A stretch of 54,277 bases of DNA from positions 1 to 54,277 of the forward strand of contig CABMII010000100.1 of assembly GCA_902386255.1 (NCBI GenBank), in the 5' to 3' direction. Below the pieces are notes generated by a model that searched no databases, was not told the origin of the DNA, and saw only the letters and a program-made list of their open reading frames with translations. Positions 1-54,277 of the stretch are shown in pieces; the stretch's first letter is position 1; the number at the start of each line of letters is the position of its first letter. This stretch comes from an uncultured archaeon. Its GTDB lineage: Archaea; Halobacteriota; Methanosarcinia; Methanosarcinales; Methanoperedenaceae. A program made the position numbers and the translations under genes.

Positions 1-196
1 ATCATCTGAAAACCATTCATTATTTATAGATAGGGAATAAAAAGTTTAATTTAATTATTATGTAGACCCTACAAAAAATTGAACTACCGTTTTTGGTTAT
101 GGTATTATTTTATAAACTCCGGTCATATGGGGCAGCCTGCACCTATATATAGCTATCTGTAGCCGTGTTTTTAGCAGAAATTGGAAGAAAAATTAG
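1..196. other. AT-rich flank with no recognisable gene
   Basis: This edge contains no open frame of useful length that resembles a known protein, and I see no tRNA or clear terminator. It lies just downstream of the truncated dehydrogenase fragment. It may be where the missing part of that gene was replaced by unrelated DNA, but nothing in it identifies a mobile element. Confidence 0.4.
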
Positions 197-319
197 CTAA
201 CTACTGAAATTGATACCGTACTCAACCAACACTTGTCCTGGCTTTATGTTGGAGATTGTCAATTCCTCGATGCAAAATGGCGTACCGGGTTTGTAAAGGA
301 TTGCAGCATTTGTTTTCAT
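197..319 (-). pseudogene. Truncated zinc-type alcohol dehydrogenase (MDR family), N-terminal 40 residues only
   Basis: The minus strand reads MKTNAAILYKPGTPF, then an acidic stretch and KPGQVLVEYG, before a TAG stop after 40 codons. This matches the start of medium-chain zinc alcohol dehydrogenases (an A-x-L-x-x-P-G-x-P opening, then KPGxVLV). Those proteins normally run to about 350 residues. The catalytic zinc ligands and the Rossmann domain are absent, and reading past the stop gives nothing dehydrogenase-like. The ATG overlaps the TGA of the upstream Nudix gene (ATGA), so the gene was once translated as the last cistron of this operon. The fragment is too short to be functional. Confidence 0.6.
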
Positions 320-918
320 TCTATAAACTCATCTCTGTTAAGGGAAATATTATTAAGCCTTTCGCCAGCAGATTCGAAGGGATTGCTTTGACTTGACATT
401 AAGTTATGATAGGCCAGAAGCCCAATTATGGAGAAACTATCTATGATCTCTTTATTGAACACCATTTCGATGCAGCTTGTCAATGGAATCCATACATGTT
501 GTTCTATTTCATCGGTATGGATTTTTTCACTAGACGTCTCTACGAATTCATTAGTATGGAACAAGTAAGTGGGATTATGCAGGGCATCAAGACCTGGATG
601 GAAAAATAACAAAGGTCTCAAATTGCGGCAATGAACGCCTGTTTCCTCAAGGCATTCACGCACCGCAGATGTTTCAGGCGTCTCTCCATCATCAATTTTG
701 CCACCTGGAATTTCATAGGACAGACGGCCGATCAGTAAACGGTATTGCCGCACCAAAAGCACAGACCCCTCGTGCACGACCACGACACCAGAACGCTGAC
801 CAGTTTCCATTACGAAGTACTCCTTCATGAAGCTGCCAAAATCGGCTGTGACACAGTAAATCCGTTGATACCTGTTTTCGTAGACGACCTGTTTTTCCCC
901 TATTTGCGGTACCTTCAT
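316..918 (-). CDS. Nudix hydrolase, ADP-ribose/ADP-sugar pyrophosphatase type
   Basis: Nudix enzymes split a nucleoside diphosphate linked to another moiety. This one has a full Nudix box: GGKIDDGETPE followed by REC-LEETG, matching G-x5-E-x7-RE-x2-EE-x-G. It has the fold layout of the ADP-ribose/ADP-sugar group (about 200 aa, with an N-terminal strand pair before the catalytic domain). The start at 918 is chosen because AAGGAG lies six bases upstream of that ATG; a longer frame reaches 969 and would overlap the preceding gene. As the penultimate cistron of a nucleotide-sugar operon, it could turn over nucleotide sugars or dispose of by-products. That substrate is an inference. Confidence 0.85.
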   Translation of the reverse strand: MKVPQIGEKQVVYENRYQRIYCVTADFGSFMKEYFVMETGQRSGVVVVHEGSVLLVRQYRLLIGRLSYEIPGGKIDDGETPETSAVRECLEETGVHCRNLRPLLFFHPGLDALHNPTYLFHTNEFVETSSEKIHTDEIEQHVWIPLTSCIEMVFNKEIIDSFSIIGLLAYHNLMSSQSNPFESAGERLNNISLNRDEFIE

Positions 919-956
919 CTTCTTCTCCTTCATACTTGCCATATCATGTTCAAGAC

Positions 957-2597
957 TCACTCCATACATTTTGTAAAGGTGCCGGTTATCAATTCATCAA
1001 GTTTTTGACTTATTTGATCATATAAATCGTTATAGCCTAAAAATTTTGAAGCAATTTTAAATACACACAGAGCTATGGCTATTCTAGGAAGAAACTGATA
1101 TTCATTTAGATTATACTTTTTTCGCAAATTAGCCATTTCAATAATCTTATCATCTTCCAAACGAACTATCAATTCAGAAAGTTGCTTATCCTTAGGAGTA
1201 TAGTATATTGGTATTTTTATTTTTTCTTTTGTTTCGGGATTCTCCCATACAACATCTTCTGTCGGATAATCTTTGGAATTCCAGAGCGGAGATCCCGGGA
1301 AAGCTAAAAGTTTGGTGGCCACACTTATTTGACAGGGTTTATCGATATATTTCATTGTTTGCTGAATAGTTTCTATTAATTCTTCTGGTTTTTCTTCAGG
1401 AATTCCGAAAATAAGGTTTATGGTTGGATAAAGATTTGAATTTATCATAGCTTGAAGAACATCATGATAATCCTGAGATTTAGCTCTTGGCTTGTTTATC
1501 GAAGGAGATTTTATTAATCTTTCTGAAAAGGTTTCAATGCCCAGGGAAACATTATGAAATTTCGCTTCTGCCATTTTCTTTATTAATGGAAGATTTACAA
1601 TTTTCTTGTTTCCTTCTTTTATAATAAAATCTGTCGCACGTGTTTGACAGCTAAATTTTATTTCTTCAGGTATTTCTCCTTTTTTCTTACCTTCAATAAT
1701 TAAATCGCAAAAATCTGTTACTCTTTTATTGCCAGCCTCATTGCCAATTATAAAATCATCATCGTTAATTGAGAATGCCCGTGCCCCATACTTTCTAATA
1801 TGAAAAATAACAAGCTCATAGATTTGTTTTGCAGAAAGCATGTACAGATTTGCAGAAGAATTTTGAGCTTTTGATAAAAATGCAGGGCAACAACAATAAC
1901 CACAATTCGCAAGGCATTTGCTGGAGGTGTATATTCTTGAATTTTCTATAACATATGACCTTTTGTTTATTGAAAGAATTCCTGATGCTCTTTTTCTCAT
2001 GAAGTCCCAATACTCTTCATAGGGTATTTCCATTGACATGGCCAGAGTGAACATCTTATTCTCAAACTCCTTTTCTGTAAGAGGCTTTGAATGCTTGAAT
2101 ATCAAATTCTTATTTTCATCCTGGATAGCCACGCCATCTATATTTTTTATAAATGAAATCAATTGTTTTCTATTTTGATCAGGGGAATAGTTCTCACAGA
2201 TTTTTAATAAGGCATCTTCAGCATAACCAACACAAATTAAGTCGAACCCGCATTTCAGCCATTCTTTAGAATTCAGGGTTGCTGAAAAGCCTCCTGCAAT
2301 AAATAAGGTTTTCTTATTCATTTCTTTAACTATTTTTTTAAGAGTATGAAGAAAATCCAAATCCGATGCCATGTTCCAATGTGTAACGCTTATTCCTATT
2401 ATATCATAATTATTGTTTTTTACTGCATTAATGCATTCGGATTCTGACTTAAAATCCAAATCCAGAACATCACAATCTACTCCGTTCTTATTAAGATGAT
2501 TCTTAAGAATATAAAGGCCGTAGGGAATGGCCAGGCTATCCTGAATTGAATTTGTTGTAGACCTTGAAGTAATCAATAGGATTTTATTTTTTCTCAT
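957..2597 (-). CDS. B12-binding-domain radical SAM enzyme
   Basis: A 546-residue protein with an N-terminal Rossmann-like cobalamin-binding region (ILLITSRST, then the IIGISVTHWN and LFIAGGFSA strands) and a radical SAM core. The core's iron-sulfur motif is CLANCGYC (CX3CX2C) near residue 230. No DxHxxG cobalt-coordinating motif is visible in the B12 domain, which is typical of radical SAM/B12 methylases. The start at 2597 is preferred over 2639 because GAGG lies about ten bases before it and the upstream gene ends at 2645. In this sugar operon it may C-methylate or rearrange a sugar, but the substrate cannot be read from sequence. Confidence 0.8.
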   Translation of the reverse strand: MRKNKILLITSRSTTNSIQDSLAIPYGLYILKNHLNKNGVDCDVLDLDFKSESECINAVKNNNYDIIGISVTHWNMASDLDFLHTLKKIVKEMNKKTLFIAGGFSATLNSKEWLKCGFDLICVGYAEDALLKICENYSPDQNRKQLISFIKNIDGVAIQDENKNLIFKHSKPLTEKEFENKMFTLAMSMEIPYEEYWDFMRKRASGILSINKRSYVIENSRIYTSSKCLANCGYCCCPAFLSKAQNSSANLYMLSAKQIYELVIFHIRKYGARAFSINDDDFIIGNEAGNKRVTDFCDLIIEGKKKGEIPEEIKFSCQTRATDFIIKEGNKKIVNLPLIKKMAEAKFHNVSLGIETFSERLIKSPSINKPRAKSQDYHDVLQAMINSNLYPTINLIFGIPEEKPEELIETIQQTMKYIDKPCQISVATKLLAFPGSPLWNSKDYPTEDVVWENPETKEKIKIPIYYTPKDKQLSELIVRLEDDKIIEMANLRKKYNLNEYQFLPRIAIALCVFKIASKFLGYNDLYDQISQKLDELITGTFTKCME

Positions 2598-2644
2598 TGC
2601 TTTTTGACCTCTTATTTGATTTTTTTGCCAGAAATACAATCATT

Positions 2645-3577
2645 TCATCTGTACTCGGTAAGATATTTTGAAGGGGGGTGTATATATTGCGCTTCCATAA
2701 GGCTTGAAGGGATTGCAGTTGCGCATTCCAGATCAACAATTCGATCTGCAACTTTAACCCTGATTGTATTATCTTTTATACTAATGATCTTACCAGGTTC
2801 CATTCTCTGGAGTTCATTACTCAAAGAAGTTGTTTGTACGATTGTTGCATTGGATATCTTAATATTATGCTTCTCAAAAATGAGATTCGCACATGGATAT
2901 GGTGGAGCAAAGGATCGAACAATTCTTTGAATAATAACTGATGACAATCGCATGTCCAAAGTAACATCATGTGGCGTTCTTTTCCGCCAATAGTTCGCCT
3001 TAGCGTGATCTTGTTCAATTCCATTATACAATGGAACATCAAGAAGCTTCTTATATAAAATTTTAACTCCCCGATAAGCCGATTCATTCACTGTGGTATT
3101 TAAATCAACGATCAAATCTTCAGGGGATATTTCATAAGGGATCTGGAGTAATATGTTACCAGAATCAATTCCTTCATCAATCTTAAAGAAACTGAGTTTA
3201 CTTTTTGTTATTCCCTGAGCGATTATCCAATGAAGAGGATGTCTTCCTCTGTTAAATGGTAATTCCGTAGGGTGAGTTCCAATACAATAACATTTCGGAA
3301 CATTCAACACTTCTTTACGTATTATCTTTGGCCATGAACTAAAAATATAATCAGATGAGAAATTTTCAAGGATGTGTATATTTTCAGATGAATTAATATC
3401 ATTCATTTCATAATAGGGAATGCCCTTTTCCTTCGCAAATCCGGCAATATCTGCAGAATTGTTTGGGAGCAATGATTTAGGCATGGAAATTAGTGCACAT
3501 ATTTTACCACCCATATCGAGTAATCCGCGTGTACAAGAAATAGTGAATTCCGATGTTCCTAAAACGACAAATCTCAT
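2645..3577 (-). CDS. Sugar N-formyltransferase-like protein (Fmt/GART fold)
   Basis: This 310-residue protein resembles methionyl-tRNA formyltransferase and the sugar N-formyltransferases. It has an N-terminal Rossmann half (RFVVLGTSEF), the HPTELPFNRGRHP signature around residues 102-114, and DEGIDSGNIL with Asp138. The family transfers a formyl group from N10-formyltetrahydrofolate to an amine. The preceding gene ends in a PLP aminotransferase domain, and the two overlap by four bases, so a nucleotide-linked amino sugar is the likely acceptor. One oddity is that the catalytic Asn of the N-x-H motif is Gly100 (GTH). The enzyme may use a variant mechanism or belong to a divergent branch. Confidence 0.75.
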   Translation of the reverse strand: MRFVVLGTSEFTISCTRGLLDMGGKICALISMPKSLLPNNSADIAGFAKEKGIPYYEMNDINSSENIHILENFSSDYIFSSWPKIIRKEVLNVPKCYCIGTHPTELPFNRGRHPLHWIIAQGITKSKLSFFKIDEGIDSGNILLQIPYEISPEDLIVDLNTTVNESAYRGVKILYKKLLDVPLYNGIEQDHAKANYWRKRTPHDVTLDMRLSSVIIQRIVRSFAPPYPCANLIFEKHNIKISNATIVQTTSLSNELQRMEPGKIISIKDNTIRVKVADRIVDLECATAIPSSLMEAQYIHPPSKYLTEYR

Positions 3578-5928
3578 AAACTCTTTCCATAAATATTTAA
3601 TATATTTATAACATTATCAACATTCTCCAGAGATTGATCAGGCCCACACGGCAAAAATAGTCCCTGAGTCCCAAAAACCTTCGAATTCAAAAAGTCACCA
3701 TAGTTTTCCAGATACTTTGCTTCATTCAAATCCGGATAAAAAGGACGTGTCTGAATTCCGTGCGATCTCAGGAAATCTATCAACTCTTCACGTTTATCAC
3801 ATAACACTTCTACATACAGAGGAATTTCACCATGAGATACATCAATAGGGATTAATTTGAGAAATGGAAGCTTTGCGATCCCTGATTTATATTTAGCATA
3901 CACTTTTTTTACATGAGCAATTTTTTCCGGAATACGAGCAAGTTGCTCTATTCCAATTGAAGCCTGTATATCCGTAAATCTAAAATTGAATCCTATATCG
4001 GTATAAGATGCATTAATAATGTCAGCTACACCATGAGTACGAATTAACTTGAGCTTTTTATATGTATCCTGATTCCTTGTAACAACAAAACCACCCTGGC
4101 CTGTTGATATCAGTTTAGCTATAGATAATGAAAAACAGCCAATATCCGATTGCGTCCCCATATATCCAGCTTTATTCTTTGAAAGAAAAGCCTGACATGC
4201 ATCTTCTATTACTACCAACCCATTTTCCTGAGCGATCTTATTAACTTTTTCCATATCTGTTGATCTGCCGCCGAGATGTGTAGGCATAATAGCTTTAGTT
4301 CTTGATGTAATTTTTTGCTCAAGTTGTGAAACATCCATTATTGGCACATCTTTTTGTACATCGACCAGCACGACCTTTGCTCCCAGCATCAATGGTGCAT
4401 GGGCTGTTGCGATCCATGTCCTGTTTGGCACAATTACCTCATCACCACGCTTGATACCAAGAGCCATTAGCGCCATGAGCAAAGCCATACTCCCGCTGAT
4501 AGTGGCTATAACATACGGTATGTCGAGTGCTTCTGCAAGAAGTTTTTCGAATTCTTCGGTGACAGGGCCCATGCTGATATGTTCATTGCAAATAGATTCA
4601 GATACTCTTTTAATCTCTTCCTCGCCAAATTTAGTTCTCCACCATGAAATCATATTATTTCCAACTGATCCATTTTCCTTATTTTTGTTGGGTATTATCT
4701 CAATACTGGGCAAAGGTAAAATGAAATGACCACCTTGCTCCAGATATTTCTGATGCTTTTTCATAATTGGCTCGGCATATCTCCATGCAAAGATGAGAAT
4801 GTAGTCTGGTTTCTTCTCATAAATAACGTGAGATGGTAAAACTGGAATATGTAATCCAGGACTTAACACATTATATTTAACAGGATTGTCGTCAACAAGG
4901 AAATCTATTAGATCTCCAAAATCAAATTGATAAATCAATGTAGTGACACCAACTGATGCCCCATAACCTGCAATAGTTTTCCCTTTTGATTTGATGCCAA
5001 GTAGCAGGCCGTGGAGTTCTTTCTTAATATAATCATTTAATTTAGCATATTCTTTGAAAGTTTCAGATTGATCAAGTTTCATATTCAGTTCAAAATTGAT
5101 CGCTTTTGAAACAGAAGGTGATTTTTTATGTGGACCTCCAGTTAATTGTACGAATCCACGTATTGAGCCCCCTTTTGTAGGGATCATTTGTATTTCGAAA
5201 AGTTCCATGCCATGACTTTCAAAAAACTTTGCAAGCGGAATTACAGAGAAATAACTAATATGTTCATGATAAATGTTATCTAAAAGATTGTTTTGTATTA
5301 AGGCTGCCAAATATCCAGTTTCGAATACAAATACTCCATTCGAATCAAGGAGCTTTTTAATACCTTCCAGCATTTCGACTAAATTGTCAATATTTGCGAA
5401 CACATTATTTGCAGTGATGATTGTTGCAGGACCCCGTTCTTTCTTTAATTTCTTTGCCAATTCATTATTGAAAAATGTCGGCAAGGTCTCGACACCGGAT
5501 TCGGTCGCTTTTTCAGCAATACTTTGAGCTGGCTCGATACCCAGAACTTTCATGCCCCTTTTTTGAAAAAATTTTAAAAGTGAGCCATCATTGCTGCCAA
5601 TATCAATTACAAGATTTCCTTTATTGGGCTTCAGAAGTTGAAGAACTTCATCGGCATATTTCTCAAAATGATCCACCAATCCCAACGAAATTGATGTCTC
5701 ATAAAGGTAATCACCGTAAATAATCTTTGGATCAATAATATAAGATAATTGCAATAAGCAGCAAGATTTACAGAAATATAAATCAAGAGGATATGTCTTT
5801 TGTACATCAGCATGTTGTTCAGGAGATACATATTTATCACCTAGTGGTGTTGGAGCAAGATTCATAACCAATTCGAGTTTATTTGAATTACACAAACGAC
5901 ATGTCTTTCGTTGATAACTTTGTTCCAT
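3574..5928 (-). CDS. Fusion: sugar C-methyltransferase (TylCIII type) + DegT/DnrJ/StrS aminotransferase
   Basis: One uninterrupted 784-codon frame joins two enzymes. Residues 1 to about 410 form a TylC3/NovU-type C-methyltransferase. It has an N-terminal zinc-binding region (CRLCNS and FCKSCCLLQL), a SAM motif (VIDIGSNDGSLL), the YHEHISYFS signature of the family and the C-terminal Rossmann domain. From about Met426 a full DegT/DnrJ/EryC1/StrS PLP aminotransferase follows, with VIEDACQAF and the PLP lysine K605 (SIAKLISTGQGG). These families normally occur as separate proteins acting on nucleotide-linked keto-sugars, methylating a carbon and installing an amine. GGAG lies nine bases before the ATG. 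The downstream formyltransferase would complete an N-formylamino branched sugar. Confidence 0.85.
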   Translation of the reverse strand: MEQSYQRKTCRLCNSNKLELVMNLAPTPLGDKYVSPEQHADVQKTYPLDLYFCKSCCLLQLSYIIDPKIIYGDYLYETSISLGLVDHFEKYADEVLQLLKPNKGNLVIDIGSNDGSLLKFFQKRGMKVLGIEPAQSIAEKATESGVETLPTFFNNELAKKLKKERGPATIITANNVFANIDNLVEMLEGIKKLLDSNGVFVFETGYLAALIQNNLLDNIYHEHISYFSVIPLAKFFESHGMELFEIQMIPTKGGSIRGFVQLTGGPHKKSPSVSKAINFELNMKLDQSETFKEYAKLNDYIKKELHGLLLGIKSKGKTIAGYGASVGVTTLIYQFDFGDLIDFLVDDNPVKYNVLSPGLHIPVLPSHVIYEKKPDYILIFAWRYAEPIMKKHQKYLEQGGHFILPLPSIEIIPNKNKENGSVGNNMISWWRTKFGEEEIKRVSESICNEHISMGPVTEEFEKLLAEALDIPYVIATISGSMALLMALMALGIKRGDEVIVPNRTWIATAHAPLMLGAKVVLVDVQKDVPIMDVSQLEQKITSRTKAIMPTHLGGRSTDMEKVNKIAQENGLVVIEDACQAFLSKNKAGYMGTQSDIGCFSLSIAKLISTGQGGFVVTRNQDTYKKLKLIRTHGVADIINASYTDIGFNFRFTDIQASIGIEQLARIPEKIAHVKKVYAKYKSGIAKLPFLKLIPIDVSHGEIPLYVEVLCDKREELIDFLRSHGIQTRPFYPDLNEAKYLENYGDFLNSKVFGTQGLFLPCGPDQSLENVDNVINILNIYGKSL

Positions 5929-5948
5929 TATTTTAGTCTCCAGTTAAT

Positions 5949-7757
5949 CTAATTTGTTTTCAATAAGTATTCATTATTATTAACTTTTATTACAATCTTC
6001 TTTAATTGAAAAAAAGTTTTTTTTGATAAGACCAGTTTTTCAATAAATTGTTCTGTTGCCTTGCGATCATTTTCTTCGGGTGCCCACGGCGCAAAAATGG
6101 TATCACTTCTATCAAACGGTCCCTTTAAAGTTTCATGGAAAACAAGAAATTCTGAAGTTATATTTAAGGTGTGATAGTACGGATTATTTATTCTGTAAAA
6201 AAATTCATGACCAGACAAGTAATCACCCATCTTTATAATTTCTTTGATCTTTCCACTATCATCAAATATGAACACATCAGCAGAACCTTCTATTACATGA
6301 AGAGATTCGTTTTTATTAATGTGTTTATGCGGACGCACATAAGCACCCTTTGTATGTATAATAAACATTTCATGGACTTTTTCGTCGATGTCCTTATGTA
6401 CACATATTCTGCATCTTTTACGTTTATTGTCCATTGATCTTTCTTTCATCCACTCAATATCTTTTCTTCTAATTTTAGCTACATCACATATTGAATAATA
6501 AACTTCATCATTGAATTTACTTAGATTTATATCTTCAAATGAAGAGGTTTTTAATTTGTGATACAATGAAAGTTTACTTTTTGGATCAATGGATAAAAAT
6601 TCTCCCCCATTCTTAACAAATGTTCTGTTTTTTTCAACAATTTTATTTTCTAAGTCTGGATTAAGACTTAAAACACTAAATTTAATATCCTTTTCCTTAA
6701 GTGCAGAAGAAGAAATTATTGGCAGATGTGAAAGCGGCATAAACAAACCCTGTTTATTTTCATTATCGTCTATAATACATTCAATATAATCTTTGAGATT
6801 AAATATATTAATAAAAACGATTGCAGTATGGCCTGCACCAAAAAAAGAAATTTTCTCTCTGTTCGTTTTAAAATCTGAAAAATAGGATGTTATTAAAGTT
6901 TTTTTCCGAGAGAACTCATGAGAAAATGCTATTGCCCTGTTTTTTTCATCCTGAAGTATTTTTCCATTATATGAACGATTATCAAACTCTTCTGAAGGTT
7001 TAAGGATGGCAACCAGGCAATTTTCCATTTGATAAGGAAATATTTCAAAATGTTCAACTGAAAAACCACCATATTCCAAACAGTTTTTAAAAGTAGCGGG
7101 TGTAAAATAAACGGTATGTTCTTCCCAGATGCTTGAATAATCAAAATATTCCAGAGATTTAGTACAATCAGGGACTTCAAATACAACATATCCATCTGGA
7201 TCCAATAATTCCCTGATACTTCTCATGAACTCAGGCAAATCATATACATGCTCAAGAATATGCCGGACTATGATCAGATCAAATTTACCATTCTTATTAA
7301 CGATCTCCTTTGCGTTATCAAGATTAATTTTATCCTGAATTGTCTCAACACCAGTCCAACCATCATTTATTCCCAGATCTTGCTCAGGATCTAATCTCAT
7401 AATTTTGGAGAAACCACGTTTCTTCATCCTCAAAAGAAGTGTATCATCCTTAAAACTTATACCGCATATTGCGGAGTTTTCGTTGATATCGGGTAAATTT
7501 GAGAGGATACCAGCAAGATAATCCAGATGGTCCTGGGGTTCATTGTACGTAATCCAATTATATGGTGGTCTTAGTTCACTTGCTGGAAATGGATTGATCA
7601 GTTGAACAAGCCCACAAGCATTACATAAACCAAGGACCAAAGGATGTTTATATTCATCATCATCAAGAGATTTAATGAACCTGTTGCAAATAGGCTGCGC
7701 CCCAAAATCGATCAATTCAATAACATCACTACTATTGCATACACAACAGCCCTTCAT
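5949..7757 (-). CDS. Fusion: zinc-finger methyltransferase domain + WbuC-type cupin
   Basis: The N-terminal 400 residues follow the TylC3-like layout: a zinc region (CCVCNSS, CNACGLVQL), a methyltransferase domain with the EEHTVYFT signature, and a C-terminal Rossmann-like part. The glycine-rich SAM loop is unusual, reading ICGISFKDDTLL where the family usually has a D-x-G-x-x-x-G type sequence. SAM binding may therefore differ. From about residue 420 a WbuC-like cupin begins, with a metal-site pattern RPHKHINKNESLHVIEG. WbuC cupins occur in O-antigen clusters but have no settled function. The stop overlaps nothing downstream; the start overlaps the SDR gene's stop by four bases (ATGA). Confidence 0.75.
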   Translation of the reverse strand: MKGCCVCNSSDVIELIDFGAQPICNRFIKSLDDDEYKHPLVLGLCNACGLVQLINPFPASELRPPYNWITYNEPQDHLDYLAGILSNLPDINENSAICGISFKDDTLLLRMKKRGFSKIMRLDPEQDLGINDGWTGVETIQDKINLDNAKEIVNKNGKFDLIIVRHILEHVYDLPEFMRSIRELLDPDGYVVFEVPDCTKSLEYFDYSSIWEEHTVYFTPATFKNCLEYGGFSVEHFEIFPYQMENCLVAILKPSEEFDNRSYNGKILQDEKNRAIAFSHEFSRKKTLITSYFSDFKTNREKISFFGAGHTAIVFINIFNLKDYIECIIDDNENKQGLFMPLSHLPIISSSALKEKDIKFSVLSLNPDLENKIVEKNRTFVKNGGEFLSIDPKSKLSLYHKLKTSSFEDINLSKFNDEVYYSICDVAKIRRKDIEWMKERSMDNKRKRCRICVHKDIDEKVHEMFIIHTKGAYVRPHKHINKNESLHVIEGSADVFIFDDSGKIKEIIKMGDYLSGHEFFYRINNPYYHTLNITSEFLVFHETLKGPFDRSDTIFAPWAPEENDRKATEQFIEKLVLSKKTFFQLKKIVIKVNNNEYLLKTN

Positions 7758-8668
7758 AAAGTATCCCCTATAGTTTCACGGGATGAAGCAAAATCAACAG
7801 TTTTTTGAATTCCTTCCTTTAAAGGTGTAAACTTAAATCCTGGAAGAAGTTTAAGGAGTTTATCTATATGATAATGATGATCAACTTTATCTTTAGATCT
7901 TTTTCGTGAATTAATATTGATTTCTGAATTGGTTAAAGGTCTAATAATATTCAATATATCAACAAACGAATAACTTTCCCCGCTGGCAATATTCAATACA
8001 CCGTCATATGATCGAACCATCAATTCATGTATGATTTTCACAACATCATCTATGAAGATAAATTCTCTCTTTTCTTTACCGTCTCCCCATAATGTTATGT
8101 TCTCTTCATTTAATACAGCCTTAATAAAACCAGACGGCCCGTAACATGGCTGGTCTCCGGGACCATATATAACTGGGGGCCTTAATATTACCAAATTGCT
8201 GTTCATTTGTTGCCCAATTGTTTTGTATAAAAGTCTTTCATTGGTATACTTTGCTATTCCATAATATGAAGTTGGCTGAATCTGTGTTTCTTCTGTGATG
8301 CCCATATTATGAATATCTTCACCATAAACAGCAGTCGAGCTGAAATAAACAAAGGACTTAACTGGTTTTTCCTCAAGAACATTGCAAAGGTTTGTCACCA
8401 TCATGATATTTTTATGGAAATTGTCCATATTATCCCCATGCTCTTTCTTCAACATTGAAAGCATAACAACTGCCGTGTTCATGTCAAAGTGATCTTTGAT
8501 GGTTGATACGTCATCCATACTTGTCAGATCCAATGATGGAAACGAAAGTCCCAATACCTCGAGGTCTGGATACTGTCGTCTGTAGAACTTGTCAATATGG
8601 CTTCCGATAAAACCACTATGACCAAGAATGATTAATCGCTGTATTTCGCCTTCATTTTTTATTTTCAT
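7754..8668 (-). CDS. Extended SDR: NAD-dependent sugar epimerase/dehydratase
   Basis: This is a 304-residue extended short-chain dehydrogenase/reductase. It has the NAD-binding loop GHSGFIGSH near the N-terminus, a catalytic Ser/Thr segment YFSSTAVYG, and the YxxxK pair in YYGIAKY. Members act on nucleotide-linked sugars as epimerases, dehydratases or reductases. The exact reaction cannot be told from these motifs. It is translationally coupled to the methyltransferase-cupin gene by a four-base overlap, which suggests both act on the same sugar nucleotide. It probably supplies or reduces the keto-sugar needed by the C-methyltransferases. Confidence 0.85.
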   Translation of the reverse strand: MKIKNEGEIQRLIILGHSGFIGSHIDKFYRRQYPDLEVLGLSFPSLDLTSMDDVSTIKDHFDMNTAVVMLSMLKKEHGDNMDNFHKNIMMVTNLCNVLEEKPVKSFVYFSSTAVYGEDIHNMGITEETQIQPTSYYGIAKYTNERLLYKTIGQQMNSNLVILRPPVIYGPGDQPCYGPSGFIKAVLNEENITLWGDGKEKREFIFIDDVVKIIHELMVRSYDGVLNIASGESYSFVDILNIIRPLTNSEININSRKRSKDKVDHHYHIDKLLKLLPGFKFTPLKEGIQKTVDFASSRETIGDTL

Positions 8669-8710
8669 GAAACCTCTGGCTCCTTTTCACATGCATAGAT
8701 TATCCCTGGA

Positions 8711-9376
8711 TTATTCGAAGTAGATAAACTCATAATCTCCGGTATATCCAAAATGATTATATAACCATATCCATCCGGCAGTATCGAAAAAAGATTCGCA
8801 TGTCAATGCCCAGCACTGAAGATTGAAAAGCTCCTGTTCATCTCGATAACTCTCTAACATAATGTATTTATTCTTACCAACACGTTCGATTTCTGATAGG
8901 GCATTTTCAAGTTCAAAAATCTTAATATTGTGTAAACACCCAAGAGATATTACCAGATCAAAGTATTTGTCACCCCAGGGATATCGATCCTGGGCACGAT
9001 AACGAAATAAATTGCCCCGAATCTCCTCTTTCGCTTCGGCAAGACCATACTTAGATATGTCGAATCCAACTATTGTTGCATTGGAAAGGAGTTGTTTTAA
9101 TTCATACAACAAAAAAGCTTTGCCACATCCCACATCCAATATCTTTGCATCTGACTTGAGGTCATAAATTTCAATTAGCTGCTGTGCAACTTTTTTCCAC
9201 CTGTCATCAATATACTTATAACCGCCATATCCATAGCGGCGGTCTCCATCCCAATAATCAAACTCATATTCCTTTGCTTTCATCATGCAATGGACTTTAT
9301 CGTCTATCATCCGCTCAAGATAATTACGCTTTGTCATCTTATGCAGTGGTGTTATAAGATTTAACAATTTACCCAT
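8711..9376 (-). CDS. Class I SAM-dependent methyltransferase in the heptose operon
   Basis: A 221-residue Rossmann methyltransferase. SAM motif I is ILDVGCGKAFLL, followed by IVGFDIS (acidic ribose-binding residue) and the FDLVISLGCLHN strand. It opens with a conserved-looking tract rich in Tyr and Gly (DRRYGYGGYKYIDDRW) and ends with GYTGDYEFIYFE. Those ends look specific to one family, but I cannot assign the acceptor. GAGG lies twelve bases before the ATG. Its place between the split transketolase and the SDR suggests O- or N-methylation of a sugar intermediate. Confidence 0.75.
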   Translation of the reverse strand: MGKLLNLITPLHKMTKRNYLERMIDDKVHCMMKAKEYEFDYWDGDRRYGYGGYKYIDDRWKKVAQQLIEIYDLKSDAKILDVGCGKAFLLYELKQLLSNATIVGFDISKYGLAEAKEEIRGNLFRYRAQDRYPWGDKYFDLVISLGCLHNIKIFELENALSEIERVGKNKYIMLESYRDEQELFNLQCWALTCESFFDTAGWIWLYNHFGYTGDYEFIYFE

Positions 9377-9401
9377 ATTACTACTTGACCTCTTATTCTT
9401 T

Positions 9402-10322
9402 CTATTTAATTAAACTTATTACTTCACTGATGATATCCTCTTTTGCTATACCGCAATAAGATTTCAATTCCTGATGCGTGCCATAAAAAGAACAGAAAGA
9501 ATCTTTTAAACCTATCCGTTTGAATTTGATTTGAGACCTGCTTTCTTCAAGTATAACAGATGCGATACTGCTTCCAAGACCTCCTTCAAGATTATGTTCT
9601 TCGATTGTGATTATTGCGCCGGTCTCTCTGGCTGCCTTGAGTATGATATCCTTATCCAGCGGCTTTATCGTATGAATATTAATTACTCTGGTCGATATGC
9701 CTTTTTTTTTCAATTCTCTGGCTGCCATAATAGTGTCATATACTATTGAACCTGTGGCGATCAATGTAACATCCTCTCCAGGTTGGATCTCCACACCCTT
9801 TCCAAAAGTAAATTCATAATCCTCATCATATATTTTTGGCTCACCTGCCGTGCCTATTCGAAAATAGACCGGTCCTTTTATTTCTGCTATTGCATATGTT
9901 GCCATTTTGGATTCTATCGGATCAGCAGGCGAAATGATTTTCATGTTAGGAAGTGTTTTCATTATTGCAATATCTTCAATAGCATGATGTGTGGGCCCCA
10001 GAGTACTATAAACAAGGCCTGCCCCGACCCCAACGATCTTGACATTACTATTTTGTATACATACATCAACCCTTATTTGTTCGTATGTCCTTGCAGTTAT
10101 AAATGGAGTAATTGTATAAGTAAATGGAATTTTACCACAGGACGCCAAACCTGCAGCAACACCAATCATATTTTGTTCGGCCACACCAACATTTACAAAT
10201 CGATCCGGGAAATCGGCCTTAAATTTATCAAATACAATTGCACCGATGTCTGCGTTTAACGACATAATTTGTTTATTTATTTTTGCTATGTCATATAAAG
10301 CTGATACATAAGCGTTCCTCAT
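9402..10322 (-). CDS. Transketolase, C-terminal subunit (pyrimidine-binding and C-terminal domains)
   Basis: This is the second half of a split transketolase. It carries the pyrimidine-binding domain with the catalytic Glu in VGVAEQNMIG and the C-terminal regulatory domain (ITIEEHNLEGGLGS). With the preceding N-terminal subunit it would transfer two-carbon ketol units between sugar phosphates using thiamine diphosphate. Its ATG overlaps the N-subunit stop by four bases and has a strong GAGGAGGG upstream, so the two are made in equal amounts. Many euryarchaea lack an oxidative pentose phosphate pathway. This pair probably serves the operon by making sedoheptulose 7-phosphate or a related sugar. 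Confidence 0.9.
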   Translation of the reverse strand: MRNAYVSALYDIAKINKQIMSLNADIGAIVFDKFKADFPDRFVNVGVAEQNMIGVAAGLASCGKIPFTYTITPFITARTYEQIRVDVCIQNSNVKIVGVGAGLVYSTLGPTHHAIEDIAIMKTLPNMKIISPADPIESKMATYAIAEIKGPVYFRIGTAGEPKIYDEDYEFTFGKGVEIQPGEDVTLIATGSIVYDTIMAARELKKKGISTRVINIHTIKPLDKDIILKAARETGAIITIEEHNLEGGLGSSIASVILEESRSQIKFKRIGLKDSFCSFYGTHQELKSYCGIAKEDIISEVISLIK

Positions 10323-11155
10323 TTTCGTCCCTCCTCAAATTCCTTTCTATCGATACCTAATTCTTTTAAGGCAATTTCAATTTCTTCTTTGGAATTTGGA
10401 ATTCGGTAATGCCAGAGAGGAATGTTTTCCATAAATGAAATACCTTTGCCTTTAACCGTATGTGCTATAAGAACATTTGGTTTATTATTTGTATAAGGAA
10501 GGGATTCCAGATTTTCAATGATCCTGGAAATATCATGCCCGTCGACCTCCTTTACACTCCAGCCAAAGGATTTCCATCGATCACAGAAAGGTTCTAATGA
10601 AAGAATATCATTAGTTCTGCCCAGTGATTGAAGCTTGTTGTAATCGACTATCACAACAAGATTATTCAATTTATGATGAGCAGCAAATGCTGCAGCTTCC
10701 CAGACACTTCCTTCCTGGCATTCACCGTCACTTTGCAGTACAAATACTCTATAATCTTTATTATTAATTTTTCCAGCAAGTGCCATACCGGCGCCAAAAG
10801 ACAATCCATGTCCCAATGAACCTGTTGAAACCTCCACGCCTGGAATTGAGTGGGATTCAGGATGAGCCCCTAAAATGCCACCCCTTTGACAGAAGGTGTC
10901 CAGTAATTTTTCTTCAATAATACCCCTTTTAGCCAATATTGAATATAATGCTGAACTTGCATGACCTTTGCTTAAAATGAATCGATCCCTGTTTTCATTA
11001 TGAAGATCATTTTTATCAATGTTTAATATTTTAAAATATAACGCGACCAGTATTTCTACACATGAAAAAGATGGAGCGATATGGCCGCCACCAGCTCGAC
11101 AACTCATAAGAAATATTTTTTTCCTTATATTTTTGGCAATTTCTTCTAATTCCAT
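10319..11155 (-). CDS. Transketolase, N-terminal subunit (diphosphate-binding domain)
   Basis: The 278-residue thiamine-diphosphate-binding half of transketolase. Family markers are GHIAPSFSCVEIL, KGHASSALYS, GSLGHGLSFGAGMA and the ThDP/Mg motif SDGECQEGSVWEAA through VDYNKLQ (GDG-x25-30-N type). An SD sequence AGGAGGGG lies seven bases before the ATG. It is coupled to the C-terminal subunit by ATGA. The split form is common in archaea and in bacterial sugar islands. Together with the transaldolase at the head of the operon it can give a local supply of C7 sugar phosphate. Confidence 0.9.
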   Translation of the reverse strand: MELEEIAKNIRKKIFLMSCRAGGGHIAPSFSCVEILVALYFKILNIDKNDLHNENRDRFILSKGHASSALYSILAKRGIIEEKLLDTFCQRGGILGAHPESHSIPGVEVSTGSLGHGLSFGAGMALAGKINNKDYRVFVLQSDGECQEGSVWEAAAFAAHHKLNNLVVIVDYNKLQSLGRTNDILSLEPFCDRWKSFGWSVKEVDGHDISRIIENLESLPYTNNKPNVLIAHTVKGKGISFMENIPLWHYRIPNSKEEIEIALKELGIDRKEFEEGRK

Positions 11156-11184
11156 ATATTTTCCCCTCCTAATTCAGAAACATA

Positions 11185-12255
11185 TCATACAAAACCTATA
11201 TGTCCTTTATCTGCATCCAGATACTCCAGTACAATTTTATTTTTTTCATTTGTTACACAGTGATGAAGGCAATGTTTAGAAGGATTGATCTTGAAAAACT
11301 TATTTTTATCATTAAACCAAAAATCTTTATATCGTATGTCTTTTATAGATCCAATCAACCCAAATTCAAAATTATAAGCTTTATCCTGGCAAGAATAAAT
11401 ATTTTGATCTGCCCCAATGACATGAAGAATTTGAAGATATGGGCACCACGTATGTTTTTTCTCAAATGTTTCTAACTGTTGATGATATGAATCGAAAATT
11501 TCAAAATTGTCGTCCACGAGTTCACTTGTAGCTTTATTGATCTGCTCCTTGACAACTGCAAATATAGCTTCATGATATTTATTATTTTCTTCTGCAATAT
11601 TACTTACAACACAGGGTGCGATCTTCACACTATCTACTCCAATATCTTTCAGTTTTTTGACAAGATCATAGATGTGTAAATAATTCATATTATCAATAAT
11701 TATGACAACTCCGAGAAGACACTTACCCTTTATTTTCTTGAAATTTTCCATATTTTTAAGAATTTTTGTGAATTCACCATGTTGTACTCTTCTATATTTA
11801 GAATAACTTTCATCATCCCAACCATCCATAGAAATTCGTATCCATGTTCCGTGATTAGCAAAAATTTCAGCGATTTCTCCAGTTAATCCAGATCCGTTTG
11901 TTAAAGAAGCAAACTTAACCTGGGTCCTGGAGAGTTTCTTCACTGTTTCTAATAAGTAAGGATAAAGAAATGGTTCGCCACCACCACTAAAAGTAATTGC
12001 CTTTACCCCCATCTCCTCTATATCATCAATTATCTCCATCATTTTTTGTCTGGGGATGTGATCTTTTTTTACCATATCTGCACCCAACTGCAAATTATCT
12101 GTCCTATATGCACAATACGAGCAATTATGATTGCAGGCGTTGGTGGGCTTAATTCTTATATGGATTGGAGCCATTATCTTGTCTGTATTTTTAGGAAGAC
12201 TGTCGATTTTTTCCATGAAATGGAAGATTTTCATTTTAGTATATAGAAGTCCCAT
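11185..12255 (-). CDS. Radical SAM enzyme with C-terminal auxiliary-cluster region (SPASM/twitch-like)
   Basis: A 356-residue radical SAM protein with C41, C45 and C48 in CNHNCSYC, a GGGEP glycine motif (SGGGEPFLYP) and ISMDGWDDESY. The C-terminal third has further cysteines (WCPYLQ, YSCQDK, HCLHHC) arranged like a SPASM or twitch domain that binds auxiliary Fe-S clusters. Such enzymes modify peptides or carbohydrates. AviX12-like sugar epimerases and DesII-like enzymes are carbohydrate precedents. AAGGA lies seven bases before the ATG. Position inside the heptose operon makes a sugar substrate more likely than a peptide, since no precursor peptide is visible. Confidence 0.8.
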   Translation of the reverse strand: MGLLYTKMKIFHFMEKIDSLPKNTDKIMAPIHIRIKPTNACNHNCSYCAYRTDNLQLGADMVKKDHIPRQKMMEIIDDIEEMGVKAITFSGGGEPFLYPYLLETVKKLSRTQVKFASLTNGSGLTGEIAEIFANHGTWIRISMDGWDDESYSKYRRVQHGEFTKILKNMENFKKIKGKCLLGVVIIIDNMNYLHIYDLVKKLKDIGVDSVKIAPCVVSNIAEENNKYHEAIFAVVKEQINKATSELVDDNFEIFDSYHQQLETFEKKHTWCPYLQILHVIGADQNIYSCQDKAYNFEFGLIGSIKDIRYKDFWFNDKNKFFKINPSKHCLHHCVTNEKNKIVLEYLDADKGHIGFV

Positions 12256-12264
12256 AAAACATCC

Positions 12265-13623
12265 TTAAATTCCATGGAAGTCTTCGGTGGCTTTCACAGA
12301 ATTGTTATAGTTATCAAAGTCTCTTAATATGCTCAGGAATTTTTCCCTGTACTGTTCTGGCGAGATTCCTCGAAGGAAAGTAGCTTTGGGAGATAGTTGG
12401 TTGTATTCATGGATCTCCGTGGATAGTCCATCAAATGTGGATTTATAGGTGTTGTAAATCTCTGTTCCTGGAAGCGGCGCAAATGAGTTTAACGAGATGT
12501 AACTTGCTCCAAGGCTTAAGGCAAAACGTCGTGTCGTTTCCATATCTTCTAATGTTTCATGTGGAAAACCTACAATGAAGAAACATTTCCATCTTATCTT
12601 ATACTTTTTCAGGATTTCACTTGCACGGTAAACTTGTTCGACTGTGATCTTTTTGTTCAGGATCTTCATTCCGGCATTGGTTCCTGTTTCTATACCGAAG
12701 GAAAGATATGAGCAGCCATAGTTGATTAGCTTTTCTAAAATCTCTTCAGTTATGATGTCTATTCTACACGCGGTTCCCCATGTCAGATCAAATGATTTGA
12801 ATAGTTTTGCCATTTCAAGTGATTTTTTTATATTGACCAAAAAATTTGCGTCGGTAAGATCGAGTGATTTGATATTATATTTGTTTATGATGTGTTCAAT
12901 TTCTTCTTTAACCTGGTCTACTGTTCTCATCTGGTATTTTCTACCAGTAATTAGCTTGTTTGAGCAAAAGGTGCAGTCATAAGGGCACCCTCTGCTAGTC
13001 ATGATCATGCTCATGTCTGAGGGTGTGTAATGCTCCGGGTATAATAAGGATTCTCTGCTTGGTGGTGGAAGCTTAGTTACGTCTACGCTGCGTGGATTAC
13101 CCGCAACAAGTTTTTCCTTGCAGCCATTGACGATCCATTCTACCATTGTGAACTCTGCAGGCCCGGTGAAGATGGTATCTATTAATGGGTTATCTTTGAA
13201 ATCTTCTGGTCTTGCAGAAGCGTGGTACCCACCAACGCAGGTTTTCATTTCAGGATTGAATTCTTTGCATATTTCCAGTATCTTGAAGGTGGATTGCATC
13301 TTACTTGTCCAGGTTGTTACACCCACAATGTCTGGATTGATCTTATCCAGGGTTTCCCTGAAGTGCTTCCAAATATGATGGTTGTCATTCTTTACACCTT
13401 CTTCATATAGTGGCTGCCGTTTTACCATTTCATCCCGGTTTTGGGTAGCAGGGTCTTTCTTAAAGTATTTGTCGGCATCATAAACATAAGCCTCTATATC
13501 GTTTTCTCTTAGACATGCTGCGATTTGGGCACATGCGTAAGAAAACCACCATCTGTCATACTCAAAGAAGGCATGAAAAGGCGGATCTACTAAAAGAACC
13601 TTTTTCTTCGTCTGATTATTCAT
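12265..13623 (-). CDS. B12-binding-domain radical SAM enzyme (second of the operon)
   Basis: A 452-residue protein with an N-terminal cobalamin-binding-like domain (VLLVDPPFHAF; DIVGVTTWTSK; CVGGYHASARPEDF) and a radical SAM core with CPYDCTFC near residues 213-220. The C-terminal part has the SFGIETGTNAGMKIL and FFIVGFPHET segments typical of B12-dependent radical SAM proteins. I chose the ATG at 13623, preceded by AGGTG. An upstream GTG at 13632 falls inside that SD-like sequence. The class includes methyltransferases for unactivated carbons and ring-contracting or epimerising enzymes. The substrate here is unknown but is probably a sugar or sugar nucleotide from the operon. Confidence 0.8.
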   Translation of the reverse strand: MNNQTKKKVLLVDPPFHAFFEYDRWWFSYACAQIAACLRENDIEAYVYDADKYFKKDPATQNRDEMVKRQPLYEEGVKNDNHHIWKHFRETLDKINPDIVGVTTWTSKMQSTFKILEICKEFNPEMKTCVGGYHASARPEDFKDNPLIDTIFTGPAEFTMVEWIVNGCKEKLVAGNPRSVDVTKLPPPSRESLLYPEHYTPSDMSMIMTSRGCPYDCTFCSNKLITGRKYQMRTVDQVKEEIEHIINKYNIKSLDLTDANFLVNIKKSLEMAKLFKSFDLTWGTACRIDIITEEILEKLINYGCSYLSFGIETGTNAGMKILNKKITVEQVYRASEILKKYKIRWKCFFIVGFPHETLEDMETTRRFALSLGASYISLNSFAPLPGTEIYNTYKSTFDGLSTEIHEYNQLSPKATFLRGISPEQYREKFLSILRDFDNYNNSVKATEDFHGI

Positions 13624-13747
13624 TTTTAACACCTGATTTTCTTTGTCCGATTATTCATTATCATATTTTCCAAGAATCTTTATCAAACATGTTGCTTTTT
13701 ATTGCATAATTTATCAATTTGTTATCAAACATTTTAAAGAGGAGTCA

Positions 13748-14827
13748 TTAAATAAAATTCACATGCTCAAAAGGATGCTTTAAGTTATACAAATATTTAT
13801 TTATTTTGTCCATTCTACAATTCACCCTGCACTGGGAAGTATCAAGTTCAGAATTCACCCATTCTAGTGACTTTTTCCTTTTTTCACCAGTCCATATAGC
13901 CTCAAATGAATCGTCATTTATATTTCCATAATAAAATCTTTCATCACCAAGGAAACAGCTGCAACCCCACACATTTCCTCCTGCATCTATATAAGACCAG
14001 AATGGAAGTCCAAGACATTTTTCATATTCGTGTTTTCCTTCATCCCATTTATTCATGGTGCCCATGCGGAATATTACACTGAATTTTTCATCATTGAATT
14101 TTTCAAGTGTGCCGGATAGATGTGAATAATCACTATATTTCACATTTTTGTATGCTGTGCTCTTGCTTAGAAGATGCTGCGAATATGGTTTTATTACCAG
14201 ATAATCCATCCCGATATCCTTTGCCTTTTCCGTCAATAATTCTACTTCATGCCAGTTATCCGGTAAAAGTAAAAGTTGCATACCCAGCGCAGTTTTATAA
14301 CCATTCTCACCTCTCACCTTTACAGCATAACGCATGTTCTCTATCACACGGTCAAAATCATTAGGCTTTGTTCCATGTATTTTTGAATAAGTTTCTTTTG
14401 TTCCTGCATTGATACTTATCTTTATCCATTCAATGCTCCCAAGAGTTTTATCAACAAGTTTCTTATTCAATAGTACTCCATTTGTGGTGACAGCTACATC
14501 AATACCTGCCTTTTTAGTACAAAGTATTATGTCACCGATTTCCTTATGCAACAATGGTTCTCCTTCTCCTGCATACATTATACTCTTTAATCCAAGAGAA
14601 CCCATCTCAAAAAGTCGTTCCTCAAGAATTTTCTTGTCCAGGAACCTTGGTTTGTATTCCATGAAATCCAAACCACAAAAAACACATCTGTGATTACATG
14701 CGCCTGTGGGAGATATCTCAGCATAGATCGGATAGATATTTTTTCCTTCCAACCAATCATTTACCCTATTAACGTGATACATCAGTTTATGGCTGTCAAT
14801 GTTATATTTATCCATGTTATTTCTCAT
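13748..14827 (-). CDS. Radical SAM/SPASM-like enzyme (third of the operon)
   Basis: A 359-residue radical SAM protein with CNHRCVFC at residues 44-51, a GEGEPLLHKE motif and a C-terminal Cys-rich region (CLGLPFW, VWGCSCFLGDERFYYGNI, QCRVNC) of SPASM type. It resembles its neighbour at 11185-12255 in layout, with the same TNGV/TNGSG-type loop, so the two may be diverged paralogues. The start at 14827 overlaps the GmhA-like gene by eleven bases. A second ATG at 14815, after GAG, is equally possible. Sitting directly after the isomerase gene, it may act on a heptose phosphate or nucleotide heptose. Confidence 0.8.
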   Translation of the reverse strand: MRNNMDKYNIDSHKLMYHVNRVNDWLEGKNIYPIYAEISPTGACNHRCVFCGLDFMEYKPRFLDKKILEERLFEMGSLGLKSIMYAGEGEPLLHKEIGDIILCTKKAGIDVAVTTNGVLLNKKLVDKTLGSIEWIKISINAGTKETYSKIHGTKPNDFDRVIENMRYAVKVRGENGYKTALGMQLLLLPDNWHEVELLTEKAKDIGMDYLVIKPYSQHLLSKSTAYKNVKYSDYSHLSGTLEKFNDEKFSVIFRMGTMNKWDEGKHEYEKCLGLPFWSYIDAGGNVWGCSCFLGDERFYYGNINDDSFEAIWTGEKRKKSLEWVNSELDTSQCRVNCRMDKINKYLYNLKHPFEHVNFI

Positions 14828-15389
14828 TAGTAATTATATCTACGATACAGTGGCAGAGTATTGAATGAGCCAATTCAACATACCCATAAGAATCAGACGG
14901 GACATAAAAGTTTGTCTCACCTTTTGAACGCAGAGCGTTATTTTCTTTAAATCCTGACATAGTGATTATGATGCACCCTTTTACTTTAGCTGCGATTACC
15001 CCGTTTATAATATTTTTCGACATTCCAGAGCTGCTTATGGCAATAAGAACATCTCCTTCATCCGCGAACATTTCTATTGGCTTTTCGAAAACATGCTCAT
15101 AACCAAAATCATTGGATATACATGTAAGCAATGCTGAGTCGCTATAAGTGGTTGCCCGAATTCCTGCATTTTTCCATAGATCAATCGCAAGGTGATTTGC
15201 AATTGATGCACTGCCACCGTTCCCTACGATGATAATTTTATTACCCTTCTTTGCTTGAGTTGTTATGATTTTAACGGTTTCTTCAATACTATGGTTCAAA
15301 TCAATATTCTCGTTAGCAGGAGATGTGATCTGGATTTTCAGCAAAATATTTTTAAGTTCATTTATATAATCTGTCAAATTAAGTTGCAT
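14817..15389 (-). CDS. gmhA: Sedoheptulose-7-phosphate isomerase-like SIS protein (GmhA type)
   Basis: A 190-residue SIS-domain protein with the phosphosugar loop GNGGSASIANHLAIDL, the second loop ISSSGMSKNI and the C-terminal ELAHSILCH segment. GmhA converts sedoheptulose 7-phosphate to D-glycero-D-manno-heptose 7-phosphate, the first committed heptose step. Compared with classical GmhA, the metal-site Glu in HxxxE appears as Asp, and the Gln before the C-terminal histidine appears as Glu, so stereochemistry may differ. GAGG lies six bases before the ATG. The neighbouring kinase, nucleotidyltransferases and GmhB support the heptose assignment. Confidence 0.8.
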   Translation of the reverse strand: MQLNLTDYINELKNILLKIQITSPANENIDLNHSIEETVKIITTQAKKGNKIIIVGNGGSASIANHLAIDLWKNAGIRATTYSDSALLTCISNDFGYEHVFEKPIEMFADEGDVLIAISSSGMSKNIINGVIAAKVKGCIIITMSGFKENNALRSKGETNFYVPSDSYGYVELAHSILCHCIVDIITNEK

Positions 15390-15413
15390 GTTTTTCCTCG
15401 CTTTCCTATGCTT

Positions 15414-16943
15414 TTATGGACTGTGCTTCAACATCGCATTTATAAATTCTAACAATTCATATTTTTCAACCGGCTTTTTATTGCCAACAATTTGTACAGC
15501 CAGGGCTCCCGCAGCATTTCCAATAAAAGAAACCAGATTTAATGGCATCCCATGTGCAAAACATGGAGCAGCAAAGGCAAAAAATGCATCTCCAGCACCT
15601 ACTGTATCGATGACCTTTGTTGAAAAGACAGGTGTTCGATTTATCTCATTCGCACTGTTAACACCTATTGATCCTTTTTTACCAAGCGTTACGATAAGCC
15701 CATCTGCATTTAACATATTTGATAATTTTTTAGCAATGTCTTCAATATCACCAAATCTATCCTGGGTTCCCAGCCTCACTTCAATTTCATCAAGACAAAC
15801 AAAATTTGGATTGTTGTATTTTGTTATCATGTTAAAGCCAGCATTAGCAGCATTTGTTTGTGTATTGACCGCGAATATTTTTGAAAAATCCTTGATGGCA
15901 TTTATTATGTTATTGGTTATAAAACCATGCCCGAAATCAGAAATCAATACCAGATCATATTCAGATATAGTTGATTTTAGATAATTTATAACATCGAGTT
16001 CACAACTACCATTAATATAAACATTATTTAAATAATTAATCTCAAATACTTTTTGATTTAAATTAATGTACCTCTTTTTACAAACGGTAGGTCCGTCATC
16101 CCTGTAAAAAAATTTTGTACCAATATTGGGTTTAAGATTATTAACAATGAAATCTTCTCTTGATTCTTCTTTTCCTAACAAAGATACCAGTTGAACCTTA
16201 TCGCATAGCCCGGCTATATGGTTTGCAATTATAAATGCCCCACCTGCAAAAACTTCATGGTTTAAGTATTTATTCACAATAATAGGCGACTTTGCTGATT
16301 TTCCCATTGGTTCACAATAGTGATATTCGTCTATAATTCCATCACCAATAATAATCACTTTCAGCTTCTTTAGACTGTTCAACTTTTCTACGATCTCGTC
16401 GAAACCGTATTTATCAGAGAATTTTTTCAAAAAGTTTTTTGTCTCGTTCGGGTAGATATCCAAAAAATTATTTATTATTTGAGATGAACTGAACGAAAAA
16501 CCACCTGTTTCATATATTTTGCTTTTTCCAAAATAAAACTCTTTTTCTTCTTCAAATATTTTATCATGAATTTTGATGTCTCGTTCTTTATAAGCCTGGC
16601 CTTTTGCAAAAACATCTGGTTTAATACTTTTCACACAACTGAATGGAATTTCATCATCTACCAGGCAGACATAATCTACCTGCTCCAACGAAGAAACATT
16701 TTCTACCCTGAAATTCTCAGGGAAAATTGGTCTTCCTGGTCCTCTCCTTACATCTTTGTCTTTTATGACCGTGACTATGAGTATATCTCCCTGCTCTTTT
16801 GCTTCATTGAGATGTTTAATGATACCAGGGTGAATAAGGTCAAAAATTCCATGGCTTTGGACAACAATTTTCCCCTCTTTTCTGAGACTCCCTACTTTAG
16901 AGATTAGGTCGTTTAAAAATAATACCTTATTATGTTTTGTCAT
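15414..16943 (-). CDS. Fusion: RfaE2-like nucleotidyltransferase + PfkB-type heptose-7-phosphate kinase (reverse-order HldE)
   Basis: The N-terminal 160 residues form a cytidylyltransferase-fold nucleotidyltransferase (SHGIFDLIHPGIIKHL; RRGPGRPIFPENFR; FSSSQIINNFLD). The rest is a PfkB/ribokinase-type sugar kinase ending in DTVGAGDAFFAFA, which carries the catalytic Asp and anion hole. Bacterial HldE has the same two activities with the kinase first, so the order here is reversed. The nucleotidyltransferase HxGH motif reads HPGI (residues 38-41) and has lost its second His, so this domain may be inactive or scaffold-like. The separate protein at 17008-17481 keeps an intact HIGH. No good SD is seen before the ATG. 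Confidence 0.8.
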   Translation of the reverse strand: MTKHNKVLFLNDLISKVGSLRKEGKIVVQSHGIFDLIHPGIIKHLNEAKEQGDILIVTVIKDKDVRRGPGRPIFPENFRVENVSSLEQVDYVCLVDDEIPFSCVKSIKPDVFAKGQAYKERDIKIHDKIFEEEKEFYFGKSKIYETGGFSFSSSQIINNFLDIYPNETKNFLKKFSDKYGFDEIVEKLNSLKKLKVIIIGDGIIDEYHYCEPMGKSAKSPIIVNKYLNHEVFAGGAFIIANHIAGLCDKVQLVSLLGKEESREDFIVNNLKPNIGTKFFYRDDGPTVCKKRYINLNQKVFEINYLNNVYINGSCELDVINYLKSTISEYDLVLISDFGHGFITNNIINAIKDFSKIFAVNTQTNAANAGFNMITKYNNPNFVCLDEIEVRLGTQDRFGDIEDIAKKLSNMLNADGLIVTLGKKGSIGVNSANEINRTPVFSTKVIDTVGAGDAFFAFAAPCFAHGMPLNLVSFIGNAAGALAVQIVGNKKPVEKYELLEFINAMLKHSP

Positions 16944-17007
16944 TTAATTACAACTTATATTTGTAGTGATTCAATTTGAATGTTTTCATTTGTATTAAGA
17001 TCAAGGG

Positions 17008-17481
17008 TTATTTTAAGTACTCGTTTATTAGTTTCGTTGATGAGAAAACTATCTCATGGGTGAACCTTATTTCTGCACCGATTTCTTTAATGATTTCATA
17101 TTCTTTTTGAATTTTCCCAGTTTTATCTTCGAGTTTTTCAAATTCCTGTCCTTTGATGTAAATATCAGGTCTCAAAAGCCTCAATGTTTCCTCAGCAGTT
17201 GGCCATTTATTAACAGCAACATAATCAACACATTCTAATGCGGCTATCGACTCTGCCCTTAAGTCCTGGTTAAAGACGGGTCTGCCAGGCCCTTTGTCAA
17301 CATAAATATCTGGCGTAACAGTAACAATAAGAATATCTCCCATTTTCTTAGATGCCTGAAAATATTTAATATGCCCTATATGCATGAGGTCAAAGCATCC
17401 ATGACAGAGGACTATTTTTTTCCCTTTGAATTTTAAAATCTGGATTTTTTTTGCCAGTTCCTCTATTTCAAGTATCTTCAT
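17008..17481 (-). CDS. Heptose-1-phosphate nucleotidyltransferase (RfaE2/HldE C-terminal type)
   Basis: A compact 157-residue cytidylyltransferase-family enzyme with the intact signature GCFDLMHIGHIKYF (HIGH at residues 34-37), GPGRPVFNQDLRAESI and the C-terminal FSSTKLINEYL (ISSTKII-type nucleotide motif). RfaE2 proteins add AMP to heptose 1-phosphate to give ADP-heptose. Related enzymes use CTP or GTP, so the nucleotide is unproven here. The start overlaps the stop of the upstream 322-aa gene by four bases. It probably provides the true nucleotidyltransferase activity of the operon, given the broken motif in the neighbouring fusion protein. Confidence 0.85.
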   Translation of the reverse strand: MKILEIEELAKKIQILKFKGKKIVLCHGCFDLMHIGHIKYFQASKKMGDILIVTVTPDIYVDKGPGRPVFNQDLRAESIAALECVDYVAVNKWPTAEETLRLLRPDIYIKGQEFEKLEDKTGKIQKEYEIIKEIGAEIRFTHEIVFSSTKLINEYLK

Positions 17482-18446
17482 ATTTCGTTTATTGCCCTCC
17501 AGAGTGCTGGAATAGTTTCTTCATGTTTACCTTTTATATAATAACTCTCTCCCCCATCTGCTACTGTCCTGACAAGTAGGGTTTTCCATGGTCTGAAGTA
17601 GTAAGCGGGATTTTCTTTGCTGGGTTCTTTGTTAAAGTCATCGGGAAGATTATGAAGATCACAGACCAGCGTAGTGAAATGCTTAATATATTTTCCATGT
17701 TGTAGGGCAACATTTCTTGCCATACTCAGAGCCTTCAAAAAAACCTCCGGAGCCATAACAGCGCTGCCAAAATTCATCACTACACCACCTTCTAAATTTT
17801 CCACGGTTTTTGCGAAATATAAAAAATCACGATATGAAGTTGCTCCAGTAGCTGCTCCGTCGCAATTCGGGTGTTCGTGAATGATATCATAGCCAATTCC
17901 TACATGTACCGTAATGGGTATTCCTAACCTGTAACCTGCAGCCAGCAGGCTGATGTCCTTATATGGAAAATCCCCTTCAAATATAGCTTTCCCGATAGCT
18001 TCCCCCATCCCCATGCCTTTTTCATATCCATGGTTTATATGATCATTAATTTGTCCTGTTTCTTTCCACAGCCCGAATTGGCCTTCCTGTATATATCTGG
18101 CAACGCTTTCGGTTGTTGCACCGATGAGTGCAAATTCATAATCATGGATCATCCCGGCGCCGTTCATTGCCAGACATGAAATAAAACCTTTTTCCATTAG
18201 ATCAATCAGATATTTTTGAACACCGGCCCGTATAACATGACCGCCCATCATTAAGATTATGGAGGAATGGTTATGCTTTGCATGAATTATGCGTCCAGCA
18301 ATCTTTTCAAATTTTTCATCCATATCTTTTTTAATGGGGTTCAATTCGTTTATCGTTGAGATTTGCAAATCATGCTGCCTATCAGATAATGATTTTATCT
18401 TGATATCTGCTCTATCAAACGAAGGATATCTTGTCATAAATATCAT
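17478..18446 (-). CDS. Conserved 322-aa protein of unknown function in heptose operon (remotely deoxyhypusine-synthase-like)
   Basis: I do not recognise a characterised family. Visible features are a glycine-rich opening (MMGGHVIRAG), then LAMNGAGMIHDYEFALIGAT, a His/Glu-rich middle (VHVGIGYDIIHEHPNCDGAA), NFGSAVMAPEVFLKAL, and GKHEETIPALW near the end. The pattern of a glycine loop followed by N-G-A-G-x-x-H-D faintly recalls the NAD-binding fold of deoxyhypusine synthase, but the lysine site is not evident. No signal peptide or membrane segment is seen. The start overlaps the gmhB stop by one base (TAATG) and the end overlaps the nucleotidyltransferase start (ATGA). A role in the heptose pathway, possibly an NAD-dependent step, is therefore likely. 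Confidence 0.55.
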   Translation of the reverse strand: MIFMTRYPSFDRADIKIKSLSDRQHDLQISTINELNPIKKDMDEKFEKIAGRIIHAKHNHSSIILMMGGHVIRAGVQKYLIDLMEKGFISCLAMNGAGMIHDYEFALIGATTESVARYIQEGQFGLWKETGQINDHINHGYEKGMGMGEAIGKAIFEGDFPYKDISLLAAGYRLGIPITVHVGIGYDIIHEHPNCDGAATGATSYRDFLYFAKTVENLEGGVVMNFGSAVMAPEVFLKALSMARNVALQHGKYIKHFTTLVCDLHNLPDDFNKEPSKENPAYYFRPWKTLLVRTVADGGESYYIKGKHEETIPALWRAINEI

Positions 18447-19006
18447 TACGATGAATTTAAAATATATTCAACAGCATCGAATAAATCATTCGCAACATAA
18501 TCACATGTAATTTCATTATCTTTTAATTTCTCTAAATTGTATCCAGTTCTCACCATGACAGTCTTACATTCCGCTCTTTTTCCGGCTTCTATGTCGCTCC
18601 ATCTATCTCCAATCATAAACGATTTCTTCAAATCTATATTCAATTCTTTTTCTGCTCTTTTCAACATTCCTGGCCTGGGTTTTCTGCAATCACAATCTAC
18701 TCGATATTTTTCTATTATTGCTTCCGGATGGTGAGGGCAATAATAAATAGTGTCGATATGTGCTCCAATTTCGGCTAATTTTTTTTCCATCGCCTGATTA
18801 AATATGTCTGTGTCTTCTTCCGGATAATATCCACGGGCAATCCCCGATTGATTAGAAACAACTATGACAACATAACCGTTTTTATTTAACATTCTTATTG
18901 CTTCCGGAGATCCTGGAATAAATTCAAGTTCATCTACTCGATGTGCATAATGTGGTGGTTCTTGTGTTAGCACTCCATCCCTATCAAGGAATACTGCCCT
19001 CTTCAT
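18446..19006 (-). CDS. gmhB: D,D-heptose 1,7-bisphosphate phosphatase (GmhB, HAD superfamily)
   Basis: A 186-residue HAD-IIIA phosphatase with the nucleophile motif FLDRDGVL, the [11 protein letters not shown] motif II, and motif [14 protein letters not shown]. The structural zinc site of the GmhB family is visible as CPHHPEA and CDCRKPRPG. GmhB removes the C7 phosphate from heptose 1,7-bisphosphate before nucleotidyl transfer. It overlaps the upstream transaldolase by four bases and the downstream 322-aa gene by one. Histidinol-phosphate phosphatase uses the same fold, but the heptose neighbours decide the call. Confidence 0.9.
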
Positions 19007-19647
19007 TCAACAACCTTTTGCCAATCCTTTAAAAACTTTTCCAATCCAATATCAGTTAATGGGTGCTTGAACATCTTTTCAATGACTCCAAATGGAATAG
19101 TAGCAACATGCGCACCTGTTTTAGCTGATTCTATGACGTGTAAAGGATGCCTGATACTGGCTACGATAATTTCCGTTTTAAAATCATATAACTTATATAT
19201 CTGCACCAGATCATGTATTATTTGCATACCGTCATGTCCAATATCGTCCAATCTTCCTATAAAAGGACTTACGTAAGTCGCTCCTGCCTTGGCAGCCAGA
19301 AGTGCCTGATTTACAGAAAAAACAAGTGTTACATTTGTCTTAACACCTTTTTTATTTAATATCTTAACAGCCTTTAATCCTTCGGAAATCATTGGTATTT
19401 TCACCACAATATTTTCCGACCAGTTTGACATATCAAGCGCTTCTTCAACCATTCCTTCCGAATCTGTACTTATTACTTCAACACTGATGGGCCCATCAAC
19501 TATACTTACGATTTCTCGAACTAACTCTTTAAAATCTCTCTGCTCTTTTGCAACCAGTGAGGGATTTGTCGTTACACCATCGATAACTCCCCATTCGTTT
19601 GCTTTCCTGATTTCATCCAAATTAGCCGTATCAATAAAAATTTTCAT
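19003..19647 (-). CDS. tal: Transaldolase (TalC / fructose-6-phosphate-aldolase-like)
   Basis: A 214-residue small transaldolase. It begins [20 protein letters not shown], then [13 protein letters not shown], and the Schiff-base lysine is K83 in [21 protein letters not shown] and ASIRHPLHV fit the TalC branch rather than true fructose-6-phosphate aldolase. Transaldolase moves a dihydroxyacetone unit between sugar phosphates and, with the split transketolase, could yield sedoheptulose 7-phosphate. It is the first gene of the long minus-strand operon, so its upstream region should hold the operon promoter. An AGGGAT lies six bases before the ATG. Confidence 0.9.
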
Positions 19648-19783
19648 CTTTTTATCCCTAATAATTCATTCTCTGATTTAACAATATTCATTGCTGTTAA
19701 ACATGTTTTTTTAGTAATTCCTCATATTCATCTGATTCTCCAATACATCATTAAGGTGTTGTTACGAAATAACTTGATTGTTT

Positions 19784-19945
19784 TTAGACTTGGCTAATTG
19801 TATAATTCCATTCTCCATGAAAATCATCTCTTACAATATTAACTTTTGATAAATCTTCATAGATATTTTGATACCTTTTTGCTATAGCTTCGATACTTTC
19901 CATAGTATTGACTATAGATATTATCCTATAAATATTATTTGATAA
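19784..19945 (-). pseudogene. Decayed ISAzo13-like transposase, C-terminal tail
   Basis: The minus strand reads ...NIVRDDFHGEWNYTIS followed closely by a stop. FHGEWNYTIxP at the extreme C-terminus is the hallmark ending of ISAzo13-type (Rhodopirellula-type DDE) transposases. Only about 50 codons remain open. The DDE catalytic core is missing and no intact terminal repeats are seen. The remnant sits between the heptose operon promoter region and the divergent membrane protein gene, so it marks past insertion at this junction. Confidence 0.6.
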
Positions 19946-19999
19946 TTAGCCAATTTATTTCATTACAATCCCTAAGTGATATCGTCAGTCCAGTATTGA

Positions 20000-20194
20000 T
20001 TAATAACATGTCTAACTCAGGCTGAAACGGAGATTCATGAAGCGAGAAGATTAATCCAGACTTTTCCTCAGTCTCCACTTATAAGGTCAGATGCTGATAT
20101 ACCCATGATTCTCAGGGAATTTATCATATTGATTGATGATACATTTGATGATATTTCTGATAAGGATATTGATGAATGGCTTTTAAATTTTTAG
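20000..20194 (+). pseudogene. Start-less 64-codon gene fragment, unrecognised
   Basis: An open frame follows a TGA stop and ends at TAG. It encodes an acidic, helix-prone peptide (AETEIHEARRLIQTF; DDTFDDISDKDIDEWLLNF). There is no plausible initiation codon near its beginning, so it looks like the tail of a lost gene. I cannot name the family. It lies next to the transposase remnant, and the rest of 19648-20274 shows nothing else recognisable. Confidence 0.35.
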
Positions 20195-20274
20195 ACCGAA
20201 GTTATAATGACGCCATAGTGTCCCATCGTCGGTGACGAAGGTATTGTTAAATATAAACAAATTGTAGTAAGTGC

Positions 20275-21969
20275 ATGAACCTAATAATATATTGGTGCTA
20301 TATAATTATTGCTTTTTTAATGTCATTTATTCCTGGCTTTGTCATTGCAGGCCGTTTCAAAAGTCTAAGCGTCTTAGAGAAATTAAGCATCAGTTTTGGA
20401 TGTTCTTATGTAATTATCGTTATGCTAGTACCTTTTTTTGCATTTAAACTGAATTTTATAGCACAACTCATTTTTATTTACATAATGATTGCTTCACTGT
20501 GGTATTTACTAAAAAAGAGATTACAGCTTAAATTCGAAATAGACTCAAGGTTTATAATAATGATACTAATCATCGGTCTTATTTCAAAATTCTTCCTCCA
20601 AACCCTCTGGGAATATCCCGTGATGGGCGGTGACTGGTTCTGGCACACCTTCCGCATACCGTACGCTTTTGAACAGGGAGACTGGACGCCGCCTACAGAT
20701 AGACCTCCACTATTCAATTTACTGATTTATTCATATCACAATCTTCTTGGTACTTCCCTTTATCAGTACTGGATTTCTCAGATCATAAGTGTAGTTATAA
20801 ATAGCGTTTATATCTTCCCCGCTTATCTCATTGCCAAAAAAGCCTTTGGTGATCGAGTGGCAAAAATCTCGGCGCTTTTCATGCTTGTAACTCCTTTCCT
20901 TATATTCAACACATTATACACATGGCCCAAAAATGCTGCCATGTACGGTATTCTGATGATGATTTACTTCCTGTTCTTCAGCGAGTATGATATAAAACTG
21001 CGCTATCCTCTGGCAGGATTTTTTGCAGGGCTGGGGTTCTGGTTCCACAATTATGCAGTTTTCTATATAGCGATTGCAGTTTTGCTTCTGATTTATAAAG
21101 AGAAAATGTATAAAGGACTTATTTCCAGGAATATTTTTAACAATTTGAAGAAACTATCTTATTTTTTGATTGTATTGCTCATTGTTTTAGCGCCTTACTT
21201 CTTATGGGTATATTCTTATTATGGTACGATTTCGACTTCAAAATTCATTTACTATCCTTTCGCAGTTAAAGGATACGATTCTGCCCTTTCAGGGGATACA
21301 CAGGAGCTTTTTAATACCTTTTATTCTACCCCAGTTAAAGAAATAATCATGATTCGCATAAGCAATGCTATTGTAACCCTAACTCCAGCAGCGCTGCCCA
21401 TAAATCCAATAGCTGCCAGCTTTTCAACATATAATCCTATATTTTACTACTCTCATGATTATCCAGGCGCCCTTTCGACGCTGATGTATTTGGTAGTAGT
21501 AATTTTATTTTTTAAATATCTGCTCGGTAAAACAAAAATCAATCTGGTTTTAGCTGGATTTGTAGTGCTCCCAATCTTTATTTACTTAATCTTATATGGA
21601 TGGAGAGAGTGGGGGTTACTTACCGGGGGTCTACATCCTACAATCCCTCTACTTATAATTCTCGGATTCAATGAGCTTTACAAATCATATAACCGACTAA
21701 CTGGAAAGATTTTGGTTTTTCTTGTATTTTTAGTCGCAATCATTGATAATATCATATATTTTAATATAATAAAAAAATTTTATTATATCGAAGGTGGTTT
21801 AAGGAACGTCGCTGATTCGTTACATCAAGTAGTTCCGAACGCAGATGTATCTAACCTTATATCAGCATATTTTTTATTGAACACTGAGATGGATGTTATA
21901 CTTAACCTGATAATCACAATTAGCGTTAGTCTATTTGCTTACTATCTCCTGATGCTCAGAGATGTATAA
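20275..21969 (+). CDS. Multi-membrane GT-C-like glycosyltransferase (GT39/ArnT-like)
   Basis: A 564-residue integral membrane protein with about a dozen hydrophobic segments. The first outer loop after the N-terminal helices carries a conserved-looking GGDWFWHTFRIPYAF and DRPPLFNLLI sequence. This is similar to the acidic-residue loops of lipid-phosphate-sugar-dependent (GT-C) glycosyltransferases. Such enzymes transfer sugars from polyprenyl or dolichyl phosphate donors on the outer membrane face. It is the only plus-strand gene in this part and overlaps the convergent methyltransferase gene by 39 bases at the 3' ends. The family assignment is moderate; the donor and acceptor are unknown. 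Confidence 0.6.
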   Translation: MNLIIYWCYIIIAFLMSFIPGFVIAGRFKSLSVLEKLSISFGCSYVIIVMLVPFFAFKLNFIAQLIFIYIMIASLWYLLKKRLQLKFEIDSRFIIMILIIGLISKFFLQTLWEYPVMGGDWFWHTFRIPYAFEQGDWTPPTDRPPLFNLLIYSYHNLLGTSLYQYWISQIISVVINSVYIFPAYLIAKKAFGDRVAKISALFMLVTPFLIFNTLYTWPKNAAMYGILMMIYFLFFSEYDIKLRYPLAGFFAGLGFWFHNYAVFYIAIAVLLLIYKEKMYKGLISRNIFNNLKKLSYFLIVLLIVLAPYFLWVYSYYGTISTSKFIYYPFAVKGYDSALSGDTQELFNTFYSTPVKEIIMIRISNAIVTLTPAALPINPIAASFSTYNPIFYYSHDYPGALSTLMYLVVVILFFKYLLGKTKINLVLAGFVVLPIFIYLILYGWREWGLLTGGLHPTIPLLIILGFNELYKSYNRLTGKILVFLVFLVAIIDNIIYFNIIKKFYYIEGGLRNVADSLHQVVPNADVSNLISAYFLLNTEMDVILNLIITISVSLFAYYLLMLRDV

Positions 21970-22644
21970 AATTTCTATAGAAAGAAAGGGGATTATTTTT
22001 TCAAGAAAAATCTCCATCCTAGAAAAAATAGGAATTAAAAACTTTGGCATGTACATCGGCATAAAAAATATATGCTTAACATTAGTAATTTTTAAACTAT
22101 TATTTACCATTGATCTGACAACTTCTTTTTTGGGGGGAATTCTTTCATCTCCAGCGTCGTAAGGGCACAATTTGAACAATAGATATTTTACAAAAGGATT
22201 GAAAGAATTAAACTCAAGGATACATACTGTTTTCTTGCTCACCCTTGCCATCTCACAGATTGTCTTATTGACGAGCAGAGGGTCATTAACATGGTGCAAA
22301 AGACTCGATGTAAATACCATGTCGAAACTTGAATTTTTAAAAGGCAAATGTGAAGAATCGGCTTTAACTGCAAAACCATTAATAAAATTATTATTTGCAG
22401 CTTTTATCATGTTCTCTGAAGCATCTACACCAGATACTGCTTTGCAGTGCTTTTCCAACAATTTTGCATGTTCTCCTGCGCCGCATCCTACATCCAAAAC
22501 TGAAAAATTGGCATCGATTAAATGGGATAGAAGCTCTACTTTCCTTCTGGCATAATATAAATAAACGTGTCCTCCTGGTATATTAAAATAGTCCTCTCCT
22601 AATTCATCAAACTGATTTTTATTTTGATATTTTGATTTTATCAT
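21931..22644 (-). CDS. Class I SAM-dependent methyltransferase (Methyltransf_11 type)
   Basis: A 237-residue methyltransferase with motif I SVLDVGCGAGEHAKLL, the acidic VSGVDASENMI strand, and FDMVFTSSLLHHVNDP as motif IV. It resembles UbiE-like small-molecule methyltransferases. The acceptor is unknown. Its location near glycosylation genes suggests a sugar or lipid substrate. It runs against the GT-C-like gene, sharing 39 bases at the ends, and is separated from the large secreted-protein gene by 94 bases. Confidence 0.8.
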   Translation of the reverse strand: MIKSKYQNKNQFDELGEDYFNIPGGHVYLYYARRKVELLSHLIDANFSVLDVGCGAGEHAKLLEKHCKAVSGVDASENMIKAANNNFINGFAVKADSSHLPFKNSSFDMVFTSSLLHHVNDPLLVNKTICEMARVSKKTVCILEFNSFNPFVKYLLFKLCPYDAGDERIPPKKEVVRSMVNNSLKITNVKHIFFMPMYMPKFLIPIFSRMEIFLEKIIPFLSIEILYISEHQEIVSK

Positions 22645-22738
22645 GTTTAGATATAATTAAACTCGGGGCTTACTTTGGATGCTTAAAGGTTTATTTCTTT
22701 AAAAATTTATCTAAGCTATTGTTTCGAAAAAATGATGT

Positions 22739-25700
22739 TCACCTTTCTTTCAGAGTCAAGTTTAAGCCACCCTTGTTAGTTACTAGCTTAAATATCACAA
22801 TGCCTGCTCTATTCTCTTTCTGTTCTTTTTGCCCTTCAAGCTTCAACTTTATTTCAGTATTATTCTCCTTTAAACTATACTTGGCTTCAGCATCGAACTT
22901 TTTCTCAACTTCAATCTTCTGCTCCAACTCTTTGAGAGAACTATTTTTTTCTATAGAGTACTCAACCTGCATTTCGTTCTTTGCTGCATCGATTCTCGAA
23001 CCGCCATTATATTGCATGCTTATGACTATGGCTTTGGCTTCTTTCCCTTCTTTTTTGTGCTTCAAAACAAGTTCTAACAAGTTGCCTGCAAGATCTTTGA
23101 GTGTGTACCGCCCTAACTCCCAGCCATTTTCTTTGTCATCATCCGACTTTTTATCATCGCTATTCTTTTTCGGAGGCAATACTATGTAGTTTATCTCGCC
23201 TCCAGTCTCGTTGCTATATACTTTGATATCTTTCGATGAAACGTTGAAACTGATAGCTGCTTCCGGAGGTGTTTTGTCAATTGCAAAGTTCACAATCTTC
23301 GTGGTAGTATTCCCGGCCGAATCGTCGGCAGATGCAACTAAGGTATAGTTTCCTTCCGCAGAAACAATATTGCCGCTTGTGAATGGAGCATTATTGAGCG
23401 CAACAGTTTGATTATTAAGGTTTGTATCCGTAATAGTTATGACTGGGGTTACATTGCTGTTATAGTAACTGCCGTCTGCCACACCGCTGATACTGATATT
23501 TGGCGGAGTCTTATCGATTTTAATAGATTTATGCTTAGTTGATTCGATATTGCCTGCATTGTCTGTTGAGCGATAAAAGATTGCTGTTATTCCTTCATTG
23601 CTTATATTGAATGGAACAGTATATGTACTCCAGTTTATATTGTCGAAACTGAACTCTGTCGCAGCCAAACCTGTGCCTAATTCGTAGTCGTCCGCTGACA
23701 GATTTATTTGAACATTTGAGATGTACCAATCATTGCTTCCGAGAATCCCGGAAAGGGCAATAGTTGTGATGGGTGGAGTGGTATCAGGAGGCGGAGTCTT
23801 TACGGTTTCTTTGACCTCGGTATAGTTAGTGTTATCCACGATATCTGCACTTAGAATGCTTATATTGTAATTTGCATCCTTTGAAAGTCCATCGATACTG
23901 AAATAAGATCCGGATGTATTTTCCATGTGAATATTATCTATGTATACTATCACGTAACTGAAGTCTTGATCTTTAGGATTATCCCATGTCCAGTTTATCC
24001 ATGCACGTCCTGATTTGTCAAGACCAGTTTTATGAGTTAAGTTTGTTATAGCCACAGGAGGTTGTGTATCGCTGGCTAAGGAACTGTTGTAATAGACCGT
24101 TTGATTAGCGATGGTGCTGAATCCTTTGTTATCCGTTGCAGTAACATTAATTATATTCCAACCTTCATTCAGTGATAAGATTGCATTCCAATTCTCCTGG
24201 CCTGCCTGGAACCCATTTACAGTTACGTTTAAAATACCACTATCGTCATAGGCTATGCCACTTATCGATATATTCTGTTTATTAAAGATCTTGTTTTCAG
24301 GCGGATAGTCTATGTTAAGAACTGGTGGCAATGTATCTCTGACTGTTATGACTATATTTGCAGTATTAACCTGGCCTGCGCTATCATTGACCAGAAGGAT
24401 TATGTTATGTGTACCGGCAGAAAAATTTGCGGTGGTAAAGTTTCCACTGCCAATCACATCATCTCTGTCGGAGAACCAGGTAAGTTTATTTAAATTCCCA
24501 TCCTCGTTATCAATACCACTGCCGTTAAATGTTACTGGTTGCCCCTGGTCCCATGTTGAGCTGTTAGCCGGAGAGATTATGGTTGCTGTGGGGGCATAAT
24601 CAGTCTTTATTGTTTCAGGCTGTTTTGTGGTGTCAATTATGCTATCGTTGTCCAGATCGATTTGCATAGTATAATTCGTCTGGGTCGTGTTTATTCTTAA
24701 GTAAGCTCTAGAATTCCGGTTTATGGATACATTGTTGTATTTTATTGTAGTAATAGCTCCTTGGATCTTTTGCTTGATTGTAAAGTTGAACGTGGCCTGA
24801 TCTGATGTTACATTATCCCTGCTAAAGTTTGATACGATTTCGTAGCTATAGTTTAGCGTTGTATTGTATAGGAGTGCAAAAGCTGGAAGTGTAGTGTTGC
24901 CAACCTTGTACTCTTCGAAATAATACGAGTCTGGTATATTATTCTCTATTTCACCTACAGCATTTAGGCCAGTGTATCTTCCAGATTCATCATACACATG
25001 AAGGTCGGCAGGAGAATTTAAGTAAAGAATTGTTACTGGAGTGACATTGCTGCCGTTAATTCTTACATCGTCTAGAAATATCTTTTCTTTTGAAACCGAT
25101 GTGCCTTCTATGTTTACAATCAAATATCCAGGAAGAGTATCTTTTGTAGCGCTCCTTGTCTGAATAAATAGTGGAGACCTAGCAGGAAATGGAGGTTCAA
25201 TAATCCTAATGAAAGTATTAATATTTGTTACAGGTATTGTAACATTCACTCTGAAATTAACGTTGACTCTACCATTACTGTCAAAAAATTTGGATCTGTG
25301 TGTATGTCCTGTGAGCACCAGCTTCACGTGCTTATCTTTAGCCAATCCTACAAGTAAATCTCTATTTTCAGCTATAACATTACAAGAATTATCTGTACAC
25401 ATGTCATCTATAACAGGATGGTGCATAAAAATGACTGTTTTATCATCTAAAATACTATTATTTACAAAGTTTTTTTGTCTTGTTGATAAACCAGATCCAT
25501 TTGGTTCTTGTTTTATTTCTGGTACAAAGTCTGTATCATATCCCGAATCAAGACCTATGAAACGGTATCCATTTTTAGCCTCGAAATAATCACCGTCTTC
25601 ATACTTATATACCCCGCTACTATCATTACTACCGATATAGTTTCTATAATTATTCAAATCATTGAAACAATCATACTTTAAAATCTCTGGACATGCAATT

Positions 25701-27118
25701 TCAAGTATATTTTGTGGATGCTCTTTTCCACGTCTATCATGATTTCCTGGAACTATATGAACGTCAATATGACTTTCATTGAATTTTGTAATGAGCGTAT
25801 TAAAAACAGAATATTGATATGCACTGTTCCATTCGACTAAGTCGCCTGTTATCAATACAAAATCGGGCTTATGTGCTATGATATCGTCTCTTACAATATT
25901 GAATTTATCAATAGACGTTTGAAGCGATAACAAGCAATCTTTTGATTCTGAGTTACCCCTGTTACATGATGAAGGGTCGGGCCCTATATGCACATCAGTT
26001 AATTGCACGAACCTGAACCCGCTTGGTGTCCCAGGTGTCACGATCACACTTGTACTCCCGCTAATATCTCCACTTGTTGCTTTTACTATTGTCATGCCTG
26101 CTGCCTTTGCTGTGAACACTCCTGTGCCCGGGTCAATAGTACCAATGTTCGTATCGCTACTGCTCCAAGTCACAGGAACATTCATATGATTACCATTTTG
26201 ATCCTCGGGTTCAGCAACGAAAGTCTGAGTTTTGCCTTTAACAACATATGCAGTGGGAGGTGAGACCGTTATGGATGTCAGAGTTGGTGTATATTTTTCA
26301 AAATCTGCCTTAATTTCATCAGCACTTAAAGCCCTGTTATAGATGCGGACTTCGTCGATGAGACCATCAAAAATGCGTGGGAAAGGTTGACCCCACCTGT
26401 ATTCCCCAATAGTCGTATCACTTGTAGCACCATTCAGAGAACCCTGCAAAAAAATGGCAGAATTATTAATCGTTCCATTTACATATAATTTGACTGAGCC
26501 TTGTTCCCAAACACCTGCAACATGATACCAAGTATTTGTGGAAAGCTCTACAGAACTCAAAAGACCACCGTCATGATACACAATCATAAATCTGTTATCA
26601 TCTATTCCAATAGCATGGGCGTTATGACCAGCATCATTATCAATAATATATTTATTATTAACGCCAGTTCCTGTGATTGAGCGCGGATAGACCCATGCTT
26701 CAATAGTGAGCGGCAGTGTATTTATATTTGCATTTGTCTTTACATAATCATTCACCCCATCAAAACTCAGGGCCTGCCCACTTATACCCTGGACGAAAGT
26801 TGCGCCGATAATTGTGCCATTATTTCCGTTGCCGCTCGAATCTTCTGCATTCCCTTCAAAATGAAATTGAGCTACTGGCTCTATACCGCCTCCAGAATTT
26901 GTGAGTGCTTGAGCCACACCCATGAATAATATAGAAAGTGAAGCCATCAACATCCCAATTGTACAAACTCTCCATACACTTCTCCTGCAAGCGTTTTTTA
27001 AATCGCTAACGATTCCCTTTTTGTTTCTTTCATTTTTTAAGTTTTGTAACCTTTTTAACGACAATTTTACCACCTTTCCTATTGTAGTACTCCCAATAAA
27101 CTTCACATTTTTTATCAA
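22739..27118 (-). CDS. Large secreted LamG / Ig-like / metallophosphoesterase / fibronectin-type multidomain protein
   Basis: A 1459-residue exported protein. A positively charged leader and hydrophobic stretch (GMLMASLSILFMGVA, near residues 55-70) act as a signal sequence. Then come a LamG-like jelly roll (about 80-275), a Big_2 Ig domain (about 280-362), and a calcineurin-like metallophosphoesterase (about 367-640: QLTDVHIG, ITGDLVEWN, VPGNHDRRG, MHHPV, LTGHTHRS). PKD/Ig-like, glucodextranase-like and fibronectin III-like repeats and a Lys/Glu-rich tail follow. There are more than thirty N-x-S/T sequons in the C-terminal half. The nominal start codon is TTG and the leader is unusually long; a TTG at 27064 after GGTGG is an alternative. 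No C-terminal membrane anchor is seen. Confidence 0.75.
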   Translation of the reverse strand: MIKNVKFIGSTTIGKVVKLSLKRLQNLKNERNKKGIVSDLKNACRRSVWRVCTIGMLMASLSILFMGVAQALTNSGGGIEPVAQFHFEGNAEDSSGNGNNGTIIGATFVQGISGQALSFDGVNDYVKTNANINTLPLTIEAWVYPRSITGTGVNNKYIIDNDAGHNAHAIGIDDNRFMIVYHDGGLLSSVELSTNTWYHVAGVWEQGSVKLYVNGTINNSAIFLQGSLNGATSDTTIGEYRWGQPFPRIFDGLIDEVRIYNRALSADEIKADFEKYTPTLTSITVSPPTAYVVKGKTQTFVAEPEDQNGNHMNVPVTWSSSDTNIGTIDPGTGVFTAKAAGMTIVKATSGDISGSTSVIVTPGTPSGFRFVQLTDVHIGPDPSSCNRGNSESKDCLLSLQTSIDKFNIVRDDIIAHKPDFVLITGDLVEWNSAYQYSVFNTLITKFNESHIDVHIVPGNHDRRGKEHPQNILEIACPEILKYDCFNDLNNYRNYIGSNDSSGVYKYEDGDYFEAKNGYRFIGLDSGYDTDFVPEIKQEPNGSGLSTRQKNFVNNSILDDKTVIFMHHPVIDDMCTDNSCNVIAENRDLLVGLAKDKHVKLVLTGHTHRSKFFDSNGRVNVNFRVNVTIPVTNINTFIRIIEPPFPARSPLFIQTRSATKDTLPGYLIVNIEGTSVSKEKIFLDDVRINGSNVTPVTILYLNSPADLHVYDESGRYTGLNAVGEIENNIPDSYYFEEYKVGNTTLPAFALLYNTTLNYSYEIVSNFSRDNVTSDQATFNFTIKQKIQGAITTIKYNNVSINRNSRAYLRINTTQTNYTMQIDLDNDSIIDTTKQPETIKTDYAPTATIISPANSSTWDQGQPVTFNGSGIDNEDGNLNKLTWFSDRDDVIGSGNFTTANFSAGTHNIILLVNDSAGQVNTANIVITVRDTLPPVLNIDYPPENKIFNKQNISISGIAYDDSGILNVTVNGFQAGQENWNAILSLNEGWNIINVTATDNKGFSTIANQTVYYNSSLASDTQPPVAITNLTHKTGLDKSGRAWINWTWDNPKDQDFSYVIVYIDNIHMENTSGSYFSIDGLSKDANYNISILSADIVDNTNYTEVKETVKTPPPDTTPPITTIALSGILGSNDWYISNVQINLSADDYELGTGLAATEFSFDNINWSTYTVPFNISNEGITAIFYRSTDNAGNIESTKHKSIKIDKTPPNISISGVADGSYYNSNVTPVITITDTNLNNQTVALNNAPFTSGNIVSAEGNYTLVASADDSAGNTTTKIVNFAIDKTPPEAAISFNVSSKDIKVYSNETGGEINYIVLPPKKNSDDKKSDDDKENGWELGRYTLKDLAGNLLELVLKHKKEGKEAKAIVISMQYNGGSRIDAAKNEMQVEYSIEKNSSLKELEQKIEVEKKFDAEAKYSLKENNTEIKLKLEGQKEQKENRAGIVIFKLVTNKGGLNLTLKER

Positions 27119-27396
27119 TTGTTTTATAAAGATGATGTGTCACATTTTGTGCGAGTTATCAGAGCATACCACCCGGTTGTAATTTTTTTCGCCACGTCCC
27201 AATGATAGATAAAGCTTTCGAAATTATTCAAGACTGATAATGATAATGAGGTTGCACATAAGTCGGCCAATACTCCATCGCCAAATGAGTCACTTTGGTC
27301 AAATAAACTAATGCCCACTTCAATTATTCAACGCACACTCTATAGTCAGAGGAGGTCAATTTATATTTGTGACTTTATCGATACTATCCATTAAAA

Positions 27397-28821
27397 TTAT
27401 CTTACGCTCAAAACTGCCAGTCCACTGATACCAGGGTTATATAATTTCATAACGTCTACTTCATACCTTGATTCGTATGTTTTAGTGTAATCCGTCAAAC
27501 TTCTGCCGTTCTTGTCAATATCAGATACAAGAAAAACTTTTTTCCTGTCATAATTTTTTATAATTCCATTTACATATTCAACAGAGAGATTATCGCCGAT
27601 ACTGTATATCAGACTCCCTCCGTCAAATCTCAACCCGGAATACCATGCTATTTGCGGAGTATACTTCATTTGAACAAGCACAAGATAATCATTGTCGGGG
27701 TTTTTATTCATATGATCCCTCAAAAACCCCCCAACATCCTTCGTTGCAGTATATCCTGAATCTCCGCTGTAACTCAAAAGAATATAGGCGGATGAAATAC
27801 TCGAAATGATAACGGCCCCCATAAGCAACACGGCGACTTGTCGATTCAATTTCCCGGAAATCCTGACAATCCCCGCACCCGCCATTATCGCCACCGGCGC
27901 CATCAGCGGCAATGAGTAGTATTCATGGCTTGGCGGCGTCCTTACCAGAACAAAAACTCCGTATGCCAGAAGCCAGATTATGAGGATGCTCTTGAAATCC
28001 TTCTCTTTGAATATCTGATATGCTGCGGCTGCGATTATAAGCGGCGATATCCCGGCAGCGGTAAACAGGACGACCCTTGATAGATCAGAGAACGGTTCGC
28101 TCCTGTAAGCAAGCTCACCGAAGATTATATTGAAAATAACCGTAAAGTTTCCCGAAACTGCATAATAAGATAACCATACAAGGAGCGGAACCATTCCTAT
28201 AAAAAAGCATATTATTGCATTAATTATCTGTTTTCTCTTAATCCCCTGGAAATAACTCCATATAAGAACAATCGGCAAGGCAGCAAGTGCCGGCTGCTTG
28301 GTAAATACAGCAAGCCCCAGCGTTATTCCAAAGGGCAGCATGCTCGTATCGTTCTTATACGCCCGTACATACAGCGCAATTGCAAGTGTCATGAGAGCGA
28401 CCATTAATGGGTCCGTCTGCGCTCTTCCGAACCAGAGGATGTCCCAGGGGATAAATACAAAAATTACTGCTGCTATACTTGCTGTTTTTTCATTGTATAA
28501 TTCCCTGGCAAGCATGTACACGCCCAGAACTGCAATAACTTCCGAGAGAATGGATACAAGGCGGGCGCTCAGGTCAGAGATACCAAACATCTTAAAGGAC
28601 GCAAATACTGCATACGAAAAAAATGGAGGAGCCGAGGAGAAAGGTTCTCCCCCCGGATATGCCACCTGTTCCCACAGTGAACCCGAAAAATAATTTTTAG
28701 CTATGAGAGAATAATATCCCTCATTCCAGCCGTGGTAGAACCCATAGGATGAAAGAGTAGCAATATATGTTCGCACAACAATGTACGCCACTATAATTGC
28801 GATCAACCATCTTTTTTTCAT
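27397..28821 (-). CDS. ArnT/PMT-like (GT39) membrane glycosyltransferase
   Basis: A 474-residue integral membrane protein with about eleven helices. The first extracytoplasmic loop carries GFYHGWNEGYYSLIAKNY, with the acidic residue expected of GT39/ArnT-type enzymes, and helix 4 ends in GRAQTDPLMVA. These enzymes use dolichyl- or undecaprenyl-phosphate sugars. It is coupled by ATGA to the upstream AglD-like gene, which would make or flip exactly such a donor. The pair therefore looks like donor synthesis plus transfer in an S-layer or lipid glycosylation route. Confidence 0.75.
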   Translation of the reverse strand: MKKRWLIAIIVAYIVVRTYIATLSSYGFYHGWNEGYYSLIAKNYFSGSLWEQVAYPGGEPFSSAPPFFSYAVFASFKMFGISDLSARLVSILSEVIAVLGVYMLARELYNEKTASIAAVIFVFIPWDILWFGRAQTDPLMVALMTLAIALYVRAYKNDTSMLPFGITLGLAVFTKQPALAALPIVLIWSYFQGIKRKQIINAIICFFIGMVPLLVWLSYYAVSGNFTVIFNIIFGELAYRSEPFSDLSRVVLFTAAGISPLIIAAAAYQIFKEKDFKSILIIWLLAYGVFVLVRTPPSHEYYSLPLMAPVAIMAGAGIVRISGKLNRQVAVLLMGAVIISSISSAYILLSYSGDSGYTATKDVGGFLRDHMNKNPDNDYLVLVQMKYTPQIAWYSGLRFDGGSLIYSIGDNLSVEYVNGIIKNYDRKKVFLVSDIDKNGRSLTDYTKTYESRYEVDVMKLYNPGISGLAVLSVR

Positions 28822-30560
28822 ATCGCATCATCTGGTTTATGTGAACTTTTTCTCGCCTCTGCAAAATAACCCCTTGATGCAAATCCCAGATGAATCGTCG
28901 AAACCATCCCGAATATAATCGTAACCGATGCTCTTACAAAATGGTCAACCAGGGCAAGAGAAAACCCTGTCGACATGGATATTCCGAAAAGGGCTAAGAC
29001 CCCTGCCATTGTCCCTTCATATATCCCGATACCTGCCGGGGTTATGGGTATGGTCTGGGCAAGGAAAGAAGCAACCCCAGACACCACGGCAAGCGGGAAT
29101 GTGATTTTATATCCGATCGCCATGGCTGCTATATATATTCCTGAAACCTCAAAAATCCAGACGGGAACAGAAATAGCAATAGAAAGCATAAGCGCGCTGG
29201 GGTTAGAGTATATCCTGAAAAGCCCTTCCTTCATGGAATTCATGAAACCTGAAATAGCCGGGAATCTTTTCCCGAGCTTTCTGGTAATGAACGCGTCGTA
29301 CCTGTAAGCAAAAAAAAGCATCACTACGAGCAGGAAAGCGATTGCTAATGCAGCAATTGCGACTATCGACATCGTGCTGCTTCTTGAAACGAACATTGCA
29401 CCGGCGCCCAGCATGAGCGCAAGCGTTAACATATCCATCGCCCGCTCAATCACTATTGTGGACAAGCTTATACCCATAGGGGTCTTTTCCGTAGTCTTAA
29501 GAGCTGCACCCCTCGCGATATCGCCCGCCCTCGCAGGAAGAAAATAGTTCAGGAGAAATCCGAACATCAGACTCTTAAAGAGAATATCCCTTGGCACCAC
29601 ATACCCGGATGTCCGCAGCAGTACGCTCCATCTCCACGTACGCATGACAAACGCTGTCGTGATAGCCGCAAATCCGGCAAAAATATAAATTACGGATACG
29701 TTTCTAATCGTTTCATATACCTGGGAGTAGCCGGAATATTTGAAAATCCCAAGCAAAACAAGGATTCCGATCACCAGTGCGCCTAGCAGCTTCCATTTTG
29801 AACCTGATACTACAGAACCGAACAGGTCCTTGAGGCTTATAATATTCCCTACGATGAACAATTTCATGAGGCGTTTTCCATATTTTGTGCCGTTCTCTGA
29901 AAGTTTCAGTTTTGCCTCCCCCCGCTTTCTCCCATGCCACGTTACCGGCACTTCGGCACTTCTGAACCCCAGAATATGCGCCTTCAGCGGTATCTCCACC
30001 GTCAAGTCAAAACCATTAGCCTCTAAGTTGTCTATTCCTATGCTTTCCAGTACTTCTTTCCTGTATGCTTTGAAAGCGTTAGTAATATCTTTATGCTTTA
30101 TCCCAAAAAGCAACCGAACGCAGTTGTTAAAGGTGCGGTTTGCAATCATCTTTGCTGACGGGTAACCATCCGTTCCTCCGCCTTCCACGAACCTTGAACC
30201 ATAGGCTATGTCATACCCTTCCTCGATTTTCCGGACAAGCTTTGGTATATCCTGCGGGTCGTCAGACAGGTCGCCCATCACGGGTATTACTATATCGCCC
30301 GTAGCATTCCTGAGCCCTTCCTTCACGGCGTTCCCGAATCCCGGTTCGGTGTGCCTGTGAAACGGTTTTATCCTCGAATCCTTGCTTGCAAGCCGTTCTA
30401 TTAATTCCGGCGTTTCATCGGTACTGTTGTCATCGACAATAACAAGTTCAAAGTCCTGCGTTTCGATATTCTTTTCAAGAACAGGCAGGAGTTCGTCAAG
30501 CAGGCTGGGAAGGTTTTCTTCTTCATTATGGGCAGGGACTACGATTGAGATTTTGGGCAT
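28818..30560 (-). CDS. AglD-like fusion: GT2 dolichol-phosphate sugar synthase + flippase-like (UPF0104/LPG_synthase_TM) domain
   Basis: Residues 1 to about 240 are a GT2 glycosyltransferase of the DPM1 type (ISIVVPAHNEEENLPS, LVIVDDNSTDETPE, GDIVIPVMGDLSDDPQD, then a basic loop HGRKRGEAKLKL). Residues from about 255 on hold some eight membrane helices of the lysylphosphatidylglycerol synthase TM/UPF0104 type (LPARAGDIARG; PAGIGIYEGTMAG). The same architecture is known from haloarchaeal AglD, which charges dolichol phosphate with the final sugar of the S-layer N-glycan. The active site faces the cytoplasm. The downstream GT39-like gene overlaps by four bases. Confidence 0.85.
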   Translation of the reverse strand: MPKISIVVPAHNEEENLPSLLDELLPVLEKNIETQDFELVIVDDNSTDETPELIERLASKDSRIKPFHRHTEPGFGNAVKEGLRNATGDIVIPVMGDLSDDPQDIPKLVRKIEEGYDIAYGSRFVEGGGTDGYPSAKMIANRTFNNCVRLLFGIKHKDITNAFKAYRKEVLESIGIDNLEANGFDLTVEIPLKAHILGFRSAEVPVTWHGRKRGEAKLKLSENGTKYGKRLMKLFIVGNIISLKDLFGSVVSGSKWKLLGALVIGILVLLGIFKYSGYSQVYETIRNVSVIYIFAGFAAITTAFVMRTWRWSVLLRTSGYVVPRDILFKSLMFGFLLNYFLPARAGDIARGAALKTTEKTPMGISLSTIVIERAMDMLTLALMLGAGAMFVSRSSTMSIVAIAALAIAFLLVVMLFFAYRYDAFITRKLGKRFPAISGFMNSMKEGLFRIYSNPSALMLSIAISVPVWIFEVSGIYIAAMAIGYKITFPLAVVSGVASFLAQTIPITPAGIGIYEGTMAGVLALFGISMSTGFSLALVDHFVRASVTIIFGMVSTIHLGFASRGYFAEARKSSHKPDDAI

Positions 30561-30580
30561 CTTGTCTAATTACCTTGTTT

Positions 30581-31648
30581 TTATTGGATCTTTGAAAAAA
30601 CGCTGTTCCTATATATTTCAACCAGTATGTCCTTGAGGTTATACTTATAGTTCCATCCCGGATAATGGGATTTGAATTTGCTCACATCACTTATCCACCA
30701 GATATGGTCGCCAATACGGTTCGTTTCCGTATAAGAATAATTCATCTTCTTTCCTGTTATCTCCTCGCACATTGCTATCGCTTCAAGCATTGAACAGTTC
30801 GAATGCCTGCCTCCCCCCATATTATAAACTTCTCCTATCCGGGGCTTTTGATAAAAGTGCCAGAAAGCGTTCACAAGATCAAAGCTGTGGATATTGTCCC
30901 TGACCTGTTTCCCTTTATAGCCGTATATCGTATAATGTGTGCCAGTGGCAGCGCATTTCATGAGGTATGCCAGGAATCCATGCAGAACAGTCGGTGAATG
31001 TCCCGGTCCTGTCAGGCATCCTCCCCTGAAACAAGCAGTTTTCATATTGAAATACCTGCCGTACTCCTGGACAAGCACATCCGCAGCCAGTTTTGAGGCC
31101 CCGAAAAGGCTGTGTTTTGTATGGTCCACGCTCATAGACTCATCAATCCCGTTTTTATAATAAGGGTGGGATTCATCGATTTCCCACCGGGTTTCAAGCT
31201 CGACAAGCGGCAGGCTGTTTGGAGTGTCACCGTATACCTTATTGGTGGAAGTGAATATAAACACGGCATCAGGACAATACTGCCTTGTCATTTCAAGGAG
31301 CGTCAGAGTTCCATTTGCATTAACCGTGAAATCAGTAAAGGGGTCTTTTGCAGCCCAGTCGTGGGAAGGCTGTGCAGCGGTGTGGATAATTAATTTTATA
31401 TCTTTATTATATTTCTTGAATATGGCTTCCATTGCTGCTTTGTCCCGGATGTCCTCGCTGTAATGAACATAATTTTTTATTTCAGACTCAAGTTTTCTCC
31501 GGCTCCATTCGGTGGATGCCTCTTCACCGAAAAACACTCTTCTCATATCGTTGTCTATTCCAGCGACCTTAAAGCCCTTTTTACTGAAAAACCTGACAGA
31601 TTCGGCTCCTATCAAACCAGCTGAACCCGTTATCAAAGCAATTTCCAT
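30581..31648 (-). CDS. NAD-dependent SDR, CDP-paratose/tyvelose 2-epimerase-like
   Basis: A 355-residue extended SDR with [14 protein letters not shown] and [14 protein letters not shown], and a long C-terminal substrate domain ([45 protein letters not shown]). This set resembles CDP-paratose 2-epimerase relatives. At the YxxxK site it reads LFGASK, with Phe in the Tyr position, which appears to be a feature of the subfamily rather than damage. The start at 31648 follows a GGAG seven bases upstream and avoids overlap with the previous gene. It probably epimerises a nucleotide sugar for the glycosylation operon. Confidence 0.8.
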
Positions 31649-31661
31649 TAAAATTCTCCTA

Positions 31662-32723
31662 TTATGCAAGAATTGGTTTTAGTAACTCTGAGTTCTCTTT
31701 TATCCATATAGATATTTCCCTTATTATCTCATCTACACTGATTCTGGGCTTCCAGCCTGTTTTTTCCGTTATCCTGCTATTATCTGTTATATAAATCCGG
31801 ATGTCGCCCGGTCTGTCTTCATTGACACTTTGTATTTGTATTTTATTTCCAGTATATTTCTGGCAGAGAGCGGTAAGCTCTGCCAGTGATACGGTCCGTT
31901 CAAGCCCTCCGCCAACATTGTATATTTCACCGTTGTGTGAATCCATATCATTGATTTCAATTTCTAAAAGGCGATAGAGGTCTTTAACATGCAGGATATC
32001 CCTTACCTGTTTCCCCTTCCCGCCGTAACCGATGTAACTCAAAGAACCCTTATAATGATGTTTTGCAATCCACAGTACAATTACTCCCTGATCTACTTTC
32101 CCCATCTGCCACGTTCCTGTGAGAAGACCGCAACGATTTATGACACCTCTTATTCCATACATTTCCGTATATTCCTGGAGGAGCAACTCCGACGCAAGCT
32201 TTGTTGCACCATATAATGTCCGGGGGCTTTTGAGCGGGAAATCTTCTGTAAGACCTTTTGAGGATACACCCGGCACATCCTGATTATCAGATAGTTCAAA
32301 ACGGGTGGATTTTTCGATAAAAGTCAAATTATTAATAGTTTTTACCGGATATACCCTGCTGGTGGAGAGAAATATTATATCAGCCCCACATTTTCTCGTA
32401 TATTCGAGACAGTTGATAGTACCAAGGAGGTTAGTGTTCAGCAGATATTCAGGTGATGAATTATACCCTGCCATTACAGATGGTTCTGCTGAGCATTCGA
32501 TTACGATATCAGTTTTTCCGACAGCTTCAAAGTCCTCTTTATTCCTTATATCGCCATGAATGAATTCAATACCGTTTTCTTTCAATCTTGGAATATTGAG
32601 TTCAGAACCTCTCCTTTTAAGATTATCAAGAGCGACTACCTCGACATCTTTTTTATTTCGTTTGAACTCGATGGCAAGATTTGAGCCTACAAAACCTGTA
32701 CCGCCAGTGATTAATATTTTCAT
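31662..32723 (-). CDS. NAD-dependent SDR, second paratose-epimerase-like enzyme
   Basis: A 353-residue extended SDR with [25 protein letters not shown] and the catalytic [10 protein letters not shown] (YxxxK present). It shares [14 protein letters not shown] and [16 protein letters not shown] with the protein at 30581-31648, so the two are paralogues that may act in series or as a complex. The end overlaps nothing and the start overlaps the UDP-glucuronate decarboxylase stop by four bases. Reaction and nucleotide are unproven. Confidence 0.8.
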
Positions 32724-33655
32724 TTATTCTCTAAAATAATCTTGAAATACTTTATAGTTTCCTTCAACCCTCGCTCAATCGAAACAAGAGGTTCCCATTT
32801 TAATAATTTTCTTGCCTTCGTAATATCTGGCTTCCGTTGCTTCGGGTCATCCACAGGGAGGTCTTTGAATACGATATTTGAGCTGCTTCCCGTTATCTCA
32901 AGTATTATTTTAGCAAACTCAAGTATAGTGTGTTCCTCAGGGTTGCCTATATTCACAGGCAAAGTATAATCCGACATCATCAACCTGTAAATCCCCTCAA
33001 TTTCATCACTCACATAGCAGAAACTTCGGGTTTGGGAGCCGTCACCGTATACTGTGAGGTTCTCGCCGCGCAGTGCCTGCCCTATGAAGTTTGGCACCAC
33101 GCGTCCATCATTTAAACGCATCCTCGGACCATAGGTGTTAAAAATGCGCACTATCCTCGTATCAATTCCATGATACCTGTGATATGCCATAGTAATTGCC
33201 TCAGCATATCTCTTTGCCTCATCATAAACACCTCGCGGCCCTATCGGGTTCACATTACCCCAGTACTCCTCAGGCTGGGGGTTTACAAGCGGGTCGCCGT
33301 ATACTTCCGAAGTAGACGCAAGCAAAAACCGGGCTTTTTTCTCTTTAGCAAGACCTAGCATATTGTGAGTCCCGAGCGCTCCAACTTTTAACGTCTGTAT
33401 AGGCAACTCCAGATAATCTATCGGGCTTGCAGGACTGGCAAGATGGAATATGAAATCTATTTTTTCATCAACATAAAGTGGCTTTGTCACATCGTGTTTT
33501 AGATAGGAAAATCGGTCGCTATTAATATGTTCAAGGTTCCTTTCACTGCCTGTGATGAGATTATCCACACAGAGCACTTCATATCCCTTTGCAAGCAGCA
33601 GGTCGCACAGATGCGACCCGAGAAATCCTGCACCGCCAGTTACCAATACTTTCAT
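32720..33655 (-). CDS. UDP-glucuronate decarboxylase (UDP-xylose synthase) type SDR
   Basis: A 311-residue SDR closely following the UXS pattern: [39 protein letters not shown], catalytic [12 protein letters not shown] and [12 protein letters not shown], with [12 protein letters not shown]. It oxidises, decarboxylates and re-reduces UDP-glucuronate to UDP-xylose. The Ugd gene two positions upstream in the same operon supplies UDP-glucuronate, which supports the call. It starts two bases after the nucleotidyltransferase stop, so translation is closely coupled. Confidence 0.9.
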
Positions 33656-33656
33656 T

Positions 33657-34673
33657 TTAGAACTCTATAGATGATGAATCACCTATATTAAGTGAATTAT
33701 GTTTTCCATGCACACTGGCATCATCCCCAACGATTGATCTCTGGAGATTTACCTTTGATATATGGGAGCGGGAGCCTATTACGCTGTCCGAGATTATACT
33801 GCTCTCAATATACGAATCACTTGCGATGGAAGCATGAGGTCCGATTACCGAATTAATAATCGTAACATTATCACCTATGGCCACGGGCTGTATAATCACC
33901 GAATCTTTTATCTGGTGTACATGGTCAATATCCTCTTTCTCATCCAGCAGTACCCGATTTGTCTCAAGCAAGGATTCAGGATGCCCGCAATCATACCAGC
34001 TTGAAACCGGGAAGGTTTTAAGACGGTAGCCCCTGCTCACCATCTCCTGCAATGCATCCGTAAGCTGGTATTCCCCGCGCGTCCTTGTATTTTTATTAAT
34101 CATCTCTTCAATTATCGACAAAAGAACGGGTGTCTCTTTTATGAAATAAACGCCTGCTATACCCAGGTTGGAGCTCGGGTGTGCGGGTTTTTCTTCCAGC
34201 CTTTTAATATATTTTCCCTCAAGTTCTACAATACCGTATTTCTTCGGGTCATCTACCTTGCGCACGCCAATCGATGCTGCGCACTCGCCGTTCGTCAAAT
34301 AATGTTTGTAAAACTCTGAATAGCCTGCCTTGAAAATCATATCTCCGAGTGCAATCATTATATTAGAATCGCCGATTTCATCCCTGGCGACGTAAATAGA
34401 ATGACCAAGACCGAGCTGTTCTTCCTGGTCAACATACCTGATATTAAAAATGCCCGAATAATTCTTATCCACATACGATATGATCTGCTCTTTCTTGTAG
34501 CCCACTACCATTATTATCTCTTCAGGTTCGACGTCTATCATCCTATCGAGTATATGGCCGATTATGGGCTTGCCTGCTATGTAAACCATTGGCTTGGGTT
34601 TTGTGAATGTATGGGGAAAAAGGCGTTTGCCTGCCCCGGCTGCGGGAATGACTACCTTAATTTTATTTTTCAC
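33657..34673 (-). CDS. Sugar-1-phosphate nucleotidyltransferase with C-terminal left-handed beta-helix
   Basis: A 338-residue nucleotidyltransferase with the signature [19 protein letters not shown] and the substrate loop [12 protein letters not shown]. The C-terminal hexapeptide-repeat region ([20 protein letters not shown] and on) forms a beta-helix. It makes UDP- or dTDP-hexose from hexose 1-phosphate and NTP. With Ugd and UXS as neighbours, UTP-glucose-1-phosphate uridylyltransferase is the best guess, although RmlA-like proteins share the motifs. I chose a GTG start at 34673, nine bases after GGGAG; the longer frame to 34715 would run into ugd. Confidence 0.85.
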
Positions 34674-34689
34674 GGTTTTATTCTCCCGG

Positions 34690-35976
34690 CTACCAGCAAA
34701 GACCCACATATTCAATATCTTTCCCCGGCTTAACCAGTATGTGCCGTCCGTCTATTACGAGCCTGTTTTCCATAACATCAAATTCCTTATTAAGTGATCT
34801 GAATTCATCCCATTCGGTCATTATAAGGCAGGCTTCAGCACCGCGTAATGCGTCCGCCGCCGAGCTGTAATATCCAATGCCGCTGTATAGCTTTTTCATA
34901 TTCTCGTTTGCCATCGGGTCGTAAGCAGACACCCTGGCTCCTTCATCCAGTAATTCTTTAATTACCGGTATCGACCTTGATTCCCTGATGTCATCGGTGT
35001 CATTCTTAAACGCAAGCCCGAGGACTGCGATATTTTTTCCTTCCAGGCTTCCAAGTTTGTTTTTCAGCAATAGCACCATCCTTGCCGGCTGCCCTTCGTT
35101 AATAGCAATTACTGATTTTAGCAATTGGGGTTCATAGCCAATCTCCTTAGCCTTGCCGATCAGGGCTTTCACATCCTTGGGGAAACATGAGCCTCCAAAG
35201 CCGGCTCCTGAGTTGAGAAAGTGCGGTCCTATCCTGAAATCCTTTCCCACAGCGGACATGACTTCGTAGGTGTCTATACCCAGTTCCTTGCAGATGTTTC
35301 CCACCTCGTTCGCAAAGGATATTTTGGTTGCAAGAAAGGCATTATTTACATATTTTATCATCTCAGCCGTGCGCGGGTTTGTCCTTGTTACTTCGCATTT
35401 AAGGCCGTTGTAAAGAGAGGCTACAATATCACCTGACTTTTTATCGAGAGAACCTACCACTATCTTGTCCGGATGCATGAAATCATGAACCGCCCTGCCT
35501 TCACGCAGGAACTCCGGGTTCATGGCAATACCGAACTCCCCCTGATGTTTTCCTGAATGTTTCTCTATTATGGGAAGCACTATCTTCTCCGTTGTCTCAG
35601 GCACAACTGTGCTTTTTACAACGATAACGTGGTAGCCTTTCTTTTTTCTTAGCGAGTCACCAAGACTGGAGCTTGCGGCTTTGACGATGCCGACGTCAAT
35701 GTTGCCTTCGGAGTCGGAAGGCGTTCCCACGCAAATAAATGAGACCTCCGAATTCATTATCGCAAGCCCGTAATCGGAAGTGGCACTGAGTTTTTTGCCG
35801 GCGTGCTTTTTCAGCAGTTCAGGGAGACCTTCTTCATGAATAGGCGGAATGCCTGAATTTATCATGTCAATTTTTGACCTATCCACATCAACACATATCA
35901 CTTCATGACCGAGTTCTGCAAAACATGCTGCGCTGACGGTACCGACGTATCCTGTCCCGATTACTGAAATTTTCAT
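34690..35976 (-). CDS. ugd: UDP-glucose 6-dehydrogenase
   Basis: A 428-residue UDP-sugar dehydrogenase with the NAD loop ISVIGTGYVGTVSA, STVVPETTEKIV, and the catalytic cysteine in GFGGSCFPKDVKAL. The C-terminal UDP-binding domain includes LGLAFKNDTDDIRESRS. It oxidises UDP-glucose to UDP-glucuronate in two NAD-dependent steps. In halophilic archaea the equivalent AglM serves N-glycosylation. It is the first gene of the 27.4-36.0 kb operon; AGGA lies nine bases before its ATG. The 287-base gap upstream holds a repeat cluster. Confidence 0.95.
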   Translation of the reverse strand: MKISVIGTGYVGTVSAACFAELGHEVICVDVDRSKIDMINSGIPPIHEEGLPELLKKHAGKKLSATSDYGLAIMNSEVSFICVGTPSDSEGNIDVGIVKAASSSLGDSLRKKKGYHVIVVKSTVVPETTEKIVLPIIEKHSGKHQGEFGIAMNPEFLREGRAVHDFMHPDKIVVGSLDKKSGDIVASLYNGLKCEVTRTNPRTAEMIKYVNNAFLATKISFANEVGNICKELGIDTYEVMSAVGKDFRIGPHFLNSGAGFGGSCFPKDVKALIGKAKEIGYEPQLLKSVIAINEGQPARMVLLLKNKLGSLEGKNIAVLGLAFKNDTDDIRESRSIPVIKELLDEGARVSAYDPMANENMKKLYSGIGYYSSAADALRGAEACLIMTEWDEFRSLNKEFDVMENRLVIDGRHILVKPGKDIEYVGLCW

Positions 35977-36111
35977 GGGTTTTTCCTGTTTCCTATCTTT
36001 ATTTTAACAATAGCCTATAAGTTTTTGGTTTTGCTTTTGCTCGTAATTTTTTACTGATATTATAGCGTAGCTCTTAAATTTCCGCACAGTTAATACAGCG
36101 CATCAGTTGGC

Positions 36112-36226
36112 AATCACCGCGAAGAGCGCGAAGGTCGCAAAGTAAATATTGCGCCGCTTTGCGTTCTTTGCCTCTGCGGTGAATAAAATCAGACACCGCA
36201 AAGACGCCAAGTACGCAAAGTATTCA
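36112..36226. repeat. Cluster of 31-nt 'CACCGCGAAG...GCAAAG' repeats
   Basis: Three degenerate copies stand in the gap between ugd and the malic enzyme gene: one forward (36112-36142), one inverted (36157-36184) and one forward (36194-36226). Each pairs CACCGC at one end with GCAAAG at the other. The forward and inverted copies could pair into a hairpin. The first copy matches the reverse complement of the element at 40847-40877 almost base for base. Confidence 0.7.
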
Positions 36227-36263
36227 CTAGAATATGTTTGAAAAATTAGGTTCTCAACTATAA

Positions 36264-37490
36264 TCATTGCGATTTCACAAGTTTTCTTGTATGTTCTGCA
36301 ACTTCCAGAGGGTCAACGCGCAACCTTGCCACGCCACTATCCATAGCAGCTTTTGCTACTGCTGAGGCCACCGATGGCGCGACCCCTGGATCAAAAATGC
36401 CGGGTATAATCATATCCTCAGAAGGTTCAGTCACAAGTGAAGCCAGTGCATTTGCAGCAGCGAGTTTCATATCTTCATTGATGTCTTTCGCCCTTACGTC
36501 CAGCGCGCCCCTGAATACACCAGGAAAACCAAGGGCGTTGTTTATCTGGTTTATGCAGTCCGAGCGCCCCGTTCCTACGATTCTGGCGCCGGCTTTTTTT
36601 GCTTTTTCTGGCATAATTTCAGGTATTGGGTTTGCAAGCGGGAAAACGATCGCATCATCTGCCATCGAACGCACCATATACTCCGTAACTATACCGCCTA
36701 CAGACAATCCGATAAAAACATCTGCCCCTTTCATGGCATCAGCAAGAGACCCGGATACTCGATTTTTATTGGTAAGCTTCGCAAGCTCTTCTTTAGCAGG
36801 ATTGAGCCCGGTTCTGCCATGGTAAATTATACCCGTGGAATCGCATACAAGGATTTCCTTTACTCCCTCGTTTATCAATAGTTTGGCGCTTGCCGTTCCC
36901 GCCGCTCCCGCCCCACTTATGACCACTTTTATCTCACCGAACTTTTTCCCGACAATCTTTAAGGCATTTATCAACGCAGCAAGCATTACGAGCGCAGCCC
37001 CGTGCTGGTCGTCATGAAAAACTGGAATGTCGAGCAATTTCTTTAAGCGTGTCTCTATTTCAAAACACCTCGGCGCGCCAATATCCTCAAGATTGATGCC
37101 TCCGAAAACAGGCGCAATATTCTTTACGATATTGATTATCTCATCTGTATCCTTTGTATCAAGACAGACGGGGAATGCGTCCACACCTGCAAAGACCTTG
37201 AAAAGCATCGCCTTTCCTTCCATTACAGGCATTGCGGCTAAAGCCCCGAGGTCGCCCAGCCCGAGCACGGACGAGCCGTCACTCACCACAGCCACGAAGT
37301 TTGCTTTTCCAGTATAGCGGTAGACATCATCGCTGTTTTTATGAATCCGAAGACACGGCTCGGCAACTCCCGGCGTATAAGCGAGGCTCATGTCCTCTTT
37401 TGTTTTTATACTGACTTTGCTTTTCAGGGCAATTTTCCCCTGATGGGATTCATGGAACCGAAGCGCCTTTTCAAATATTGAATCTTTCAT
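36264..37490 (-). CDS. NAD(P)-dependent malic enzyme (oxaloacetate-decarboxylating malate dehydrogenase)
   Basis: A 408-residue short-form malic enzyme. It has LAYTPGVAEPCLRI at the N-terminus, ALAAMPVMEGKAMLFKVFAGVDA, the metal-binding INLEDIGAPRCFEIE and FHDDQHGAALV, and the NAD-binding VVISGAGAAGTASAKLL. It decarboxylates malate to pyruvate. The short form lacks the C-terminal phosphotransacetylase-like domain of MaeB. The start at 37490 is chosen because GAGGAG at the end of the DUF166 gene lies eight bases upstream; a GTG at 37499 is the longer alternative. The two genes are probably co-transcribed. Confidence 0.95.
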   Translation of the reverse strand: MKDSIFEKALRFHESHQGKIALKSKVSIKTKEDMSLAYTPGVAEPCLRIHKNSDDVYRYTGKANFVAVVSDGSSVLGLGDLGALAAMPVMEGKAMLFKVFAGVDAFPVCLDTKDTDEIINIVKNIAPVFGGINLEDIGAPRCFEIETRLKKLLDIPVFHDDQHGAALVMLAALINALKIVGKKFGEIKVVISGAGAAGTASAKLLINEGVKEILVCDSTGIIYHGRTGLNPAKEELAKLTNKNRVSGSLADAMKGADVFIGLSVGGIVTEYMVRSMADDAIVFPLANPIPEIMPEKAKKAGARIVGTGRSDCINQINNALGFPGVFRGALDVRAKDINEDMKLAAANALASLVTEPSEDMIIPGIFDPGVAPSVASAVAKAAMDSGVARLRVDPLEVAEHTRKLVKSQ

Positions 37491-37495
37491 CGTTC

Positions 37496-38155
37496 TCACT
37501 CCTCTTGTGCCTTTTCTACTGCTTTTTTATGTAACTCCCCTGCTTTATGTATTCCGCCTTTGATGCCCCTGACTGCCCTGCACGGATACTGCTGAACGAG
37601 AAGCCCTGCTTTTGCAGGCGCATCTTTTGTGCTCGTCCCCACAAGCCTCTTCGCCATGTGCCATGTGCTTCCGCAGGGTGCGCCGCGGAGTACTTCCACT
37701 TTTGTTATAAGACCTGCTTTTGTGGTTATTTTAAGCTTTGGTCTTCCGAAACATGATGCGAATTCGTCAACGACATTGTTACCGCATTGTTCTAGATCGC
37801 AGCAGATTTCATGGACTTCAACATGCATGTTATATTTTCCAGAAATCTTTTGAAGCCCGGCGCCTGCCCTTGCCGCGCCGCCTGCGATAATTACAGCGCG
37901 TGCGCCGTTCTCTCCTGCAAGGCGCACGATTTCAGGGGTGAGGTCTGGATGCAGGATGTAGGCAATTATGAGGTCGTTTGAAAAAATGCTTTTATCAAGA
38001 TTCAGGCCAGCCAGAAAATCAGATGGAACTTCTATGAAATCGGGAAGCGATTCAGGGATTTGTATAGAAGAGACTTTGAAACCCGAATTTTTTTTGATAT
38101 TTTCTATGAGGCGGTGACCGTATTTTCCCCGCGTTATTACGCCGATAGTTATCAT
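37496..38155 (-). CDS. DUF166 family protein
   Basis: A 219-residue archaeal protein of the DUF166 type. The N-terminal half is Rossmann-like (IGVITRGKYGHRLIENI; DLIIAYILHPDLTPEIV; AVIIAGGAARAG). A Cys-rich segment follows (EICCDLEQCG, FASCFGRP, GAPCGSTWHMAKRL). The family has sometimes been called thymidylate synthase-like, but its reaction is not established. The conserved cysteines suggest a metal or Fe-S site. It precedes the malic enzyme gene with its stop codon inside the latter's SD region. Confidence 0.75.
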   Translation of the reverse strand: MITIGVITRGKYGHRLIENIKKNSGFKVSSIQIPESLPDFIEVPSDFLAGLNLDKSIFSNDLIIAYILHPDLTPEIVRLAGENGARAVIIAGGAARAGAGLQKISGKYNMHVEVHEICCDLEQCGNNVVDEFASCFGRPKLKITTKAGLITKVEVLRGAPCGSTWHMAKRLVGTSTKDAPAKAGLLVQQYPCRAVRGIKGGIHKAGELHKKAVEKAQEE

Positions 38156-38365
38156 TGATTTATAATTGGCGCTTTAGTATTTTGGTCTTGCGGAATTTAT
38201 TCGTCCCGCTTTCTCCTAACTGTGCATGCACCCACAATACATTTTTAAATTTGGGCTTTTCAGGGGTTTAGCGGTTATGTGGGTTTGATGAGAGTTTGAT
38301 AAAAGTAAACATTGAAGTAATCTTAATATCTATAAAAGGATTACAAGGAAACGGTGACTTATGAT

Positions 38366-38617
38366 ATGGAAATAACAAATTTAGGTGATTTCGACCTAGA
38401 AACTTTCAATGATTTAGTTGATAAATTTGAGAAGTCTCATATTCAAACAAAAAAATTAGCGGCAAGATTGAGACAGTGGAAACCAGGTGGAAAATTTGAA
38501 CCAAAAGATAAATCTGATTTGATGGAATATTGCATCATCGCAGGGGATGAAGGTAGGCGACCTGCTAGGATAATTGCTCGACAAATAAGAAATTTAGTAT
38601 TTGGAAAAACGATTTAA
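38366..38617 (+). CDS. Small conserved-looking hypothetical protein (83 aa)
   Basis: The frame begins at an ATG preceded by GGTGA eight bases upstream; a GTG at 38354 is also in frame. A TATA-like CTATAAAAGG lies about 30 bases upstream, so it has its own promoter. The protein is soluble and charged, with two helices predicted by eye (LETFNDLVDKFEKSHIQTKK; GRRPARIIARQIRNLV). I recognise no family. Confidence 0.55.
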   Translation: MEITNLGDFDLETFNDLVDKFEKSHIQTKKLAARLRQWKPGGKFEPKDKSDLMEYCIIAGDEGRRPARIIARQIRNLVFGKTI

Positions 38618-38828
38618 AAAATTAGACTAAGACGATTTGATACAGCTTTCATAATCAAGCTTAATCTACATCTGTTTTCTTCTCTAACCGCCCTTTTATA
38701 TCTCTCAGACACTGGCACTTCATGGGTCTGCGCCTTTGCCTTTGAGTTCTTGCAGCGCTGTTTTCCTTTATCCCTGCCCTTGCCCAAAATACAAACATTC
38801 TTATCTTTTTGCACTAAAGAAGAAAGTG

Positions 38829-40019
38829 ATGAGCACTCAAATTATCAAATCATCAAACTCCCTCGAAGGCAAAACCATCGTCCTTGGAATAACAGGCAGC
38901 ATCGCAGCCGTCCGGTGTGTAGAGCTTGCCCGTGAACTCAGGAGGCACGGCGCAGGTGTGCATGCTGTCATGACACAGGCGGCGCAGAAAATCATACATC
39001 CCGAAGCCATGCGCTACGCCACGGGCAATCCTGTGATTACTGAAATTACAGGCGGCGTGGAGCACGTAGAATTCTGCGGCATCGGGGGAAGAGCGGCTCT
39101 TCTTTTGATTGCGCCGTGCACCGCGAACACGATTGGTAAAATTGCACACGGAATCGATGATACGCCAGTCACGACTTTTGCGACAACTGCTTTCGGTTCA
39201 GGCATCCCGATAATGATAGTCCCCGCGATGCACGAATCCATGTATGACCATCCCATAGTTATTGAAAATATTGGGAAACTCACGGAACTGGGAGTTGAGT
39301 TTGTAAATCCAATATTGGAAGAAGGCGCAGCGAAGATAGCCTCAAATGAAGAAATTGTGCTGCGGGCTGAGAGGACGCTTGGCAGGAAAAACCTTGCAGG
39401 CAAACGCATCCTGATTACCGGCGGCGCGACTGCTGAGGCAATCGACCCTATAAGGATACTAACCAACCGCGCCTCCGGCAAGACTGGAATCGAGCTTGCG
39501 TTTGAGGCTTTCAGAAGGGGCGCTGATGTTACTCTTGTTCACAGGGGCTGCATCGGGATTCAGGGGATTTGCGAGTTCAATGTCGAAAGCGCGCAGGATA
39601 TGACGGATACTGTGCTTGAAGAATTGGGCAAAGGATACGACCTCCTCATCAGCGCTGCTGCGATTTCGGATTTCACTGTAAAACCATCAAAAAATAAGAT
39701 AAAATCCGACAAGGATGTAACCTTGAACCTGAAACCTGCGCCTAAACTAATAAAACAGGTGCGGTTGAAATATCCTGAACTGAAAATCATCGGTTTTAAA
39801 GCTGAGACAGGGGTAACTGAAGACGGGCTGATAGGGAGAGCGCGCAGCTCGATGGAATCGTCACGGCTCAGCATGGTTGTGGCGAACGATGTGTCTTCAG
39901 GCGGCATGGGCGCAGATACAAATGAGGTTTATCTTATCGATGACGGGATTAAAAAAGTCAGTGGAACCAAGAATGAGATAGCAAAAGAGATAATGGATAA
40001 AGTCGGGGCATTTCTCTAA
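38829..40019 (+). CDS. coaBC: Bifunctional phosphopantothenoylcysteine decarboxylase / phosphopantothenate-cysteine ligase
   Basis: A 396-residue CoaBC. The CoaC flavoprotein half has IVLGITGSIAAVRCVELAREL, the LLLIAPCTANTIGKIAHGI segment and the catalytic PAMHESMY. The CoaB half has RILITGGATAEAIDPIRILTNRASGKTG. Together they convert 4'-phosphopantothenate and cysteine to 4'-phosphopantetheine for coenzyme A. The true start is ATG 38829; the frame runs open to 38736, but the extra 31 residues look untranslated and unlike the family. The next two small genes follow within six bases each and probably form an operon. Confidence 0.95.
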   Translation: MSTQIIKSSNSLEGKTIVLGITGSIAAVRCVELARELRRHGAGVHAVMTQAAQKIIHPEAMRYATGNPVITEITGGVEHVEFCGIGGRAALLLIAPCTANTIGKIAHGIDDTPVTTFATTAFGSGIPIMIVPAMHESMYDHPIVIENIGKLTELGVEFVNPILEEGAAKIASNEEIVLRAERTLGRKNLAGKRILITGGATAEAIDPIRILTNRASGKTGIELAFEAFRRGADVTLVHRGCIGIQGICEFNVESAQDMTDTVLEELGKGYDLLISAAAISDFTVKPSKNKIKSDKDVTLNLKPAPKLIKQVRLKYPELKIIGFKAETGVTEDGLIGRARSSMESSRLSMVVANDVSSGGMGADTNEVYLIDDGIKKVSGTKNEIAKEIMDKVGAFL

Positions 40020-40024
40020 AAACC

Positions 40025-40312
40025 ATGAAAATCATTACCATTGAACCATGTTTTACGAAGGCGGATGAGGATTTATTCAGCGGCGAAGCTGAGCTTGGAA
40101 AAATAAAAATTACTCAGCAGGCTCTTCTGGAGCTTAAAAAACACTTTGAAGGAGTGCAGGTGACGCCCGACAACGAGATGCTGATACTTTCGAATTCCCC
40201 TGTTGAGAAAATTATTGTTTTCGATACAGGGCGCGCTATAATCAGGCGCATCGCGAGCAAGGAGCTTGCGGTGAGCAGGTTTGAGATGCTTGAAAAAGTG
40301 CTTTCGGGATGA
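40025..40312 (+). CDS. Hypothetical protein, 95 aa, in coaBC operon
   Basis: This short soluble protein begins MKIITIEPCFTKADEDL and ends with a charged helix (IIRRIASKELAVSRFEML). No motif or family is recognised. It starts five bases after coaBC and ends four bases before the HIT gene, so it is expressed with them. The tight spacing and codon use like its neighbours argue that it is real. Confidence 0.65.
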   Translation: MKIITIEPCFTKADEDLFSGEAELGKIKITQQALLELKKHFEGVQVTPDNEMLILSNSPVEKIIVFDTGRAIIRRIASKELAVSRFEMLEKVLSG

Positions 40313-40316
40313 AAAT

Positions 40317-40649
40317 ATGGCAACCGATTGCATCTTCTGCAAAATCATCAAAGGCGAATCTCCTGCTAAATTCGTTTATCAGGATGAGAACATGGTGGTT
40401 TTCCACAACATAAGGCTATCCGCGCCTGTCCATGTGCTGATTGTCCCGGTTGAGCATATCGAAAGCGTCAACGCCCTGCAAGAGCAGCACAGCGCTATCA
40501 TCTCGAAAATGATGCTCAAAGCAAAGGAAATAGCCCGAACACTTGGCATACGCGACAGCGGCTACAAGCTTGTAATAAACGTAGGCAGCGGCGGGGGACA
40601 GGTAATATTCCATCTGCATATACATTTAATAGGCGGTTGGAGTCGGTAA
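40317..40649 (+). CDS. HIT family nucleotide hydrolase (Hint type)
   Basis: A 110-residue histidine-triad protein with CIFCKIIKGE at the start, an SAPVHVLIVPVEHIES segment, and the catalytic FHLHIHLIGG (H-x-H-x-H). Hint proteins hydrolyse adenosine phosphoramidates and aminoacyl-adenylates. The ATG at 40317 matches the family start; a longer frame from 40281 overlaps the upstream gene and is not needed. Confidence 0.9.
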   Translation: MATDCIFCKIIKGESPAKFVYQDENMVVFHNIRLSAPVHVLIVPVEHIESVNALQEQHSAIISKMMLKAKEIARTLGIRDSGYKLVINVGSGGGQVIFHLHIHLIGGWSR

Positions 40650-40731
40650 ACAAGTTTTTCTAAATAACTGCAAGGTCAGCTATTAACACATATCATAGAT
40701 AACAATGAAGAAATACAACAAAATGGAGAAT

Positions 40732-40805
40732 AACAACGAACTAATACGAACTCGTACGAACTCCGATGGCATGAGTTCGTATCAGTTCGTACGAGTTAGT
40801 TGTTG
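40732..40805. repeat. 74-nt imperfect hairpin built from 'CGTACGAACT' units
   Basis: Left arm 40732-40763 and right arm 40773-40805 are near-perfect inverted copies around a nine-base loop. Each arm itself contains a repeated TACGAACT unit, so alternative pairings are possible. It lies in the 300-base gap between the HIT gene and thrS. A single arm recurs at 51444-51475. Otherwise the gap 40650-40950 holds only the 31-nt repeat at 40847. Confidence 0.8.
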
Positions 40806-40846
40806 ATTTTTTTCATACCATACGCGAGCGCAAAGCGCACCAACAT

Positions 40847-40877
40847 CTTTGCGACCTTTGCGCTCTTCGCGGTGAAT
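40847..40877 (-). repeat. 31-nt dispersed repeat copy (CTTTGCG...GCGGTGAAT orientation)
   Basis: This copy has CTTTGCGACCTTTGCG and ends GCGGTGAAT. Its reverse complement is nearly identical to 36112-36142, and it has the same length and end motifs as the copy at 51489-51519. It stands about 75 bases upstream of the thrS start region. Confidence 0.75.
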
Positions 40878-40950
40878 CTTCAGCTATCTTCCACCTAAAA
40901 CCGACAAAACTTTAAGCTTAATTGCGGTGTAGATGCGAGAAAGTGATACC

Positions 40951-42858
40951 ATGCAGATACTACTCATTCATTCCGATTTCATAGAATACGAGACCAAACG
41001 AAGCACGCCTGTCGCCGAAAAAATAGATGACAATCTCAAAAAGGGGAGGATGGAGGAAGCCCTTACGGTTTTTGTGGCAGTTGAGAAAAACGACGAAGAC
41101 AATATCGAATATGCAGCCAGACAGACCGCAGAGGAAATAAGAAAAGTAACCGAGCAGGTCAAAACAAACCGCGTGATGCTTTATCCGTATGCCCATCTTA
41201 GCTCAAGCCTCTCATCCCCGAAGACGGCGATTGAAATACTGAAAAAACTCGAAGAACTACTCAAAGAAGCCTCATTTGAGGTGAAGCGCGCGCCTTTTGG
41301 CTGGTACAAATCCTTTACCATAAAATGCAAGGGGCATCCGCTATCAGAGCTTTCAAGGACAATAAGGGCCGGAGGCGAGGAAAAATGCGTTACGGTCATA
41401 AAAGAAAAGGAGAAAGAAGAAGTTGTCTCCGAGGCATTAAAATCCGAAGCAAAAGCCGTATCTTACTGGCACATATTAACCCCGGACGGGGATCTCGTGA
41501 AACCAGAGGACTTTGATTTTACAGGGCACGATAACCTCAAGAAATTCGTGAATTACGAAATCCACAAGAGCCGCGCTGTTGATAAAATACCTCCGCATGT
41601 CGAGCTCATGAGACGGCTTGAGCTTGCTGATTACGAACCCGGTTCCGACTCCGGGAATATGCGCTTTTACCCGAAAGGGCGGCTTATGAAAAGCCTTATT
41701 GAAAACTACGTCCTTGAAGAAACCGCGAAAAAGGGAGCGATGGAAGTTGAGACGCCTTTAATGTATGACATGAACCATCCCACATTGAAGAAATATCTTG
41801 ACCGCTTCCCGGCGCGGCAGTATTCCATAGAAGCCGACAAAAAGCAGCTATTCCTCAGGTTTGCGGCATGTTTCGGGCAGTTCCTTATGAACCACGACAT
41901 GACCATATCATACAGGAACCTGCCGCTCCGGATGGTGGAGCTTACCCGCTACAGCTTTAGGAAAGAGCAGAGCGGCGAGCTTGTGGGGCTGCGCCGGCTT
42001 CGCGCGTTCACCATGCCTGATATGCATTCGCTGTGCAGGGACATGGACGAGGCTGTGGCGCAGTTCAACGACCAGTACAACATGTGCATAAATGTTCTCT
42101 CAAAAATCGGCATTGGCCTTGATGATTATGAAGTGGCAATCCGCTTCACGCGTGATTTCTACGAGGAGAACAGGGATTTCATAGTCGGGCTTGTCAAGAC
42201 TGTCAATAAGCCTGTACTAATAGAGCTATGGGACCAGAGATTTTTCTATTTTGTGTTAAAATTCGAGTTCAATTATGTGGATGCAATGGACAAAGCCAGC
42301 GCATTATCAACCGTGCAGATAGATGTTGAGAATGCGGAGCGGTACGGCATAAAATACATCGATTCAACAGGTGCCGAAAAAAGACCGTTCATCCTTCACT
42401 GCTCGCCCAGCGGCGCCATCGAGAGGTGCATATACGCCCTGCTTGAAAAAGCGCACATGAACTCGGAGAAAGGCATTGTTCCCATGTTCCCCGTATGGCT
42501 TTCACCCACTCAGGTACGTGTAATTCCAGTTGCTGAGAAGCACTTTGAATATGCGGAAAAAGTAGCGGAAGAGCTGAACTGGCGAGTGGATATAGATGAC
42601 CGCGAGGAGACTGTAGGCAAAAAAATACGCGACGCTGGCAAGGAATGGATTCCGTATGTAGCGGTCGTGGGAGATGAAGAGGTTGCAGGAGGCAATCTTA
42701 CGGTTACGGTGAGGAGCGAATCATCGCCGAATAAACCTTCCAATATTAAAATGACAACCGTGGAATTGAATAAAAGGATATCGGATGAGGTTTCCGGGTT
42801 CCCGTTCAAGAGGCATCCGCTTTCTGTGAAATTGTCTGCAAGGCCGAAATTCGTATAA
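40951..42858 (+). CDS. thrS: Threonyl-tRNA synthetase, archaeal type
   Basis: A 635-residue class II synthetase starting [16 protein letters not shown], the typical opening of the archaeal N-terminal editing domain (D-aminoacyl-tRNA deacylase-like fold, to about residue 145). The catalytic core follows from about residue 190, with the class II motif 2 region ([20 protein letters not shown]) and the zinc-site Cys/His context ([25 protein letters not shown]), and then an anticodon-binding domain ([17 protein letters not shown]). The ATG at 40951 fits the family; an in-frame ATG at 40933 would add six residues. The gene is apparently expressed alone. Confidence 0.95.
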
Positions 42859-42862
42859 GATA

Positions 42863-42873
42863 CCTATAAATAT
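42863..42873 (+). promoter_or_regulatory. TATA box of the 158-aa gene, leaderless spacing
   Basis: CCTATAAATAT stands in the gap after thrS. Its centre is about 27 bases before the ATG at 42896. With archaeal initiation some 25 bases downstream of TATA, the transcript would begin at or near the start codon. No SD is present, which agrees with a leaderless mRNA. Confidence 0.55.
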
Positions 42874-42895
42874 CCTTCCAAACCTGCTTGCTACT

Positions 42896-43372
42896 ATGAC
42901 TGATTACTGGGGCATTCCTGAGCGGGAATATGAACTCTCTCTCCTTCAATTCGCCGGGAAACAATTATCAGAGATGAGTTATTCGGTTATTGGGGAAAAG
43001 GTGGAAGTATGCAGCGGGGCAGGGGCAATGACGCTTACCGCCATTTTAAAAACCGATGATTCGTTGTTCGGGCTGTATCTCCATGACGGCCCGAAACACC
43101 GCAAAACAAGAGGTCCCCCAATTATAAGAGCCTTGCGGCTATTGCCTGAAATGAAAAAAGTAGAGGAATTAAGATATTTTATAATAACGCACCATGATGA
43201 TTTTTATACTATCCTGTCGCCTGAAAATCCAGCATCCCGGGAAAGGATAGAAGCTGATATAAAGAAAATTTACATTTATCTTTACAACTCAAAGATAAAA
43301 GACCTTTATGATACTGATCTAAGCAGCGCGGCCGATGTTTTGCGTGTCAGGCTGCGCAAGGGCGGTCAATAA
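42896..43372 (+). CDS. Hypothetical protein, 158 aa
   Basis: A soluble protein of unknown family. It begins MTDYWGIPEREYELSLLQFA, has a central strand pair (FGLYLHDGPKHRKTRGPP) and a long C-terminal helical region (RERIEADIKKIYIYLYNSK). No catalytic motif is recognised. It ends convergent with the M23-like gene, sharing seven bases. The well-placed TATA box and the absence of SD suggest a leaderless gene. Confidence 0.65.
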   Translation: MTDYWGIPEREYELSLLQFAGKQLSEMSYSVIGEKVEVCSGAGAMTLTAILKTDDSLFGLYLHDGPKHRKTRGPPIIRALRLLPEMKKVEELRYFIITHHDDFYTILSPENPASRERIEADIKKIYIYLYNSKIKDLYDTDLSSAADVLRVRLRKGGQ

Positions 43373-44211
43373 AAAGTGAGTTTTAAATGGATATTATCGC
43401 CCAACGATATGGGTTTGTCGCTGTATATTTCGGGAATTACTTTGATTGCCGGTTCTTTTAAAGACAGGCAAAAAGCAACGCCAGAGCATTTTATCTCAGA
43501 ATCGCCTTTTGAAATTTCAAACGAAGATACTGCCGGATGGGAAAATCCCTGCCGTTTAACTATACCAAAAAAACCGTCGTCCCCATTTGAACTTATAAAA
43601 CCATCAAGAAAGCCTCCATCTGTTGCAAATCCCTTCACATCGCCGCAGGTACTATAAGGCGCGCTGAGGAGCGAGTATCTTTTATTAACTTCTTCGATCC
43701 GGCAATCAACTTCAAGGGTTTTGCCTTCCGGAAGCGCCGTCCATTCGATATCAGGCAAAAGGTGGAGGTTGTTCGATGCACGAAGATAATCCCACTGTTT
43801 CCTGACTTCAACATGCATCACAGGGTCATTCCAGAAAATGAAATAGCCGTTTTTAATAAATGTCCCGAGCATCTCGCCTTTCGATAGGGTATCACCGATT
43901 GAAACTTCAGGTTTTATATGGATTATTTTAATGACATATTTCCCCTGGCTCATGGCGATTAGATATTCCCTGGAATTAATATCCTTAAAAGGTGTTGGTG
44001 TATCGAAACTCCTGATATCGATTATTTCACCGTCAACGGGTGAAAACGCCTCACCGCCGAAACTCCCATAATATATGTCCACGGCGCTTTTGGTTTTATG
44101 GGCTGCATAGGGGCTTTTCAGGAAGGAGAACCTTGAATCGTCAGGCGCAAAAATATCGATATCATCATGGCTTGCTATTTTTTCTATCTTACCACCCCAT
44201 AAGAGCAGCAC
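43366..44211 (-). CDS. M23/LytM-like beta-sheet protein of unknown role
   Basis: A 281-residue protein whose middle part (about residues 35-140) follows the LytM/M23 pattern: AHKTKSAVDIYYG, FSPVDGEIIDI, IIHIKPEVSIGDTLSKGEMLG and PVMHVEVRKQW. The classical HxxxD and HxH zinc motifs are only partly kept (one His/Asp pair and a single late His), so peptidase activity is doubtful. Archaea lack murein. No signal peptide is seen. It begins with GTG, overlapping the radical SAM gene by 28 bases, so the two are tightly coupled and may work together. Confidence 0.55.
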   Translation of the reverse strand: MLLLWGGKIEKIASHDDIDIFAPDDSRFSFLKSPYAAHKTKSAVDIYYGSFGGEAFSPVDGEIIDIRSFDTPTPFKDINSREYLIAMSQGKYVIKIIHIKPEVSIGDTLSKGEMLGTFIKNGYFIFWNDPVMHVEVRKQWDYLRASNNLHLLPDIEWTALPEGKTLEVDCRIEEVNKRYSLLSAPYSTCGDVKGFATDGGFLDGFISSNGDDGFFGIVKRQGFSHPAVSSFEISKGDSEIKCSGVAFCLSLKEPAIKVIPEIYSDKPISLGDNIHLKLTFY

Positions 44212-45134
44212 ATTTTCGGGATTTCTATGATATTCAATCCGAGTTCCCTGGATGCCGCGTATGCTTTCCTCGAAGGCACGGCTATCCTGTCAATCCCGCC
44301 CAGGATTGCGTATCTGTCAAGCAGAGAGCGATAACGCCCGCCCGGGCGGACGCAGCTTAACGAAAGCGGCACATCGAACATCTCCCGTGCGGTTGTTATT
44401 ACTTTGGCCACATCCTCGATTTTGGGCGGGAAGACGTCACCCATAGCGGTTGCTTTTGTGGGGATAAATACAACAATCACTACTGTCACGGGATTGAATT
44501 TCTTAACCATTTCAAGGGCTTTGAATTCACCCTTTAACTGGCCATCACGCAGCCCTACGATGATATGCGGCGCAAGCGGAATCCCAAGAGAAAAGAGACG
44601 TCGCAGCGACTCCTCATAGTCCTGTACTCTGGCATCGATGCCAAGCACATCGTGTATGGTTTCATCATCGCCAAGAACATCAACGAGCGCCATATCCAGG
44701 TATTCTGAAAGGATACGCGCCTGGGAACTGTTCACAATGCCTGTATGCGCGCTGATTTTGAGTTTTGTATCATGCTTGATTTTTTGGATAACATCCGATT
44801 GCTCATATGTAGGGACGCTTCCATCAGCAGCACTTCCCCCGCTGAGGAGAATTCCTTTTGCACCCCTGTTTGCTAATTTTGAGGCTTCAGTTTGCAATTT
44901 TCCCCCGGAACCATCCAGCATGTGGCGAAGATAATGTGAATTACAGTGTTTGCAAGAAAGTGCGCAGCGGGAGCCTGTCAGGGAAACCGGCGTGAAAGGC
45001 TCATTGAAAAAAAGAATATCACTGCCGAAGAGGTCGAGCCTGCGCGCCAAAGCCCTGAGCATGGAGGCTTTTGTGGTGGCATCGGTTTCCAGCGCATCTA
45101 TCATGCTACTTGCGCATTGCAGGTCTGAATTCAT
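44184..45134 (-). CDS. Radical SAM protein, biotin-synthase-like (COG1856-like)
   Basis: A 316-residue radical SAM enzyme with C57, C61 and C64 in CALSCKHC, a GILLSGGSAADGSVP glycine motif, LKISAHTGIV and MALVDVLGDDETIHDVLG. It resembles the archaeal biotin-synthase homologues of unknown function grouped as COG1856, to which I assign it from memory. A CC pair near the C-terminus (KMCCSYGVV) could bind a second cluster. No SD precedes the ATG; the bidirectional TATA element about 30 bases upstream suggests a leaderless mRNA. Confidence 0.75.
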   Translation of the reverse strand: MNSDLQCASSMIDALETDATTKASMLRALARRLDLFGSDILFFNEPFTPVSLTGSRCALSCKHCNSHYLRHMLDGSGGKLQTEASKLANRGAKGILLSGGSAADGSVPTYEQSDVIQKIKHDTKLKISAHTGIVNSSQARILSEYLDMALVDVLGDDETIHDVLGIDARVQDYEESLRRLFSLGIPLAPHIIVGLRDGQLKGEFKALEMVKKFNPVTVVIVVFIPTKATAMGDVFPPKIEDVAKVITTAREMFDVPLSLSCVRPGGRYRSLLDRYAILGGIDRIAVPSRKAYAASRELGLNIIEIPKMCCSYGVVR

Positions 45135-45158
45135 AATTTTGTAAATGAGCGCATAGGT

Positions 45159-45172
45159 AAATAATATATATC
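45159..45172. promoter_or_regulatory. Bidirectional TATA element between radical SAM gene and hppA
   Basis: AAATAATATATATCC reads as a TATA-like box on both strands. It lies about 30 bases upstream of the radical SAM ATG (minus) and about 40 bases upstream of hppA (plus). The hppA transcript would carry a short leader containing the AAGGAGG at 45198-45204, whereas the minus transcript would be leaderless. Confidence 0.5.
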
Positions 45173-45209
45173 CTTAGGAACAAGTTGGCGGCACTATAAG
45201 GAGGAAATT

Positions 45210-47267
45210 ATGGATTCGTTATTGTATTCAGCCCCGCTTGCGGGTGTTATAGGTTTATTATTTGCCGTGTATCTTGTTTTGTATATTCTCAAACTGGATG
45301 CCGGAACAGACAGGATGAAACAGATTGCCTCTGCAATACAGGAAGGCGCTATGGCTTACCTGAACAGGCAATATAAGACAGTGGCTGTAATCGCAGTTAT
45401 TCTTGCAGTGTTAATCGCATTGGCAATTAATGTGCCTACTGCGATCGGATTTATTCTCGGCGCTGTGATGTCTGCAGCAGCAGGCTATCTTGGCATGAAC
45501 ATATCAGTGCGAAGCAACGTGCGCTGTGCCAATGCTGCAAAAGAAGGTATGCAGCAGGCGCTTAACGTGGCGTTCAAAGGCGGCGCAGTCACAGGTATAT
45601 CAGTTGCAAGCCTTGCGCTCCTCGGTGTGAGCGGGCTTTATATCGCATTCGGAGGAAATGTTGGCGCGGTTGATAAGGTCATAGGTTTCGGGTTCGGCGC
45701 ATCGCTTATAAGCCTTTTCGCAAGGATTGGAGGCGGGATATATACCAAAGCAGCGGACGTTGGCACTGACCTTGTCGGGAAAGTGGAAGCGGGAATACCG
45801 GAGGACGACCCGCGCAACCCAGGGGTCATTGCTGATAACGTGGGCGACAATGTGGGCGACTGCGCAGGAATGGCGGCTGACCTTTTCGAAACATACGCCG
45901 TTACGGCTCTTGGCGCGATGCTTATTGGCGTCACAGTCATCGCAACTTATCCAAATGCGGTCACGTATCCCCTCATGCTCGGAGCGGCGGCAATTATCGC
46001 ATCCATAATCGGGACATTTTTTGTAAAGCTTGGAAAATCAGGCGACATAATGGGAGCGATGTACAAAGGCGCAATCGTGGCAGGAGCAATCTCAGTAGTG
46101 TTGTTCTATATAATCACACAGCAGTTGATGAACGGTGATATCGGTCTTTTCATCAGCGCGCTTGTGGGTCTTGGCGTCACGGCGGCGATGATAATCATTA
46201 CAGAGTATTATACAGCAACAACGCATGGCCCTGTAAAGGACATCGCAAACGCATCGGTAACCGGCCCGGGAACGAACATCATAACAGGACTTGCGGTAGG
46301 GTTACAGAGCACTGCCTTACCTGTAATAGTCATCTGCGCAGGTATCCTGATTTCATATACGGTTATGGGCGGCGGAATACTGGGATTATATGGGATTGCC
46401 ATAGCAGCGGCAGCAATGCTCTCAGTCACTGGAATAATAATTGCCATAGACTCATACGGCCCGATAACAGACAACGCAGGCGGTATTGCAGAGATGGCTG
46501 AGCTTTCAAAGGAGGTCAGGGATATCACAGACCCGCTGGACGCCGTGGGAAATACCACTAAAGCAGTCACAAAAGGATATGCCATAGGTTCGGCTGCACT
46601 CGGTGCACTTGCTCTCTATGCGGCGTACAGCAGTGAAATAAACAGACTGCTTGCAGCAGAGGGAAAGGCAGAACTGGTACTTAAACTCTCAGACCCTACG
46701 GTTCTCGTGGGATTACTTATCGGCGGCATGATCCCGTTCCTGTTCACAAGCTTCCTTATGGGAGCTGTAGGCAGGGCTGCCACAACCATAGTAACTGAAA
46801 TAAGAAGGCAGTTCAGGGAAATTAAGGGCATCATGGAAGGAACAGCCAGGCCCGATTATGGCAGGTGCGTGGACATTGTAACAGTTGCAGCCCAGAAAGA
46901 AATGATTGTACCCGGGCTTCTTGCGGTGCTCTCACCTCTGCTTGTAGGTTTTATATTCGGACCTGTAGCGCTTGGTGGTCTTCTTATCGGCGTGATTATT
47001 TCGGGTCTCCTCCTTGCCCTTATGATGACAACCGGAGGGGCGGCATGGGATAATGCCAAGAAATATATCGAGTCAGGTAATTTGGGCGGGAAGAGATTAC
47101 CAGACGGAAGCAAGAATCCCACACATGCGGCAGCAGTTGTGGGCGACACCGTGGGCGACCCGACTAAGGACACGGCAGGCCCTGCAATTAACCCGCTGAT
47201 AAAAGTGATGAACATCGTCGCGATACTGTTTGCAGCGCTGATTCTGAAACACAGCCTTCTGGGATGA
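45210..47267 (+). CDS. hppA: K+-independent H+-translocating membrane pyrophosphatase
   Basis: A 685-residue membrane pyrophosphatase with about sixteen helices. The substrate site is conserved: [19 protein letters not shown], then [18 protein letters not shown], and later DNAGGIAEM and [18 protein letters not shown]. It couples PPi hydrolysis to ion pumping across the cell membrane. At the K+-selectivity site it reads GNTTKA (K451), whereas K+-dependent enzymes, including Na+ pumps, have Ala there. This points to a K+-independent proton pump. A perfect AAGGAGG lies six bases before the ATG, which suggests high expression. Single-gene unit. Confidence 0.95.
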
Positions 47268-47273
47268 AGATTT

Positions 47274-47294
47274 AACCGCAGATGAACGCAGATA
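47274..47294 (+). repeat. Short dispersed repeat 'AACCGCAGATGAACGCAGAT'
   Basis: This copy follows hppA immediately. An inverted, longer copy lies at 51343-51372, so the two bracket the TPR gene. Repeats of this look are often seen between genes in environmental archaea and bacteria; their function is unknown. Confidence 0.65.
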
Positions 47295-47508
47295 CCATGC
47301 TGCTCACATAACATGCAAACTGAACTTTGATGAGGCGCAGATAATGGCTTTGCACACTATCCTGACTATGTGGTGCGAATCAAGTCCCTGGTAGGACTGC
47401 TTTATCCAGCTGCAATCCCTCTTTTGCGATGGAGGATGCAAAGGCACTGCGCGAAGTGCGGTTGTAGGCATTCAAATAAAGTTTTCATAAAAAGTGAGTA
47501 TATTATAT
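47295..47508. other. Intergenic stretch with a short gene-like fragment
   Basis: Between hppA and the TPR gene the plus strand reads NFDEAQIMALHTILTMWCES before a stop near 47393, with no start of its own beyond a few codons. It may be the relic of a protein gene. I see no tRNA, terminator or other motif in this stretch. Confidence 0.25.
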
Positions 47509-47640
47509 ATGAAACGCATCTATACTGCCAACAGCCAAATTGGAATGTATATGTAGCACATATGTGACGAGTTAGCTGAAATTGCAGTTGAACATGCAAA
47601 AACGTTAGATGCCATGCCATTAAAATCGAAAGGTGAATGA
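47509..47640 (+). other. Tiny ORF with in-frame TAG, coupled to the TPR gene
   Basis: Starting at ATG 47509 the frame encodes MKRIYTANSQIGMYM, then TAG at 47554, then HICDELAEIAVEHAKTLDAM and MPLKSKGE-type sequence to TGA at 47638. The TGA overlaps the TPR gene's ATG (ATGA). The part after TAG is hydrophilic and protein-like. It may be a 43-residue leader gene broken by a nonsense mutation, the relic of a larger partner gene, or a frame in which TAG is read through. I cannot decide which. Confidence 0.3.
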
Positions 47641-50600
47641 AGGTGCTTACTAAAAAACATGCGTTAAATCTACTAGAAATTTTAGCAACTGTCTCAATCA
47701 CCGGAGTCGGTTTTGCGATTGGTGGAACAATTGGCGCAGCAGTCATGGCAGGTATCGGCATCAATCTAAGCACCAATATAATTCAGAGCGGCGGTGCAAA
47801 GCTCAAAGAAAGATGGCTGACAAGCAATGACGGTATACTCAACCACGATATTCAAAAAGCTTTATCCCATGCTTTTATCAAAGCCTTGACTCATCTGGAG
47901 ACAGAGTACTTCAAACTGAGTGAAGCAGATGCACTCCCAAAAAATGAAAAGGAATCTATCAAAGCATTTTTCAAAGAGTTAAAGGAAGAAGCACAAGAAG
48001 CTTTCCCCGCCTTCTTAGAAAAAGCAATGAAGGATCAAGAGATTAAGGAATATCTTTACGGAGGACAAGAGTCAGCTACAGATAAGCTTTGGGAGCGCAT
48101 TAACGGAACAAACCTTCTATGCACCTACTGCGACCACTTCAGGGATTTTTTTCACAATAATTTGCTAAACGAAGTGCAGCTATGGTTTACCGAAGAGTTG
48201 AAGACAGATAGTAAGGAGTCCAACAAGGCATGGCGTGCCTTTCAACGATTACTTTTGGAAGGTATACAGGCGGATGTGAAAGCTGTGCAGGCAAGTCAGG
48301 ACTTAATCCAGCGAGATTTGCAAACGCTGGAGGTACTGAGAAATCAATTAGAGCAATTAAAAGATACGATTGACCATCGCTTGCCCAATGAACCATTTCA
48401 GGGAGGCTTGGAAAAGGCGATTAGCGATATGCGGGTGGTTTTACAGGATGTTGCCAAAACTACCCAGCGAACGGAAGAAAAGGTTGATGCTATTGCTGTC
48501 GATGTTAAAACGCTACTGGATGCAAAGACGGAAGTAAAGATCCCAAAGATACCAGATGATATTCAGAAGCTTTTCGATGAGGGGTGGGCACTACGAAGCA
48601 TGGGTAAGTTTGAAGATGCGAGAACTGTGTTTCAAAAGTCATTAGAGCTTGCTACCAACTATGATAACGATCTTGCCGCAGCAAGAGCTAAACACCGCCT
48701 GGCAGCCATCATGTATGAATGGGATAAGAATTTTGATGCAGCAAAGAATTTACTGAAAGAGTGCCTACAGGCATACAGGGCGGTCCATTCAGAGAAAGAC
48801 ATTGCAGCCGCTTTACAAAGCTTTGGTATGATTGAAACAGATGCCGGAAATCTGGATCAGGCAGATGCCTATCTTTCTCAAGCCTTAGAAATTAAAAAGA
48901 AACGTGAGGATAAGCTTGATATTGCAGAAACACTCCATGCTATAGGTTGGGTTGAAGATCATCGTGGTCACTTAAAGCAAGCACTCGAATTGTACGATCA
49001 GGCACTGAAATATTTTTTAGGTGAGTGTGAGAAAGGACCCGCCAAAACAGAACAAGAAGCAAGTCTTGGCGTTGCCAATTGCTATCATCACAAGGCAATG
49101 ATTTATGAGCGCCAAGGGAAAATAGAAAACGCGGAATCAAACTACCTGCGAGCGCTTGAATGGTGTCGCAAGTCTGGGTACAAGCCAAATATTGGCAAAA
49201 TACTCTTTCTGCTTGCTGAATTGAAATTTCGTGAAGCCCAATATGAGACAGGGATCCCTTTCCTTGATGAAGCTTTCGGCATCTACTATGAGATTGGAGA
49301 CCGTGCTTGGCAAGCTCGATGTTTTGACATTCAAGGACGGCTAAATTTCATACTCGGACAAAAAGACAAAGCAACTGAAATTTTTAAATCTGCCCTTCAG
49401 TTGGTAGAAGAATCTGGCGATTACAAAGAACAAAATAAATATCTGAGTAAGCTAGGCCACATTTATATGGAGGATGGGCAATTTGAAAAGGCCAAAGGTT
49501 ATTTTGAACGGGCAAAGGACTTATCACTTCGAGAAGAGTTGCTTGAAGGCTATGTAGCCGCCGTTGGAAGTTTGGCAGAGATTGCTCATATCGAGAAGAA
49601 CCTGGATGAAAGAAACAAGTTGCTTTCAGATTGTATCGAAACGCTGGAAAAACTTCTGCCTTCAACCCAATCTGAACCCAGACGAGCCTACATAATTGGT
49701 CAAATAGGTTTCGCCTATGAGATAATGGGCAACTTTCAGAAAGCGTTGGTTTATTACCAAAAGTCAAAGGCCGCTTTTGAGTCTATATCTAACACTATCG
49801 GTATTGCTAAATGTTTGGGTTCTATCGCTCACCTGAAAGGATTGTTGGGAAAGAGAAATGAAGAATTTGATCTATACCGAGAACTCCAGAAATTCATTGA
49901 TGGTTCATCGTACTATGACCTCATCGCAGAAGTTAATATGAATCTTGGTGAGATTCACATGCGAATTGGCAATTTAGATGAAGCGAAGATACTATTTGGA
50001 GAGGCTGAATTTCTTTGCCAGAGATATAATCTGCACCGTCTACCCCATGTAAAGGAATCAATCCGACGTCTTCAAGAACAGATCAATTTAAGGAAGCCCC
50101 CAGCATTAAACTTCAAACAACTAATAAACGAACTATTTGAATTAATCAATTGGTTTCCTGAGGCGAAGGACAGTATCTTCAGACTATGGATGTGGGGGAG
50201 AAAAGAAGCTTTACTTGGTAATTATCGCAATACTGTTGGTATTAAGTTTATGCTCTGCCAGAATGATGTGGATACTTTCCTGAAAATATCAAGACATCTC
50301 CAAACATATTCAGATTTATGTTTGCAAGTAGCAAGTTCTGAATACCCTGGTTCAGTAATTGATTTGATTCCTTTCCCGAAGAATAAGGAAATATTCTTTG
50401 AATGCTCACTCGTCACTATTAAAGAAGTAGCGGGAGGGAATGCCTGGATGATGAACAAGGAAAATTTCTTCGAAATCTTCGAAAAATATTATTCCAGTAT
50501 TGTAACCCGATATATTTTAACAAGCGATACCGCACGATCAGAATCAACAGGAAACGAAGGAGCAATAATAGCGGGCTGGTCGCTCGATTTACCTGACCAA

Positions 50601-51053
50601 GCTCATCAGCTTATTCTTTCAAGCTCACCGGCAGAACTCATAGATAAGAAGATATTCTTTCTACCATACGAAAGACATCTTGCTAATGACAAACTATTAT
50701 CCGACCTCAGACACAGTAAAGAACTTGGTCTCATACCGATCTATTTTGGCTCTTTGCCTAATTCCGAGAGCGTCGAGGTCTTGACTTCGACTACGATAGG
50801 TTTGCCAGTTCTGTTGCCGGATGACGCAGAACATCAGCGAAAACAAATCAGGAAAGTTAAACACAGCTTTTCTCAAATGTTGTCTGTTACCAAAGAATCA
50901 GCGCAATCTTCTCTAAACAATTTTATCTTTGAAATTGAGGAGTTGTCCGATATTTGTGTGGGTAAGCAATCGCTTAAGATCCAAATTTACATTCTTGATT
51001 TTCCTAGCGTGTTGAAAAGAGAATTACACATTGCATTGGTAATGACCGATTAA
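47637..51053 (+). CDS. 1138-aa tetratricopeptide-repeat protein with N-terminal glycine-rich hydrophobic segment
   Basis: Residues 10-50 are hydrophobic and glycine-rich (ITGVGFAIGGTIGAAVMAGI), resembling a membrane-insertion helix. A helical region and a coiled coil follow (about 225-305: LRNQLEQLKDTI, TTQRTEEKVDAIAVDVKTLL). From about 315 to 850 there are some twelve TPR units of the NPHP3 type (FEDARTVFQKSLELA; LDQADAYLSQALEIKKK; FEKAKGYFERAKDLS). The last 290 residues form an unrecognised globular domain. No Walker A or nuclease motif is visible. GGTGA lies too close to the ATG, so GTG 47643 may be the real start. Its function is unknown; a scaffold or sensor role is inferred from the TPRs. 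Confidence 0.75.
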   Translation: MKVLTKKHALNLLEILATVSITGVGFAIGGTIGAAVMAGIGINLSTNIIQSGGAKLKERWLTSNDGILNHDIQKALSHAFIKALTHLETEYFKLSEADALPKNEKESIKAFFKELKEEAQEAFPAFLEKAMKDQEIKEYLYGGQESATDKLWERINGTNLLCTYCDHFRDFFHNNLLNEVQLWFTEELKTDSKESNKAWRAFQRLLLEGIQADVKAVQASQDLIQRDLQTLEVLRNQLEQLKDTIDHRLPNEPFQGGLEKAISDMRVVLQDVAKTTQRTEEKVDAIAVDVKTLLDAKTEVKIPKIPDDIQKLFDEGWALRSMGKFEDARTVFQKSLELATNYDNDLAAARAKHRLAAIMYEWDKNFDAAKNLLKECLQAYRAVHSEKDIAAALQSFGMIETDAGNLDQADAYLSQALEIKKKREDKLDIAETLHAIGWVEDHRGHLKQALELYDQALKYFLGECEKGPAKTEQEASLGVANCYHHKAMIYERQGKIENAESNYLRALEWCRKSGYKPNIGKILFLLAELKFREAQYETGIPFLDEAFGIYYEIGDRAWQARCFDIQGRLNFILGQKDKATEIFKSALQLVEESGDYKEQNKYLSKLGHIYMEDGQFEKAKGYFERAKDLSLREELLEGYVAAVGSLAEIAHIEKNLDERNKLLSDCIETLEKLLPSTQSEPRRAYIIGQIGFAYEIMGNFQKALVYYQKSKAAFESISNTIGIAKCLGSIAHLKGLLGKRNEEFDLYRELQKFIDGSSYYDLIAEVNMNLGEIHMRIGNLDEAKILFGEAEFLCQRYNLHRLPHVKESIRRLQEQINLRKPPALNFKQLINELFELINWFPEAKDSIFRLWMWGRKEALLGNYRNTVGIKFMLCQNDVDTFLKISRHLQTYSDLCLQVASSEYPGSVIDLIPFPKNKEIFFECSLVTIKEVAGGNAWMMNKENFFEIFEKYYSSIVTRYILTSDTARSESTGNEGAIIAGWSLDLPDQAHQLILSSSPAELIDKKIFFLPYERHLANDKLLSDLRHSKELGLIPIYFGSLPNSESVEVLTSTTIGLPVLLPDDAEHQRKQIRKVKHSFSQMLSVTKESAQSSLNNFIFEIEELSDICVGKQSLKIQIYILDFPSVLKRELHIALVMTD

Positions 51054-51132
51054 CAAACAAGTTCAAAAGAAAAAGAGATACAACATCAAGGCAATGTCAC
51101 TTAACAAAGATAATCTCGTTTTGGGACTCCGC

Positions 51133-51285
51133 CTAAGTTCGATTCCGTTTCGCTCCAGCAAAAGTCATAAGTGCACTGACATTCCACGATATGCCGAGCC
51201 TTTTCAGGAATTCCTTCTGAGTTATGCCATGATTCTCATTCACCATCCGCAATATAGCTCCTAACTTATGGATTTCACTTCCCAT
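51133..51285 (-). CDS. Possible 50-aa helix-turn-helix peptide or fragment
   Basis: The minus strand encodes 50 residues beginning MGSEIHKLGAILRMVNENHG, then ITQKEFLKRLGIS, which reads like a helix-turn-helix pair. No good SD precedes the ATG (AAGG directly abuts it), and the C-terminus runs out after 20 unremarkable residues. It may be a regulator remnant. It stands in the 654-base gap between the TPR gene and cofE. Confidence 0.35.
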   Translation of the reverse strand: MGSEIHKLGAILRMVNENHGITQKEFLKRLGISWNVSALMTFAGAKRNRT

Positions 51286-51342
51286 CCTTAGAGTACACGG
51301 AAAAATAATTTATCCAATTGTATTCATAATACCTGACAACAA

Positions 51343-51372
51343 ATCTGCGTTCATCTGCGTTTATCTGCGGTT
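51343..51372 (-). repeat. Dispersed repeat, inverted copy of the element at 47274
   Basis: ATCTGCGTTCATCTGCG continues to ATCTGCGGTT. Its reverse complement begins AACCGCAGAT and contains the ACGCAGATGAACGCAGAT series seen after hppA. Three tandem GCAGAT-type units are present here. A more degenerate relative (TGTCTGCGTTTTTAATC...TTATCTGTGGTG) lies at 51601-51659. Confidence 0.65.
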
Positions 51373-51443
51373 CGTGATTTCGATATGCATAAGCTGCATC
51401 GGTTTCCTATCGGCGCGCCCGACAGTTGGAAATATTTAAGTTT

Positions 51444-51475
51444 GAGTTCGTACGAGTTCGTATATGTTCGTTGTT
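51444..51475 (-). repeat. Single arm of the 'CGTACGAACT' hairpin repeat
   Basis: These 32 bases match the reverse complement of the left arm at 40732-40763 at 30 positions; the difference is TTA against TAT in the middle. Here the partner arm is missing. As at the first site, a copy of the 31-nt CTTTGCG repeat follows closely, at 51489. Confidence 0.75.
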
Positions 51476-51488
51476 CATTTTCTCTCTC

Positions 51489-51519
51489 CTTTGCGGTCTT
51501 TGCGTGCTTTGCGGTGAAT
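51489..51519 (-). repeat. 31-nt dispersed repeat copy
   Basis: CTTTGCGGTCTTTGCG continues to GCTTTGCGGTGAAT. It has the same length and the same ends as the copy at 40847-40877, and both follow a TACGAACT-type element in the same order. This suggests that the two repeat families travel as a pair. Confidence 0.7.
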
Positions 51520-51707
51520 AATGCCGAGGTGGATGCATCGGATTTCTTATCGGGCGCCGCAAATTAATCGCTCATTATTTATAATTTTATATTTCAACTT
51601 TGTGCGTTCTTAGCGGTGTTGTCTGCGTTTTTAATCTTCATTTATCTGTGGTGTTCAATTAGAAAGCATTATTATTCCTCCTGCATTTAAGGGGGCGAGG
51701 AATCCGA

Positions 51708-52466
51708 TTGAATGCAACCGCATTTGCCGTTGAAAAAATCCCCCTTATTAAAAAGGGTGACGATATTGCACGCATCCTGAGTGAACAAACAGAACTCAAG
51801 GAGCATGATATCGTTGTTATTTCTTCCACCATCGTATCCAAATCCGAGGGCAGGATTGTGCCCATGGATACCGTTAAAGCAACACAGCGAGCAAAAATTA
51901 TTGCAAAAAGAAACGACAACGACCCGCGATTTGTTCAGGCAGTGCTTGATGAAAGCGAGGAAGTATTGCTTGAGTCACCCTTTCTTCTTGTCCGCACCAG
52001 GAACGGCAGCATCTGCGTAAATGCAGGCATCGACCATTCCAATGTCGAAGGCAGCGACAACATTCTATTGCTTCCCGAAGACCCTGATAAAAGTGCACGG
52101 AAACTAAAGGAATCCATTTTAAAATATACCGGTAAAAATGTCAGCGTTGTCATCACGGATACCAACGGCAGGGCGTTCAGGATGGGACAGACCGGGGCAG
52201 CTATCGGTATTGCAGGAATAAAAGCCACGCGGGACTGGAGGGGAACGGAAGACCTTTTCGGGAGAGTGCTTGAAGTGAAAAACGAAGCAGTTGTGGATGA
52301 AATAGCGGGATTCGCAAATATCCTGATGGGGGAAGGGAATGGCGGTATGCCGGTTGTAATAATTCGCGGCTTGAACCTGTATCATGAATCCTATGGAATA
52401 AGAGAACTATTCAGGCCGGAAAAAGAAGACGAGATACGAAAGGCGCTCAAAGCTCGGTCAGTTTGA
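51708..52466 (+). CDS. cofE: Coenzyme F420-0:L-glutamate ligase
   Basis: A 252-residue CofE. Visible features are IPLIKKGDDIARIL at the N-terminus, DIVVISSTIVSKSEGR, GIDHSNVEGSDNILLLPEDPD, and VVITDTNGRAFRMGQTGAAIG, followed by RDWRGTEDLFGR. The enzyme adds one or more gamma-linked glutamates to F420-0 using GTP. It marks an F420-using archaeon (F420 also occurs in actinobacteria, which the other genes exclude). The start codon is TTG at 51708, seven bases after GAGG. The 3' end overlaps the convergent HD gene by 20 bases. Confidence 0.95.
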   Translation: MNATAFAVEKIPLIKKGDDIARILSEQTELKEHDIVVISSTIVSKSEGRIVPMDTVKATQRAKIIAKRNDNDPRFVQAVLDESEEVLLESPFLLVRTRNGSICVNAGIDHSNVEGSDNILLLPEDPDKSARKLKESILKYTGKNVSVVITDTNGRAFRMGQTGAAIGIAGIKATRDWRGTEDLFGRVLEVKNEAVVDEIAGFANILMGEGNGGMPVVIIRGLNLYHESYGIRELFRPEKEDEIRKALKARSV

Positions 52467-53631
52467 ATTGTTTTATATCCTTTTTAACTTCAAAGAATTC
52501 CCTTGCAACCCTGCCCACTTTTTCCTTGTATTCAGGCGGGGTGAACACACCGAGGCGCCAGTTATCAAGCTGCGCCTTTCCCAGCGCCGCAACGAGGCTT
52601 GAGGCTTTATCGATAGGTATCATTTTTCCGCTTATAAGAACGCAGGCTTTCATTTCAGCAATCTCAGGTTTTTCAGGGATGTCTACAAGCACATATCCGG
52701 GTTCGACACCAGAACTCTCAGCGATCTCATTTTCAACCCTTTTGATATTATTGCGAAGTTTTGCAACATCTATGCCAACTGAATCAAAACCAGCATACAG
52801 CGCACGCTTGAACAATTTTCTTTCATCAAGCCTTTTTGCGATTTCGGACGCGTAACCGCCTGAATTTTTCATCTCGCTCATGAAAGCGACATCATCCATT
52901 CTCTGGAATGATTCGGGAGAGAGACCGTTTTCTATCATGTATTCAGCAGCATGTGCGCACATTGATTCCGCAATCCGTGAGACATGATGGAAATAAACTG
53001 TGGGATGCATCAGGAACCGTGATACCAGAAGCGACTCAGCCGCCTGCAGGCCGCCGGGGTTCAGGACAAGTTTATTCTCATTGAACCCGAGTTCGTGAAT
53101 CAATCTTACATGGTCAATAAGACCGAAGGCTACACCCGTATAATGGGCATCACGAACAAGATAATCCATCCTGTCCACGTCTATTTCGCTGTTGATAATC
53201 TGCCCCGGATTAGTCTTGCCTTTAATATGGGCTGCAATATTTGACGGGGACAGCGAGAAGTCCTTAAGTACATCTGATATCAGTCCATTTCTCAATAATC
53301 CTTCCACGTTATCATGGCTTTTCCTTGTATAACGGACAATCAGCTTTTCAGTCGCATGGGAAAATGGGCCGTGCCCGATATCATGAAGCAAGGAAGCCGC
53401 GAGTAATTCATCCTGCTGGCGTTCATCTACATATTTTACCAGGTGTTTGGCGAGATGATAGGTGCCCAGTGAATGTTCAAAACGGGTATGGTTTGCCCCG
53501 GGATATACAAGGTTTGAAAAACCCAGCTGACGAATCCTGCGCAGTCTCTGGACCTCGGGGGTTTCGACAAGCGCCAGCGCGAGTTCGTCAAGTTCGATAT
53601 AATCGTGTATGGGGTCGCGTATAACTTTCAT
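52447..53631 (-). CDS. HD-domain phosphohydrolase (dNTPase/SAMHD-like)
   Basis: A 394-residue HD-domain protein beginning MKVIRDPIHDYIELDELAL. The metal site is formed by HTRFEHSLGTYHLAKHL, the HD pair in LLHDIGHGPFSHATE and the later SEIDVDRMDYLVRDA. This arrangement is that of the SAMHD1/dGTPase-like archaeal and bacterial phosphohydrolases. Substrates are probably dNTPs or other nucleotides. No SD is seen. A TATA-rich stretch 25-40 bases upstream fits a leaderless mRNA. It runs against cofE. Confidence 0.9.
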   Translation of the reverse strand: MKVIRDPIHDYIELDELALALVETPEVQRLRRIRQLGFSNLVYPGANHTRFEHSLGTYHLAKHLVKYVDERQQDELLAASLLHDIGHGPFSHATEKLIVRYTRKSHDNVEGLLRNGLISDVLKDFSLSPSNIAAHIKGKTNPGQIINSEIDVDRMDYLVRDAHYTGVAFGLIDHVRLIHELGFNENKLVLNPGGLQAAESLLVSRFLMHPTVYFHHVSRIAESMCAHAAEYMIENGLSPESFQRMDDVAFMSEMKNSGGYASEIAKRLDERKLFKRALYAGFDSVGIDVAKLRNNIKRVENEIAESSGVEPGYVLVDIPEKPEIAEMKACVLISGKMIPIDKASSLVAALGKAQLDNWRLGVFTPPEYKEKVGRVAREFFEVKKDIKQFKLTEL

Positions 53632-53650
53632 AATTTACTCAAATAATTTC

Positions 53651-53674
53651 TATAAATTAATATATACTATAAAG
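53651..53674. promoter_or_regulatory. TATA-rich promoter region between HD and GNAT genes
   Basis: TATAAATTAATATATACTAT contains overlapping TATA-like sequences on both strands. It is 20-43 bases upstream of the HD gene (minus, leaderless spacing) and about 60-80 bases upstream of the GNAT gene (plus). The plus transcript would include the GAGGGG that precedes the GNAT ATG. Confidence 0.45.
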
Positions 53675-53731
53675 AACTATCTTAAGGAATATAGAATTAT
53701 CCGATAAGGAAAAGAGGGGAAAATAAATTAG

Positions 53732-54277
53732 ATGGATATTGAACTCAGGAAGGCAACGAAGGCTGATATTAAGGATATAAAAACTATCCTTTCTTTTTAT
53801 TATCTCGATACTGAGAAAGTTGAGAAAAACCTCCCTGAATTCATAGTGGCAGTGTTTGATAAAAAGACAGTCGGATGCGCCTGTCTGGATACTGGGGATA
53901 TAGTGGAACTCCGCTCTATCGCGGTGCTTCCGGCCTATCGAAATAAAGGAATAGGTTCAAAATTGGTGGACGCTATTCTAAGTCGGGCTGCAGGGCTGAC
54001 AGATGTGGTCTATCTCCGTACTACTTCGCCTGCCTTTTTTGAGAAAAAAAGGTTCGTTCGCCTTCCGGATGAGGAGAAAAAACTCATCTGGAAAGAGTGT
54101 GAGCAATGTGATAAATATGACATTTGCAGGCAAACACTGATGAAACGCGTATCAGTACTTCCGAATACCCTGACTTCCGAACAAAAGATCATATTCAGCC
54201 ATAGACTCCATAAATCAACCGTAAAATATAATTATGATATTATCCCATCTAAAAATATAGAGGGGATAATAAAATGA
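53732..54277 (+). CDS. GNAT family N-acetyltransferase with Cys-rich C-terminal extension
   Basis: A 181-residue protein. The first 130 residues are a GNAT fold (MDIELRKATKADIKDIKTIL; ELRSIAVLPAYRNKGIGSKL, with the acetyl-CoA loop RNKGIG; PAFFEKKRFVRL), resembling the N-acetylglutamate synthase-like branch. Residues from about 131 carry CEQCDKYDICRQ, three or four cysteines that could bind a metal, and a basic tail. The stop codon is the last triplet of the window. GAGGGG lies about twelve bases before the ATG. Its substrate is unknown. Confidence 0.8.
   Translation: MDIELRKATKADIKDIKTILSFYYLDTEKVEKNLPEFIVAVFDKKTVGCACLDTGDIVELRSIAVLPAYRNKGIGSKLVDAILSRAAGLTDVVYLRTTSPAFFEKKRFVRLPDEEKKLIWKECEQCDKYDICRQTLMKRVSVLPNTLTSEQKIIFSHRLHKSTVKYNYDIIPSKNIEGIIK

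What the first reader, a model, noticed from the sequence alone, without database searches (positions are those of the whole stretch)
47637..51053. Orphan TPR protein with a membrane-inserting-like N-terminus and novel C-terminal domain
It is an insertion between two housekeeping genes. A glycine-rich hydrophobic segment, coiled coil, about twelve TPRs and an unrecognised 290-residue domain form an architecture like sensor-effector proteins of defence or stress systems, but without an NTPase. The C-terminal domain may be new.
Basis: inference. Interest (0 to 1): 0.5.

Follow-up and report, generated by a model that had tools for sequence, protein, structure and literature searches.

The report
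Orphan archaeal TPR protein, ends unknown
A gene inserted between two housekeeping genes of an archaeon encodes a large protein whose middle is an ordinary protein-binding repeat array but whose two ends match nothing searched here; it has no detectable ATP-using switch and no clear defence genes beside it, so a defence role is possible but unproven.

Summary
ORF 47637-51053 (+) encodes 1138 aa: a hydrophobic Gly-rich start (about 9-46), a predicted helical region to about 300, twelve TPRs (about 309-797) and an unrecognised C-terminus of 290-340 residues. It lies in an insertion: in three congeneric genomes, including the closest by flank DNA, the flanking genes (H+-pyrophosphatase, cofE) are 6-12 bp apart; here 4386 bp lie between them, with inverted copies of a repeat near its ends. 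Both ends are orphans: no accepted Pfam, NCBIfam, PADLOC, PHROG or PDB match, and no convincing relative in the genomes, plasmids, phages and contig collections searched. Distant bacterial relatives are not excluded. No P-loop or NTPase family was found. The C-terminus is not VMAP-C (controls worked); likeness of the N-terminus to haloarchaeal STAND-TPR proteins is not supported. Five of the eight best same-order TPR matches look like NTPase-TPR proteins, which keeps a sensor/conflict reading alive, but the neighbours are mostly housekeeping genes. Best reading: an accessory, probably membrane-attached TPR adaptor/sensor with a new C-terminal domain; function is inferred only. Single-sequence structure models were unusable, so whether the C-terminal fold is new is open.

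The parts
47273..51658 (.). 4386-bp stretch absent from three congeneric genomes (insertion between H+-pyrophosphatase and cofE)
   Evidence: in G010, G001 and G022 the window sequence up to 47272, 47276 and 47269 and from 51659 on is joined through 12, 6 and 11 bp (size as against G010)
47273..47293 (+). left-edge repeat copy (TAACCGCAGATGAACGCAGAT)
   Evidence: inverted-repeat pairs I1 and I2
51336..51640 (.). dispersed repeat region; contains the inverted partner of the left-edge repeat (51343-51372), about 290 bp inside the right end of the insertion
   Evidence: I1/I2; query 5137-5440 matches many places in G000 and other congeneric genomes, 69-100% identity
47637..51053 (+). orphan TPR protein, 1138 aa (start may be GTG 47643)
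   Evidence: open-frame probability, codon-position composition; start context
47661..47774 (+). residues 9-46, Gly/Ala-rich hydrophobic segment, possible membrane anchor
47637..48554 (+). residues 1-306, orphan N-terminal region, predicted all-helical
   Evidence: no accepted family, no convincing relative; helical, pLDDT 47.8
48246..48524 (+). residues 204-296, coiled-coil-like heptad stretches
   Evidence: crude score; helices 193-248 and 257-295
48561..50027 (+). residues 309-797, twelve TPR units
   Evidence: (TPR_12 E 2.5e-45), (closest solved chains GPSM2/LGN, Pins, kinesin light chain)
   Evidence: searches (residues 850-1138 or parts; 804-1138): no accepted family, no convincing relative; (not VMAP-C)

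Best explanation
An accessory, recently acquired (or lineage-specific) TPR adaptor or sensor protein that sits on the inner face of the cell membrane. Shown: the ORF, the TPR array, the hydrophobic start, the lack of a detectable NTPase, the insertion and the repeats near its ends. Inferred: the N-terminal hydrophobic segment tethers it to the membrane; the helical/coiled-coil region lets it form oligomers; the TPR groove captures a partner peptide or protein; binding is passed to the C-terminal 290-340-residue domain, which carries the specific activity (binding or effector). Since it lacks a detectable NTPase, switching would depend on ligand-driven oligomerisation or unmasking rather than a nucleotide cycle. 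Its sporadic occurrence fits a conflict/stress accessory gene better than core metabolism, but no evidence ties it to phage defence.
For: Twelve TPRs; hydrophobic segment near the start with basic residues on both sides; helical N-terminal model (low confidence); no P-loop or Walker-B pattern and no NTPase family; by its C-terminus it is found in none of 98 other relatives and none of 391 other phylum genomes, two overlapping sets; insertion with empty sites; repeats near its ends; GC3 0.39 against 0.50 and 0.47 in the two flanking genes. Methanoperedens plasmid HMp_v1 encodes four TPR proteins, one a membrane protein and two membrane-attached and cytoplasm-facing (PMC9674854, passage read); relevant if the host is that genus, which I infer.
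Against: No partner gene, no expression data, no homologue to show conservation of the ends; a singleton could be decaying or weakly functional. Hydropathy is only moderate (maximum 1.85) and the glycine zipper is not beyond composition. GC3 0.39 lies inside the range of the 40 window frames tabulated (0.26-0.56), so foreign origin is not shown.
Confidence: 0.4

Rival explanations
1. NTPase-less sensor-effector of an antiviral or cell-death system: the N-terminal helical region is a membrane-perforating domain (of the kind of Bell/HeLo helical bundles), the TPRs sense, and the C-terminus senses or regulates; trigger-induced clustering kills the infected cell.
For: Order of parts (hydrophobic helix, helical region, repeats) resembles NLR/STAND-TPR proteins; 5 of the 8 best non-self TPR matches in 60 relatives look by eye like NTPase-TPR proteins; sporadic insertion. 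[quoted passage not shown] N-terminus scored above 150 of 150 shuffles and 23 control stretches against haloarchaeal STAND N-termini, but see against.
Against: No NTPase; no clear defence genes among the neighbours scanned; PADLOC hits of the protein are TPR-only; the likeness to haloarchaeal STAND N-termini is matched by the reversed sequence (21.7 against 21.3); no Bell/HeLo sequences were available to compare.
Confidence: 0.2
2. Constitutive scaffold/adaptor for a cellular process (cell envelope, appendage assembly, signalling), like LGN/GPSM2 or kinesin-light-chain TPR scaffolds, with the C-terminus a second binding domain and no effector activity.
For: Closest solved TPR chains are GPSM2/LGN, Pins and kinesin light chain, with some engineered TPRs; none of the few catalytic patterns tried is present.
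Against: Not found in any other genome searched by its C-terminus, which is unusual for a core scaffold; no conserved partner beside it.
Confidence: 0.25
3. A stranded cargo or relic gene brought by a plasmid or other mobile element and now drifting; it has little function in this host.
For: Repeats near the ends of the insertion; intergenic parts hold short, broken-looking frames; an upstream frame overlapping the ATG is interrupted by a TAG and has no good match elsewhere.
Against: The 1138-codon frame is intact, with TPR signal along its middle.
Confidence: 0.15

Closest known systems
NTPase-TPR proteins of the same genus (loci L107, L111, L112, L113) and of a haloarchaeal plasmid (L036, nSTAND_NTPase5 + TPR)
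   Same: TPR arrays; 26, 26, 29, 27% identity and 25% over the aligned part of the array
   Different: They have an NTPase segment (L036 by Pfam; the others read by eye); this protein has none detectable, and has a C-terminal region after the TPRs that these frames lack
TPR proteins of Methanoperedens HMp plasmids (PMC9674854, passages read)
   Same: Four on HMp_v1, of which one is described as a membrane protein and two as membrane-attached, cytoplasm-facing
   Different: Sequences not available here, so not compared; the family labels seen there (SPO22/NARP1, ChAPs) are not among the 25 best Pfam matches shown for this protein
VMAP proteins (variable N-terminus, mostly helical middle, VMAP-C end)
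   Same: Same general layout of three parts (PMC7159879, passages)
   Different: C-terminus is not VMAP-C by profile comparison with working positive controls; no MoxR or vWA gene among the neighbours scanned
GPSM2/LGN, Pins, kinesin light chain (solved TPR scaffolds)
   Same: Best sequence matches of the TPR array in the PDB (E 5.1e-14 for GPSM2)
   Different: Only the repeats match; ends unrelated

Membership tests
TPR repeat proteins | tandem 34-residue helix-turn-helix units with TPR consensus | tested here: met
   TPR_12 E 2.5e-45 (score 153, cut-off 30.1 bits); 12 units laid out
STAND / NLR-like NTPase-TPR receptors | P-loop NTPase (NB-ARC/NACHT/nSTAND) between effector and repeats | tested here: not met
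   no NTPase among the 25 best Pfam matches of the whole protein, in NCBIfam, or in separate Pfam scans of residues 1-306 and 850-1138 at E<=10; no GxxxxGK[ST] or hhhhD[DE]
STAND / NLR-like NTPase-TPR receptors | recognisable N-terminal effector or signalling domain | tested here: not met
   no accepted family for residues 1-306; against 12 haloarchaeal STAND N-termini it scores 21.7, above 150 shuffles and 23 controls but level with its own reversal, 21.3
VMAP (vWA-MoxR ternary systems) | VMAP-C domain | tested here: not met
   hhalign score 11.4 against a 16-member profile (best of 60 shuffles 19.5, reversed 15.0), while 15 of 15 comparisons with members held out or from another clade scored 46-192; one of the 16 was itself checked by Pfam, the rest are its tblastn relatives
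VMAP (vWA-MoxR ternary systems) | MoxR AAA and vWA genes adjacent | tested here: not met
   of 10 neighbours scanned, 8 matched Pfam: malic enzyme, DUF166, DFP/flavoprotein, ThrRS, radical SAM, F420 ligase, HD, GNAT; 2 matched nothing. The pyrophosphatase is named from recall of its sequence
CHAT/caspase-TPR proteases | C-terminal CHAT/caspase domain | tested here: not met
   no such family in the Pfam scans (25 best of the whole protein; C-terminus alone at E<=10)
Bell/HeLo membrane-killing helical bundles | four-helix bundle with hydrophobic N-terminal helix, usually plus amyloid motif | tested here: inconclusive
   helical low-confidence model (pLDDT 47.8); no HeLo-type Pfam match at E<=10; no Bell sequences on hand
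Known anti-phage defence systems | match to a defence family or location in a defence island | tested here: not met
   PADLOC hits of the protein lie in the TPRs only; of 10 neighbours scanned, one has a dGTPase-model match at 2e-8 (the HD protein) and three have matches at 0.003-0.006

The most novel reading that the evidence does not exclude
The C-terminal 290-340 residues are a new domain (possibly a new fold) and the protein is the first seen of an NTPase-independent class: a membrane-anchored TPR sensor that couples ligand capture directly to a C-terminal effector, spread between archaea as single-gene cargo.
Probability: 0.15. Interest if true: 0.6.

Novelty: new variant of a known kind. 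Interest (0 to 1): 0.27.

Why it matters
If the C-terminal domain is new and active, it would add an unrecognised domain and a switchless (no NTPase) design to the TPR sensor repertoire of uncultured archaea. As it stands it is one of about ten TPR_12-bearing frames of its genome (10 contigs with matches at E<=1e-5); its value is as a candidate with a clean empty site for comparison.

Tried and rejected
VMAP-C for the C-terminus: suggested by eye (co-linear short motifs and layout). A real VMAP-C protein was found (PF20028 E 5.7e-37) and profiles built. Our C-terminus scored 15.4 against an 8-member profile (best of 60 shuffles 24.1) and 11.4 against 16 members (best of 60 shuffles 19.5), while 15 of 15 positive-control comparisons succeeded. 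Rejected. PF20028 was also sought in 99 relatives: none over its cut-off.

Haloarchaeal STAND-TPR N-terminus: a first pairwise look gave E 0.15 and a 4-sequence profile P 0.019. With 12 members the score (21.7) beat 150 of 150 shuffles and all 23 control stretches (maximum 19.6), but the reversed sequence scored 21.3, and the aligned part moved from residues 38-60 to the coiled coil at 225-259. Not accepted, though not excluded.

Weak hits looked at and dismissed as chance (gene names from recall of the sequences): N-terminal hit in G005 (L004) lies opposite frames I read as mobB and argS and contains a stop; N-terminal hit in G139 (L075) lies in a frame I read as a phytoene desaturase; C-terminal hits in G060 and G457 lie opposite a frame I read as carS and contain stops; the upstream-peptide hit in G023 overlaps, out of frame, the start of an unrelated 157-residue frame. 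Not examined: the other 59 non-self genomes with N-terminal hits at E<=1 (best E 0.0057), the other 17 non-self genomes with C-terminal hits at E<=5 (E 0.012-0.5), and four of the five non-self genomes (best E 0.035).

Structures: C-terminus (residues 838-1138) pLDDT 32.6, N-terminus 47.8, both from single sequences; fold searches were therefore not run. Pattern-based collection scans need exact 8-residue words and find close relatives only.
Full report
What is there. The window is contig 100 of a 2.6-Mb, 172-contig genome. The open frame 47637-51053 (+) is exactly as described, 1138 codons, and cannot be chance (about 5e-32 at this GC). The genus has 31 genomes held. I infer an archaeon of the genus Methanoperedens from the gene content (archaeal ThrRS editing domain and F420 ligase; pyrophosphatase), but no tool named it.

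Anatomy. Residues 9-46 are hydrophobic and rich in Gly and Ala (maximum 19-residue hydropathy 1.85). Residues to about 300 are predicted helical, with heptad-like windows within 204-297; the model has mean pLDDT 47.8, so this is only secondary structure, and the heptad score also picks a window inside the TPRs. Residues 309-797 hold twelve TPR units. Residues from about 804 to 1138 match no accepted family: residues 850-1138 were scanned alone against NCBIfam, PADLOC, PDB, Pfam and PHROGs. The best Pfam scores for that end (Pox_I6 E 0.004, Nup84 0.014) and for residues 1-306 (AAR2 0.012) are below their cut-offs. There is no GxxxxGK[ST], no hhhhD[DE] and no NTPase family in the scans, so 'without an NTPase' is right as far as sequence can tell.

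Insertion. DNA around the gene was compared with all 31 genomes of the genus, and six stretches from five other genomes were read. In G010 (88% identical DNA over the pyrophosphatase end, the highest of all), G001 and G022, the pyrophosphatase end and the cofE side are 12, 6 and 11 bp apart; in G002 they are 876 bp apart; in G006 the two lie on different contigs, so that site cannot be read. Against G010 the window carries 4386 bp in place of 12 (47273-51658). The insert begins with a 21-nt repeat whose inverted partner lies at 51343-51372, about 290 bp inside its right end; 51336-51640 is repeated widely in this and related genomes. No frame of 80 codons or more lies in the insert apart from the TPR gene and frames that overlap it, so it holds no whole transposase or integrase of that size. 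GC3 of the gene (0.39) is below the two flanking genes (0.50, 0.47) but inside the range of the window, so foreign origin is plausible, not shown.

Relatives. C-terminus (289 aa): 1 of 99 relatives at E<=0.01 and 1 of 392 phylum genomes at E<=0.001, in both cases the window's own genome. A longer query (335 aa) at E<=5 gave 20 of 199 genomes including its own; the best two others are chance antisense matches with stops, the other 17 were not examined. N-terminus (306 aa): 2 of 99 at E<=0.01, its own and a chance hit; 61 of 392 at E<=1 including its own, best other E 0.0057; one of these 60 others was examined and dismissed. No match in plasmids for either end at E<=0.1, none in phages for the whole protein at E<=1e-3, none in genome contigs or viral contigs by word-based scans. 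Bacterial chromosomes were reached only by those word-based scans, so distant bacterial relatives are not excluded.

The TPR array by itself matches many proteins: 16 of 72,556 plasmid records at E<=1e-10, 22-27% identity, and 21 of 60 relatives at E<=1e-8, its own among them. Of the eight best non-self places, five (L107, L110, L111, L112, L113) show a P-loop-like NTPase segment before the repeats, judged by eye, not by Pfam; for L110 only the two ends of the frame were printed. One search printed nine frames in full (some cut by the locus end); four of these nine show such a segment. The closest solved chains are GPSM2/LGN, Pins, engineered TPRs and kinesin light chain.

Neighbourhood. Of 10 neighbours scanned, eight matched Pfam: malic enzyme, DUF166, flavoprotein/DFP, ThrRS, radical SAM, F420 ligase, HD protein, GNAT; two matched nothing. 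PADLOC on 10 neighbours (the pyrophosphatase in place of the GNAT) gave one match at 2e-8 (a dGTPase model on the HD protein) and three at 0.003-0.006. This is not a recognisable defence island, although the contig ends 3.2 kb downstream, so one side is barely visible.

Filing tests. VMAP: described as an N-terminal region, a variable, almost always all-helical middle and a VMAP-C end (PMC7159879, passages), which resembles this layout. Against a profile of 16 members our C-terminus scored 11.4 (best of 60 shuffles 19.5, reversed 15.0), whereas 6 of 6 held-out and 9 of 9 cross-clade members scored 46 to 192. So it is not a detectable VMAP-C. STAND N-terminus: 11 of 392 genomes carry relatives of the haloarchaeal region, 4 of them only at its far end; our N-terminus beat 150 of 150 shuffles and 23 of 23 control stretches (21.7; maxima 19.4 and 19.6) but its own reversal scored 21.3, so I do not accept it. 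Bell/HeLo: described as a helical bundle with a hydrophobic helix (PMC7889193 and PMC9815663, passages), which fits loosely but could not be tested.

Literature. Five searches; passages were read in five papers (PMC8195603, PMC7159879, PMC9815663, PMC7889193, PMC9674854). The last reports that Methanoperedens plasmid HMp_v1 encodes four TPR proteins, one a membrane protein and two membrane-attached and cytoplasm-facing. That is the nearest printed parallel I met, and a possible kind of source for the insert if the host is that genus. I did not meet this protein in those listings and passages; no wider claim is made.

Mechanism. Shown: TPR array, hydrophobic start, no detectable NTPase, insertion. 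Inferred: membrane attachment, oligomerisation through the helical part, partner capture by TPRs, specific activity in the C-terminal domain. I give 0.4 to an accessory membrane-attached adaptor/sensor, 0.25 to a plain scaffold, 0.2 to a defence sensor-effector, 0.15 to a drifting relic.

Verdict. The protein is an orphan at both ends within the searches made, which I believe (general knowledge, not tested) is not rare for large repeat proteins of uncultured archaea. Interest 0.27.

Noticed in passing
window 47554-47640 (+): A short frame (CDELAEIAVEHAKTLDAMPLKSKGE, stop TGA) overlaps the TPR start codon as ATGA, as in translationally coupled operons, but an in-frame TAG interrupts it and the best match in 59 other relatives is E 0.035.
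   Followed up: partly
window 47632-47645: Shine-Dalgarno-like GGTGA directly abuts the ATG at 47637 and lies 6 nt before a GTG at 47643, so the real start may be that GTG.
   Followed up: no
window 51336-51640: Dispersed repeat with matches at many places in this genome and in other genomes of the genus, 69-100% identity; an unknown repeat family.
   Followed up: partly
window 47304-47476: Intergenic stretch with 77-85% identical copies elsewhere in congeneric genomes (G002, G003, G006, G013, G014), encoding a Cys-containing peptide in one frame; possibly a mobile-element remnant.
   Followed up: no
window 51125-51290 (-), approximate: Short frame MGSEIHKLGAILRMVNENHGITQKEFLKRLGISWNVSALMTFAGAKRNRT, looks like a small or truncated helix-turn-helix protein.
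   Followed up: no
L036, L103, L104, L146-L152, L157, L159: Haloarchaeal STAND-TPR proteins share an N-terminal region (NL-x-A-x-G near the start in 7 of 12 aligned); in L036, the only one scanned, Pfam named the NTPase (nSTAND_NTPase5) and TPRs but not this region. 11 of 392 phylum genomes have matches, 4 of them only at its far end.
   Followed up: partly
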